A stretch of DNA of 52,761 nucleotides from contig JAFVRC010000021.1 of NCBI GenBank assembly GCA_017504485.1, positions 1 through 52,761 of the forward strand. The letters run 5' to 3'. This document shows positions 1 through 52,761 of this stretch, one piece after another (positions within the stretch are counted from its first letter, which is position 1; the number at the start of each line of letters is the position of its first letter). A program made the translations under genes and the position numbers. The notes beneath the pieces are model-generated. The model was given only the letters and a program-made list of their open reading frames with translations. It did no database searches and was not told the origin of the DNA. Source of the DNA: Alistipes sp. (GTDB lineage Bacteria; Bacteroidota; Bacteroidia; Bacteroidales; Rikenellaceae).

Positions 1-274
1 GATAGCCCTCACGGTCGGCCTGACGGCTCATAGCCAGATACATACCCACCTCTGTACACTCGCCTACAAAGTGATTGTTGAGTCCTTCGAGCAACTCGGG
101 GCTCGAACCCTTGCCATCGCCCAACTTGTGCTCAGTGACAAACTGCAAATCGCCCTCGGCCTCCTCGACCTCTACGAACTTCTCCGCCGGAACTTTGCAC
201 AACGGGCAACGCTCGGGTGCCTCATTTCCCTCATGAATATAACCACATACGGTACAACGCCATTTCTTTGCCAT
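1..274 (-). CDS. Reverse rubrerythrin, N-terminal part (runs off the window)
   Basis: Only the first 91 codons are inside the window; the gene continues past base 1. The start ATG is at 274. The protein opens with a rubredoxin-like iron site, CTVCGY near residues 7-12 and CPLC near residues 23-26, followed by the beginning of a ferritin-like helix ([20 protein letters not shown]). A rubredoxin domain placed before the diiron domain is the order of 'reverse' rubrerythrins, which reduce hydrogen peroxide in anaerobes with electrons passed through the rubredoxin centre. The protein is cytoplasmic. A perfect Bacteroidota promoter lies just upstream (327-358). The family call is firm. The diiron ligands of the later helices are outside the window. 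Confidence 0.9.
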
Positions 275-326
275 AATCTTAAATCTTTTTTTATAGGTTT
301 ATACTTGTTTTATCTGTTTGCTACTG

Positions 327-358
327 CAAAGATACGAAACCTTCGGCATAGATGCAAA
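327..358 (-). promoter_or_regulatory. Promoter of the rubrerythrin gene
   Basis: On the minus strand TTTG (358-355) is followed after exactly 20 bases by TATCTTTG (334-327). This matches the Bacteroidota housekeeping promoter TTTG-N19/21-TAnnTTTG. Transcription should start near 320, giving a leader of about 46 bases before the ATG at 274. Confidence 0.8.
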
Positions 359-389
359 TCATAAATTTTTATCGCACCATAAGCACAAC

Positions 390-1319
390 TTATAAACGCA
401 CCCGTTGCGCCAACAGATGCTCGACAAGTCCCACATCGGTACAATCTTTCAGCACTACGCGCTTCTCGCCGTCAAGCAGGTAGAGCGACGGTATAGCACG
501 TAAATCGTAGCTCTCCGTGCGTCGCAGAGTGCAGCCACGGTCGATGGCATTTATCCATTCGCGCGGTATCTCGGAACTATGGCTCTGCCACGCCTCCAAA
601 TCCTCATCGGGATAGAGTGCAAGCAGCGTGAGCCTCCGCTCCTTCAACATCGCGGCAATTAGCGGCGAGCGTTGCAGGGCGGCCGATATATCGCGACACA
701 TAGCGCATCCCGGATTGTGAAAGTAGATTAGCGTATAGTCGCTCTTCAGGTCGTAGAGCGAGTGGCAGTTATTGTCGGCAAGGGTGTAGAGTATATCGTT
801 GGCCGCACGCCCCACGCGGTTTTGCGAGGCGAGGCGCAGATCATACTCGGGTGCAAGCTTCTCGTAGCGGTCGTAGTGCGGCGAAGCCACAAGGGCTTCG
901 AGTACGGGGATATAGAGTTCATCGCTCCGCAGGGGCGAATTGGGGTCATGCAACACCCGCTCGGCCAACATAGCGAAGTAGTCGGTCATCGGCCGCGATA
1001 TCGCAGCACGCTGCATAAGGCGGCGTATAGGCTCACCATTCTCTGGCCCAACCAGCTCTCCGACGTATGTGGCATAGGCACGGAGCATCTGCATTGTATC
1101 GAGCGAGGCAAGGCGCAACGTATCGGCAAAGTCGAAGTTATCCCAATAGTGCTCGAGCATATAGTCGCGTACGGCATCGGGGGATATATGTCGCGGAACG
1201 ACGGGCACACGAAACTCGCTCCGTGCCACGGACAACGGCTCGGCCTTACGTTCCTTCGACTTCAGGGAGCAAGCCGCTGTGGTCAGCGCGAGGATAAGTA
1301 TAAAAAACAGATGCTTCAT
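390..1319 (-). CDS. Lipoprotein with DUF5106-like and thioredoxin-like domains
   Basis: 309 residues from the ATG at 1319. A GTG start 12 codons upstream is open, but it would place MLRVTKILYICT ahead of an otherwise ideal signal sequence (MKHLFFILILALTTAACS), so I prefer 1319. The segment ends in a Cys after TAA, which suggests a lipoprotein; the lipobox is imperfect. The middle contains the HYWDNFDFADT motif typical of DUF5106 proteins of Bacteroidota. The C-terminal half has a thioredoxin-like fold with CAMC after YFHNPG and a likely cis-proline in RAIPSLYLLD. It is probably an envelope thiol-disulfide protein. The substrate cannot be told from sequence. It stands alone between the rubrerythrin gene and the divergent permease. 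Confidence 0.75.
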   Translation of the reverse strand: MKHLFFILILALTTAACSLKSKERKAEPLSVARSEFRVPVVPRHISPDAVRDYMLEHYWDNFDFADTLRLASLDTMQMLRAYATYVGELVGPENGEPIRRLMQRAAISRPMTDYFAMLAERVLHDPNSPLRSDELYIPVLEALVASPHYDRYEKLAPEYDLRLASQNRVGRAANDILYTLADNNCHSLYDLKSDYTLIYFHNPGCAMCRDISAALQRSPLIAAMLKERRLTLLALYPDEDLEAWQSHSSEIPREWINAIDRGCTLRRTESYDLRAIPSLYLLDGEKRVVLKDCTDVGLVEHLLAQRVRL

Positions 1320-1434
1320 AGTGCAAATATACAAAATTTTCGTCACCCGCAACACACGCGCCTCACTCCGTTTGGCTCAATTATTGCGCAAGCAGGGCGA
1401 TAGTGTAACACCAATCAAAAAAAACGATAGAACT

Positions 1435-2895
1435 ATGGACACATCTAACAAAAAGGGGTTCCGTCTCTCGGTGATGACCCTCGCAATTATGAACGTGACC
1501 GCCGTGGTTAGTCTGCGTGGCTTGGCAGCCGAGTCGGTCTATGGCCTCTCGTCAGCCTTCTACTACCTATTCGCCGCGGTGGTATTTCTCGTGCCTACGG
1601 CTCTCGTGGCGGCCGAACTTGCGGCGATGTTCTCCGACAAGCAGGGCGGAGTATTTCGCTGGGTGGGTGAGGCTTTCGGTGCGCGTGCCGGCTTTGTGGC
1701 GATATTTCTGCAATGGATACAATCGACCATTTGGTACCCCACGGTCCTCACCTTTGGCGCCGTGTCAATCGCCTTTATAGGCATGGATCAAACGCACGAT
1801 ATGGCCCTCGCCTCGAACAAGATGTTCACGCTGGCCGTAGTGTTGGCCATCTATTGGATAGCCACCTTCATATCGCTCAAAGGTCTCGGCTGGGTGGGCA
1901 AAATCAGCAAGTGGGGCGGACTCATCGGCACCATCATCCCTGCCGCACTGCTCATCATCCTCGGCATAGCCTACCTCTCGACGGGCGGCCACAACAATAT
2001 GAATATGTCGGCCGGTTGGCTTCCCGACCTCGGCAACTTCGACAATCTGGTGCTCGCCAGCGGCATATTCCTCTTCTACGCGGGTATGGAGATGATGGGC
2101 GTACACGTTATGGAGGTCGATAATCCGAGTCGCAACTACCCGAAAGCGATACTTCTCGGCTCGCTCGTCACGGTACTCATCTTCATCTTCGGCACCTTCT
2201 CGCTAGGCTTCATCATTCCGGCCAAGGATGTCAATCTCACGCAGTCGCTGCTCATAGGCTTCGACCGCTACTTCGACTACTTCAAGGCTTCGTGGGCCTC
2301 GCCTGTGCTCGCCATAGCCCTGATGTTCGGCGTCTTGGCCGGTGTGCTGACGTGGGTTGCAGGTCCATCGAAGGGTATCTTCACCGTGGGCAAGGCTGGC
2401 TATCTGCCACCATTCTTCCAGCGCACAAACCAGAATGGCGTGCAGCGCAACATCCTGCTCGTGCAGGGAGCCATCGTCACACTTCTCTCGTTGCTCTTCG
2501 TGGTTATGCCATCGGTGCAGTCCTTCTATCAGATACTCTCGCAACTGACCGCTATGCTATACCTTATTATGTATATGATGATGTTCGCCTCGGCCATCGT
2601 GCTACGCTACCGTCTTTCGAAGACCGAGCGTCCGTTCCGCCTCGGAGGCAACTTCACGATGTGGCTTATTGCCGGAGTCGGTTTCCTCGGCTCGCTGCTC
2701 GCCTTCGTATTGAGTTTCATACCGCCCGCACAGATTGCCACGGGCAGCAAGAGCGTATGGTTCTCGATTCTCATCGGCGGGGGCATTGTAATGATTGCCC
2801 TACCACTGATTATCTACGCGTTACGTCGTCCATCGTGGCTCAGCAAGGATGCGACCGATGCCTTTGCCCCCTTCTCGTGGGAGCAAACCAAATAG
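1435..2895 (+). CDS. APC-family amino acid permease, GadC-like
   Basis: 486 residues from the ATG at 1435. An upstream in-frame extension to 1279 lacks membrane character and overlaps the divergent gene, so I reject it. About twelve hydrophobic segments are visible. The first reads LAIMNVTAVVSLRGLAAESVYGL, close to the N-terminus of the glutamate:GABA antiporter group (GadC, YjeM-like), and GGVFRWVGEAFG after the second segment is also typical. The protein should be an inner-membrane amino acid antiporter or permease. No glutamate decarboxylase or glutaminase gene is adjacent, so a role in acid resistance is only a possibility. It ends at a hairpin terminator shared with trxA. Confidence 0.85.
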   Translation: MDTSNKKGFRLSVMTLAIMNVTAVVSLRGLAAESVYGLSSAFYYLFAAVVFLVPTALVAAELAAMFSDKQGGVFRWVGEAFGARAGFVAIFLQWIQSTIWYPTVLTFGAVSIAFIGMDQTHDMALASNKMFTLAVVLAIYWIATFISLKGLGWVGKISKWGGLIGTIIPAALLIILGIAYLSTGGHNNMNMSAGWLPDLGNFDNLVLASGIFLFYAGMEMMGVHVMEVDNPSRNYPKAILLGSLVTVLIFIFGTFSLGFIIPAKDVNLTQSLLIGFDRYFDYFKASWASPVLAIALMFGVLAGVLTWVAGPSKGIFTVGKAGYLPPFFQRTNQNGVQRNILLVQGAIVTLLSLLFVVMPSVQSFYQILSQLTAMLYLIMYMMMFASAIVLRYRLSKTERPFRLGGNFTMWLIAGVGFLGSLLAFVLSFIPPAQIATGSKSVWFSILIGGGIVMIALPLIIYALRRPSWLSKDATDAFAPFSWEQTK

Positions 2896-2901
2896 ACACG
2901 A

Positions 2902-2938
2902 AGAGGGGCTGTCCAACAATGTGTTGCGACAGCCCCTT
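2902..2938. terminator. Bidirectional hairpin terminator between permease and trxA
   Basis: AGGGGCTGTC (2904-2913) pairs perfectly with GACAGCCCCT (2928-2937), with a loop of 14 bases that can itself pair (CAACA/TGTTG). It lies between two convergent stop codons, so it can serve both strands. The core GGGGC..CAACA..TGTTG..GCCCC also appears in the terminator at 8618-8654. Confidence 0.8.
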
Positions 2939-2959
2939 GTGTTTGACGCACGACCACTA

Positions 2960-3274
2960 TTAGAGCAGCGCGTCAATCTTGGCCTTCAAATCGGCCTTCG
3001 AAATTGCACCAACGTGCTTATCGACCTGCTCGCCATTCTTCAGAAAGACGATGGTAGGGATATTGCGCACGCGGTATGCAGCCGTGATATCGTCGCACGA
3101 ATCGACATCACACTTGCCGATATTCACGCGGTCGCCATACTCCTCGGCCAACTCCTCGATGATTGGCGATACCATGCGGCAAGGGCCGCACCACTCTGCC
3201 CAAAAGTCAATAACCAAAGGCTTCGACTCTGCCAAGAGAGCCTCATAATTCTCGTTGTTGATTGTAAGTGCCAT
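2960..3274 (-). CDS. trxA: Thioredoxin
   Basis: 104 residues, the usual length of a single-domain thioredoxin. The active site WCGPC is at residues 28-32 (FWAEWCGPCRMV), the conserved Asp-rich strand KCDVDS follows, and the cis-proline loop is IPTIVFLKNG. It is a cytoplasmic disulfide reductase acting with thioredoxin reductase. It begins 34 bases after dnaE ends on the same strand and no promoter box is visible in that gap, so dnaE and trxA are probably co-transcribed. Confidence 0.96.
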   Translation of the reverse strand: MALTINNENYEALLAESKPLVIDFWAEWCGPCRMVSPIIEELAEEYGDRVNIGKCDVDSCDDITAAYRVRNIPTIVFLKNGEQVDKHVGAISKADLKAKIDALL

Positions 3275-3308
3275 AATGCTTTGTGTGTTTTATAGGTTTA
3301 AGAAAAAA

Positions 3309-6300
3309 TTAGTTTATCACATATTTCAACTTCGACTCGACAAGGTAGTCCGACAGCTCCTTCGTGAGCGACACCTTATACTTACGCGAGTGCATATCCA
3401 CCGAGACACCCTCGGTCGGATCGACGATCGTAATCTTCAACGTCGCCTTACCCTTTGAGCGCTTCACCACACCGAGCAGTCGCTCGATAAATTCATGGTC
3501 GAGTTGGTGCGTTGCTACCGAGATGTGGAGGCTGCGCATCCCCTCACTCACCTCGTTGAGTTGCGTGATTGATGACACGCGGAGATTGACCTTCTGCGTA
3601 TATCGATTACGCTCCACGCGACCACGCACAAGCAGGTAGTAGTCGTTGAACATCTTCGGGCGGTGAGTCTCGTACTCCTTGCGGTAGAACTTAAACTCGT
3701 GCATGCCCGAGTAATCCTCGAGCACCATCGAGCCTGCACTCTCGTTGTTCGCCATCGTAAACTGCTTGGTCGAGGTGACCACTCCGGCCACGGTAATCTC
3801 CTTACCCTCCAGGTTGTCGAGATTCTTGAGATCCGCGAGTGAAGCGTTGCAGTAGCTCTGTATAATCACCTTGTAGTCGTCGAGCGGATGCGATGATAGA
3901 TAGAGGCCCAGAACGCCCTTCTCGGCATTGAGCATCGCAAGGTTGCTCATCACCTCACCTGCGGCAGGCTGCGGCCGCTGTATATCAACGTGGCCCTCAT
4001 CGCCGCCGAAGAGGCTCTGCTGGGCATTATTCTTCTCCTGCTGGAATCGTTGTCCATAGCGCAGCAGTGCATCAATAAGCGTACCACCGGCCATCGAGTC
4101 GCGTGCGTCGGGCACAAAGAGTTTGCAGCGGTGGAAGTCGAGCAACGAATCGAGCGCACCACCATAGGCAAGGCTCTCGAAACACTTGCGGTTGATGACC
4201 GAGAAGTTTATACGCTCGACAAAGTCGTAGATATCCTTGAAGCGACCTCCACGCTCACGCTCGGCAATCATCGACGTTACGGCGCCCTCACCCACACCCT
4301 TGATGGCTGCCAGACCGAAGCGCACGTCGCCGTTCTTGTTCGACGAGAATCGCAGCAACGACTCATTGACATCAGGCGGCAGAACGCTGATATCCATCTG
4401 TCGGCACTCGCTCATATAGAGCTCCAACTTCTCGATACTATTGAGATTTGAACTGAGCAGGGCTGCCATATACTCCGACGGATAGTTGGCCTTCAGATAG
4501 GCGGTTTGATAGGCCACCCACGAGTAGCAGGTTGCGTGCGACTTATTGAAGGCATAGGAGGCGAACTTCTCCCAATCGGCCCATATTTTGCCGAGCACCT
4601 TGCGGTCGTGGCCATTCTCGGCACCACCCTTCAGGAACTTCGGCTTGAGCTCGTCGAGCTTCTCCTTAATCTTCTTACCCATCGCCTTACGGAGCGTATC
4701 GGCCTCACCGCGCGTGAAGTTGCCGAGCAGACGCGAGAGAAGCATCACCTGCTCCTGATAGACCGTAATGCCGTAAGTATCTTTCAGGTACTTCTCCATC
4801 ACCGGAATATCGTACTCGATAGGCTTACGCCCCTGCTTGCGGTCAATAAAGTCCGGAATATAGTCCATCGGGCCCGGGCGATAGAGGGCATTCATCGCAA
4901 TCAAATCCTCGAACACCGTAGGCTGCAACTCGCGCAGATACTTCTGCATACCGTCGGACTCGAATTGGAAGGTTCCGAGCGTGCGTCCCTCGCAGTAGAG
5001 CTTATAGGTCTTTTCATCGTCAATCGGGATATTGTCGATATCGACCTCCACACCCTTCGTATGGCGGATATTCTCCACCGCATCCTTCATAATCGAGAGG
5101 TTTTTCAAGCCGAGGAAGTCCATCTTGATAAGTCCCGTATCCTCGATTACCGAGCCCTCGTACTGCGTCACGAGAATCTTCTCGCCCGTCTCCTTGTCAT
5201 CGGCTGTCGATACCGGCACCCAATCGGTTATATCATCGCGGCAGATGATCGTACCGCAGGCGTGCACACCCGTACCGCGCACATTACCCTCCAACTCACG
5301 CGCGTATTTTATCGTGTCGCGCATTATCGGGTCATCCGAATTCTCAGCCTGCTGCAGCTCGGGAACGGCATTTATGGCATTCGTAAGGTTTATCTTCAGC
5401 TGCTTATCCTTATCCTTCGGGTCGGTGATGCGGTCGGGCACTAGCTTGCACAGACGATCCGACTCCGGAAGCGGCAACTTCTGTACACGAGCCACATCCT
5501 TCAAGGCCATCTTGGTAGCCATCGTACCATAGGTGATGATGTGCGCCACCTTCTCCTTGCCGTACTTCTTGGTCACCCAGTCGAGCACGCGGCCGCGCCC
5601 CTCATCATCGAAATCGATATCAATATCGGGCAGCGAGATACGGTCTGGGTTCAGGAATCGCTCGAAGAGCAGGTCGTACTTGATAGGGTCTATCTGCGTA
5701 ATGCCCAGGCAGTATGCCACAGCCGAGCCGGCAGCCGAGCCACGGCCAGGGCCTACCCACACACCGAGTTCCTCGCGTGCGGCACGGATAAAGTCCTGCA
5801 CGATAAGGAAGTAACCCGGAAAACCCATTGTCTTCATAATATAGAGTTCGAAGCGCAGACGCTCGGCCACCTCCTCCGAGAGCGGCGTGCCGTAACGCTT
5901 TGTCGCGCCCTCCATCGTGAGCTGCGCGAGGTAGTCGGCCTCGAACTTTATGCGGTAGAGTTTGTCGTAGCCTCCGAGTCGCTCAATCTTCTTCTTGGCG
6001 GCCTCTTCATCGAGCACCACCTCGCCATTCTCGTTACGCGTAAATTCGTCGAAGAGTTCCTGCTCCGTGATGCGCGAGCGATACTCCTCCTCCGTACCGA
6101 ACTCGGCAGGAATAGGGAACACCGGCATAATAGGCGCGTGGTCAATAGAGTAACGTTCCACCTTGTCGCATATAGCCACCGTATTTTCGAGAGCCTCGGG
6201 CCACTCGGCAAATATAGTTGCCATCTCGGCCGTGGTCTTCATCCACTCCTGCTTCGAGTATAGCATTCGCTTCGGGTCGTCGAGATCCTTGCCCGTGCTC

Positions 6301-7310
6301 AAACATATCAGGCGATCGTGAGCCTCTGCATCGCTCTCCTCGACGAAATGCACATCGTTGGTACATATTATATTTATGTCGAGTTTGCGAGCCATAGCCA
6401 CCAAATGCTCATTCACCTTGCGCTGTATATGATATGTCTCGTGGTTAGCGTGCTCGACGGTCGCACGATGGAGCTGCAACTCGATGTAGTAATCCTCACC
6501 AAAGAGGTTCTTGAACCACAGAGCCGCCTCCTCGGCTTCCTGCAGTCGCCCCTGCTGTATAAGTTGCGGTAGCTCGCCGCCGAGGCAGGCCGAGCAGCAG
6601 ATGATACCCTCGTGAAAACGCTCCAAGTCACCACGATCGGTACGCGGACGGTAGTAGTAGCCGTCGGTCCACGCTCGCGAAACGATTTTCAGCAGATTCT
6701 TGTAACCCGTTATATTCTTGGCCAAGAGGATAAGGTGATAACCTCCCTGATCTTCCTTGTACGCCTTATCTTTAAGGCTCTTGTCGCCACGGCGCGAAAC
6801 ATACACCTCGCAGCCGACAATAGGCTTGAACGGCGGTGTATTCTCCATCTCGACAATGACCTCACGAGCCTTCACCGCATCAAAGCCGAACTCCTTCTGC
6901 ATCGCTTCAAGGTCGCCTATCACGGCTGCAAGCGAGGCGAGCTCTCCGGACTGCTCCTCACCAAGTTCAAAATCCTTATCGGCCTTTTTCGCAGCAGCAA
7001 TCTCGGCATCAATTCGCCCCTTCAACGCACTCTTCTCGGCGAGAAGTGCCGCGAGGTCGCCATGCTCGCTCTGCAACGTGAGCATCTTGTCGAGCAGCTT
7101 CTTGAGAGACTTCTCGCGCGAAGCCTTCGCACCATTCACTTTGCCGACATAGTTCATAAACTCCTTGATGGCGAACATATTGCCGTGGTCGGTAATGGCA
7201 AGGCCCGGCATGCCGTCCTTGATAGCCTTATCGACAAGCTTTTTGACACTCGCTTGACCATCAAGTATCGAGTACTGGGTGTGAGTATGAAGGTGTACGA
7301 AACGACTCAT
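3309..7310 (-). CDS. dnaE: DNA polymerase III alpha subunit
   Basis: 1333 residues; catalytic chain of the replicative polymerase. It opens with a PHP domain (HLHTHTQYSILDG, then ITDHGNMFAIKEF). Residues about 60-160 are a Lys/Glu/Ala-rich insert absent from E. coli DnaE, after which the PHP domain resumes at KPIVGCEVYV. The palm carries the catalytic acidic motif PDIDIDFDDEGRGR near residue 565, and the sequence VGPGRGSAAGS precedes it. Helix-hairpin-helix and OB-fold sequences (EGKEITVAGVVTS) occupy the C-terminal third. The N-terminus is directly behind a -7 box at 7351-7358. trxA follows on the same strand. Confidence 0.97.
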   Translation of the reverse strand: MSRFVHLHTHTQYSILDGQASVKKLVDKAIKDGMPGLAITDHGNMFAIKEFMNYVGKVNGAKASREKSLKKLLDKMLTLQSEHGDLAALLAEKSALKGRIDAEIAAAKKADKDFELGEEQSGELASLAAVIGDLEAMQKEFGFDAVKAREVIVEMENTPPFKPIVGCEVYVSRRGDKSLKDKAYKEDQGGYHLILLAKNITGYKNLLKIVSRAWTDGYYYRPRTDRGDLERFHEGIICCSACLGGELPQLIQQGRLQEAEEAALWFKNLFGEDYYIELQLHRATVEHANHETYHIQRKVNEHLVAMARKLDINIICTNDVHFVEESDAEAHDRLICLSTGKDLDDPKRMLYSKQEWMKTTAEMATIFAEWPEALENTVAICDKVERYSIDHAPIMPVFPIPAEFGTEEEYRSRITEQELFDEFTRNENGEVVLDEEAAKKKIERLGGYDKLYRIKFEADYLAQLTMEGATKRYGTPLSEEVAERLRFELYIMKTMGFPGYFLIVQDFIRAAREELGVWVGPGRGSAAGSAVAYCLGITQIDPIKYDLLFERFLNPDRISLPDIDIDFDDEGRGRVLDWVTKKYGKEKVAHIITYGTMATKMALKDVARVQKLPLPESDRLCKLVPDRITDPKDKDKQLKINLTNAINAVPELQQAENSDDPIMRDTIKYARELEGNVRGTGVHACGTIICRDDITDWVPVSTADDKETGEKILVTQYEGSVIEDTGLIKMDFLGLKNLSIMKDAVENIRHTKGVEVDIDNIPIDDEKTYKLYCEGRTLGTFQFESDGMQKYLRELQPTVFEDLIAMNALYRPGPMDYIPDFIDRKQGRKPIEYDIPVMEKYLKDTYGITVYQEQVMLLSRLLGNFTRGEADTLRKAMGKKIKEKLDELKPKFLKGGAENGHDRKVLGKIWADWEKFASYAFNKSHATCYSWVAYQTAYLKANYPSEYMAALLSSNLNSIEKLELYMSECRQMDISVLPPDVNESLLRFSSNKNGDVRFGLAAIKGVGEGAVTSMIAERERGGRFKDIYDFVERINFSVINRKCFESLAYGGALDSLLDFHRCKLFVPDARDSMAGGTLIDALLRYGQRFQQEKNNAQQSLFGGDEGHVDIQRPQPAAGEVMSNLAMLNAEKGVLGLYLSSHPLDDYKVIIQSYCNASLADLKNLDNLEGKEITVAGVVTSTKQFTMANNESAGSMVLEDYSGMHEFKFYRKEYETHRPKMFNDYYLLVRGRVERNRYTQKVNLRVSSITQLNEVSEGMRSLHISVATHQLDHEFIERLLGVVKRSKGKATLKITIVDPTEGVSVDMHSRKYKVSLTKELSDYLVESKLKYVIN

Positions 7311-7350
7311 ATTGCTGCGGTAGTAGTAGTATTATGGTTCAATGCTGTTG

Positions 7351-7358
7351 CAAAGATA
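7351..7358 (-). promoter_or_regulatory. -7 box of the dnaE promoter
   Basis: TATCTTTG on the minus strand, 41 bases ahead of the dnaE ATG. No exact TTTG is found 19-21 bases upstream, so only the -7 element is well supported. The predicted leader is about 34 bases. Confidence 0.6.
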
Positions 7359-7439
7359 TACTTTTTTTTCACAAAGCCTACGGCTCGGTTATTGTAAGTT
7401 ATCAACACAGACAACTTTTTTACCAACAACTTTTCCAAA

Positions 7440-7646
7440 ATGGCTATGCAGGTAGATGAGAGAGTGGTAGTTGCTGAGTACAACACCTCGGTAGAGGCCG
7501 AAATGGCAAAGAGCATACTCGCTTGTGCGGGAATTGAGGCAACAATCGACAATCAATACACCATACTGCCGGGAACACGCGCACGCCTCATCGTCGCTGC
7601 GTCCGACTATCGGCAGGCACTGACACTTCTTCGCCTGCGCGACTAA
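7440..7646 (+). CDS. Small DUF2007 protein (putative signal-transducing family)
   Basis: 68 residues. The pattern VVVAEYNTSVEAEMAKSIL then AGIEATIDNQ and a C-terminal IVAASDYRQALTLL fits DUF2007, a ferredoxin-like small domain resembling PII-type folds and often called 'putative signal transducing protein'. The function is unknown. It starts 129 bases from the divergent dnaE start. A near-perfect 22-bp inverted repeat at 7681-7702 follows it and could be part of its 3' end or an operator of fabI. Confidence 0.75.
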   Translation: MAMQVDERVVVAEYNTSVEAEMAKSILACAGIEATIDNQYTILPGTRARLIVAASDYRQALTLLRLRD

Positions 7647-7680
7647 GCGCCACGTCATATCGCACATCACACCATTTGCC

Positions 7681-7702
7681 ACCATTATTGCGCAACAATG
7701 GT
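7681..7702. repeat. 22-bp near-perfect inverted repeat upstream of the fabI promoter
   Basis: The left half ACCATTATTGC mirrors the right half GCAACAATGGT with one mismatched pair; the centre is TTGCGCAA. It ends 21 bases before the fabI -7 box and therefore overlaps the expected -33 region. No T-run follows directly; the nearest begins about 13 bases later. This placement suits a repressor or activator site better than a terminator, but neither is proved. Confidence 0.5.
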
Positions 7703-7723
7703 GCGAGGTGCCGCTTTTTTTAC

Positions 7724-7731
7724 TACCTTTG
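7724..7731 (+). promoter_or_regulatory. -7 box of the fabI promoter
   Basis: TACCTTTG matches TAnnTTTG. The start of transcription would fall near 7738, about 33 bases before the fabI ATG. No good TTTG is seen at -33, where the inverted repeat 7681-7702 lies, which may point to activator dependence. Confidence 0.6.
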
Positions 7732-7770
7732 TAGCGAAAACCGCAACCAAACTCAAAAAAATTTGAAGCT

Positions 7771-8592
7771 ATGGCCTACAACTTACTGAAAGGTAAAAAA
7801 GGAATTATATTCGGTGCGCTCAACGATAACTCTATCGCTTGGAAGGTTGCCGAGCGTGTCGTCGAAGAGGGAGCCGAAATCGTATTGACCAACACCCCTG
7901 TTTCGATACGTCTGGGCACCATCAACACCCTCGCCGAGCAGTGCAATTCGATCGTCATACCGGCCGACGCTACGAACGTCGAAGAACTTGAGAATCTTGT
8001 AGATAAAGCCCTCGAGCACTTCGGCGGCAAGTTCGACTTTGTGCTACACTCGGTGGGCATGTCGCCCAACGTGCGCAAGGGCCGCGCATACACCGACCTA
8101 GACTACTCGTTTATGGACAAGACGCTCGACATCTCGGCCGTCTCGTTCCACAAACTGTTGCAGACGCTCTACAAGCGCGATGCACTGAACGAGTGGGGCT
8201 CGGTAGTCGCCCTGTCATACATAGCCGCCGAGCGAGCCTTTGCCGGTTACAGCGATATGGCCGATGCCAAAGCAATGCTGCAATCCATAGCCCGCAATTT
8301 CGGCGTGATATATGGCGCAGAGCGCAAGGTGCGCATAAACACCGTGTCGCAGTCGCCAACCCCGACCACCGCAGGGCAAGGCATCAGCGGTATGCAGATG
8401 ATGTTCGACTTCGCCGACCACATGTCGCCTCTTGGCAACGCCTCGGCCTCGGAGTGTGCAGACTATATCGTCACACTCTTTTCGGACTTCACGCGCAAGG
8501 TCACGATGCAGAACCTCTACCACGACGGAGGCTACTCATCAGCAGGCCTTACCGAGCGACTCATAACCGATTATATTGCTCCCAAAGAGTAA
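7771..8592 (+). CDS. fabI: Enoyl-[acyl-carrier-protein] reductase (NADH), FabI type
   Basis: 273 residues. FabI reduces the trans-2-enoyl-ACP double bond, the last step of each fatty acid elongation cycle, in the cytoplasm. The short-chain dehydrogenase fold is plain: the nucleotide-binding start GIIFGALNDNSIAW (residues 11-24), Tyr150, and the catalytic Tyr160-X6-Lys167 of FabI (GYSDMADAKAML). The C-terminus ends with NLYHDGGYSSAGL. It has its own -7 box and a strong hairpin terminator after its stop. Confidence 0.96.
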   Translation: MAYNLLKGKKGIIFGALNDNSIAWKVAERVVEEGAEIVLTNTPVSIRLGTINTLAEQCNSIVIPADATNVEELENLVDKALEHFGGKFDFVLHSVGMSPNVRKGRAYTDLDYSFMDKTLDISAVSFHKLLQTLYKRDALNEWGSVVALSYIAAERAFAGYSDMADAKAMLQSIARNFGVIYGAERKVRINTVSQSPTPTTAGQGISGMQMMFDFADHMSPLGNASASECADYIVTLFSDFTRKVTMQNLYHDGGYSSAGLTERLITDYIAPKE

Positions 8593-8617
8593 TCGAAAAC
8601 AAAGTACAAAAAAAAGC

Positions 8618-8654
8618 AAAGGGGCCGCTCAACACCTTGTTGAACAGCCCCTTT
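8618..8654. terminator. Bidirectional hairpin terminator after fabI
   Basis: AAAGGGGC (8618-8625) pairs with GCCCCTTT (8647-8654), and inner TCAACA pairs with TGTTGA. It lies between the convergent stops of fabI and the small acidic protein gene, so it can act on both. Confidence 0.85.
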
Positions 8655-8672
8655 AACTTTGACAACAACTCA

Positions 8673-8993
8673 CTAAAAGTCGTCGCCATCGACCGTATCG
8701 TCCGAGCCATCATCCTGAATCTCGTCGGCCCCTTTCAGTTCGTCGTCGCCGAAGTAGTCCTTGTCGTCATCATCGTCGCGCACATCGTCGATTTTCACGT
8801 CGATTTTCACGAGATAGCTAACCTCCTCGGTCTCGAACGGAACGGCATAGAAGAAGTCGCCGTTAGGCTTATCTATACGCATCATAACATCCGAGTATCC
8901 AAGGGGATACATTGCTTTAACCTGCTCCTGCAACTCGGCCGGCAGGTTGTTAAAACTGACCACTAATCTCTTTTTCGAATTTGTTGGTGCCAT
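8673..8993 (-). CDS. Small acidic protein of unknown function
   Basis: 106 residues. The first 60 form a compact, mixed sequence (RLVVSFNNLPAELQEQVKAMYPLGYSDVMMRID, then FFYAVPFETEEVSYLVKIDV). The last 40 are almost entirely Asp/Glu/Gly with runs such as DDDDD. There is no signal peptide or membrane segment. Similar short proteins with an acidic tail are, as far as I recall, common in Bacteroidales, but I cannot name a function. A complete promoter on the minus strand (9066-9097) supports it as a real, separately transcribed gene. Confidence 0.75.
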   Translation of the reverse strand: MAPTNSKKRLVVSFNNLPAELQEQVKAMYPLGYSDVMMRIDKPNGDFFYAVPFETEEVSYLVKIDVKIDDVRDDDDDKDYFGDDELKGADEIQDDGSDDTVDGDDF

Positions 8994-9065
8994 ATCTCTC
9001 TGTTACCTAAAGCTTTATTATAAAATAACCAGTACACTTCGGGCTTTTGCCTCGAAATTTCGGTG

Positions 9066-9097
9066 CGAAAGTAATACAAGAAATTATGCGATGCAAA
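9066..9097 (-). promoter_or_regulatory. Promoter of the small acidic protein gene
   Basis: On the minus strand TTTG (9097-9094), a 20-base gap, then TACTTTCG (9073-9066), one base off TAnnTTTG. Transcription would start near 9059, about 65 bases before the ATG at 8993. Confidence 0.65.
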
Positions 9098-9142
9098 TTT
9101 ATTTATCAACAATTCGACCGAATAGTCATTTTTTGAGGGTAA

Positions 9143-11371
<2,229 letters not shown>

Positions 11372-11383
11372 GCAGTTGACAGT

Positions 11384-12277
11384 ATGAACCGAGCATTTTT
11401 TCATGGACTTGGCGTAGCACTCGTCACCCCCTTCACCGAGAATGGGGCGATAGATTTTGCAGCGATAGCCCGCATTACGGATAACCTTATCAAGGGAGGC
11501 GTAGATTACATCCTCGTACTCGGCACCACGGGCGAGACTCCGACACTCTCGACCGACGAGCGCAAAGCTATTATACGTTTCGTGCGCGACCGCGTTGCCG
11601 GCCGAGTGAAGCTGATGGTAGGCATCGGCGGCAACTGCACTCGCGATGTTGTGGCTACACTGCGCGAGTGGGACTTGAGTGGCTACGATGCGGTGCTGAG
11701 CGTCAACCCATACTACAACAAGCCAAACCAAGAGGGACTTTATCGCCATTTTAAGGCCGTGGCCGAAGCCTCGTCACTCCCCATTGTGCTCTACAATATT
11801 CCGGGCAGGACGGGCGTAAATATGGCGCCCGAGACGGTAGCACGCCTGGCCAACGATTGCGCCAACATCATCGGTATCAAGGAGGCCTCGGGTGACCTGG
11901 AGCAGATGGAGCGCATCCGCGAACTCACCGCCGATGATTTTATGCTCATCTCGGGCGATGACGGACTAACGGTCGAGGTTATTAAGCGTGGCGGCGTAGG
12001 TGTAATCTCGGTGCTGGCCAATGCCATTCCCGAGGCCACCAAGCAGGTAGTAACATGCGCCTTGCGGGGCGATATTGCGGAGGCCGACAAGAGACTCTGC
12101 CGCCTGAACGACATCATCGCCGGGCTCTTCGACGAGGGTAACCCCGTAGGCATAAAGTGTGCTCTCGACGTGCTGAACATCTGCCGCAACACGGTGCGTC
12201 TGCCCCTTGCCGAGGCGAGTGCCGCGCTGCGCGAGAGACTCGAAAACGCCATCCGCAAGTACGAAACAGCACAGTAG
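11384..12277 (+). CDS. dapA: 4-hydroxy-tetrahydrodipicolinate synthase
   Basis: 297 residues, the usual length. The enzyme condenses pyruvate with aspartate semialdehyde, the first committed step to lysine and diaminopimelate. Visible active-site features are the GTTGETPTL loop (residues 47-55), Tyr137 in YNIPGRTG, and the Schiff-base Lys166 in GIKEASGD. It is cytoplasmic. It follows ligA by 12 bases and precedes the DUF4919 gene by 36 bases. Confidence 0.97.
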   Translation: MNRAFFHGLGVALVTPFTENGAIDFAAIARITDNLIKGGVDYILVLGTTGETPTLSTDERKAIIRFVRDRVAGRVKLMVGIGGNCTRDVVATLREWDLSGYDAVLSVNPYYNKPNQEGLYRHFKAVAEASSLPIVLYNIPGRTGVNMAPETVARLANDCANIIGIKEASGDLEQMERIRELTADDFMLISGDDGLTVEVIKRGGVGVISVLANAIPEATKQVVTCALRGDIAEADKRLCRLNDIIAGLFDEGNPVGIKCALDVLNICRNTVRLPLAEASAALRERLENAIRKYETAQ

Positions 12278-12313
12278 CTACGTTATACTGCCGCAATTTA
12301 GTCAGGTTTAGTT

Positions 12314-13051
12314 ATGAAGATATTGGTTGTAACACTCGCAGCACTGCTCACCCTTGCCCTCCATGGCATAGGCATAGCCCGCACGCCCGATAATGACGCA
12401 CTCATTGCCGCCATCAGCAACCCAGAATCTCCATACTACTACCCCAACCTGATGCTCCGATACACGGAGGGAGCAAAGCTCTCGCCCGAGGAGTATCACC
12501 ACCTCTACTATGGCTACGCCTTCACGCCCGACTACAAGCCTTTGGAGAGCAACCCCGGGATGGATCGCGTGCAGGAGATTATGGCGCGTATTTCGATTGA
12601 CACACCATCGGTTTACGACATCGACGAACTGATTGCCGCGGGCCTTGCGGCTATGGAGCGCGACCCATTCTCACCCACGCTGCTCAACATTATGGCCTAC
12701 GCCTACGGCACCGCCGGCGACAAGCGACGCGAGCAGGCCTACCACGACCATCTGAACGGCATACTAAGCTGCATTGCGGACTCCGGCACGGGCCTCAAGG
12801 AGCGTAACCCGATGCATGTCACGATGTTCTCGCACGCACTAGACCTCATCGCCTCGAAGGGGTGGGAGCACGGCAAGGCACGCATCATCAGTCGCACCGT
12901 GGAGTTTGTACCCTTTGCCCGTCCGCACGACAAGGTCAAGGGCTTCTATTTCGATTACAGCCGCGTGTATTGGAACAAGCCCGAGAACTACACCTTCAAG
13001 CGTGAGCGCACTTGGCAGTTCAACAACCTCAAACCTCGAGAATACAAATAA
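12314..13051 (+). CDS. Exported DUF4919-type protein
   Basis: 245 residues with a cleavable-looking signal peptide (MKILVVTLAALLTLALHGIGIA). The body contains PYYYPNLMLRYTEGAKLSPEEYHHLYYGYAF, typical of the DUF4919 family of Bacteroidota, and helical, tetratricopeptide-like sequence after it. Function is unknown. It is 15 bases ahead of a clostripain-type lipoprotein peptidase on the same strand, so the two envelope proteins are probably made together. Confidence 0.7.
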   Translation: MKILVVTLAALLTLALHGIGIARTPDNDALIAAISNPESPYYYPNLMLRYTEGAKLSPEEYHHLYYGYAFTPDYKPLESNPGMDRVQEIMARISIDTPSVYDIDELIAAGLAAMERDPFSPTLLNIMAYAYGTAGDKRREQAYHDHLNGILSCIADSGTGLKERNPMHVTMFSHALDLIASKGWEHGKARIISRTVEFVPFARPHDKVKGFYFDYSRVYWNKPENYTFKRERTWQFNNLKPREYK

Positions 13052-13066
13052 AAAACAGATAGACTT

Positions 13067-15097
13067 ATGAAGAGATTTCTCAGCTACACCATCCTCGCAC
13101 TGACGCTACTACTCGGCGGCACTGCCTGCCAACAGGAGCAACCAAAGGCCTCCTCGGCCGACTTCTCGGTAATCGAGGGTATTTCGAATCGCCAACTGCT
13201 CCTCGACGGAGCCGAGGGTGCAATCAAGACCTTCCACATCGAGGCCAAGTGGGATTGGTCGATTCTTCCGACCTCGGGCTTCCTCTGCAATCCGAGCCAA
13301 GGCTCTGCGGGTACGAACATTGCCATTCAAGCCACCACGCTCCAAGCCAACAACTCGGCTGACACGGTAGCTCTCAGCGAACTTACCTTCAAACTCCTCA
13401 ACACGCGCTTTGTAGGTATCGTTGCCTATCAAACTCCGCAGGTCATCATCGACAACAACAGCCGCAGAGTGGTCACCGAAGCTCAATCCGGCTCCACAGT
13501 AACCATCAATTTCACCTCCTCGTCGCCCGATGTTGAGGTACGCACAAGCGAGGGTTTGCAGCTCGTCAGCTCTACGCTTATCTCGGGCCGCCGCCATGAG
13601 GCAAAAGTGAAGGTATTGCAACGCAATGACACCGCCGAAGAGAGCTTGGCCGGCACCGTATCGTTCTACATCAACGATATCAAGCAGGGTGCTGTGGCCG
13701 AGGTATGGCAGGAATCGACCATCAAACTTGACCGCAACAGCGTGCTTCTCTCGGGTTACTCGGGTGCCACGACAAATCTCAACGTCAAGTCGTCATACGA
13801 CTTCGAGGTGTCGAGTTCATCATCGAATTTCGAGGCCACGAAGATTGGCACCAACACGGTACGCATAACCGCCTTGGTTGACAACACGACGGCCGAGCAG
13901 GTACTGCTTGGCACGGTGCGTCTTTCGGTTCCGGAACTCGGCGACTGCCACACCGACATCGAGGTGTACCAACATCCGGCCAATACGCCGCAGACGCTGC
14001 TCTTTTACTACATAGGTCGCAGCCTCAGCAGCTACTTCAACACCAATATCGAGAATACGATGCGTGCGCTCTCACAGAACATTCAGCACAACTCTCGTGT
14101 ACTGATATTCATCCAAAGTTCTGCCACCACCGCCGAGCTCTACGAGTTGCGTTACGACGAGGCGGTTGGCGAGTGTGTCAAGGAACTTGTCAAGGAGTAC
14201 ACCATTCCAGGCAGCTACGTCGAGGGACGACTCACCGCCACGTTGCGCGATATGATAGACTACGCACCTGCCAAGCAGTATGCGCTCATCATCGGCTCGC
14301 ACGGTAAGGGTTGGATTCCGAAGAGCGCCGACAGTACACTCGCAAGTGTCAAGGCCCTCCGCGAGAGCCTCTGGCAGCAGGTCGAGGGTGCCCTTCCTAC
14401 ACGCCACATCGGTGAGGGCTCGGCTACCATCTTCGATACGACGCAAATAGCTACCGAACTGCAAGCCACGGGCACGACATTCGACTACATACTGCTCGAC
14501 AACTGCTTCATGTCGAACATCGAGTCGCTCTACGATATGCGTCACACGGCCAAGCAGTTCATCGCTTCGCCAACCGAGGTTATGGCGAGCGGTTTCCCTT
14601 ACGAGAGCATTCTACCCCTGATGCTCAAAGATGAGGGTACCAGCTACGACCTTGCTGCAATATGCAAGACCTACTATGACTACTACATGGCTCTCTCAGG
14701 CACATATCAATCGGCAAGTGTAGCACTTATCAACGCCTCGGAGCTCGATGCCTTGGCCGAGAAGATGAAGGCCGTGAATAGCGCAGAGCGCACTCCTGAC
14801 TTCACACTCGATGGCGTGCAGGCCTACGACGGCATCGGCACTCGCAACCCGTCGCACGTCTTCTACGATTTGGAGGACTATGTGCGCCAGTCGTGTGCCG
14901 ACAGCGAGGCGGTGACAGCCTTCAAGGAGCAACTCGCCAAGGCGGTAACGTCGCGCTACCACACCCCAATGTTCTATTCGGCCTACAATGGCGTATTGAA
15001 CGATATTAACTACTACAGCGGCATCTCGACAAGTGCCTCGGTGGAGGTTTATGCCGACGAATGGGCTAAAACCGAGTGGTACAAGGCAACACACTAA
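13067..15097 (+). CDS. Clostripain-family (C11) cysteine peptidase lipoprotein
   Basis: 676 residues. A signal sequence with a Cys after LLLGGTA suggests a lipoprotein, though the lipobox is not ideal. Residues about 35-310 form three all-beta repeats resembling BACON-type domains (for example FHIEAKWDWSILPTSG). The rest is a clostripain-like peptidase: the catalytic His412 is in LIIGSHGKGW and the catalytic Cys480 in YILLDNCFMSN, followed by IASPTEVMASGFPY. Clostripains cut after Arg or Lys, but specificity cannot be read here. A surface or periplasmic location is expected. BACON domains are common in Bacteroidota glycan and mucin-associated proteins. The gene lies between the DUF4919 gene and a MATE exporter. 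Confidence 0.82.
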   Translation: MKRFLSYTILALTLLLGGTACQQEQPKASSADFSVIEGISNRQLLLDGAEGAIKTFHIEAKWDWSILPTSGFLCNPSQGSAGTNIAIQATTLQANNSADTVALSELTFKLLNTRFVGIVAYQTPQVIIDNNSRRVVTEAQSGSTVTINFTSSSPDVEVRTSEGLQLVSSTLISGRRHEAKVKVLQRNDTAEESLAGTVSFYINDIKQGAVAEVWQESTIKLDRNSVLLSGYSGATTNLNVKSSYDFEVSSSSSNFEATKIGTNTVRITALVDNTTAEQVLLGTVRLSVPELGDCHTDIEVYQHPANTPQTLLFYYIGRSLSSYFNTNIENTMRALSQNIQHNSRVLIFIQSSATTAELYELRYDEAVGECVKELVKEYTIPGSYVEGRLTATLRDMIDYAPAKQYALIIGSHGKGWIPKSADSTLASVKALRESLWQQVEGALPTRHIGEGSATIFDTTQIATELQATGTTFDYILLDNCFMSNIESLYDMRHTAKQFIASPTEVMASGFPYESILPLMLKDEGTSYDLAAICKTYYDYYMALSGTYQSASVALINASELDALAEKMKAVNSAERTPDFTLDGVQAYDGIGTRNPSHVFYDLEDYVRQSCADSEAVTAFKEQLAKAVTSRYHTPMFYSAYNGVLNDINYYSGISTSASVEVYADEWAKTEWYKATH

Positions 15098-15122
15098 ACG
15101 AGGCTCAGAATAGACCGCTGCG

Positions 15123-16442
15123 ATGAACAAAGAGATATTCCGCATTGCCGTTCCGAACATCATTTCGAACATATCGGTTCCACTTATGGGACTGATATCC
15201 ACGGCTATTGTTGGCAATTGGAGTGGCTCGGCGCAGGTTATCGGCTCGCTGGCCGTCGGAGTCTCGATTTTCAACTTCATATATTGGAACTGCTCCTTCG
15301 TGCGTATGGGCACGAGCGGACTCACGGCGCAAGCCTTCGGAGCCAACGACTTCCACGAGACAACGGCAATGCTCGCCCGCTCGGTAGTCGTGTCGCTCGT
15401 TCTCGGCATCCTCGTCTTTGTATTCCAGCGGCCGCTCGGCGAGCTGTCGCTTTGGCTGATGAATGGCGACGAGATGGTTGCCGAATACTTCTACGCCCGC
15501 GTATGGGCCGTGCCGGCAGGCATCCTGCTCTTTGGCCTCTACGGCTGGTTCACGGGCATGCAGAACGCCGTGATACCGATGACCACGTCGCTCGTTGTCA
15601 ATACGTTGCATATCATCGTCAGCTACATCTTCGTATTCTCATACGATATGGGTATCGTCGGCATAGCCTACGCCTCGGTCGTGGCGCAGTGGGTGGGCTT
15701 AGTGCTCGCCGTATCGCTCATCGCGATATTCTTCCGCAAGACGTTGCGACCTATCAAGCTAATCGAGGCTCTCAACCTCGGAGCCATGCGTGAGTTCTTC
15801 GTGGTCAATGGCGATATCATAGTGCGCACCTTCTGCAACGTCGGTGTCTATACCTTTTTCACGGCCGCCTCGGCCCGTATGGGCGATGCTGCAATACTCG
15901 CCGTGAATACGATTCTTATGCAGCTGCTGATGCTCTTCTCCTATATGAACGATGGATTTGCATACGCAGCCGAAGCGATGACTGGCCGCTTCATCGGAGC
16001 CAAAGACCTCGCATCACTGCGTCGCTGCTTGAAGCTCTGCGTCATCTGGACCTTCGCCACGGCCGCCATAGCCATCTCGCTCTATCTGTTCGGCTGGCGC
16101 GAGATATTCTCGCTCTTTATGACAAGCAGCAGCGAGGAGGAGATAGCACGCATTTTGGAGGTCGCGGGGCGATATGTCGGATGGATTGTCGCCATACCGT
16201 TCTTTGCCGCCCTGCCATTTATGCTCGATGGCGTGATGGCCGGAGCAACCCTCACGCGCGTGATGCGCAACTCGATGCTCGTTGCCACGATAGCATTTTT
16301 TGCCATCTACTACGCACTACTGCCCGTCATAGGCAACGATGCGCTGTGGCTTGCCTTCACAATGTACATCATCCTGCGCCTCGTGTTGCAATACTTTATG
16401 GCCCACCGTCTGAACGACATCTATGCCAAGGCCGTGCGGTAG
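15123..16442 (+). CDS. MATE-family efflux transporter
   Basis: 439 residues with about twelve hydrophobic segments in two related halves. The N-terminus (FRIAVPNIISNISVPLMGLISTAIVGNW) and the region MGTSGLTAQAFGANDF are typical of MATE proteins, which export drugs or metabolites in exchange for Na+ or H+. Inner membrane. It starts 25 bases after the peptidase gene. The substrate is unknown. Confidence 0.9.
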   Translation: MNKEIFRIAVPNIISNISVPLMGLISTAIVGNWSGSAQVIGSLAVGVSIFNFIYWNCSFVRMGTSGLTAQAFGANDFHETTAMLARSVVVSLVLGILVFVFQRPLGELSLWLMNGDEMVAEYFYARVWAVPAGILLFGLYGWFTGMQNAVIPMTTSLVVNTLHIIVSYIFVFSYDMGIVGIAYASVVAQWVGLVLAVSLIAIFFRKTLRPIKLIEALNLGAMREFFVVNGDIIVRTFCNVGVYTFFTAASARMGDAAILAVNTILMQLLMLFSYMNDGFAYAAEAMTGRFIGAKDLASLRRCLKLCVIWTFATAAIAISLYLFGWREIFSLFMTSSSEEEIARILEVAGRYVGWIVAIPFFAALPFMLDGVMAGATLTRVMRNSMLVATIAFFAIYYALLPVIGNDALWLAFTMYIILRLVLQYFMAHRLNDIYAKAVR

Positions 16443-16528
16443 GAGTGCGCGAGGTCGCAAATATCGCATATAAAGATTTTTATGGGCAAATGGCGCTCGA
16501 AAAGCTCCTCGGTATCGAAAAAATAACG

Positions 16529-16536
16529 TACCTTTA
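16529..16536 (+). promoter_or_regulatory. Possible -7 box of the pseudouridine synthase gene
   Basis: TACCTTTA is one base from TAnnTTTG and lies 46 bases before the ATG at 16582. I see no matching -33 TTTG, so support is moderate. Confidence 0.4.
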
Positions 16537-16581
16537 CGCCCAAGAATGAACGAAAGAAACAAATAGAAAAAACTGCATAAA

Positions 16582-17715
16582 ATGAAAAATTACAGCAACC
16601 AGGCAACTTTGTCGCGTTTCGCAAAAGACAAGCGACTACGCACCGAGCGCGTGGAGCGCGTAGAGCGTACTCCGAAGGCGCATAGCAACTCCGGCGATAA
16701 GCCGAAGCGGAGCTCCTACAACCCCAACTTCACCTCCGACAACCGTCCGAAAGAGCGTAGCTTCTCGACGCGTGGAGGCGAAGAGCGTCAACTCCGCGGA
16801 GGCGAGGAGCGTAGCTTCTCGACGCGCGGCAACGGCGAGCGCAAGCCTTTCGCGAAGGGTGGCAGCAAGCCTTTCGCAAAGGGCGGAGCACCAAAGGGCG
16901 AGCGCACATTCACCAAGGGGGCTGCAGCCAATCGTAAGCCTTACCGCAAGAGCGAGGATAAGCCGAAGAGCTATCCGAAGTACAACCCTAACCGCACGAC
17001 CGACGAGATTCGTCTGAATCGCTATGTTGCACAGTCGGGCCTCTGCTCACGCCGTGAGGCCGACGATTTTATTGCGGCAGGTCTGGTGAGCGTCAATGGC
17101 GTAATCGTTACGGAGCTCGGCACGAAGGTAAAGCCTACCGACATTGTGAAGTTCAACGACGAGCGTTTGCAGGGCGAGAAGAATGTCTATCTGGTACTCA
17201 ACAAACCGAAGGGGTACGTGACCACATTGGAGGACGACCACGCCGACAAGACGGTCATGGAGCTCGTGAAGGGTGCCTGTAAGGAGCGCATCTACCCCGT
17301 AGGTCGTCTTGACAAGAACTCGCTCGGTCTGCTGCTCTTCACCAACGACGGCGACATCACACGTCAGCTGACACACCCGTCGCTCAAGAAGAAGAAGATC
17401 TATGAAGTGGCACTGGATAAGCCCCTCACCCGCGCCGACTTCGAGCAGTTGGCCGAGGGTGTAACGCTCGAGGATGGCGACGCCTTCTTCGACGAAATAG
17501 CTTACATCAAGGACGACAAGAAGTCTGTGGGCGTAGAAATTCACTCGGGCCGCAACCGCATCGTGCGCCGTATGTTCGAGCATTTGGGATACAAGGTCAC
17601 GAAGCTCGACCGCGTATATTATGCCGGCCTTACCAAGAAGAACCTCAAACGCGGAGCGTGGCGTTTCCTCACCTCCGACGAGGTGGCACGCCTCAAAGCT
17701 GGCCGCTACGAGTAG
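16582..17715 (+). CDS. RsuA/RluB-family pseudouridine synthase with basic N-terminal extension
   Basis: 377 residues. The C-terminal 240 residues are an RluB-like enzyme: an S4 RNA-binding domain (IRLNRYVAQSGLCSRREADDFI), then the catalytic motif YPVGRLDKNSLGLLLFTNDGD with its Asp, and RNRIVRRMFEHLGY near the end. It should make pseudouridine in ribosomal RNA. The first about 130 residues are Arg/Lys/Gly/Ser-rich and disordered-looking, with duplicated units RSFSTRGG and KPFAKGG. Such tails are common in Bacteroidota members of the family and may bind RNA. A hairpin terminator follows the stop. Confidence 0.88.
   Translation: MKNYSNQATLSRFAKDKRLRTERVERVERTPKAHSNSGDKPKRSSYNPNFTSDNRPKERSFSTRGGEERQLRGGEERSFSTRGNGERKPFAKGGSKPFAKGGAPKGERTFTKGAAANRKPYRKSEDKPKSYPKYNPNRTTDEIRLNRYVAQSGLCSRREADDFIAAGLVSVNGVIVTELGTKVKPTDIVKFNDERLQGEKNVYLVLNKPKGYVTTLEDDHADKTVMELVKGACKERIYPVGRLDKNSLGLLLFTNDGDITRQLTHPSLKKKKIYEVALDKPLTRADFEQLAEGVTLEDGDAFFDEIAYIKDDKKSVGVEIHSGRNRIVRRMFEHLGYKVTKLDRVYYAGLTKKNLKRGAWRFLTSDEVARLKAGRYE
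16753..16877 (+). repeat. In-frame direct repeats in the pseudouridine synthase N-terminus
   Basis: A 20-base unit beginning GAGCGTAGCTTC occurs at 16753-16772 and again at 16807-16826, 54 bases (18 codons) apart. A second unit, GCAAGCCTTTCGC, occurs at 16841-16853 and 16865-16877, 24 bases apart. All preserve the frame, so the extension probably grows and shrinks by slippage or unequal recombination. Confidence 0.7.
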
Positions 17716-17738
17716 CCGCCACACGGCCATATACAACA

Positions 17739-17779
17739 AGCGAGGCTCGACCGGAGTAATTCCAAGGTCGAGCCTCGCT
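17739..17779. terminator. Bidirectional terminator between the pseudouridine synthase and GH109-like genes
   Basis: AGCGAGGCTCGACC (17739-17752) pairs perfectly over 14 bases with GGTCGAGCCTCGCT (17766-17779). The 13-base loop can pair further (GGA/TCC). It lies between convergent stops at 17715 and 17797. Confidence 0.85.
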
Positions 17780-17796
17780 CTATCTGTTTCGTCGGG

Positions 17797-19029
17797 CTAT
17801 CTACCCTCTTGCACCTCGCGCCAGGCGCCTCGCGTAAAGTCAGGAATCTCGACAGGCGCACCTCCGGTTGCTGCCGACCGCTCTGTCAGTTCGACGAGCG
17901 ACGACCACTCGGCCGCATCATATACATCCATATCGAGAGGTAATCCATTGCGCAAGCAGTATATCAGACGGCTATCCATCACATAGTCTATCCATCGACG
18001 ACCACACAACTCACGGCCGCGCTCCTCGTACTCTGCGACAAACGGATGGCGATACTGCTCGACCATTGCACGGCACTCATCGCCCACTATCAGATGCTCG
18101 CTATCCTCCGCAAAGGCCATCACGGGCTGCGGATACTTCTGCGCATACCCCTCGGTGCCACTCAACATGAAAGAGCGACTGTAAGGTCGCGGCAAGGCAA
18201 TACAGTGTTGCAGCAGTATTGTGCGCCCATGCTCGGTTGTGATAATCGACGAGTTCATCGTGCCACGGAACGACTCATCACCTACCATGTGTGACGATAC
18301 CGAAACTATACTCTTCATCCTATCGCGACGATGTATGCCCATCGCGAGAGCCACGGGGCCAAGGCCGTGCGTAGGATAGATGTTGCCGATATGCGAGGCC
18401 ATATAATCGACCTGCCAATTCACCCAAAGGCGATGACCCTCGTCATTTGAGGATATACGACGGCGCAAGTCGTGGATATACGACGCTTCGGCATGCACGA
18501 TATCGCCCAGCACACCCTGCTGCACCATATTGAGCAGCGCGAGTTCGAAGTCGTCGTAGCAACAATTCTCGAGCATCATACAATGGCGGCGATACCGCTC
18601 GGCCGTATCGACAAGCTGCCAACACTCCTCGACCGTCATCGCTGCAGGCACCTCCACGGCAACGTGCTTGCCGCACTGCATAGCGTATAGCGCAATACGC
18701 GCGTGACTGAGCCAATCGGTCGAGATGTAGATAAGATCGACACTCTCCATCTCGCAGAGCGCACGCCATCCCTGCTCACCCATTGCCGTTGTGGGGCGCA
18801 CGCCGCCATAGCGGGCAACGATATCGCACGAGGCTACGATATTCTCCTCGATAAAATCACAGAGAGCAACAACCTCCGCACCCTCGATATTCATCATACG
18901 CTCAACGGCCAACCGTCCGCGTGCGCCAACACCCACAAAGCCTATGCGGACACACTCCATCGGAGCACATCGCAGCTGCAAAACGTGCTGCACGGAGTCG
19001 GCTCGGCGCGTAGTGTCAATAGAGTTCAT
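17797..19029 (-). CDS. Gfo/Idh/MocA oxidoreductase, GH109-like
   Basis: 410 residues from the ATG at 19029; an ATG at 18960 (MECVRIGFVG) would give 387 and fits the family start equally well. The NAD-binding motif GFVGVGARG opens the domain. The middle has MMLENCCYDDFEL, ASYIHDLR and GNIYPTHGLGPVALAMGIHR, the hallmark block of glycoside hydrolase family 109 (NAD-dependent alpha-N-acetylgalactosaminidases) rather than simple sugar dehydrogenases. Most GH109 enzymes are exported, but I see no signal peptide here, so it may act on imported sugars in the cytoplasm. It follows the YhcH gene by 11 bases and is last in the minus-strand run. GH109 activity is inferred and other Gfo/Idh activities remain possible. 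Confidence 0.78.
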   Translation of the reverse strand: MNSIDTTRRADSVQHVLQLRCAPMECVRIGFVGVGARGRLAVERMMNIEGAEVVALCDFIEENIVASCDIVARYGGVRPTTAMGEQGWRALCEMESVDLIYISTDWLSHARIALYAMQCGKHVAVEVPAAMTVEECWQLVDTAERYRRHCMMLENCCYDDFELALLNMVQQGVLGDIVHAEASYIHDLRRRISSNDEGHRLWVNWQVDYMASHIGNIYPTHGLGPVALAMGIHRRDRMKSIVSVSSHMVGDESFRGTMNSSIITTEHGRTILLQHCIALPRPYSRSFMLSGTEGYAQKYPQPVMAFAEDSEHLIVGDECRAMVEQYRHPFVAEYEERGRELCGRRWIDYVMDSRLIYCLRNGLPLDMDVYDAAEWSSLVELTERSAATGGAPVEIPDFTRGAWREVQEGR

Positions 19030-19040
19030 CGTCGGACGGT

Positions 19041-19490
19041 CTACTTCAGCACCTTAAATATGAGTTTCTTAACATGGCCCGTACCGAGCATCGGTGCGTG
19101 ACCATCCTCGGGATAGAGAATCGTGAACTGCCCCTCGCGCAACGTATAGAACACCTGCGGCTCGTCGGTGAAGAACTGCACATCCTTCGCCTCGTCGAAC
19201 TCGCCCTTGGCTCGCTTGCAATCCTTACGCTCGAGCCATCCGAACTCCTCCTTGTTGCCATCGACCAGAACCTGTATGTCGATATACTTGTTGTGCACCT
19301 CGAGTGCCGCCTCGTAGCGAGGTTTAAGGTCTAGTTCCATAACATTAACGAAGAGCTCATCGCCCAATATGTCGTGACGACCTACCGGAAGGGTGCGCAC
19401 ATCGGTCTTTGCCAGCCAATCGAAAGCCGCTTCGAGGCGTGGGTTGAGCGAGTAGTACAACTCGGCATTCTTAATCGAATCTAAAATCAT
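19041..19490 (-). CDS. YhcH/YjgK/YiaL family protein (sugar anomerase-like)
   Basis: 149 residues, a full-length single cupin-like domain. Family signatures are HNKYIDIQVLVDG and the metal-site region TILYPEDGHAPML followed by VKKLIFKV. The family includes EbgC and NanQ (YhcH), which speed the anomer interconversion of sugars such as N-acetylneuraminate, so a role in sialic acid or other sugar use is plausible. It is cytoplasmic. The gene sits 10 bases after the EEP-family gene and 11 bases before the GH109-like gene, which makes joint sugar metabolism with the latter likely. Confidence 0.88.
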   Translation of the reverse strand: MILDSIKNAELYYSLNPRLEAAFDWLAKTDVRTLPVGRHDILGDELFVNVMELDLKPRYEAALEVHNKYIDIQVLVDGNKEEFGWLERKDCKRAKGEFDEAKDVQFFTDEPQVFYTLREGQFTILYPEDGHAPMLGTGHVKKLIFKVLK

Positions 19491-19500
19491 AATCTTCTTA

Positions 19501-20610
19501 CTATTTAAGTTTTAATCTTACGAATACGGGGAAATGGTCCGAATACGAAGCCTCATAATCGACCTCATATGATATGGTCTCGATGCTCGGCGAGTGGAGG
19601 ACATAGTCGATACGCAACAGTTTGAAGTAGCGATCGAAGGTGTAGGCATAGCCATCTGTCTCCGCATCAAAGGTGTCGCACAACTCGTCACCGAGTATCG
19701 TGTGATAGGTGTACGAGAGCGGCACATCGTTGAAGTCGCCGCAGACGACAACCTCTGTCCGACTTTCATCAATCGCACGGTGGACACTCTCGGCCTCGAC
19801 GGCACGACGGCAGTTATTCTCTACAAGGCGGTTGATTATGCTGCTAATCTTGCTGCTTCGCGCAGTGTCGGAGATATAGCTGTGGCTCTCGATAAACTCC
19901 GTATCTTTCGGATTTATTGCTGTGGAGTGCAGATGCAGGTTGAACACGCGCACCACGCGATTGCCAATCTTGACGTCAGCCCACAATGATTTGCTATTCG
20001 GCAGCGAGTCGATAGCTCCGCTGCGCAATATTCTGTGGCGCGAGAGTATGACCGACGAACAGTTAAGGTCGGTAGCCGGTGTTGCGGAATACCTCTCAAG
20101 CAGAGCCTTAAAGTTAGCATCATCGCGCGAGGCCTCCTGCAAGCATACCACATCCGCATTGCGGCGTAAGATATAGTCGGCAAGACCATCCTTACGGCCT
20201 CCAAAGGTGTTGTACGACAGCACACGAACAAAGTTACGCTCGATATACTTGCTCTCGTAGTCGCGAGCCAAATCTATCTTATAGTATAGCGACAAGTAGC
20301 CCGTAGCCACCGCCACAACGACAAACGAGGCGACCATCGGGGCAACACGTCTGCGCACCACCCAATAGAACATCACCGTCAAATCCAGAAGGTAGATTAT
20401 CGGCGCAGCGAGCGTTACTACCGAAAGGCCCTGCATACGCTCCGGCGACACATAGCGCGCAACAATAGCCACCGTCGTAGCAAAAGCTAGCAACAACGTC
20501 AGCAGCACAACCAACACATCGAGCAACACGAGCAGAGAGAATCTATTGCCTCGCCGCCTTGCAGGCTGCACATTGCCTCGGCGCACCGATTGTCTGTATA
20601 TATCCGCCAT
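19501..20610 (-). CDS. Membrane-anchored endonuclease/exonuclease/phosphatase family protein
   Basis: 369 residues. About three hydrophobic segments occupy residues 25-125, and the C-terminal domain carries the EEP catalytic motifs: VLSYNTFGG, CLQEAS, VVCGDFNDVP and SDHFPVFVRL, which bind a divalent metal and hydrolyse phosphodiesters or phosphoesters. The EEP domain probably faces the periplasm. Whether it cuts nucleic acid, a lipid head group or another phosphoester is unknown. It follows the rhomboid gene by 12 bases; I recall a mutL - rhomboid - EEP order in other Bacteroidales. Confidence 0.85.
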   Translation of the reverse strand: MADIYRQSVRRGNVQPARRRGNRFSLLVLLDVLVVLLTLLLAFATTVAIVARYVSPERMQGLSVVTLAAPIIYLLDLTVMFYWVVRRRVAPMVASFVVVAVATGYLSLYYKIDLARDYESKYIERNFVRVLSYNTFGGRKDGLADYILRRNADVVCLQEASRDDANFKALLERYSATPATDLNCSSVILSRHRILRSGAIDSLPNSKSLWADVKIGNRVVRVFNLHLHSTAINPKDTEFIESHSYISDTARSSKISSIINRLVENNCRRAVEAESVHRAIDESRTEVVVCGDFNDVPLSYTYHTILGDELCDTFDAETDGYAYTFDRYFKLLRIDYVLHSPSIETISYEVDYEASYSDHFPVFVRLKLK

Positions 20611-20622
20611 AGCTACACCCGC

Positions 20623-21234
20623 CTAAAAGAATATCTTATTACGACGTCGCCAATAGTAGAGCAATGCCAAGCCCCATAACATACCGCCTACATGGGCAAA
20701 GTGCGCCACCTGCGAATTGAGGCCCGACGAGCCGAGGAACAACTCGATAAGCGCATAGCCCACAACAAACCACTTGGCCTTGATAGGTACAGGGAATGGG
20801 ATGACGAAGAGTCGCTCGTTGGGGTGCATAACACCAAAGGCGAGCAGCAGTCCCATCACCGCACCCGAGGCTCCGACAAGGCGTATGTAGTACTCGCCGG
20901 CGAGTGTCGCCACGCCGAGTTGCACCAGGGCGGCACCCACACCGCATACTATATAATATATAAGAAAGCGTCGCGAGCCGAGGTCATACTCCACCACACG
21001 ACCGAACATCCACAACGCATACATATTGAAGAAGAGATGCGAAATAGATCCGTGCAGGAACATATAGGTGATGAACTGATAGGAGTGGTAGCGCGGCGCG
21101 CCGAACCAATAGAGCTGAAAGTATTCGCCCATCAGCGAGTTGAACGACGGTATAAGGTAAGTGGCAAGAAATATCACACAGTTGGCGATAAGCAGGTTCT
21201 TGACTACCGGAGTAGATTGCATATTGTTACTCAT
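20623..21234 (-). CDS. Rhomboid-family intramembrane serine protease
   Basis: 203 residues from the ATG at 21234; an earlier in-frame start at 21252 would overlap mutL. Six hydrophobic segments are visible. The catalytic Ser123 is in GASGAVMG, the His partner is His181 in AHFAHVGGM, and the loop motif HGSISHLFFNMYALWMFG (about residues 61-78) is classic for rhomboids. The protein cleaves substrates within the inner membrane; substrates are unknown. It is 10 bases downstream of mutL on the same strand. Confidence 0.92.
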   Translation of the reverse strand: MSNNMQSTPVVKNLLIANCVIFLATYLIPSFNSLMGEYFQLYWFGAPRYHSYQFITYMFLHGSISHLFFNMYALWMFGRVVEYDLGSRRFLIYYIVCGVGAALVQLGVATLAGEYYIRLVGASGAVMGLLLAFGVMHPNERLFVIPFPVPIKAKWFVVGYALIELFLGSSGLNSQVAHFAHVGGMLWGLALLYYWRRRNKIFF

Positions 21235-21244
21235 AGTTCGTATA

Positions 21245-23107
21245 TTATCCAAGTTTCGACTGCATATCTTCGGGCGTTATCTCCGCCATAATCTGCTTGC
21301 CGGCAGGCGTATATGAGAGTTTGCCCGAAGCTACGAGTTGCGTGATTATCTGCTCGGCATCCTGCTGCGTGAGTCGCTCACGGCCGAGCGACTCGCTATG
21401 CGCAAGCGTTGCGGCGAGCGACTCACGGCGGGCCTCAACCACCGACTGGGGCGTGCGCAGAGTCTGCAACAACGAGTATATCACCGTATCTATACGCTCC
21501 GAGGTAGCATCGGCCGGCACTCCATAGACCTCGACCGTACAGCTATCCACAGGAGATATATCGAAGCCAAGGGCGGCAAAATCGACCGCGTACTCCTCCA
21601 TCAGATCGTACTCCTCGGCCGTGACAGTGAGCCTCTCGGGATAGAGCAGCTGCTGCGTAACCGAGTGGCCACCGCCGAGCATTGTCATATACCCATCGTA
21701 GAGAATACGCTCGCGTGCTCGCACCAAATCGACCAACATCAGGCGGCCGCCCAGCAACATCGTAGCATAGCGGCGACCAACAAAGGTTATAGCCTGCGGC
21801 ATGGCAGATTGAGGCTCAAACTCGAGCAACGGCTCCTCCTCCGACACATCTATTATATCAAAGGTCGTATCTCCATCATCCCCTGCAAAATTCATATCGG
21901 CAAACGGCATAGTCCCACCAAACGAACTGCCATCACCCACAACATCGAACTCGTGTCCCACGGCCTTCGACACCCCGATATTGCGTGGCACAACATCGGC
22001 AGCGAAGGGGTTATAGTTGTCGTTTATCGTAGCGCGGGGCTCCGGATAGAGCACACCGCCCTGCGCCACAGGAATCTCGACACACTCGGTCATCTCGAAA
22101 TCCATAAGCGGCACGGCACCCGACTTGGCGAGAGTCTCGCGCACGGCGGCATTGAGGATTTGCCATATCGCCTCCTCGTCAGCAAACTTTACCTCGGTCT
22201 TTTTGGCGTGCACATTGACATCCACACGCTCGGCATCGACCGTCAGGTATATAAAGAACGACGGCTCAGCGCCCTCGGGTATCAGCTTGTCGTAGGCGCG
22301 CAACACGGCTCGCTTCAACGACGTGGAGGCGAAGAATCGGCCATTGACAAACATATAGTGCTCACCCCCGCGACGAGCAGCCGACGGACGGCCTACATAC
22401 CCCTCAATTTTGACAATCGTGGTCGTGGCATCAACCTCTAGCAGATGCCGCTTCATCGCATCGCCCATAACATCGACTATGCGCTCGGCGAGTCCGGCCT
22501 CGGGGAGGTTATAGATGGTTGTTCCGTTGTTCATAAGCTCCAAGCTCACCTCCGGATGACAGAGGGCCACACGGCGGAACTCGCGCTTGATATCCTGCAC
22601 CAGACGCTCCTCCTTCTTGTCGATAAACTTGCGGCGAGCAGGCGTATTGTAGAATATATTGCGCACCAAGAACTGCGAACCGGCAGGCGTAGCAACAGGT
22701 GTTTGCGACACAAACTCGCCTCCATTAATCAATGTGCGCGTGCCAATCTCCGAATCGTGTGGGCGCGTTAGCAACTCAACCTGCGATACCGCTGCAATCG
22801 ACGAAAGAGCCTCGCCACGAAAGCCGAAGGTATGAAGCGCGTATATATCATCGAGCGAGGCAATCTTGCTCGTGGCGTGACACTCAAAAGCCATACGAGC
22901 ATCAGCCGGCGACATACCACGGCCATTATCGACAATCTGTATGAGGTCACGACCGCCATTCACATAGTTCACCGTGACGGACGTAGCACCCGCATCTATG
23001 GCATTCTCAACCATCTCCTTGACGACCGACGATGGGGACTCAACGACCTCGCCTGCCTTAATCTGGTTGGCCACAATATCGGGCAATAGCTTTATACAAT
23101 CGGACAT
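21245..23107 (-). CDS. mutL: DNA mismatch repair protein MutL
   Basis: 620 residues. The N-terminal GHKL ATPase is clear (KEMVENAIDAGATSV, DNGRGM, FGFRGEALSSIAAV, and KKTEVKF in the transducer domain). A variable linker precedes the C-terminal dimerisation domain. In that domain the endonuclease signature DQHAxxE is not intact: the equivalent place reads MLVDLVRARERILYD, and no CPHGRP motif is present (SYTPAGK there). The protein may therefore match mismatch-bound MutS to a nuclease supplied in trans. It starts 3 bases after the small membrane protein gene ends. Confidence 0.95.
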   Translation of the reverse strand: MSDCIKLLPDIVANQIKAGEVVESPSSVVKEMVENAIDAGATSVTVNYVNGGRDLIQIVDNGRGMSPADARMAFECHATSKIASLDDIYALHTFGFRGEALSSIAAVSQVELLTRPHDSEIGTRTLINGGEFVSQTPVATPAGSQFLVRNIFYNTPARRKFIDKKEERLVQDIKREFRRVALCHPEVSLELMNNGTTIYNLPEAGLAERIVDVMGDAMKRHLLEVDATTTIVKIEGYVGRPSAARRGGEHYMFVNGRFFASTSLKRAVLRAYDKLIPEGAEPSFFIYLTVDAERVDVNVHAKKTEVKFADEEAIWQILNAAVRETLAKSGAVPLMDFEMTECVEIPVAQGGVLYPEPRATINDNYNPFAADVVPRNIGVSKAVGHEFDVVGDGSSFGGTMPFADMNFAGDDGDTTFDIIDVSEEEPLLEFEPQSAMPQAITFVGRRYATMLLGGRLMLVDLVRARERILYDGYMTMLGGGHSVTQQLLYPERLTVTAEEYDLMEEYAVDFAALGFDISPVDSCTVEVYGVPADATSERIDTVIYSLLQTLRTPQSVVEARRESLAATLAHSESLGRERLTQQDAEQIITQLVASGKLSYTPAGKQIMAEITPEDMQSKLG

Positions 23108-23110
23108 AGG

Positions 23111-23512
23111 TTACTCCTCCTTGTAATCGTTGGGAACAATCGTAATTGGCGCGTATGGGTTGAACTCCTCGTACTCCATCTGCTGCTGCGAGCACTGCGG
23201 TGTCTGCATACTTGTAAAGAGTCCTGCGATGCGCGGCGCAAGCACAAAGAGTCCCAAAAGCAACACCGACAGAAGCAGCCATACGACAATCGAGCTGCCT
23301 TGACGCTTCGGGCGCTCCGTATTCGAGAGTCGCCGCGCATCGCGCATCGTGCGCAGATACTCGCCCGGAGTGTACTCCGCACCATCGCTATGCGAACTGC
23401 GGCCGTGAAGCTCACGACGACGCTGCTCGCGCCGCTCACGCTCCGGATCGTAGAAACGAGGCGTATAGCGAAACTGATTGGCGTGCTTTTTAGCCGGCGA
23501 AAAGAGTCCCAT
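23111..23512 (-). CDS. Small single-pass membrane protein of unknown function
   Basis: 133 residues. The first 70 are strongly basic and charged (FRYTPRFYDPERERREQRRREL), followed by one hydrophobic segment (SSIVVWLLLSVLLLGLFVLA, about residues 72-95) and a short acidic tail. The layout suggests a cytoplasmic N-terminus anchored in the inner membrane. I do not recognise a domain. Similar proteins with a YYDPRRE-like motif next to mutL occur in Bacteroidales as far as I recall. It ends 3 bases before mutL starts, so translation is likely coupled. Confidence 0.7.
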   Translation of the reverse strand: MGLFSPAKKHANQFRYTPRFYDPERERREQRRRELHGRSSHSDGAEYTPGEYLRTMRDARRLSNTERPKRQGSSIVVWLLLSVLLLGLFVLAPRIAGLFTSMQTPQCSQQQMEYEEFNPYAPITIVPNDYKEE

Positions 23513-23536
23513 AACTACCTTTTGTTACTTTCCGCA

Positions 23537-24694
23537 CTAACGGAAGAAATTTTTCATTCTCTCAAAAACATTTTGGTTCTCGACACTCTCGGCCGCCTTG
23601 AAGTGCGGCTTGTCGGCGAGCTGCTCGACAATCTTACGCTCCTCGGAGTTCAGCGACGTAGGAATCGTTATATCGACAACGATAAGTATATCGCCGCGAC
23701 CGTAACCATTCACATCGGGCAAACCCTTGCCACGCAGGCGCAACACCTTGCCGGCGTGCGTACCCGCCGCAATCTTTATCTTGGCCTTGCCATCGATAGT
23801 CGGCACCTCAACCTCGCCACCAAGGATGGCCGTCACGACAGTAATATTCAGGTTGTGGATAAGATCATTGCCATCGCGTACAAGCAGAGGATTGCGCTCC
23901 TCCTCGATAACCACTATCAAGTCGCCATTCACGCCTCCGCGGCGTGCAGCATTACCCTTGCCCGACACGGTGAGGGCCATACCCTCGCCTACGCCGGCCG
24001 GAATATTTATCTCGATAATCTCGCTATCCTTCACTATACCCTCACCCGAGCACTTGTTGCACTTGTCCGTGATAATCTTGCCTTCGCCTCCGCAGGTAGG
24101 GCACACGCTCTGCGTCTGCATACGGCCGAAGAAGGTGTTCTGCACCTGCATAACATATCCCGAGCCGCCACACGTCGAACAGGTGGTGTGCGACGATGCG
24201 TCCTTCGCTCCGCTACCTCCGCACTTGTCGCAGGTCACATACTTGTTTACTTTGAGCTTCTTGGTCGTGCCGTTGGCGATGTCGGTCAGCGAAAGGCGAA
24301 CCTTAACCCGTATATCCGAGCCTCGATTTACCGAGTGCCCGCCACGCGAACCGCCAAAGCCTCCGCCAAAGTGGCCCCCGAAGATGTCGCCAAACTGCGA
24401 AAATATATCCTCCATCGAGAAGCCGCCGCCGAAACCTCCGCCGAAACCTCCGGCACCTCCTGCGCCCGACATTCCTGCGTGACCAAAGCGGTCGTAACGC
24501 GCACGCTTCTCCTCATTGGAGAGCACGTCATACGCCTCGGCTGCCTCCTTAAACTTCTCCTCGGCCTCCTTGTCACCCGGATTCTTGTCGGGGTGATACT
24601 TGATGGCCGCCTTACGGTAGGCCTTCTTTATCTCATCGGCATTGGCGTTCTTCTCGACACCCAACACCTCATAATAATCTCTCTTCTCTGCCAT
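23537..24694 (-). CDS. dnaJ: Chaperone DnaJ
   Basis: 385 residues, a complete class A Hsp40. The J domain has HPD in [10 protein letters not shown], then a Gly/Phe-rich linker ([11 protein letters not shown]). Four zinc repeats follow ([32 protein letters not shown]), then the C-terminal substrate domains. It delivers unfolded proteins to DnaK and stimulates its ATPase. It lies 23 bases after grpE. No dnaK is nearby, as in other Bacteroidota. Confidence 0.97.
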
Positions 24695-24717
24695 GAATCA
24701 AAGAGTCTTTCAGTTAA

Positions 24718-25314
24718 TTACTCTCCCACGACGACCTTTGCGTAACGCAGTACCTTGTCGCCCATTTTGTAACCCTTCTGCACCACGTCGATAACCTTAC
24801 CTCGCTTCTCCTCGCCTGCAGCAAAGCGTGCAACGGCTTCGTGGAAGTCGGGATTAAACTCGCTATCGAGAGCCTCAATCTCGACCACATTCTTCTGTCG
24901 CAGCGTATCGATAAATTTCTGCGTAACGAGACGCTCGCCCTCGCGCAACGCATCTATATCATCGCTCTTCTCCGAGGCGGCAATAGCGCGTTGCATATCG
25001 TCCAATACGGGCAACATCGCCTTGATGATATCGCTACCACCACTCTCGATAAGGGCCATTTTTTCGCGTAGGGTACGCTTACGAAAGTTGTCAAACTCGG
25101 CTTGCAGACGGATATACTTATCGCGCCAATCGGTCTGCTCCACGCTCTGCGCAGGGGCCTCTGCCTCGGCTGTTTCGTCTGCCACGCTGTCAGTGCCATC
25201 GGCAGCTTCGTCTGCCATATTGGCACAAGGTTCACCCTCACAATTCGGATAACCCTCGCCCTCGACAAAGCCTTCGCGCTCCTCAACTACTTGATTTTCT
25301 GCCTTTTTCTTCAT
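24718..25314 (-). CDS. grpE: Nucleotide exchange factor GrpE
   Basis: 198 residues from the ATG at 25314 (MKKKAENQ); an earlier in-frame start at 25365 would add 17 residues. The N-terminal about 60 residues are acidic and disordered. The core has the long helix (WRDKYIRLQAEFDNFRKRTLREK) and the C-terminal wing (EFNPDFHEAVAR, GKVIDVVQKGYKMGDKVLRYAKVVV). It releases ADP from DnaK. It starts 68 bases after lptD; I see no CIRCE element or TAnnTTTG box in that gap, so heat-shock control is not evident. Confidence 0.95.
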   Translation of the reverse strand: MKKKAENQVVEEREGFVEGEGYPNCEGEPCANMADEAADGTDSVADETAEAEAPAQSVEQTDWRDKYIRLQAEFDNFRKRTLREKMALIESGGSDIIKAMLPVLDDMQRAIAASEKSDDIDALREGERLVTQKFIDTLRQKNVVEIEALDSEFNPDFHEAVARFAAGEEKRGKVIDVVQKGYKMGDKVLRYAKVVVGE

Positions 25315-25382
25315 AATATATCTTCGTTTTATTGTTCTCTGCACTCTATATTCCTCAAAAGCCATACCGAAGGAGCCACCTC

Positions 25383-28235
25383 CTAGAATAGGTTGTCATA
25401 CATCGACTGGCTCTTGTCGTACTTCAAGTCGGCGAGCGACGAAGCCTTCACACCGATATTGAAGCTCCAACTCTTATGCATACCAAACGGAATCCAGACA
25501 AATGACATCTGCCAGCAGTGCAGGTCGCGCGTGATGGATATCGACGTGGTAGAGAGTTTGCGATTCTGAATATCGAAGCCCGTCGTGAAGGTAATACCCG
25601 TCTTTGGCGTAAGGTTCACACTGCCATTGAAGCCGATGGTTTGCGTCACATTCTTCTTGTAGCCCGTCGTGCCGTTATTCACATACGAGATACCGTAACT
25701 TATGACATAGTTGAAACCGAGGTTCCACGGTATCGAGAAGTCGTAGTAGGTGCTCGCCATATACTGCCGTCGCAGCACAGGATCCATCAAGCCGTAAGGA
25801 TCGGCAAACGGATTGAAATACTCGGGCGGTATAGTGTTGATATCGTTGGCTGCCGCCTGCTCCTTATTCTGGCGTGACTTGAAGGTATAGCCGAAGCTCC
25901 AACCCGTGCTGGTCACACGGCCCAACAATCCGCGACGTATCATCAGCTTATTGTAGCGCACACCCTGCGGTGACACCTCGTAAGGGTCGAGCGTGAGCGA
26001 GAGGTTGATACCGAAGTTGCCGTAGATGGTCGTGCGGAACGATATCGGGATATTCGACAAGCCGAGCGAGTCGGCCAAAAGGTTATACGAACCGCTGATA
26101 CGCAACTCATCGATAAGCTTAATCTTCTTGATACCCGACGTATCGCGCTTCGAGAGCACCTTCATCTCCAAGTTCTGACCGAGCGAGAAGTTGATGGCCG
26201 CCGAGGCACCCGTACCCGGCACACCATACGGGTTGTTCGAGTATGGCGAATATACCGTATGGCCACCGAGTGAGTCGGACTGCACGGTCTTGTAGAAGCC
26301 ATACTTCTGCTTCGAGAAGTTCGGCGCATAGGAGAAACCTATCTGCGGCGTAATCGTATGGCGCACGGCCTGCACCTTGGCCGTCTTGCTCTTCATCTGC
26401 CACATACCGTAGATTGTGGTATTGGCCGACACCGAGGCGTTGTAGTTGTAGATGCGATAGAAGCCGTACTCGGGGTCGAGCTTATCGACCGTATTGGTCT
26501 CCGGATTCCACTGCTGCATCTGACGCTGGAAGTACCAACGCTCCGTATAGTTGAACGAAGGCGAGATGTTGATATACTTGAAGAGCGTAATCGAGGTCGA
26601 TATCGGCAACGAGTGCTCCACACCGTTACGCATATTCTTCAGTGTATTCATCGTGAATATCTGGCTCTCATCGGTGGTTACCGAGTTGGTCAACTTGGCC
26701 GTGTATGTAAAACCTATCTTCTCGTACCAACGCTGCTTACCCATCGCCTCCTTGCGCTTGAACGGATAGACACGCGCCACGTTGAACACCACGTTAGGCA
26801 GCGTGAAGGCCCACTGTCGCGTCTGCGAGTTCTGAGAAACGGACATATTCATCGAGAGCGAGAACGGCGTACCGGCCCAGCTCTTCGAGTAGGATATCGA
26901 AGAGTTGGTTTGCGTGGCAAGAATGTCGTTGAGCGTCGTGGCCGAATATCGCGAGTAGCCACTCGACGAGAGATTCACCGAGGCCGAGAATGTCGAGCCC
27001 GGGTTGGCCTTGGCATCCTGCTGGTGCGTCCATACGAACTTGAAGTTGTTCTGCTTGATATAGTCGGGCTCGCCCTTATCGCCCGTCTTGATGCTCGAGA
27101 AGTCGAAACCCAGGTTTCCACGGAACTTATATCGCTTGGCGTAGCGCGACGAGACGGAGGCCTCCCACGAGCCGAGCGTATAGATACCGCCCGTCACCGC
27201 CAAGTCGATATGCTTCGAGAGTATGAAGTAGTAACCCAACCCTCGAATAAAGAAGCCTCGCGAAGCATCCTCACCATACGACGGCATCAACAATCCCGAC
27301 TTCGGGCCCATATTTATCGGGAAGAAGCCCTCGGGGATGCAGGCGAAGTAGATCGGCACATCCTCGATGACGATATAGGCAGGGCCTGTGATAATCTTCT
27401 TGCCCGGAATAACCTTCGCCTTGGTCATCGCCAGATAGAAGTGCGGATGGTCGGTGTGGTCGCAAGTTGTATATTTGCCAGAGCGGATGTTAATCGTATT
27501 GTCGGGCATCTTCTTGATCTGTCCGCCGACGAGCCAGCCATCGCCCTCCTGCGTAGCTACGCCCTGAATAAATGCCTTCTTCGAGCTGAAGTTGTAGGTT
27601 ATGGTATCCATCGTGTACGACGAGCCTCCCTCGTTGAACACAGGGTGTGTGCTCTTCTTCTCGCCACCCGTTGTATCCTCCTTACCGTGCGCATAAATCT
27701 CCTTCTTGTTCATATCTATGCGCATAAAGTCGGCCTGCAGAGCCATATCCTCGTACTTGACATCACCCTGATTGTAGATATACACCTGCTTGTTGAGCAC
27801 GTCGTAGTGGAGCGAGTCGGTATTCTTACCCGTGATTATCTGGTCGATTGGCGAGCTCGACTTGCGTCGCACCGTATCGCTCGACGTCTTGGCACGCAGG
27901 GTATCCTTCGAGAGTGAGTCGGGACGCAGAGGCGCGGGTGCTACCGTGTCCGATTTACTGCTGCGCAGTGAGCGACGTGAGCGGCGCGATGACGGACGTG
28001 CCGTCTTCTCCTCTCGTGGCACAGATGAGTCGCCTGCAATGCGCGGCAACGTGTCGGCCGAGCGGCGCACATCATCCTCGGTAAGTTGCCGAGGTGCGGC
28101 AAAACCGAACATCAGATGTGTCATCGCGCATACGACAACAAACGAAACCAGATATTTTAACCTAAAATATTTCAAAAATTCAATAATTTTTCGTACCTTT
28201 GCCGACGCGTCGGCAGAAACACCAAAACATGCCAT
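25383..28235 (-). CDS. lptD: LptD-like outer-membrane LPS assembly protein
   Basis: 950 residues. A basic segment then a hydrophobic stretch (LVSFVVVCAMTHLMFGFAA, about residues 29-47) forms the export signal. A Ser/Arg-rich low-complexity part follows, then an OstA/LptA-like beta-jellyroll (residues about 150-290, VYIYNQGDVKYEDMALQADF). The rest is a long beta-barrel with alternating aromatic strands and a C-terminal aromatic residue (MYDNLF). LptD inserts lipopolysaccharide into the outer leaflet. The start is placed by a promoter at 28268-28298 that gives a leader of about 26 bases; codons 8-12 overlap a palindrome at the opposing amidase promoter. Bacteroidota LptD is usually of this large size. 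Confidence 0.9.
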   Translation of the reverse strand: MACFGVSADASAKVRKIIEFLKYFRLKYLVSFVVVCAMTHLMFGFAAPRQLTEDDVRRSADTLPRIAGDSSVPREEKTARPSSRRSRRSLRSSKSDTVAPAPLRPDSLSKDTLRAKTSSDTVRRKSSSPIDQIITGKNTDSLHYDVLNKQVYIYNQGDVKYEDMALQADFMRIDMNKKEIYAHGKEDTTGGEKKSTHPVFNEGGSSYTMDTITYNFSSKKAFIQGVATQEGDGWLVGGQIKKMPDNTINIRSGKYTTCDHTDHPHFYLAMTKAKVIPGKKIITGPAYIVIEDVPIYFACIPEGFFPINMGPKSGLLMPSYGEDASRGFFIRGLGYYFILSKHIDLAVTGGIYTLGSWEASVSSRYAKRYKFRGNLGFDFSSIKTGDKGEPDYIKQNNFKFVWTHQQDAKANPGSTFSASVNLSSSGYSRYSATTLNDILATQTNSSISYSKSWAGTPFSLSMNMSVSQNSQTRQWAFTLPNVVFNVARVYPFKRKEAMGKQRWYEKIGFTYTAKLTNSVTTDESQIFTMNTLKNMRNGVEHSLPISTSITLFKYINISPSFNYTERWYFQRQMQQWNPETNTVDKLDPEYGFYRIYNYNASVSANTTIYGMWQMKSKTAKVQAVRHTITPQIGFSYAPNFSKQKYGFYKTVQSDSLGGHTVYSPYSNNPYGVPGTGASAAINFSLGQNLEMKVLSKRDTSGIKKIKLIDELRISGSYNLLADSLGLSNIPISFRTTIYGNFGINLSLTLDPYEVSPQGVRYNKLMIRRGLLGRVTSTGWSFGYTFKSRQNKEQAAANDINTIPPEYFNPFADPYGLMDPVLRRQYMASTYYDFSIPWNLGFNYVISYGISYVNNGTTGYKKNVTQTIGFNGSVNLTPKTGITFTTGFDIQNRKLSTTSISITRDLHCWQMSFVWIPFGMHKSWSFNIGVKASSLADLKYDKSQSMYDNLF
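28170..28201 (+). promoter_or_regulatory. Promoter of the amidase gene
   Basis: TTTC (28170-28173), a 20-base gap, then TACCTTTG (28194-28201). The predicted start of transcription is near 28208, giving an unusually long leader of about 110 bases before the ATG at 28320. It lies inside the first codons of the opposing lptD gene. Confidence 0.65.
28200..28215. repeat. 16-bp perfect palindrome at the amidase transcription start
   Basis: TGCCGACGCGTCGGCA reads the same on both strands. It overlaps the last bases of the -7 box and is centred on the predicted start of amidase transcription, a typical operator position. In RNA it would form a hairpin at the very 5' end. It also encodes residues 8-12 of LptD on the other strand. 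Confidence 0.6.
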
Positions 28236-28267
28236 TTATACATACACGGGCACGTTTTTTCGGCGCG

Positions 28268-28298
28268 TAAAGATAGTGAAAAAAGTGCATTTGTCAAA
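28268..28298 (-). promoter_or_regulatory. Promoter of lptD
   Basis: On the minus strand TTTG (28298-28295), a 19-base gap, then TATCTTTA (28275-28268), one base off consensus. The predicted start is near 28261. It faces the amidase promoter, so the two 5' transcript ends overlap by about 50 bases. Confidence 0.6.
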
Positions 28299-28319
28299 TT
28301 TTAGAGCCACTATTAATAT

Positions 28320-29471
28320 ATGCGCAGGATACTTTTCATCTTTTTGCTCGCGGCTTCTCTGTCACTTTTGCCTAACGTGACCGAGGGGCAAAATGTTGCG
28401 CAGGGCGTAAAAGTTATCGTAATCGACGCAGGACACGGCGGCCCTCGATTTCCGGGTGCCCGCTACGCCGGCTACAACGAGAAGGATATAAACCTGCAGG
28501 TGGCTCTCAAACTCGGCTCGCTCATCGAGAAGAGCATGCCGCAAGTGAAGGTGGTCTATACGCGCAAGGTCGAGAAGCAGTTTTCGAGCGTGCTGGCCGA
28601 GGATTTGCAGGCGCGTGCCGACATCGCACATCGCAACAATGGCGACCTCTTCATTTCGATTCACGCCAACGCTCATCGCGACATCCGCACGCGGGGCGTC
28701 GAGACACTCATCATGGGCGAGAGTTCGATGGAGACACGTGTGAATGAGAACATTCTCTACGCCCACAACAAGGATGAGTTGCTCGACATGTCCGACCAAA
28801 AGACGGCGGCCATCGTGCGGGCATACATTCAAAACCTGCAATTCACCTACGGCGAGTACAGTGAGATGATGGCACGTCTTATCCAAGAGGAGTATGTGAA
28901 GCTCGGCTTCACGAACCGAGGAGTTAAGCGACAGCCGCTCAAAGTGCTCTATGCGACTGATATGCCGAGCGTACTGACGGAGATAGGCTTTATGTCAAAC
29001 TCGCAGGATTTGAAGTACATAACATCCTCAAAGGGGCAGTGGGCCATTGCCAATGCCATCTTCCGTGCCGTAGAGCAGTATGTGACCAATGTACGCAAGC
29101 TGGCACTCGTCGAGTCGCCGAAGCCTGCCGCACCTACCGTCGCCCCTACCCCTTCGGGCAGTCAGGCCAAGAGCCCCGTGCAGAGCACTGCTACAACCTC
29201 CTCCTCAAGAGGCAAGAGCAAGGCCACGAAGCGCAGCTACACGGTGCAGATTTTGGCAAGCGCAAAACCCGTGGAGGCCGGCAATGCCGAATTCAAAAGC
29301 TACCGCAACAAGGTACGCGAGATTCGAGGCGGCGGAGCCCTTAAATATAAATATTGTGTGGGCGACTACGCCGACAAGGCCGCCGCACAAGAGGCCGCCA
29401 AGCGCATCCGTGCCGAGTTCCCGTCGGCCTTTATTGTCACGCTCGACGACGGAGCAATAGCTTCGAAATAA
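28320..29471 (+). CDS. N-acetylmuramoyl-L-alanine amidase with SPOR domain
   Basis: 383 residues. A signal peptide (MRRILFIFLLAASLSLLPNVTEG) precedes an Amidase_3 domain with zinc-site motifs VIVIDAGHGG, a Glu in NEKDINLQVALK and ISIHANAH, and the catalytic Glu region VLTEIGFMSN. A Pro/Ser/Ala-rich linker follows, then a C-terminal SPOR domain (RSYTVQILASAKPVEAG) that binds denuded glycan strands at division sites. It cuts the stem peptide from peptidoglycan during cell separation. Location is periplasmic. The GH3 cluster begins 46 bases after its stop, with no terminator seen. Confidence 0.93.
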   Translation: MRRILFIFLLAASLSLLPNVTEGQNVAQGVKVIVIDAGHGGPRFPGARYAGYNEKDINLQVALKLGSLIEKSMPQVKVVYTRKVEKQFSSVLAEDLQARADIAHRNNGDLFISIHANAHRDIRTRGVETLIMGESSMETRVNENILYAHNKDELLDMSDQKTAAIVRAYIQNLQFTYGEYSEMMARLIQEEYVKLGFTNRGVKRQPLKVLYATDMPSVLTEIGFMSNSQDLKYITSSKGQWAIANAIFRAVEQYVTNVRKLALVESPKPAAPTVAPTPSGSQAKSPVQSTATTSSSRGKSKATKRSYTVQILASAKPVEAGNAEFKSYRNKVREIRGGGALKYKYCVGDYADKAAAQEAAKRIRAEFPSAFIVTLDDGAIASK

Positions 29472-29517
29472 CCCAACCCGACAACTACCAAACATCGACC
29501 TATAAAGAACAGACACC

Positions 29518-31851
29518 ATGAAGAGATTTCTCGCACTCTCTCTCGCAATCCTGATGACATGCTTCTCTGCTTCAGCAGAGGGGAAATGGACATCGACCGA
29601 CAAGGGTGATTTTATTGAAATCATCCAGGATGGTGGCCGCACACTCGGCTACAGCGACAACTCGGGCATCAAGATTTTGACCGTTGATGGCTATGCCTTC
29701 AAGGATTTGAACCGCAACGGCACGCTCGACAAGTACGAAGATTGGCGACTTCCGTCGGAGGTGCGTGCCAAGGATTTGGCCGCGCAACTCTCAATAGATG
29801 AGATTGCGGGTCTTATGCTCTACTCGTCGGCGCAGACGGTTCCTACCTACGACGCAAGGATGAAATATGGCACATATAGAGGCAAACCTTACAGCAAGTC
29901 GTATGCCTCGCCTTCGGATTTGACCGACCAGCAATTGAAGTTCCTCATTGAGGACAAGGTGCGCCACATCCTTATCTCGAAGGTAAAGAGCCCATACGTA
30001 ACAGCACAGTGGAACAATAAGGTACAGGCGTTATGCGAGGGTCTCGACCACGGTATCCCTGCCAACAACTCATCGGATCCGCGCCACGGCGTGATTGCCG
30101 ATGAAGAGTTTGCCGCAGGTGTAGGTGGCCGAATCTCGGCTTGGCCTGGTACTCTCGGCTTGGCAGCCACCTTCGACCCTGCGTTGGTATTGCGCTTCGG
30201 CGAGGTTGCCTCGACCGAGTATCGCGCTTTGGGTATCGCAACCGCCCTCTCGCCGCAAATCGACCTTGCGACCGAGCCTCGTTGGCGCCGTGCGATGATG
30301 ACCTTTGGCGAGGGCTCGAAGCTCTCGGCCGACATGGCTCGCGCATACACCGACGGTTTCCAAACCTCGAAAGGCGGAGATGCTCTCGAAGGAGCTTGGG
30401 GCACAAACAGCGTAAATGCAATGGTCAAGCACTGGCCGGGTGGCGGCACAGGTGAGGCGGGCCGCGATGCACACTTCTCGTTTGGCAAGTACGCCGTATA
30501 TCCGGGCAACAACTTCGAAGAGCACCTTATTCCGTTTACCGAGGGAGCCTTCAAACTCGAGGGTGGCACGGAGCAGGCTTCAGCCGTAATGCCTTACTAT
30601 ACCATATCATATAATCAAGACCCCTCGGGTGAGAATGTGGCGAATGGTTACAGTGACTATATCATCAAGGATTTGCTCCGCACAAAGTACAACTACAAGG
30701 GCGTTATCTGCACCGATTGGGGCATTGTTCGCGCATACGCAAACCTCCACCGCAACACGGGTAAGCCTTGGGGCTTGGAGTCGATGCCTGTCGCCGAGCG
30801 TTACCTCAAAGTACTGATGACGGGTGTCGATCAGTATGGCGGCGTAAACACCACGAAGCATATTCACGAGGCCTATGAACTCGGCAAGCAGAAGTATGGC
30901 GAAAAGGCTATCCGTGCCCGCTTCGAGGAGTCGGCCGTGCGCCTTCTGATGAATATCTTCCGCACGGGTCTCTTTGAGAATGCCTATCTTGAGCCTGCAA
31001 AGACGCAAGCCATCGTAGGCAACGACAACTTTATGAGCGAGGGCTTTGCGGCGCAGCTCAAGTCGGTCGTCATGTTGAAGAATCACGCTGCTACCCTGCC
31101 ATTGAAGGGACGTCTGAAGGTCTATGTTCCAAAGCGCACCTACAATGGCGAGTACAATCAGTGGCACGACACCGTCAAGGGTGCTCCGTACGAGAGCCAT
31201 GGCGTAAGTCTTGATTTGGTGAAGCAGTACTTCGACATCGTGGAGAATCCTGCCGAGGCGGATGTTGCGCTCGTGTTTATTCAAGGCCCGACAGTTGATA
31301 GAGGTCACCACATCACCGACATCGAGGCCGGAGGCAATGGTTACACCCCTATCTCGTTGCAGTATGGCGACTACACGGCAAAGCACGCCCGCAAGGTAAG
31401 CATCGCCGGTGGCGACCCGAAGGAGAATTTCACAAACCGCTCATACTATGGCAAGAGCGTAACAACTCACAACAAGGTCGAGATGGACGTTGTGCTCCAA
31501 ACTCGCAAGGCAATAGGCAACAAGCCTCTCATTCTGGCCGTTGTTGCCGAGCGCCCTATGTGCTTCGGCGAAATTGAGAAGGCGGCAGACGCAATTCTCG
31601 TGGGCTTCAGTCTCGAGAAGAGGGCCTTTATGGAGATTATCACCGGCAAGGCCGAGCCGCAGGGATTGCTCCCTATGCAGATGCCGAAGGATATGCGCAC
31701 CGTCGAGGAGAACAAGGAGGACTTGCCTTTCGACATGAAGTGCTACAAGGATGCCGATGGTAACGTCTATGACTACGCTTATGGTCTCAACTGGAGCGGC
31801 GTAATCAATGATTGGCGCGTAGAGAAGTACGCCCCGAAGAAGAAGCAGTAA
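29518..31851 (+). CDS. Glycoside hydrolase family 3, copy 1 of a tandem triplet
   Basis: 777 residues with a signal peptide (MKRFLALSLAILMTCFSASA), so periplasmic or outside. Near residue 60 is an EF-hand-like loop DLNRNGTLDKYEDW. The GH3 barrel follows, with KHWPGGGTGEAGRDAH and the nucleophile Asp400 in GVICTDWG. The second, alpha/beta sandwich domain includes MLKNHAATLPLKGRLKVY and the C-terminal block PMQMPKDMRTVEEN. GH3 enzymes release sugars (often beta-glucose, sometimes xylose, arabinose or N-acetylglucosamine) from non-reducing ends; the substrate cannot be told. By eye it matches copy 2 at roughly four residues in five. Confidence 0.9.
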   Translation: MKRFLALSLAILMTCFSASAEGKWTSTDKGDFIEIIQDGGRTLGYSDNSGIKILTVDGYAFKDLNRNGTLDKYEDWRLPSEVRAKDLAAQLSIDEIAGLMLYSSAQTVPTYDARMKYGTYRGKPYSKSYASPSDLTDQQLKFLIEDKVRHILISKVKSPYVTAQWNNKVQALCEGLDHGIPANNSSDPRHGVIADEEFAAGVGGRISAWPGTLGLAATFDPALVLRFGEVASTEYRALGIATALSPQIDLATEPRWRRAMMTFGEGSKLSADMARAYTDGFQTSKGGDALEGAWGTNSVNAMVKHWPGGGTGEAGRDAHFSFGKYAVYPGNNFEEHLIPFTEGAFKLEGGTEQASAVMPYYTISYNQDPSGENVANGYSDYIIKDLLRTKYNYKGVICTDWGIVRAYANLHRNTGKPWGLESMPVAERYLKVLMTGVDQYGGVNTTKHIHEAYELGKQKYGEKAIRARFEESAVRLLMNIFRTGLFENAYLEPAKTQAIVGNDNFMSEGFAAQLKSVVMLKNHAATLPLKGRLKVYVPKRTYNGEYNQWHDTVKGAPYESHGVSLDLVKQYFDIVENPAEADVALVFIQGPTVDRGHHITDIEAGGNGYTPISLQYGDYTAKHARKVSIAGGDPKENFTNRSYYGKSVTTHNKVEMDVVLQTRKAIGNKPLILAVVAERPMCFGEIEKAADAILVGFSLEKRAFMEIITGKAEPQGLLPMQMPKDMRTVEENKEDLPFDMKCYKDADGNVYDYAYGLNWSGVINDWRVEKYAPKKKQ

Positions 31852-31890
31852 AATCAATAATAACCAAATAACCAAATAACTAACCACACT

Positions 31891-34218
31891 ATGAAAAGAG
31901 TATTTTTAGCAGTAGCAGCCTTAATGATAGCTGCATCGGCTTCGGCAGAGGCAAAATGGACACAGACCGACAAAGGCGATTTTATGGAAATCACCCAAGA
32001 TGGTGGCCGCACCCTCGGCTACAGCCAAAATTCGGGCATTAAGATTTTGACCGTTGATGGCTACGCCTTCAAGGACCTTAACCGCAACGGCAAACTCGAC
32101 AAGTACGAGGACTGGCGACTGCCGTCGGAGGAGCGTGCCAAGGATTTGGCCGCGCAACTCTCAATAGATGAGATTGCAGGACTTATGCTCTACTCATCGC
32201 ACCAAGAGCTTCCTACCGCCGAGACAGGCAAGAGAGCCGGCACATATAACGGCAAGCCGTTCAGCCAAGCATACGCCTCGCCCGAGGATTTGAGCGACAA
32301 ACAGAAGAAGTTCATCATCGAGGATAGAGTACGCCATATTCTTATTACAAAGGTGCAGAGCCCTTACGTCGCTGCCGAGTGGAACAACAAGGTACAGACC
32401 TTGTGCGAGAGCCTCGACCATGGTATTCCGGCCAACAATTCGTCGGACCCACGTCACGGTCTTATCGCCGACGATGAGTTCAACGCGGGCGCAGGCGGTA
32501 AGATTTCGGTATGGCCGGGCCTGCTCGGTATGGCCGCAACGTTTGACCCTGCCGTAGCTCTGCGCTTCGGCGAGGTTGCCTCGACCGAGTATCGTGCTCT
32601 GGGTATGGCTACGGCACTCTCGCCACAGATTGACCTTGCGACCGAGCCGCGTTGGCGTCGCGTTATGGCCACCTTTGGTGAGGGCTCGAAGCTCGCTACC
32701 GACATCGCTCGCGCATACACCGACGGCTTCCAAACCTCGAAGGGCGAGGATGCTCTCGAGGGCGCTTGGGGCAAGAACAGCGTAAATGCAATGGCCAAGC
32801 ACTGGCCGGGTGGTGGCACAGGTGAAGCCGGTCGTGACGCACACTTCGCGTTTGGTAAGTATGCCGTATATCCGGGCAACAACTTCGAGGAGCACCTCAT
32901 TCCGTTCACCGAGGGAGCCTTTAAGCTCAACGGTGGCACGGAGCAAGCCTCGGCCGTGATGCCTTACTACACCATCTCGTATGGCGTAGATCCTTCGGGC
33001 AAGAACATCGCAAACGGTTATAGCGACTATATCATCAAGGATTTGCTCCGCACGAAGTATAACTACAAGGGTGTGATCTGCACCGACTGGGGTATTGTAG
33101 GCGACTACCGCGACCTGCACATCAACTCGGGTAAGCCTTGGGGTTTGGAGTCGATGCCTATCGCCGAGCGTTATTTGAAGGTGCTGATGGTGGGTGTCGA
33201 TCAGTATGGCGGCGTGAACACCACGAAGCATATCCTCGCAGCCTACGAGCTGGGCAAGCAGAAGTATGGTGAAAAGGCCATCCGTGCACGTTTCGAGGAG
33301 TCGGCCGTGCGTCTTCTGAAGAACATCTTCCGCACGGGCCTCTTCGAGAACGCCTACCTCGAGCCTGCCAAGAGCCAGGCGACGGTCGGCTGCATCGACT
33401 TTATGAACGACGGCTTTGCCGCGCAGGTCAAGTCGGTTGTAATGCTCAAGAACCACGCTGCTACCCTGCCTCTGAAGGGTCGCTTGAAGGTTTATGTTCC
33501 GAAGCGTATGCAAGCAGGCACCTACAGCCGTTGGGGAAATGCTGTCAAGGGCAAGCCATTTGAGGACCACGGCGTGAGCCTCAACCTCGTCAAAAAGTAC
33601 TTCGACGTGGTAGATACCGCTGACGAGGCAGATGTGGCACTCGTATTCATCAAGGCTCCGACCGTAGGTCGCGGCCACTACAAGTGGGATATTGATGCCG
33701 GCGGTACGGGTTATATACCTATTTCGTTGCAGTATGGCGACTACACGGCAAAGTATGCCCGCAAGCAGAGTATTGCCGGTGGCGACCCGAAGGAGAACTT
33801 CACAAACCGTACATATCGCGGCAAGACCATCACTACTTATAACAAGGTAGAGATGGAGACTGTGCTCAAGACACGCGAGGAGATGGGCAAAAAGCCGGTT
33901 ATCGTCGCCGTGCAGGCCGAGCGTCCGATGTGCTTCCACGAGATTGAGAAGGCTGCAGATGCCATCCTCATCGGCTTCGAGGTGCAGAACCAAGCCTTCC
34001 TGGAGCTTATATCGGGTAAGGCCGAGCCTCAGGGTTTGCTGCCTGTACAGATGCCGAAGGATATGCGCACCGTCGAGGAGAACAAGGAGGATTTGCCTTT
34101 CGATATGAAGTGCTACAAGGATGCCGACGGTAACGTCTATGACTACGCCTTTGGTCTGAATTGGAGCGGCGTAATCAATGATTGGCGCGTAGAGAAGTAC
34201 GCACCTAAAAAGAAGTAA
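31891..34218 (+). CDS. Glycoside hydrolase family 3, copy 2 of a tandem triplet
   Basis: 775 residues, collinear with copy 1 from end to end. It has a signal peptide (MKRVFLAVAALMIAASASA), the same EF-hand-like loop (DLNRNGKLDKYEDW), KHWPGGGTGEAGRDAHF and the nucleophile Asp399 in GVICTDWG. It differs from copy 1 mainly in surface-type stretches, such as residues about 105-130 and the loop after VYVPKR. It begins 39 bases after copy 1 and ends 5 bases before copy 3, so the three are surely co-transcribed. It arose by duplication. Substrate is unknown. Confidence 0.9.
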   Translation: MKRVFLAVAALMIAASASAEAKWTQTDKGDFMEITQDGGRTLGYSQNSGIKILTVDGYAFKDLNRNGKLDKYEDWRLPSEERAKDLAAQLSIDEIAGLMLYSSHQELPTAETGKRAGTYNGKPFSQAYASPEDLSDKQKKFIIEDRVRHILITKVQSPYVAAEWNNKVQTLCESLDHGIPANNSSDPRHGLIADDEFNAGAGGKISVWPGLLGMAATFDPAVALRFGEVASTEYRALGMATALSPQIDLATEPRWRRVMATFGEGSKLATDIARAYTDGFQTSKGEDALEGAWGKNSVNAMAKHWPGGGTGEAGRDAHFAFGKYAVYPGNNFEEHLIPFTEGAFKLNGGTEQASAVMPYYTISYGVDPSGKNIANGYSDYIIKDLLRTKYNYKGVICTDWGIVGDYRDLHINSGKPWGLESMPIAERYLKVLMVGVDQYGGVNTTKHILAAYELGKQKYGEKAIRARFEESAVRLLKNIFRTGLFENAYLEPAKSQATVGCIDFMNDGFAAQVKSVVMLKNHAATLPLKGRLKVYVPKRMQAGTYSRWGNAVKGKPFEDHGVSLNLVKKYFDVVDTADEADVALVFIKAPTVGRGHYKWDIDAGGTGYIPISLQYGDYTAKYARKQSIAGGDPKENFTNRTYRGKTITTYNKVEMETVLKTREEMGKKPVIVAVQAERPMCFHEIEKAADAILIGFEVQNQAFLELISGKAEPQGLLPVQMPKDMRTVEENKEDLPFDMKCYKDADGNVYDYAFGLNWSGVINDWRVEKYAPKKK

Positions 34219-34223
34219 ATAAG

Positions 34224-36557
34224 ATGAAACGATTACTATTGGCTTCGGTCTCTATCCTGCTCGCTCTCTCGGCTTCGGCCGAGAAGCGGTGGGAACAGAT
34301 CGACAAGGGAGCCTACATGGAGATTAGCCAAGCGGGTGGTCGCACACTCGGCTACAGCCAAAATTCGGGCATTAAGATTTTGACCGTTGATGGCTATGCC
34401 TTCAAGGACCTCAACCGCAACGGCAAGCTCGACAAATATGAGGATTGGCGACTCTCGTCGGAGGAGCGTGCCAAGGACCTCGCTTCACAGCTTTCGCTCG
34501 ACGAGATTGCTGGTTTGATGCTCTACTCTACCCATCAGCAGATTCCCGGCAACGGTAAAGACGCTGACCCCGCAAAGCGCGGACACTATGGGGGCTTGGT
34601 ATTCAAGCAGACTCGCGGGGTTGCGCCATCGGCACTTACCGACGAGCAACTCAAGTTTGTGGGAGAGGATAATGTGCGCCACATCCTTATCACAAAGGTA
34701 CAGAACGCATATACCGCAGCTGTGTGGAACAATAACCTGCAAAGTTTTTGCGAGTCGATAGGTCACGGCATACCGGCCAACAACTCCTCCGATCCTCGAC
34801 ACAGAGGCTCGAAGTCGGGTGATGAGTTCGATGCAGGAGGTGGCTCGCAATCGGCTTGGCCATCAGCTCTCGGAATGGCTGCAACATTCGACCCCGCAAA
34901 TGTTAGACGTTTTGCCGAGATTGCATCAGCAGAGTACCGCGCTCTTGGCATCACAACGGCACTCTCGCCACAATCAGACCTCTCTACCGAGCCTCGTTGG
35001 CGACGACTCTATATGGGCTATGGCGAGCACTCTGGGCTTGTTGCGGATTGTGTTCGTGCCTACTCCGACGGCTTCCAAACCTCGAAAGGCGATGCCTGTA
35101 TCGAGGGGGCATGGGGATGCGAGAGTGTAAATGCTATGGCAAAGCATTGGCCTGGTGGAGCTACGGGCGAGGCCGGTCGTGATGCTCACTTTGGCATTGG
35201 AAAATTCGGAGTCTATCCGGGCAACAACTTCGAAGAGCACCTCCTCCCATTCACCAAGGGAGCTTTTGCACTCGAAGAGGGAACAAAGCAAGTATCTGCA
35301 ATTATGCCATACTACACCATCTCTTACAACCAGGACCCAAGTGGCAAGAATGTAGGAAACGCCCTAAGCGAGTATATGATTAAGGATTTATTGCGCGGAA
35401 AGTATGGTTTCGATGGCGTTATCTGCACCGATTGGCGCGTAGCCGAGAAGTATGTCGATCATCGCTACTCGAATGGTAAGCCATACGGAATGGAGGATCA
35501 GCCCGTGGAGGAGGTCTTCTATCGCGCACTTATCCTCGGAGTCGATCAATTTGGAGGCGTAAACTCTACCGAAAATATAAAGAAAGCCTACGCTCTTGGT
35601 GCCGAGCGAATGGGCGAGAAGGCTATTCGCGAAAGATTCGAGCTCTCGGCTATGCGTCTGTTGCGCAACTTCTTCCGTGTGGGATTGTTCGAGAATCCAT
35701 ACCTCGAACCTCACCGCAGTCAAGAGATTGTCGGCAATGCCCAATTTATGCAGGCAGGTTACGATGTGCAGCTCAAGTCGATTGTAATGCTCAAAAACCA
35801 CAATAAAACCCTTCCGCTCTCGCCAAAGACAAATGTCTATATCGAGAAGCGTAAGTTCGCTCCACAACGCAGTTGGTGGACAGAGATGCCCGAGGGGAAG
35901 ACAAAGGAGGGATACGGTGTAAGTATCGGAATGCTCCGCAAGCACCTCAACATTGTTGAGAAGCCCGAGGAGGCTGACTGTGCCGTGGTATTTATTGATG
36001 GTCCAACCGTTGGTCGCGGCCACTCCACAGCCGATATGAAGGCAGGTGGAAACGGATATGTACCTATCTCGTTGCAGTATGGCGACTACACGGCCAAGTA
36101 TGCTCGTTCAAAGAGTATCGCGGGAGGCGACCTCTACGAGAATTTTACAAACCGCACCTACAAGGGCAAGAGTACCACCACCGACAACAAGTATGAGATG
36201 GAGGCTGTCATTCGCGCCAAGAAGTTGATGGGCAACCGTCCCGTTATTGTTGTTGTGCGTGCGAAGCGACCTCTGATATTGGCCGAGATTGAGCCCTATG
36301 CCGATGCTATTTTGTTGGGCTATGAGGTGCAGAATCAGGCATATATAGAGCTGATTAAGGGCAACGTGGAGCCTTCGGGCCTACTGCCGATGCAGATGCC
36401 GAAGGATATGCGTACCGTCGAGAAGAACAAGGAGGATGTACCATTCGACTTGGAGTGCTACAAGGATGCCGAAGGCAATGTTTACGACTTTGGCTACGGA
36501 CTTAATTGGAGCGGCGTAATCAAAGATGAGCGCACAGAAAGATATAAAAAACACTAA
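34224..36557 (+). CDS. Glycoside hydrolase family 3, copy 3 (diverged) of a tandem triplet
   Basis: 777 residues with a signal peptide (MKRLLLASVSILLALSASA). All catalytic landmarks remain: the EF-hand-like loop, KHWPGGATGEAGRDAHFGIG, and the nucleophile Asp403 in GVICTDWR. By eye only about three residues in five match copies 1 and 2, and the coding sequence is visibly more A+T-rich over its middle. Changes cluster near the active site (DWG to DWR; PPRHRGSKSGDEF-type region; loop after DQPVEEV), which suggests another substrate. A roughly 50-base patch near its 5' end is identical to copy 2. The MCE gene follows by 10 bases. Confidence 0.9.
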   Translation: MKRLLLASVSILLALSASAEKRWEQIDKGAYMEISQAGGRTLGYSQNSGIKILTVDGYAFKDLNRNGKLDKYEDWRLSSEERAKDLASQLSLDEIAGLMLYSTHQQIPGNGKDADPAKRGHYGGLVFKQTRGVAPSALTDEQLKFVGEDNVRHILITKVQNAYTAAVWNNNLQSFCESIGHGIPANNSSDPRHRGSKSGDEFDAGGGSQSAWPSALGMAATFDPANVRRFAEIASAEYRALGITTALSPQSDLSTEPRWRRLYMGYGEHSGLVADCVRAYSDGFQTSKGDACIEGAWGCESVNAMAKHWPGGATGEAGRDAHFGIGKFGVYPGNNFEEHLLPFTKGAFALEEGTKQVSAIMPYYTISYNQDPSGKNVGNALSEYMIKDLLRGKYGFDGVICTDWRVAEKYVDHRYSNGKPYGMEDQPVEEVFYRALILGVDQFGGVNSTENIKKAYALGAERMGEKAIRERFELSAMRLLRNFFRVGLFENPYLEPHRSQEIVGNAQFMQAGYDVQLKSIVMLKNHNKTLPLSPKTNVYIEKRKFAPQRSWWTEMPEGKTKEGYGVSIGMLRKHLNIVEKPEEADCAVVFIDGPTVGRGHSTADMKAGGNGYVPISLQYGDYTAKYARSKSIAGGDLYENFTNRTYKGKSTTTDNKYEMEAVIRAKKLMGNRPVIVVVRAKRPLILAEIEPYADAILLGYEVQNQAYIELIKGNVEPSGLLPMQMPKDMRTVEKNKEDVPFDLECYKDAEGNVYDFGYGLNWSGVIKDERTERYKKH

Positions 36558-36567
36558 TATTTACAGG

Positions 36568-37539
36568 ATGAAAAGAGAGGTTAAAATTGGAATCTACGCA
36601 GTTGCCATACTCTTGGCTTCGTGGGCAGGCATTCGCTTTTTGAGCGGAATGGATATCTTCGGCCGCAGCAGGACCTATCACGCCTACTACGGGCAGGTGA
36701 ACGGATTGCAGAAGGCGGCACCGGTAGTTATTCGTGGTGTTGTTGTCGGTCAGGTTACGGATATCGCCATTGCCGAAAATAAGCCCGGCTTTGTGGATGT
36801 ATCCTTCTCCGTGGAGCGCAAGTATGATATTCCGAGCGACTCGGAGGCTTCGATGCACAGCGCAGGATTGATGGGCGGCAAGGCCATAGAGCTACGCCTC
36901 GGCTCATCAGCCGAGTTACTGCCGAATGGCGCAACCATTGCGAGCAGCGTGGAACCCGATATGATGGAGAGCGTGGGCGGAATGCTCGGCGACCTGAAAA
37001 CAAAGTTGGAGAGCCTGCTCGACAATCTCAACAATACGGTATCGAGCGTCGAAGGTTTGCTTGACGACAACTCGAAGAGCATAACTGCGGCTATCAAGAG
37101 CCTCAAATCGGTGCTTGCCGAGTTGGAACGCTCGAAGATTGTCGAGAATCTCGACTCCTTCACCGGCACGTTGAAGCAGAATGGCCCGCACATCGACAGC
37201 ATCGTTGCCGACGTGAACAAGCTGACGGGTGATTTGGCCGAGAAGAATGTAGGCGCCGAATTGTCGGCTGCCGTAGCCGAGCTTAACACCTTGTTGTCGC
37301 AAATAAACAAGGGCGAGGGGTCGGTAGGCAAACTCGTCAATGACAAGGTGCTCTACGAGAAACTCGCCGAGGCATCGAATAATCTTTCGACTCTCTTGGC
37401 CGACATCAAGGAGAATCCGAAGCGTTACATCAACATCCGCGTATTCGGAAGTTCGCCCGAAGAGAAGGAGGCAGCCAAAGCTGTCAAGAAGCAGGCGAAG
37501 GCTGCCAAAAAGCAGGCCAAAGCCCAAAAGAACGAGTAA
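36568..37539 (+). CDS. MCE/MlaD-family lipid transport protein
   Basis: 323 residues from the ATG at 36568, just after ACAGG; an open upstream start at 36526 overlaps the GH3 gene. One N-terminal membrane anchor (KIGIYAVAILLASWAGIRFLSG) is followed by an MCE domain (YYGQVNGLQKAAPVVIRGVVVGQV, then AGLMGGKAIELRLG) and a long helical part with coiled-coil heptads. The end is Lys/Ala-rich. MlaD-like proteins form hexameric rings in the periplasm and carry phospholipids between inner and outer membranes with an MlaE/MlaF ABC transporter. Those partner genes are not in the window. It is in line with mutS2 and the GH3 cluster. Confidence 0.88.
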   Translation: MKREVKIGIYAVAILLASWAGIRFLSGMDIFGRSRTYHAYYGQVNGLQKAAPVVIRGVVVGQVTDIAIAENKPGFVDVSFSVERKYDIPSDSEASMHSAGLMGGKAIELRLGSSAELLPNGATIASSVEPDMMESVGGMLGDLKTKLESLLDNLNNTVSSVEGLLDDNSKSITAAIKSLKSVLAELERSKIVENLDSFTGTLKQNGPHIDSIVADVNKLTGDLAEKNVGAELSAAVAELNTLLSQINKGEGSVGKLVNDKVLYEKLAEASNNLSTLLADIKENPKRYINIRVFGSSPEEKEAAKAVKKQAKAAKKQAKAQKNE

Positions 37540-37608
37540 CAGCTATGTATATGTAGATTGCCGCCTTCGGTCATCATCGGGGGCGGCAACTATGGTAATA
37601 TAAGATTT

Positions 37609-40122
37609 GTGAGCGCAGGATTTACATACCCCGATAATTTCGAGGCGAAGATAGGTTTCGATATCATCCGCCGGCAGTGCTCGTCGCTCTGCACAATGCA
37701 GCACGCACGCGACATCCTTGCAGCCGAGGGCTTCAGTTCCTCGTTTGCCGAGGTGGAGCGTCGCCAATCTCTCGCCGAGGAGATGCGACAGATACTTATC
37801 TCGGAGCCAAACGTGCCGCACGAGGAGTTCTTCGACATCGCACACTTGGTTGACAAGGTGCGCATCGAGGGCACTTTTCTCGACGTGTCTGAAGCTGTGT
37901 GCCTCGGTGCCACACTCGGCTCGGCAAACGATATGATAGAGTTTGTGCACTCTCGCAATGCTGGGCTCTATCCCCGCATCACAGCACTGACTGAGGGTGT
38001 ATCCTCGCTATCGCATATCATAACAGAGTTGCGCCGCATAATCGACGAGCAGGGCGGCGTGCGCGACAATGCCTCGCCCGAACTCGCCGAGATACGCAGC
38101 GAGATACGCCGTCACGAGGGGCAGGTATCGAAACGCCTGCAGACCGTTCTCAACTCGGCCAAGAGTGCCGGTATCGTGGAGAGCGATGCCTCGATATCTA
38201 TCCGCGAGGGGCGCGCCGTGATTCCCGTCACGGCTTCGAACAAGCGTAAGCTGCAAGGTTTTATCCACGATGAGTCGGCCACGGGCAAGACATTCTATAT
38301 CGAGCCGGTTGAGGTTGTCGAACTTAACAACCGCCTGCGCGAGTTGGAGTATGCCGAGCGACGCGAAGTGGTGCGCATACTCACGGCCTTCACCGATATG
38401 GTGCGCCTTGATATCGACGAGGTGTCACGCATCGAGGAGTATATTGCCAATATCGATACCCTGCGTGCCAAAGCTCGTTGGGCCTTGGAGAACAACGCGG
38501 CAAAACCTATCGCCAACACCGAGGGGCGACTCGCGCTCCACAATGCGCGTCATCCGCTATTGGCGCAGGCTCTGCGGCGCAACAACCGCCCCGTCATTCC
38601 GCTCGATGCCGAGCTCGATACCGAGCACCGCATACTCGTCATCTCGGGCCCGAATGCAGGAGGCAAATCGGTATGTTTAAAGACCATCGGGCTGTTGCAA
38701 TACATGTTTCAGTGCGGAATGCCCGTCACCGCCGCCGAGAGTAGCGAGCTGCCTCTCTTCGGCAAGATGTATATCGACATCGGCGATGAGCAGTCTATCG
38801 ACAACGACCTCTCGACCTACTCGTCGCACCTTATCAATATGAAGAGTATGGTGGCAGGGGCCGATGAGTGCACGATGATTCTTATCGACGAGTTCGGTAC
38901 GGGCACCGAGCCGATGATGGGAGCAGCCATTGCCGAGGCCATCCTCGAGCGACTTGTCGAGCGGCGATGCTACGGCGTAATCACCACCCACTACTCCAAC
39001 ATCAAATATTATGCGGCCGAGACCGAGGGTATCCGCAACGGTGCGATGATGTTCGACGTGCAAAATATACGGCCTCTGTTCCGCCTCGAAACGGGCAAGC
39101 CGGGAAGCTCGTTCGCCGTGGAGATAGCCCGCAAGATAGGACTTCCGGAAGATATTATTGCCGCCGCGAAGGAGAAGGTAGGCAGCGACCATATAGACCT
39201 CGAGAAGCAGCTGCGCGACATTGCACGCGACAAGCACTATTGGGAGCGCAAGCGCGAGCGCATACGCCAAACCGACCGCAAGGTCGAGGAGCTGGAGCAG
39301 AGCTACCACGAACAACTATCGAAGATACGCGAGGAGCGCAACAAGATACTGCGCGAGGCGAAAGAGCAGGCGCGTGAGCTTATCGCCGAGGCCAATCGTC
39401 AGATAGAATCGACCATCAAGAGCATACGCGAGGCTCAGGCCGAGAAGGAGCAGACACGCCTCGTACGGCAGCAATTCAACACCTTCCGCGAGCAGGTCGA
39501 GGAAGATGTGGCGTTGCGGGCCGCACGCGACGAGCAGCTTGAACGCGAGATGGCCAAGCTCGAGCGACGCAAGCAGCGACGCGCCGAGCGCAAGGATAGT
39601 CCCAAACCGCAGAGTGCAGAGACTGACAACAATGCACCCAAGTTATTACCCGTTATCGAGGGTGCGAAGGTGCGCCTTATGGGTCAGAACGGCGTGGGTG
39701 TCGTACAGTCGCTGCGCGGCAAAAAGGCGCAGGTCGCCTTCGGGCAGATACTCACGACGGTCGATACGGCTCGCCTCGAGGTTATATCGACGGCCGAGTA
39801 CAAACGACTCACACGCCCCGACACACCGCGCACCGTCATTTCGTCGGAGATTTCGGAGCGGCGACTCAACTTCCGCTCCTCGATAGATATACGCGGCGAG
39901 CGCGTGGCGGCAGCCCTCGAAAAGGTGGAGGCACTTATCGACGATGCACTGATGGTTGGCATAGGCTCGGTGACGATACTCCACGGCAAGGGCACCGGAG
40001 CGTTGAAGGAGGAGGTGCGTCGCTACCTACGCACGATACCCGAGGTAGAGAGTGCCGTAGATGACCATCCGGACCGCGGAGGCTCGGGCATCACGGTCGT
40101 AACATTCAAAAACCTAATATAG
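37609..40122 (+). CDS. mutS2: Endonuclease MutS2
   Basis: About 837 residues. There is no ATG at the 5' end. I choose the GTG at 37609, seven codons before YPDNFEAKIGFD where relatives begin; a TTG at 37558 would add 17 residues. The core, MutS-like lever and clamp helices precede the ATPase with the Walker A GPNAGGKSV, Walker B ILIDEFGTGTEP and the ITTHYSNIKYYA block. A long charged coiled coil follows, then a KOW-like stretch (GAKVRLMGQNGVGVVQS) and a C-terminal Smr nuclease domain (SIDIRGER, HGKGTGAL). MutS2 proteins act on stalled or collided ribosomes or on recombination intermediates. murF-alr begins 1 base after its stop. Confidence 0.93.
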   Translation: MSAGFTYPDNFEAKIGFDIIRRQCSSLCTMQHARDILAAEGFSSSFAEVERRQSLAEEMRQILISEPNVPHEEFFDIAHLVDKVRIEGTFLDVSEAVCLGATLGSANDMIEFVHSRNAGLYPRITALTEGVSSLSHIITELRRIIDEQGGVRDNASPELAEIRSEIRRHEGQVSKRLQTVLNSAKSAGIVESDASISIREGRAVIPVTASNKRKLQGFIHDESATGKTFYIEPVEVVELNNRLRELEYAERREVVRILTAFTDMVRLDIDEVSRIEEYIANIDTLRAKARWALENNAAKPIANTEGRLALHNARHPLLAQALRRNNRPVIPLDAELDTEHRILVISGPNAGGKSVCLKTIGLLQYMFQCGMPVTAAESSELPLFGKMYIDIGDEQSIDNDLSTYSSHLINMKSMVAGADECTMILIDEFGTGTEPMMGAAIAEAILERLVERRCYGVITTHYSNIKYYAAETEGIRNGAMMFDVQNIRPLFRLETGKPGSSFAVEIARKIGLPEDIIAAAKEKVGSDHIDLEKQLRDIARDKHYWERKRERIRQTDRKVEELEQSYHEQLSKIREERNKILREAKEQARELIAEANRQIESTIKSIREAQAEKEQTRLVRQQFNTFREQVEEDVALRAARDEQLEREMAKLERRKQRRAERKDSPKPQSAETDNNAPKLLPVIEGAKVRLMGQNGVGVVQSLRGKKAQVAFGQILTTVDTARLEVISTAEYKRLTRPDTPRTVISSEISERRLNFRSSIDIRGERVAAALEKVEALIDDALMVGIGSVTILHGKGTGALKEEVRRYLRTIPEVESAVDDHPDRGGSGITVVTFKNLI

Positions 40123-40123
40123 T

Positions 40124-42481
40124 ATGAACTACACTCTTTCGGATATAGCGAAGATCTGCCACGCAAGACTCGTGGGTACGGATATGGCTGTCGAGACTAT
40201 TGTGACCGACAGTCGCAGCTTCGCGGCCGATGCATCGGCTCTCTTCGTGGCGATGCATGGGGTAAATCACGATGCACACGACTATATCGAGGATATGGTA
40301 GAGCGCGGCATTCGAGCCTTTATGGTGGAGCGCGAGGTTGAGCTGCCCGAGGGTTGCGGTGCCGTGGTTGTTGCCAACGCCCTTACTGCACTGCAAGAGC
40401 TCGCCACGCACCACCGCACGCACTATCACGGCACGGTTGTCGGCATAACCGGCTCGAATGGCAAGACCACAATCAAGGAGTGGATTGCCCAAACAGCACC
40501 GCGCAATGCCAAGCTGTACCGCTCGCCACGCAGCTACAATTCGCAGCTCGGCGTAGCGCTCTCGCTGCTTATGCTCGACGAGAGTAGCGACACGGCCATT
40601 ATCGAGGCCGGCATATCGCAGCGCGGCGAGATGGAGCGACTCTACAAGATGATACGCCCCGACGTGGTGATATTCTCCTCGATAGGCGATGCACATCAGG
40701 AGGGGTTCGGCTCATTCGAGGAGAAGATGGACGAAAAGCTCATTCTGGCAACAACAGCCGCCGATATAATATACCACTCGGACTATGCAGAGCTCGCCTC
40801 GCTTATTGAGAAGCGATTTGCGAACCGCAACCTCATAGATGCTTCGGCCAAACAGGCCGGCAACTTTACGGATATCGCCTCGAAGCGTAATGCGGCAATC
40901 GTAGCCTCATTTGCCGAGTTGATGGGGTACCCTACGCCCGACTTCTCGACCATCACACCGCTAGCGATGCGCCTCGAGGTGAAGCAGGGAGTAGAAGATT
41001 CGCTGATTATCAACGACTCGTACAGTGCCGACCTCGACTCGCTCGCCATTGCGCTTGATGCACTTCGCTCGATTGCAGGCGACCGTAAGAGGGTTGTCAT
41101 ACTCTCCGACATTCTGCAAAGCGGGCTCAACGAACTGGAGCTTTACGGCCGCATTGCTGCGCTGGTAGCCAAGGCCGACATCGACCGCCTGATAGGTATC
41201 GGCGAGGCATTCTCGCACTCGGCAGTACTCTTTGGCGAGAAATTCAGCCACTATGCGAGCGTAGAGCAGGCGTTAGGAAATATAGGCCCGGCCGATATTG
41301 CCGGCTGCGCAGTGCTAATAAAAGGCAACCGACAGAGCCGCGTAGAGCGCATATCGCACCGCCTCGAACTGCGCAGTCACACAACCATCCTGGAGGACAA
41401 TCTGCAAGCTATGGCTCGCAATATTAGCTACTTCCGCAAGATGTTGAACCCCGATGTGGCATTGATGGCGATGGTCAAGGCTTCTGGCTATGGTGCAGGC
41501 GACACAGAGGTGGCGCAACTGCTGCAAAAGCAGGGCGTAAAGTACCTTGCCGTAGCCTTTGCCGACGAAGGCATTCTCTTGCGCAACGAGGGTATCACGA
41601 TGCCTATCGTGGTACTCAATGCCGATGATGCGAGCTTCGACACGATGGTTGCCCACCATCTCGAGCCGGAGATATACTCGCTACGCTCGCTCGAAGCCTT
41701 TGCACGCTGCGTGGAGAGCAGCGGGGCCGGCCGCTACCCTATTCATCTGAAGATCGATAGCGGAATGCACCGACTCGGATTTGAGAATGGACAACTCGAC
41801 GAGTTGTGCGCCTCGCTCGATAGGCTGAATGGCTCGGTGCGCGTAGCCTCGATTTTCACCCATCTGTGCGTGGCAGATGACGCCTCGCAGGATGACTTCA
41901 CTCGCCACCAAATCAACTGCTTCGACCGCATAAGTCGCCATATAGCCGAGCACCTATCGTACAAGGTGTTGCGACATGCCGCCGCCTCGGCTGCCATTGT
42001 CCGTTTTCCGGAGGCGCAATTCGACATGTGTCGCCTCGGCCTCGGAATGTACGGCTTTGGCTACACACACAACGACGCACTCGAGCCCGTATCTACCCTG
42101 CGCACACGCATCGTGCAGATACGCTCGCTCGACGAGGGTGCGACGGTAGGCTACGGCCGTAACGGCAAGATTATGCGGCCAAGTCGCATAGCAACCATCC
42201 CCGTAGGATATGCCGACGGACTAAACCGCCGCCTCGGCAACGGAGCATGGAGCATGGTAGTCGGAGGCTGTAAAACTCCAACCGTGGGAAATATATGTAT
42301 GGATAGCTGCATGATTGACATCACGGGCATCGATGGTATTGAGGAGGGCGACGAGGTGACAATCTTCTCGGCTCTGCGTGGCAATACAGCCGAAGATATG
42401 GCAGCCGTGCTCGGCACCATCCCTTATGAGGTGCTGACGTCGGTATCGAAGCGCGTGAAGAGAATATATGTGGAGGAGTAA
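40124..42481 (+). CDS. murF-alr: Fused UDP-MurNAc-tripeptide D-Ala-D-Ala ligase / alanine racemase
   Basis: 785 residues, a two-enzyme fusion known in Bacteroidota. The first about 420 residues are MurF, with the nucleotide site GITGSNGKTTIKE and NDSYSADLDSLAIAL; it adds D-Ala-D-Ala to the peptidoglycan precursor. The rest is alanine racemase, with the PLP Lys452 in MAMVKASGYGAGD, HLKIDSGMHRLGF, and the C-terminal catalytic region (VGYGRNGKIM, ATIPVGYADGLNRRL). The racemase supplies D-Ala for the ligase step. Both parts are cytoplasmic. The ATG follows the mutS2 stop by one base, so translation is coupled. Confidence 0.96.
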   Translation: MNYTLSDIAKICHARLVGTDMAVETIVTDSRSFAADASALFVAMHGVNHDAHDYIEDMVERGIRAFMVEREVELPEGCGAVVVANALTALQELATHHRTHYHGTVVGITGSNGKTTIKEWIAQTAPRNAKLYRSPRSYNSQLGVALSLLMLDESSDTAIIEAGISQRGEMERLYKMIRPDVVIFSSIGDAHQEGFGSFEEKMDEKLILATTAADIIYHSDYAELASLIEKRFANRNLIDASAKQAGNFTDIASKRNAAIVASFAELMGYPTPDFSTITPLAMRLEVKQGVEDSLIINDSYSADLDSLAIALDALRSIAGDRKRVVILSDILQSGLNELELYGRIAALVAKADIDRLIGIGEAFSHSAVLFGEKFSHYASVEQALGNIGPADIAGCAVLIKGNRQSRVERISHRLELRSHTTILEDNLQAMARNISYFRKMLNPDVALMAMVKASGYGAGDTEVAQLLQKQGVKYLAVAFADEGILLRNEGITMPIVVLNADDASFDTMVAHHLEPEIYSLRSLEAFARCVESSGAGRYPIHLKIDSGMHRLGFENGQLDELCASLDRLNGSVRVASIFTHLCVADDASQDDFTRHQINCFDRISRHIAEHLSYKVLRHAAASAAIVRFPEAQFDMCRLGLGMYGFGYTHNDALEPVSTLRTRIVQIRSLDEGATVGYGRNGKIMRPSRIATIPVGYADGLNRRLGNGAWSMVVGGCKTPTVGNICMDSCMIDITGIDGIEEGDEVTIFSALRGNTAEDMAAVLGTIPYEVLTSVSKRVKRIYVEE

Positions 42482-42485
42482 TGCT

Positions 42486-43199
42486 ATGAAAGGAACACTA
42501 TACCTTATACCCTGCCCCATCGCCGAGGAGACTCTGCCCTATGATGTGACTCCCGAGGCAAATCGGGCTATCATCGACTCGCTCGACTACTTCATTGTCG
42601 AGAATACGCGCTCGGCACGTCGCTTCCTCGCGAAGGCCGGTATATCGAGGCGCATCGACGACCTCGAGTTTGTCGAGCTCAACGAGCACTCCGTAGCCGG
42701 TCGTGACATCGAGCGTATGGTGGCTCCGATTATGGAGGGACGCTCGGCAGGTGTCATCTCGGAGGCGGGAGTGCCGGCCGTTGCCGACCCCGGGCAACTC
42801 GTCGTCGAGTTGTGCCACCGTCGCGGCATTCGCGTAGTGCCACTCGTCGGACCATCGTCTATCATCATGGCCGTGATGGCCTCAGGGCTCAGCGGACAAT
42901 CATTTGCCTTCAATGGCTACCTGCCCATCAAAGAGCCCGAGCGGTCACGCACCATAAAGCGGCTCGAGGCACGCTCGAAGGCCGAGCAACAGTCGCAAGC
43001 CTTTATCGAGGCACCCTATCGCAATGCGAAGCTCGCCGAGCAACTCGTGCGCACCTGTGCCCCGACAACACGCCTCTGCATCGCCTGCAACCTCACCTCG
43101 CCATCCGAGTATATCCGCACACGCACATGCGCCGAGTGGCTCAAAGAGGGGCTGCCCGACATTCAGAAGCGACCCGCGATATTTATAGTGCAAGGATAA
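42486..43199 (+). CDS. SAM-dependent methyltransferase, RsmI/tetrapyrrole-methylase family
   Basis: 237 residues from the ATG at 42486, four bases after murF-alr; a start at 42468 would overlap it. The family signatures are LYLIPCPIAEE, FIVENTRSARRFL, GVISEAGVPAVADPG and VVPLVGPSSIIMAVMASGLSGQ. RsmI methylates the ribose of C1402 in 16S rRNA. This protein is the divergent Bacteroidota paralogue type (the second Gly-rich motif reads YLIPCPIAEE rather than YVVATPIGN), so its target may differ. It is cytoplasmic. A 16-bp perfect hairpin follows its stop. Confidence 0.85.
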   Translation: MKGTLYLIPCPIAEETLPYDVTPEANRAIIDSLDYFIVENTRSARRFLAKAGISRRIDDLEFVELNEHSVAGRDIERMVAPIMEGRSAGVISEAGVPAVADPGQLVVELCHRRGIRVVPLVGPSSIIMAVMASGLSGQSFAFNGYLPIKEPERSRTIKRLEARSKAEQQSQAFIEAPYRNAKLAEQLVRTCAPTTRLCIACNLTSPSEYIRTRTCAEWLKEGLPDIQKRPAIFIVQG

Positions 43200-43200
43200 A

Positions 43201-43236
43201 CAAAAGATGCGATGGAATTGTCCATCGCATCTTTTG
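43201..43236. terminator. Bidirectional terminator between the methyltransferase and aspS
   Basis: CAAAAGATGCGATGGA (43201-43216) pairs perfectly over 16 bases with TCCATCGCATCTTTTG (43221-43236) around the loop ATTG. A-run and T-run flank both ends, so it can terminate both convergent genes. Confidence 0.9.
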
Positions 43237-43254
43237 TTTACAATCTTCAAACCT

Positions 43255-45009
43255 TTACTTCTCGAACGGAACGAGCGAGAGATAGAGCTCTTCGAGCTGT
43301 GCGGGGTCTATCTGCGATGGGCCGTCGAGCATCACATCGCGACCGGCATTGTTCTTCGGGAAGGCGATGAAGTCGCGAATAGATTCCACGCCGCCGAAGA
43401 GCGAACAGAGACGGTCGAAACCGAAGGCGAGGCCTCCGTGTGGCGGTGCGCCAAACTTGAAGGCGTTGATGAGGAAGCCGAACTGCTCCTCGGCCTTCTC
43501 CGGCGTGAAGCCGAGGCACTTGAAGATGAGCGATTGGAGTTTCGGGTCGTGGATACGAATCGAACCACCACCGACCTCGACACCGTTGCAAACAAAGTCG
43601 TAGGCATTAGCACGCACACGTGCAGGGTCGCTCTCGAGGTACTCTACGTCCTCTGCCTTTGGCGAGGTGAATGGGTGGTGCATAGCGTAGAAACGCTCGG
43701 TCTCCTCATCCCACTCGAACATCGGGAAGTCGATAACCCACAGCGGTGCAAACTTCTTCGGATCGCGCAGGCCCAAACGCTCGGCAACCTCCAAACGAAG
43801 TGCACAAAGTTGCGTAAGAGCCTTATACTTCTTGCCACATAGAATGAGGCAGAGGTCGCCTGCCTTCGCGCCCAGACGCTCGGCGATGGCCTGCAACTCC
43901 TCGGGCGAGAAGAACTTGTCGATAGACGACTTTATGCCACCCTCCTCAACGCGAATCCACACAAGGCCCTTGGCGCCCACCTGTGGTCGCTTGACGAAGT
44001 CCGTGAGGGCATCTATCTGCTTGCGTGTATAGGCTGCGCAGCCCGTAGCAGCGAAGCCGACAACGTACTCCGCATCATCGAATACCGAGAACGAGTGGCC
44101 GTGTGCCAAGTCGGTAATATCCGAGAACTCCATACCGAAGCGCACGTCCGGCTTATCCGAGCCGTACTTCTCCATCGCCTCGCTCCACGGCATACGGCGG
44201 AATGGCTCCGAGAACTCGACACCCAAGACACTCTTGAACATATGCTTGGCCTAACGCTCGAAGATTTCGAGTACATCCTCCTGATGAATGAAGGCCATCT
44301 CGCAGTCTATCTGCGTGAACTCCGGCTGACGGTCGGCACGCAAATCCTCGTCGCGGAAGCAACGCACAATCTGGAAGTAGCGGTCGTAGCCCGCAACCAT
44401 CAAGAGCTGCTTCAACGTCTGCGGCGACTGCGGCAGAGCGTAGAACTCGTTAGGATTCATACGTGAAGGCACTACGAAGTCGCGTGCGCCTTCGGGTGTA
44501 GATTTAATGAGGTACGGAGTCTCAATCTCCAAGAAGCCCTCCGAGTCGAGGAAACGGCGAATCTCTTGCGCCATCTTGTGACGCAGAATCATATTGCGCT
44601 GCAATGGTGGGCGGCGCAGGTCGAGATAGCGGTACTTCATACGAAGGTCATCGCCGCCGTCCGAGTGCTCCTCGATGGTGAATGGAGGCAGTACGGCCTC
44701 GTTGAGAATATTGATGCTCTCGGCCACAACCTCCACTTCGCCTGTAGGCATCTTCGGGTTCTTCGACTCACGCTCGATGACGCGGCCCGTCACCTGCACA
44801 ACAAACTCGCGGCCGAGCTTCGCAGCCGCCGCCTTGGTAGCCTCGTCCGAGTGCTCCTCAACGACAATCTGCGTGATGCCGTAGCGGTCGCGCAGGTCGA
44901 TAAAAGTCATTGCACCGAGGTTGCGCACCTTCTGCACCCAACCGGCCAATGTCACTGTCTGTCCGACATTTGTGGCACGCAATTCGCCACATGTATTACT
45001 TCTGTACAT
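43255..45009 (-). pseudogene. aspS: Aspartyl-tRNA synthetase interrupted by an in-frame TAG
   Basis: From the ATG at 45009 (MYRSNTCGE) to the stop at 43255 there are 584 codons, the normal bacterial AspRS length, but codon 253 is TAG (44251-44253). The N-terminal part holds the OB-fold anticodon domain ([23 protein letters not shown]) and class II motif 2 ([20 protein letters not shown]). After the stop the frame continues at once with [17 protein letters not shown] and ends with motif 3 ([14 protein letters not shown]). Everything else is conserved, with no frameshift or gap. AspRS is essential, and no second copy lies in this window. A sequencing or assembly error, a strain-specific mutation with suppression, or readthrough are all possible. 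Neither half alone should work. Confidence 0.85.
44251..44253 (-). other. In-frame amber codon in aspS
   Basis: CTA on the plus strand, TAG in the aspS frame, directly after ...VLEIFER and before AKHMF. A single base change would restore Leu (TTG), Trp (TGG), Gln (CAG), Lys (AAG), Glu (GAG), Ser (TCG) or Tyr. Related proteins have Met or a similar residue around here (FEGMAKHLF in Bacteroides as I recall). Confidence 0.9.
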
Positions 45010-45030
45010 AGTTTTGTATAATGTTTTTTG

Positions 45031-45061
45031 TATCTTTGTCGCCAAATAACTCACAAAGTTA
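45031..45061. promoter_or_regulatory. Face-to-face -7 boxes of tadA (+) and aspS (-)
   Basis: TATCTTTG at 45031-45038 on the plus strand would start tadA transcription near 45045. TAACTTTG at 45061-45054 on the minus strand would start aspS near 45047. Each polymerase would cross the other's box. Neither has an exact TTTG at the -33 position. The tadA box is the closer match to those seen elsewhere in the window. Confidence 0.5.
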
Positions 45062-45070
45062 CGAAAAATT

Positions 45071-45517
45071 ATGGAAGTAAATCGCGAAATCGACGAAAAA
45101 TATATGCGAATGGCTCTCGAAGAGGCAAAACTTGCCCTCGAAGCCGATGAAGTACCCATTGGTGCCGTCATCGTGGCGGATGGTCGCATCGTGGGGCGCG
45201 GGCACAATTTGGTCGAGACGCTAATTGACGTGACGGCCCACGCCGAAATTCAGGCGATAACCGCCGCCTCGGCAACCCTCGGGGGCAAGTACCTCAACGA
45301 ATGTACGCTCTATGTGACGGTCGAGCCTTGCGTGATGTGTGCCGGTGCGCTGGCGTGGAGCCAAATAGGCCGTGTGGTCTATGGTGCGGCCGACGAGAAG
45401 CGCGGTTTTGCACGTCTTGAAGGCAATATTCTGCATCCGCGCACCGTTCTGTCATCGGGAGTGTTGGCCGACGAATGCGAGAGTATGATGAAGGATTTTT
45501 TTGCAAAATTACGATAG
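45071..45517 (+). CDS. tadA: tRNA adenosine(34) deaminase-type nucleoside deaminase
   Basis: 148 residues. The cytidine-deaminase fold has its zinc ligands in HAE (residues 57-59, with the catalytic Glu59) and PCVMC (86-90). The sequence [22 protein letters not shown] and [10 protein letters not shown] fit TadA, which converts the wobble adenosine of tRNA-Arg to inosine, though guanine deaminase-like relatives share most motifs. It is cytoplasmic. It is divergent from aspS, another tRNA gene function. Confidence 0.85.
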
Positions 45518-45531
45518 GTTGACTATCTTTG
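45500..45531 (+). promoter_or_regulatory. Promoter of the TPR protein gene
   Basis: TTTG (45500-45503), 20 bases, then TATCTTTG (45524-45531): a perfect Bacteroidota promoter. It overlaps the end of tadA. Transcription should start near 45538, about 43 bases before the ATG. Confidence 0.8.
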
Positions 45532-45580
45532 CCCGATTAAGTGCGATTTTTTAACTTAAACAAAATAAAAAACTACCACT

Positions 45581-46552
45581 ATGAAAAAGTTACTTTTGAT
45601 GGCCGTGGCGCTCCTTACATTCGGCGCAGCAACGGCACAGAGCGAGGTTATCGCCAAGTACAACGAGGCTGCTACCGCCATGCAGAGCAAGAATTTTGCA
45701 GGCGCAGCACAGCTCTTCGAGCAGGTTATCGACAAGGGTGTAGATTCGGAGGACCCAAAGGTTTTGAGCTGCGTTACCACCGCGAAGAAGTATCTTCCGG
45801 TATGCTACCAGCGCGTAGGTATTGCCGCCGCTTCGCAGAAGAACTTCCCGAAGGCTATCGAGCAGTTGCAGAAGGCTGCCGAGATTGCCGAGCTCTACGG
45901 CAACTCGACCGAGAAGAACAAGTCGAACACTATCCTCGCAAAGGTATATCAGGTGCAGGGCGGTGAGGCGTTCAACACCAAGGACTACAAGACGGCTGCC
46001 GAGGTATTTGCCAAGGGTTACGCCGCCAATCCGCGTAACACAGAGATGGCCCTCAACCTTGCGATGAGCTACTGCGAGTTGGGTGAGTTCCAGAAGGGAA
46101 TGGACATCTACGACAACATCTGCGCGATGAACGCCGAGAAGTATGCTGCCGCTATCGCCGTAGCCAAGGAGAAGAAGGCCCTCTACACCAACAACGAGGT
46201 GGCTCGCTTGCAGCAGGCCGGTGACCACGATGCCATTATCGCCATGGCCGAGAAGATGCTCGCCGCAGATCCAGCATCGGCCCTCGCCGAGAAGATTCGC
46301 TTGCAGGCTTACAGCAATAAGAAGGACTATGCGAAGGTTATCGCCCTCGGCGACACAGCTGCTCTTGCGCAGACGAGCGACGAGGACAAGAGCGCCGTTT
46401 ATTATATGATTGGTGCCGCCTACAACGCACAGTACAACGCCGGCGGCAACAAGAGCGCTGCGCTGCGCGACAAGGCTGTTGCCTATTTGCAGAAGGTTAC
46501 GGCAGGCGCCAATGTCGAGGCTGCGAAGGCTGCACTTGACGGCTTGAAGTAG
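45581..46552 (+). CDS. Exported tetratricopeptide-repeat protein
   Basis: 323 residues with a signal peptide (MKKLLLMAVALLTFGAATAQ), so periplasmic. The rest is helical with several TPR-like units, for example AKYNEAATAMQSKNFAGAAQLFEQVID, TKDYKTAAEVFAKGYAANPRN, NLAMSYCELGEFQKGMDIYDN and HDAIIAMAEKMLAADPASA. TPR arrays mediate protein contacts; no partner can be named. It has its own perfect promoter and a strong terminator, so it is a single-gene unit. Confidence 0.82.
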   Translation: MKKLLLMAVALLTFGAATAQSEVIAKYNEAATAMQSKNFAGAAQLFEQVIDKGVDSEDPKVLSCVTTAKKYLPVCYQRVGIAAASQKNFPKAIEQLQKAAEIAELYGNSTEKNKSNTILAKVYQVQGGEAFNTKDYKTAAEVFAKGYAANPRNTEMALNLAMSYCELGEFQKGMDIYDNICAMNAEKYAAAIAVAKEKKALYTNNEVARLQQAGDHDAIIAMAEKMLAADPASALAEKIRLQAYSNKKDYAKVIALGDTAALAQTSDEDKSAVYYMIGAAYNAQYNAGGNKSAALRDKAVAYLQKVTAGANVEAAKAALDGLK

Positions 46553-46571
46553 TCGGTCCTCTGCCGGATAA

Positions 46572-46609
46572 AAATATGCCCGACCGCGGTTTTGCGGTCG
46601 GGCATATTT
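46572..46609. terminator. Bidirectional terminator after the TPR gene
   Basis: AAATATGCCCGACCGC (46572-46587) pairs perfectly over 16 bases with GCGGTCGGGCATATTT (46594-46609), loop GGTTTT. It lies between convergent stops at 46552 and 46625. Confidence 0.9.
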
Positions 46610-46624
46610 CGTTATCAGCCTCGA

Positions 46625-49534
46625 TTAGTTCCAGCCGGCATCTACCGAGTTGCCACGCCCGAAGTTCTCGGTCGTATTGGCATTGCCCGTCGGTGGCACC
46701 GGCGTAGCAACCTCCTCGACGTGGTACGGAAGAATGTAGTACCAATTGTAGGTGCCCACATTGTAGCCACGCACGATAACCTCCTTGCCATTGTAGCCGC
46801 TATACAGCGAGTTATCTACATACTTGAACGACACCTGATACGTCGCACCCGCAACCGTAAGGTTTACGTGGGATCCATTTACGGCAAGCACACCGCGCAC
46901 CTCGACATCATCCTGCTTAACCTCGGCTCTGTTGCCTACATAATTGTCGATATCGGCTGCCGAGATAGTGGTCGGATTGTGCGACACAGCATTGCCCGTC
47001 GAGAGGCAACGAATTGTCGAATCGGCAATAATGAACTGCTTGCAGTTGTTCTGATAGCCTTGGTAATGTGCTGCCGTACCGCTCACGACAAGTTCGTCGC
47101 CCACCTGATAGCCGTGGTTGGTACCATAGAGCACGATAGAGCCCGTGTCGTCGGTGAGGATTACGGCCTGCGTGCCAACAGCAGTAACGATACCCTTGAC
47201 ATTGGCCGCCACATTGTCGCCCAGCAGACCTATCTTGTCGTAGCTCTCAGCCACATCGCTCTTCTTCACCAAGTGTATTTCGTAGATCAAATCGACGCTT
47301 CCGCCCTCATAGCCACCATTTGTCGATTGGTAGAATATCAAGCCATCATACCCGATATCTCCCGCCACGCCGTAAAGCCACATATCTCCATCGGCGTAGG
47401 TGCTCGAGATGTAGGCTCCGGTATTGAGATTTCCATTCGCATTTAACGGCACGACATATACATCCGGCGACATTCCGCTATTAGGCAGCAGCGAGTGTCC
47501 GAAGTAGATCCTCTGATTTGCATAGTAGGCCGTGAATGTATCATCCGCAACGCCCTTTGTGCTATCAATTACGCCCTTGACATTATAGGTGCATCCCTCA
47601 ACAGCCGGCGTGATAACCACTTCGCGCGGAGTGATAGGCTCTTTCGAGAAGAAGTTTATTGCCTCCATCGAATAGGTACCCAAGAAATCGTAATACGAAT
47701 CATCAGGTGTGCCCATGGCCATCGTCGTAAAGTCATAGCGTTGCAGCACGCCATAGTTACCCTCGGCATCGTATGGTAGGATGTAAAGGTAGTAGGCAGT
47801 CTGCGGCTCGAGCGGCGCAATGTCAAATTCCGACTCGCCATTCTGGAAAGGCCGCACGGTTCCCACGTTATTGACCTGATAGTCGTTAATATCACTTCCC
47901 ACCTCATAAGGATAGGTTGACAAATAGTACTTCAAGTGGTCCGCATTGCTCGAACGCACGGTGACGGTCGAATAGAGCGACGAGGTGGCAAACATCACCG
48001 AGAGCTCCAAGTCTGCAATAGTCACATCGCTGAGCTTGATGGTCTGCGTACCGATACGCGCATAGTCGGTGAAGAGTTCATAGATGGCACCATCAAGTTC
48101 ACCACGCGATACGGTGTAGAAGATACAATACTCGCCCCCCGGCTTCAGGTTATATGTATCCGCAGTGGAGATTGTGATGTTATTGCCGCTGAAATAAGTT
48201 ATATTGTTTACTAATGTAGCGGTATTAATCACATTCTGCGAGATATTCGCAACATTGCCGGCTTCATACAGAGCGTATGTGTAGTAACCCTCCGACAACG
48301 ATGTCTGCAAATCAATCTCGAAGCCTGTAGCCGTCACTCGCGGCTCACCCACAGGCAATACGTTATAATCATCCGTGAACGGAATTACTGGAACCGTAAG
48401 CTCCACCTTCGCCACATCGCTGAGCGGCGAGCCCGTCTCGTCGGCACATACGGCAAGTAATACAGCCTCTTGGCCTTGCAACTCGTAGCAAGCAACACCG
48501 ATAATACCCGAATTCTCAACATACCATCCTGCTTGAAGAGCAAGCTCTGCATCGCTCTTCGAACCACTGATGTGCTCCTCGTAGGCTGCCTTTGTAAAGA
48601 TGTTGTAATAGACCCTTGGCGCGAGGTCGTTCTTGGCGATATGAGCCGCCACGGCGTAGAAGTTACTCTTCTCCGGCAGGTAACGCATCGAAACATAAGG
48701 CACTGCGATAACCTCGTGCGAGAACTCCGACACAGCATGAATCTTCGAGCGCTCGATGACCACGTCCGACGTAGCCGTGCGTGTAGTCACATTTCCATCG
48801 CTGTCGGTCGTCGTGATAATCAAATTTTCATGCGTACCCGGAGGGAGCAGCGCATAGATGCTGCGAGCCTCGCTCTTGCTCAACTCGATATCCTTATCGA
48901 AGGTCACCGAAAGGTGCTGCACAGCGCCCTCTTTGGGCGTCAGCGTCGCATTTACCATATCCACACGGAAGTCACCGGCCAAATGCAGGCTACTCTCGAT
49001 AGTCATCGAGGTGATGGTGCCCTCGCCCTTGATTTGCAGCTCGGCAATACCCATCAGGTTGCGGAACTCGAGGCCATCTTTTGCCGTACCTGTGGCAGAC
49101 ATCGGATTAGCGCGATCCACAAAATTGCGCTCGGCGAATATCACATTCGTAGGCAATACAATATCCGCAACGCCTCCATAATACAGAGCTTCGGCAAAGA
49201 TATTCTCCGGATAGAGAGCGTAGTACGACTCGAAATCGTTCAATTCGCCCTCGAAGATGCCCGACGTAGTGCCAGCACCATCAACAAGTTCAAAGAGGCC
49301 TGCATTAGCGACACCTTGCGATGCACTGATACCGAACAGAGCAATAGCATCGCCGCTGCTCCACAGCACCGAGTAGTCGCTACCCAGCGTAGTCTTAACC
49401 GAAGCAGACTCGGTCGTGGCCTTGATTCTCATCTTACCCTCGGGCACTTCGTCAAGCGCACCATCAGGGCTCACACACGATGCCACAAATGCAAATACAG
49501 CCGCCAATATGGCATAAAATTTACCCTTTTTCAT
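46625..49534 (-). CDS. Large multidomain surface lipoprotein of unknown function
   Basis: 969 residues. A signal with lipobox VASC places the lipid-modified Cys at residue 20, and SPDGALDE after it suits a surface lipoprotein. Residues about 30-270 (KTTLGSDYSVLWSSGDAIALFG, then YALYPENI) look like the N-terminal fold of fimbrillin-type proteins. The middle has fibronectin-III-like units (LEPQTAYYLYILPYDAEGNYG). Residues about 780-930 (GIVTAVGTQAVILTDDTGSIVLYG) resemble an OB-fold module. It may be an adhesin or pilus-related surface protein, but no conserved enzyme site is visible. A perfect promoter precedes it. Confidence 0.7.
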   Translation of the reverse strand: MKKGKFYAILAAVFAFVASCVSPDGALDEVPEGKMRIKATTESASVKTTLGSDYSVLWSSGDAIALFGISASQGVANAGLFELVDGAGTTSGIFEGELNDFESYYALYPENIFAEALYYGGVADIVLPTNVIFAERNFVDRANPMSATGTAKDGLEFRNLMGIAELQIKGEGTITSMTIESSLHLAGDFRVDMVNATLTPKEGAVQHLSVTFDKDIELSKSEARSIYALLPPGTHENLIITTTDSDGNVTTRTATSDVVIERSKIHAVSEFSHEVIAVPYVSMRYLPEKSNFYAVAAHIAKNDLAPRVYYNIFTKAAYEEHISGSKSDAELALQAGWYVENSGIIGVACYELQGQEAVLLAVCADETGSPLSDVAKVELTVPVIPFTDDYNVLPVGEPRVTATGFEIDLQTSLSEGYYTYALYEAGNVANISQNVINTATLVNNITYFSGNNITISTADTYNLKPGGEYCIFYTVSRGELDGAIYELFTDYARIGTQTIKLSDVTIADLELSVMFATSSLYSTVTVRSSNADHLKYYLSTYPYEVGSDINDYQVNNVGTVRPFQNGESEFDIAPLEPQTAYYLYILPYDAEGNYGVLQRYDFTTMAMGTPDDSYYDFLGTYSMEAINFFSKEPITPREVVITPAVEGCTYNVKGVIDSTKGVADDTFTAYYANQRIYFGHSLLPNSGMSPDVYVVPLNANGNLNTGAYISSTYADGDMWLYGVAGDIGYDGLIFYQSTNGGYEGGSVDLIYEIHLVKKSDVAESYDKIGLLGDNVAANVKGIVTAVGTQAVILTDDTGSIVLYGTNHGYQVGDELVVSGTAAHYQGYQNNCKQFIIADSTIRCLSTGNAVSHNPTTISAADIDNYVGNRAEVKQDDVEVRGVLAVNGSHVNLTVAGATYQVSFKYVDNSLYSGYNGKEVIVRGYNVGTYNWYYILPYHVEEVATPVPPTGNANTTENFGRGNSVDAGWN

Positions 49535-49603
49535 AAGCCATTATGTTTTGTTATTGAACAGATTTGTCGTAAAATCAATAGAGCGCTCTGCGCCAATTCA
49601 ATA

Positions 49604-49635
49604 CAAAGATATAGGATTTTCTCTGTAACCACAAA
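49604..49635 (-). promoter_or_regulatory. Promoter of the large lipoprotein gene
   Basis: On the minus strand TTTG (49635-49632), 20 bases, then TATCTTTG (49611-49604). Predicted start near 49597, leader about 63 bases. Confidence 0.8.
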
Positions 49636-49704
49636 ATTAAATCGCTATTTTTTTGGGTATCTCGCACATTTTAGGCTATAAATAGATGCGAAAGATGTGT
49701 AATA

Positions 49705-49736
49705 TTTGTGTTTTACGAAAAAATAGTGTATCTTTG
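49705..49736 (+). promoter_or_regulatory. Promoter of the coiled-coil/zapA operon
   Basis: TTTG (49705-49708), 20 bases, then TATCTTTG (49729-49736). Predicted start near 49743. This excludes an in-frame start at 49686 and fixes the gene start at the ATG at 49764. Confidence 0.8.
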
Positions 49737-49763
49737 GAACGGATATTTGGAGATTTTGAAACG

Positions 49764-50054
49764 ATGACAAGCAAAGAGATAATAGCTACCCTTGCCGAGG
49801 ATGTCGAGCGGCTGCTCGCGGCCCATGCCTCGTCGGTCGAGGAGGTGCGCTCGTTGCGCCAGCGCAGCAACGACCAGGCGGCCAAGATTCGCTCTTTGCA
49901 GCAGCAACTCAAAGAGGCCAAGGCCGAGAACGCCCGTCTGCAACTCGGCGAAGCCCTCGGCGCAACGAAGAGTTCGCCTGCAGCCCGTGCGCAGATCAAC
50001 AGACTATTGCGGGAGATTGATCAGTGCATAAATTTAGTGACAAATAGAGAGTAA
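49764..50054 (+). CDS. Small coiled-coil protein upstream of zapA
   Basis: 96 residues from the ATG at 49764, chosen because the promoter box is at 49729-49736. The protein is almost wholly helical with a heptad pattern (VRSLRQRSNDQAAKIRSLQQQLKEAKAENARLQL) and ends with INRLLREIDQCINLVTN. There is no signal peptide. Function is unknown, but its place 9 bases before zapA suggests a role in cell division, perhaps as a ZapB-like partner. That is an inference from context only. Confidence 0.75.
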   Translation: MTSKEIIATLAEDVERLLAAHASSVEEVRSLRQRSNDQAAKIRSLQQQLKEAKAENARLQLGEALGATKSSPAARAQINRLLREIDQCINLVTNRE

Positions 50055-50063
50055 CACCACGCG

Positions 50064-50360
50064 ATGAGCAACGAGACATTGAAGATAAAACTCGAGATTG
50101 CAGGCAAGTCTTACGACTTGGAGATACCCCCTCAAGACGAGGAGGCATATCGCCTTGCAGCTCGCCGCGTGAACCATTCGGTTGCCGCATGTCAGCAGCA
50201 GCACTTCGACGGATATGGCGTACAGGACTTTCTGGCGATGGTGGCACTCGACGTTACGGTGACCAACATAGAGTTGTCGCGAAGCCGTGAGGTGGGCGAC
50301 GACCAGATGAAACGACTCATCGAACTCTCGAGCTTGGTACGCAAGCACCTCGACGAGTAG
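50064..50360 (+). CDS. zapA: Cell division protein ZapA
   Basis: 98 residues. The N-terminal part (LKIKLEIAGKSYDLEIPPQDEEAYRLAARRVN) and the following helix (DFLAMVALDVTVTNIELSRSRE) match ZapA, which cross-links FtsZ filaments at midcell. It is cytoplasmic. It follows the coiled-coil gene by 9 bases and precedes a 6S-like RNA, an order also seen around ssrS in many bacteria. Confidence 0.88.
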   Translation: MSNETLKIKLEIAGKSYDLEIPPQDEEAYRLAARRVNHSVAACQQQHFDGYGVQDFLAMVALDVTVTNIELSRSREVGDDQMKRLIELSSLVRKHLDE

Positions 50361-50388
50361 ACCGACGAGCCATCGTTCTTTGTGACAT

Positions 50389-50606
50389 ACCGAAGGATTG
50401 ATACCCGCATAGATTCCTTGAGCTTTGCGAAACTGAACACTTTTCAAATTGGGGTGTACTCCGCTATTCAAAACCAGGCCTTGTAGCCTCGGAGAAGAGG
50501 TGAGTGCTGCCGGCACCGATGGAAGGTTGCGATTTTTGGGAAGCCCCACACATGACGTTTCTACAGATTCGTCAAACAAGATAAGGAATTTCTATGCGGT
50601 TTTTTT
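50389..50606 (+). ncRNA. ssrS: 6S-like RNA between zapA and rny
   Basis: The 287-base gap has no credible protein gene but folds into one long irregular hairpin. CCGCATAGA (50405-50413) pairs with TCTATGCGG (50591-50599), TTCCTT (50414-50419) with AAGGAA (50583-50588), then TTTG and CGAA (from 50424) with TTCG and CAAA (50568-50576). Inside are a CTCCG/CGGAG hairpin and a GTGC/GCAC hairpin. The closing stem runs straight into a T-run (50600-50606), so it also ends transcription. A long closing stem with an open centre is the form of 6S RNA, which binds the RNA polymerase holoenzyme in stationary phase. The 5' end is a guess from a weak box GTTCTTTG at 50375-50382. Confidence 0.72.
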
Positions 50607-50647
50607 GTTGCACACATTTTTAAACTATATATTAACTAACAACAATT

Positions 50648-52177
50648 ATGGAGATTATAACCATTGTAGCAATTGCCGCAGTCGTTTCAGCCATAACGGG
50701 CGCCGCCGCATACTACGGCGTGCGTCTCCGCTCGAAGGCCATCATCAAGGAGGCCGAGAACGAGGGCGAGATGATTAAAAAGGAGAAGCTCCTTCAGGCA
50801 AAGGAGAAGTTCATACAACTCAAGAGCGAGCACGACCGTCAGGTCAATGAGCGCAACCAGAAACTCGTGCAGAGCGAGCAGCGCGCCAAGCAGCTCGAGA
50901 ATCAACTGCAAAACCTACAGCGCGACCTCGACCGCAAGATTGGCGAAAACGACCGCCTAAAAGAGAAGATGGAGGCGCAGATTCAGCACCTCGAGAGCAA
51001 GAAGGAGGATTTGGCACGACTCATGTCGGAGCAAAACTCGCGTCTCGAGCAGATTTCGGGAATGAGTAGCGAGGAGGCCAAGAATATTCTTATCGAGAAT
51101 ATGAAGGCCGAGGCCAAGAGCGAGGCTGCCGCCTACATCAATGAGACGGTCGAGGAGGCCAAGCTCACCGCGACGAAGGAGGCCAAGCGTATTATCGTGG
51201 CCTCGATTCAGCGCGTAGCTACCGAGACGGCTATCGAGAATGCCGTGACGGTATTCAACATCGACTCCGACGAGGTGAAGGGTCGCATCATCGGTCGCGA
51301 GGGCCGCAACATCCGCGCCTTGGAGGCTGCGACGGGCATCGAGATTATCGTCGATGACACACCGGAGGCTATCATCCTCAGCGGCTTCGACCCTGTGCGC
51401 CGCGAGATTGCACGCCTGGCACTGCACCAGCTCGTAACCGATGGCCGCATACACCCGGCACGCATCGAGGAGGTTGTAGCCAAGGTCAAGAAGCAGATTG
51501 AAGAGGAGATTGTCGAGGTGGGCAAACGCACGACCATCGACCTCGGTATCCACGGCCTGCATCCGGAGCTTATCCGCCTTATCGGTAAGATGAAGTACCG
51601 CTCGTCATACGGCCAGAACCTCTTGCAGCACGCTCGCGAGACGGCCAACCTCGCAGGTATTATGGCTGCCGAGTTGGGTCTCAACCCGAAGGCCGCACGC
51701 CGCGCAGGTCTGTTGCACGATATCGGCAAGGTACCTGATGATGAGCCGGAGTTGCCACACGCAATCATCGGCCAAAACCTCGCCGAGAAGTACAAGGAGC
51801 GCCCCGACATCTGCAATGCTATTGGAGCGCACCACGACGAGGTGGAGATGACCTCGCTGATAGCCCCTATCATTCAGGTTTGCGATGCCATATCGGGTGC
51901 ACGTCCGGGCGCGCGTCGTGAGGTTATTGAGTCGTACATCAAGCGCCTAAAGGAGATGGAGGATATCGCCCTCTCGTATCCGGGCGTTGTTAAGACCTAC
52001 GCCATTCAGGCCGGTCGCGAGTTGCGTGTAATCGTCGGCGCCGACAAACTCTCGGATGCCGAGTCGGAGAGCCTCTCGCACGACATAGCCAAGAAGATTC
52101 AGGATGAGATGACCTACCCTGGCCAGGTGAAGATTACCGTCATCCGCGAGACTCGCAGCGTAAGCTACGCCAAGTAG
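50648..52177 (+). CDS. rny: Ribonuclease Y
   Basis: 509 residues. An N-terminal membrane anchor ([21 protein letters not shown]) is followed by a long coiled coil (residues about 30-190), a KH RNA-binding domain ([21 protein letters not shown]) and an HD phosphohydrolase domain (LLHDIGK, with IGAHHDEVE as another metal-site part). RNase Y makes endonucleolytic cuts that begin mRNA decay at the inner membrane. It starts 42 bases after the T-run of the 6S-like RNA. A hairpin terminator follows. Confidence 0.97.
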
Positions 52178-52202
52178 CGCACCGCTGTCCACAAAAAAAA
52201 AG

Positions 52203-52236
52203 CAAGGAGATCGAGAAATTCGGTCTCCTTGTCTTT
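52203..52236 (+). terminator. Terminator of rny
   Basis: CAAGGAGATCG (52203-52213) pairs with CGGTCTCCTTG (52221-52231) over 11 bases with one wobble pair, followed by TCTTTTT. It is a standard intrinsic terminator 26 bases after the rny stop. Confidence 0.88.
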
Positions 52237-52282
52237 TTGAGGTTTTGCTCGTGGGGGCCGCCCAAACCGCAACATTAAAACA

Positions 52283-52342
52283 GCAGCCCTCCACGTCACA
52301 AAGAGTCATTTTGAAATGACAGTGCAAACATAGGAAGGCTGC
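52283..52342 (-). terminator. Nested inverted repeat, possible terminator of the NamZ-like gene
   Basis: On the minus strand GCAGCCTTCC (52342-52333) can pair with GGAGGGCTGC (52292-52283), ten pairs including one G-U, and encloses a perfect 7-bp hairpin GTCATTT/AAATGAC (52305-52320). TGTTTTAA follows on the minus strand. It lies 86 bases after the NamZ stop. The rest of the 250-base gap shows no gene. Confidence 0.45.
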
Positions 52343-52427
52343 GCGATTATATAAAATAATTGTGGTCAATCGCTACGGCGATGTGGCAAATTTGACCATA
52401 GAGGGGCAAACGCAGAGGCTTGCGTGG

Positions 52428-52761
52428 CTACTCCTCGTAGAGCAGATACTTGCGACGGAGCACCTTGAACTTCTCGACGTCGTCTTTCCACATAGCCTTA
52501 ATCTCGTCTGCCGACTTGCCTGCGATAATCATCTCGTAGATATAATCTACGGCTACCAATCTGTGGAAGAACTTCTTTCTGTCGCCTGCAAACAACTCCT
52601 CACCCTTGCCATATCGGTTGTAGGCATCAATAACATACTTTACAGTGAAGCCCTCTTTGATAATCTGCTTCTTTGGCACTTTGCGCAAATCGACTCCATG
52701 ACACAATTTATCCTGATGCTTTGGATTTTTTGCACCCTCTATTGAGCGTGGAGTGTATGAA
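52428..52761 (-). CDS. NamZ-like exo-beta-N-acetylmuramidase (DUF1343), C-terminal part
   Basis: The frame is open to the window edge, so about the last 110 codons are seen. It reads SYTPRSIEGAKNPKHQ, then CHGVDLRKVP, KYVIDAYNRYG and ends FKVLRRKYLLYEE. That closing block is typical of DUF1343/NamZ (glycoside hydrolase family 171), which removes terminal MurNAc from peptidoglycan fragments. The catalytic part lies outside the window. Internal TTG codons could be mistaken for a start, but the homologous sequence continues upstream of them to the edge. Confidence 0.8.
   Translation of the reverse strand, partial: SYTPRSIEGAKNPKHQDKLCHGVDLRKVPKKQIIKEGFTVKYVIDAYNRYGKGEELFAGDRKKFFHRLVAVDYIYEMIIAGKSADEIKAMWKDDVEKFKVLRRKYLLYEE

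Follow-up and report, generated by a model that had tools for sequence, protein, structure and literature searches.

The locus considered here raises the question of whether an aspartyl-tRNA synthetase gene (aspS) with an amber codon inside its reading frame reflects a genuine genetic state, and if so, how an Alistipes cell would live with it. The gene lies in a 52,761-nucleotide stretch of DNA (the window), which is contig C19 of an assembly of 1,923,496 bases in 48 contigs, estimated to be 82% complete with 1.19% contamination.

The aspS frame and its internal stop

The amber codon is present in the sequence as first described: CTA at 44251-44253 of the + strand reads as TAG on the - strand, which is codon 253 when the ATG is counted as 1, and residue 254 in the numbering of P0001. 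Translation of the - strand over 43255-45012 runs from M (45009-45007) to K with this single internal stop and a terminal TAA at 43255-43257, bearing out the full-length frame of 584 codons announced in the preliminary description (Table 1).

Table 1. Coordinates of aspS, its parts and its divergent neighbour in the window
Feature	Position	Strand	Characteristics
aspS, bacterial-type aspartyl-tRNA synthetase, 584 codons	43255..45009	-	One internal TAG, ends in TAA; NF001750 and TIGR00459
In-frame TAG, codon 253 (ATG = 1)	44251..44253	-	Trp codon in 28/29 same-genus aspS loci read, Met in 1/29
Upstream fragment, 252 codons	44254..45009	-	PF01336 and PF00152 positions 3-134
Downstream open frame, 328 codons, from ATG four codons after TAG	43255..44241	-	PF02938 and PF00152 positions 141-307
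tadA-like divergent neighbour	45071..45517	+	NF008113 TadA, E 2.1e-38

In profile searches, the frame with X at the stop matched NF001750 (E 2.4e-249) and TIGR00459 (E 4.4e-222), the latter with 738.6 bits against a curated cut-off of 373.85, while the pieces taken singly fell below that cut-off (368.1 bits upstream and 350.2 bits downstream). The 251 residues that precede the stop (initial Met omitted) and the 328 residues from the next ATG each matched both families at adjoining positions, 4-255 and 261-586 of the NF001750 profile, in line with the initial claim that the gene is conserved on either side of the TAG. The closest solved chain to the product is 6wom_A (E 5.7e-260).

The Pfam domain tRNA-synt_2, covered over its positions 3-134 and 141-307, is interrupted between positions 134 and 141 at the stop. 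The upstream fragment holds the OB-fold anticodon-binding domain, the beginning of the class II catalytic domain and what we take to be motif 2; the downstream frame, which opens at an in-frame ATG nine bases past the TAG, holds the GAD insert and the remaining catalytic domain. The stop thus lies between this presumed motif 2 and the GAD insert, and motif 3, again by our own assignment of the label, falls after it, as had been proposed. The uninterrupted frame through motif 3 that is expected of a bacterial AspS is therefore broken here.

Nucleotide similarity extends over both aspS and its tadA-like neighbour (131.8 bits, below the NF008113 cut-off of 150) in three relatives (L038, L067 and L039), indicating that the locus is orthologous. 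On the other side, a 40-base inverted repeat at 43197-43236 (other-strand match 90% identical) separates aspS from the convergent adjoining gene and is probably a terminator shared by the two.

The site and the gene in relatives

The 11 named loci nearest in aspS come from ten Alistipes assemblies and one Rikenellaceae assembly, nine of the 11 labelled as ruminant gut. Among full-length aspS genes, the nearest shares 92% identity in protein and 84% in DNA (86% in DNA for the partial gene L067), so that no second genome of the same species was seen among the relatives compared.

We read the site in 29 same-genus loci, fetched from among the 34 same-genus genomes whose listed match covers most of aspS. 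The Trp codon there is TGG and the single Met codon ATG, and none of the 29 carries a stop. Among the named loci, 79 of 80 reach the site (L120 falls short of it) and show TGG in 10, ATG in 43 and Leu codons in 26, again with no stop; these two sets partly overlap, since 40 compared sequences gave 35 distinct proteins. The use of Met and Leu elsewhere suggests that the site demands a large hydrophobic residue rather than Trp as such. TAG and TGG are a single transition apart (G-to-A, or C-to-T on the + strand).

The same picture was obtained over wider samples. A listed match over most of aspS was found in 56 of 60 relatives, none of which has a stop; G032 has a partial, stop-free match, and G022, G047 and G052 are without a good one. 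Across the order, 371 of 393 genomes matched aspS and, among the best 150 of these matches, stop flags fell on three (G000, which is the present genome, G389 and G204). The flagged stop of G389 proved to be the terminal one, at position 582, and the realigned G204 sequence ends stop-free at 582, where its flag likely marks the terminal stop; both were rejected as internal stops. As judged from these alignments, the aspS TAG is private to this genome among the relatives examined. In two genomes of the genus there is an additional, partial aspS (G036:C78:2-1144, 85% identical to the present gene; G017:C7:3619-4752, 82%), perhaps through contamination or strain redundancy.

Codon differences revealed no relaxed selection on either side of the stop. 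Against the nearest relative, synonymous and non-synonymous differences number 77:17 before the stop and 112:28 after it, compared with 84:30 and 110:40 on the two sides of the site in an intact pair (L038-L039). At otherwise invariant columns (the stop column, being non-invariant, was left out) the gene carries four private changes, inside the range of 0-5 seen in the remaining 34 distinct proteins though towards its high end, and accelerated change was rejected. Based on these ratios and this count, aspS appears to have been under normal constraint until very recently, or to be so still. Two of the changes are adjacent, V to I and E to H at 44284-44289 (P0001 residues 242-243), in columns where the remaining 34 distinct proteins do not vary and 11-12 residues before the stop; they could be either genuine substitutions or the mark of a short, poorly sequenced stretch.

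Decoding of TAG and rival explanations

We examined TAG usage in 452,761 bases of this genome (the window and 20 further stretches). There, 271 long frames end with TAA in 132 cases, TAG in 120 (the aspS stop included) and TGA in 19, which shows none of the avoidance of TAG expected under amber recoding. The release factor 1 gene prfA is stop-free and scores 490.7 bits against a cut-off of 423.25, with no sign of RF1 loss or change. A second, weaker match in the same search holds one internal TGA and is presumably prfB, whose frameshift site we assume to account for this codon. TAG is thus a normal stop in this genome and genome-wide recoding is unlikely, as the preliminary description had it.

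The search for a tRNA with a CUA anticodon, one of the checks it had proposed, came back empty: none was found among the 35 tRNA matches of an assembly that is 82% complete and has no tRNA-Trp. Of these matches, 33 were typed by ARAGORN and two, partial at contig ends, by eye (Glu and Lys); ARAGORN run on the 20 stretches gave 10 tRNAs, all among the RF00005 matches. The 35 include no tRNA for Trp, Asp, Tyr or Ile. For Trp this absence reflects an assembly gap, because nusG was not found in the assembly either, and tRNA-Trp (CCA) adjoins nusG in 5/5 relatives (nusG scored over its cut-off in 5/6). Searching a relative's tRNA-Trp region against this assembly returned nothing longer than 17 bases.

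We also scanned the same 452,761 bases for other interrupted genes with a permissive two-sided coding test that takes the best of six frames. It recovered 1232 of 1458 TGG codons when these were scored as stops, and replaced an earlier scan (five stops) whose control called only 549 of 1405. Forty-seven stops passed, that of aspS included; the aspS stop has high coding scores on both sides, a similar level being reached by at least two others. An ATG follows within 10 codons in 35 of the 46 other cases, as in tandem genes, and likewise in aspS (fourth codon). A Pfam search of eight of the 46 pairs, both high-scorers included, revealed no family running across the stop (in three of the eight, one side had no family), and the other 38 pairs were judged by eye. 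It is therefore the continuation of one family across its stop, and not the scan rule alone, that sets aspS apart. With 38 of 46 pairs judged by eye, this sample showed no further gene clearly interrupted by TAG, and a few more interrupted genes are possible.

With almost one fifth of the genome missing by estimate, there is room for amber suppression, a two-part enzyme or another AspRS. It is nevertheless unlikely that a living Alistipes-like species has this stop fixed and obtains its only AspRS through natural suppression of the amber codon or by translating it in two separate pieces. If true, it would be surprising, as an essential synthetase would then be made by suppression or in split form in an ordinary gut bacterium.

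Taken singly, the idea that a genuine stop is decoded by a suppressor from the unassembled part of the genome (for example a CUA tRNA-Trp or a phage-borne amber suppressor) draws on the gap that explains the missing tRNA-Trp and nusG together, where a tRNA-Trp with a CUA anticodon could lie. Yet the tRNA-Trp of all five relatives is identical over 72 shared bases with anticodon CCA, and a strong suppressor would be expected to extend many proteins in a genome with an intact prfA and so many TAG-terminated frames. Together with the lack of CUA among the 35 tRNA matches and of another clearly TAG-interrupted gene in the sample, this makes a suppressor distinctly unlikely.

We consider it quite improbable that aspS is a true pseudogene here and that the missing part of the genome encodes another AspRS, of standard or archaeal type. 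The incompleteness of the assembly would leave space for such a gene, but the aspS copy has no relaxed constraint, and a second high-identity piece occurs in only two of 60 relatives (the partial ones of G036 and G017). This assembly, at 82% completeness, yielded no further AspRS: its remaining class IIb matches are weak (26-39% identity) and correspond to lysS (623.2 bits; cut-off 427.6) and asnS (627.5 bits; cut-off 342.6). To this extent aspS is, as originally noted, the only copy in view.

Alternatively, ribosomes could terminate at the TAG and begin again at the ATG four codons on, so that parts of 252 and 328 residues form a working two-piece AspRS, consistent with the long frame which that ATG opens and with the normal constraint on the downstream half. 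However, the same Met is found in all 29 same-genus loci and so is no adaptation for restart, the break cuts through the class II catalytic domain, and a stop at the site is absent from every relative read; a split enzyme is thus highly improbable. Finally, programmed or context-driven readthrough yielding enough enzyme, an option of the preliminary description for which we found no evidence, is scarcely credible, since beyond the intact downstream frame nothing speaks for it: over 130 bases around the stop and downstream of it, folding is no stronger than in shuffled sequences (z -0.15), the window has no Rfam match at gathering threshold, and with a stop at the site in 0/29 same-genus loci there is no conserved stop with a stimulatory element.

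Origin of the stop and comparison with known systems

Altogether, we favor a simpler origin, in which the TAG would be a single G-to-A change of the relatives' Trp codon in an otherwise intact, orthologous gene: a wrong base or a minor-strain base that entered the consensus of this fragmented assembly or, at most, a null allele of very recent origin in a mixed population. We put the probability that it is one of these at roughly 0.75, because the change is a single transition in an incomplete assembly, is absent in the relatives examined, and comes with neither visible decoding machinery nor traces of decay. As an uncompensated allele of a living population, we infer that it does not exist. 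Among the options first put forward, assembly error and a mixed population are therefore the ones that our results favor, indirectly.

Two observations bear on an error or minor-variant origin from the other side. First, the 453 kb sample holds no clear broken frame besides aspS, so the assembly does not look error-ridden. Second, a lone TAG also occurs in the aspS of one of the 80 named loci, L085 (MAG RUG14229), at its position 2493, which corresponds to P0001 position 167. No CUA tRNA was found among the 30 typed of 47 matches in that genome. Isolated aspS stops thus occur in other draft assemblies; the L085 stop could also be read as amber tolerance in these bacteria, which would count against an error.

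In the partial texts consulted on in-frame stops in metagenome-assembled aspS, amber suppression in Bacteroidales and split synthetases, we recognised no matching case. As far as the available part of PMC9523058 describes it, the amber recoding (code 15) of crAss-like phages resembles the present case in having in-frame TAG in a Bacteroidales-type gut community. It differs in that here a single site is affected and TAG elsewhere acts as a normal stop, no CUA tRNA was found, and the residue of relatives is Trp, not Gln. The aspS stop is mainly a caution, being a single base in a single incomplete assembly, and is not to be taken as recoding.

Another parallel is offered by lone stops in pseudogenes and draft genomes, which frequently fall at UGG codons. 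According to the portion of PMC8629427 available, in-frame stops in yeast pseudogenes most likely arise via transitions from codons like UGG, and biased the inference of yeast codes towards Trp. The aspS stop shares with these the single transition from UGG, the conserved frame and the incomplete assembly (PMC8629427, same portion), whereas those cases concern yeasts and pseudogenes and the gene here is expected to be essential. Measured against bacterial AspS itself (TIGR00459 / NF001750), the gene differs by one TAG at codon 253, and it is alike in its whole-frame family match, OB-fold, class II catalytic domain and GAD insert.
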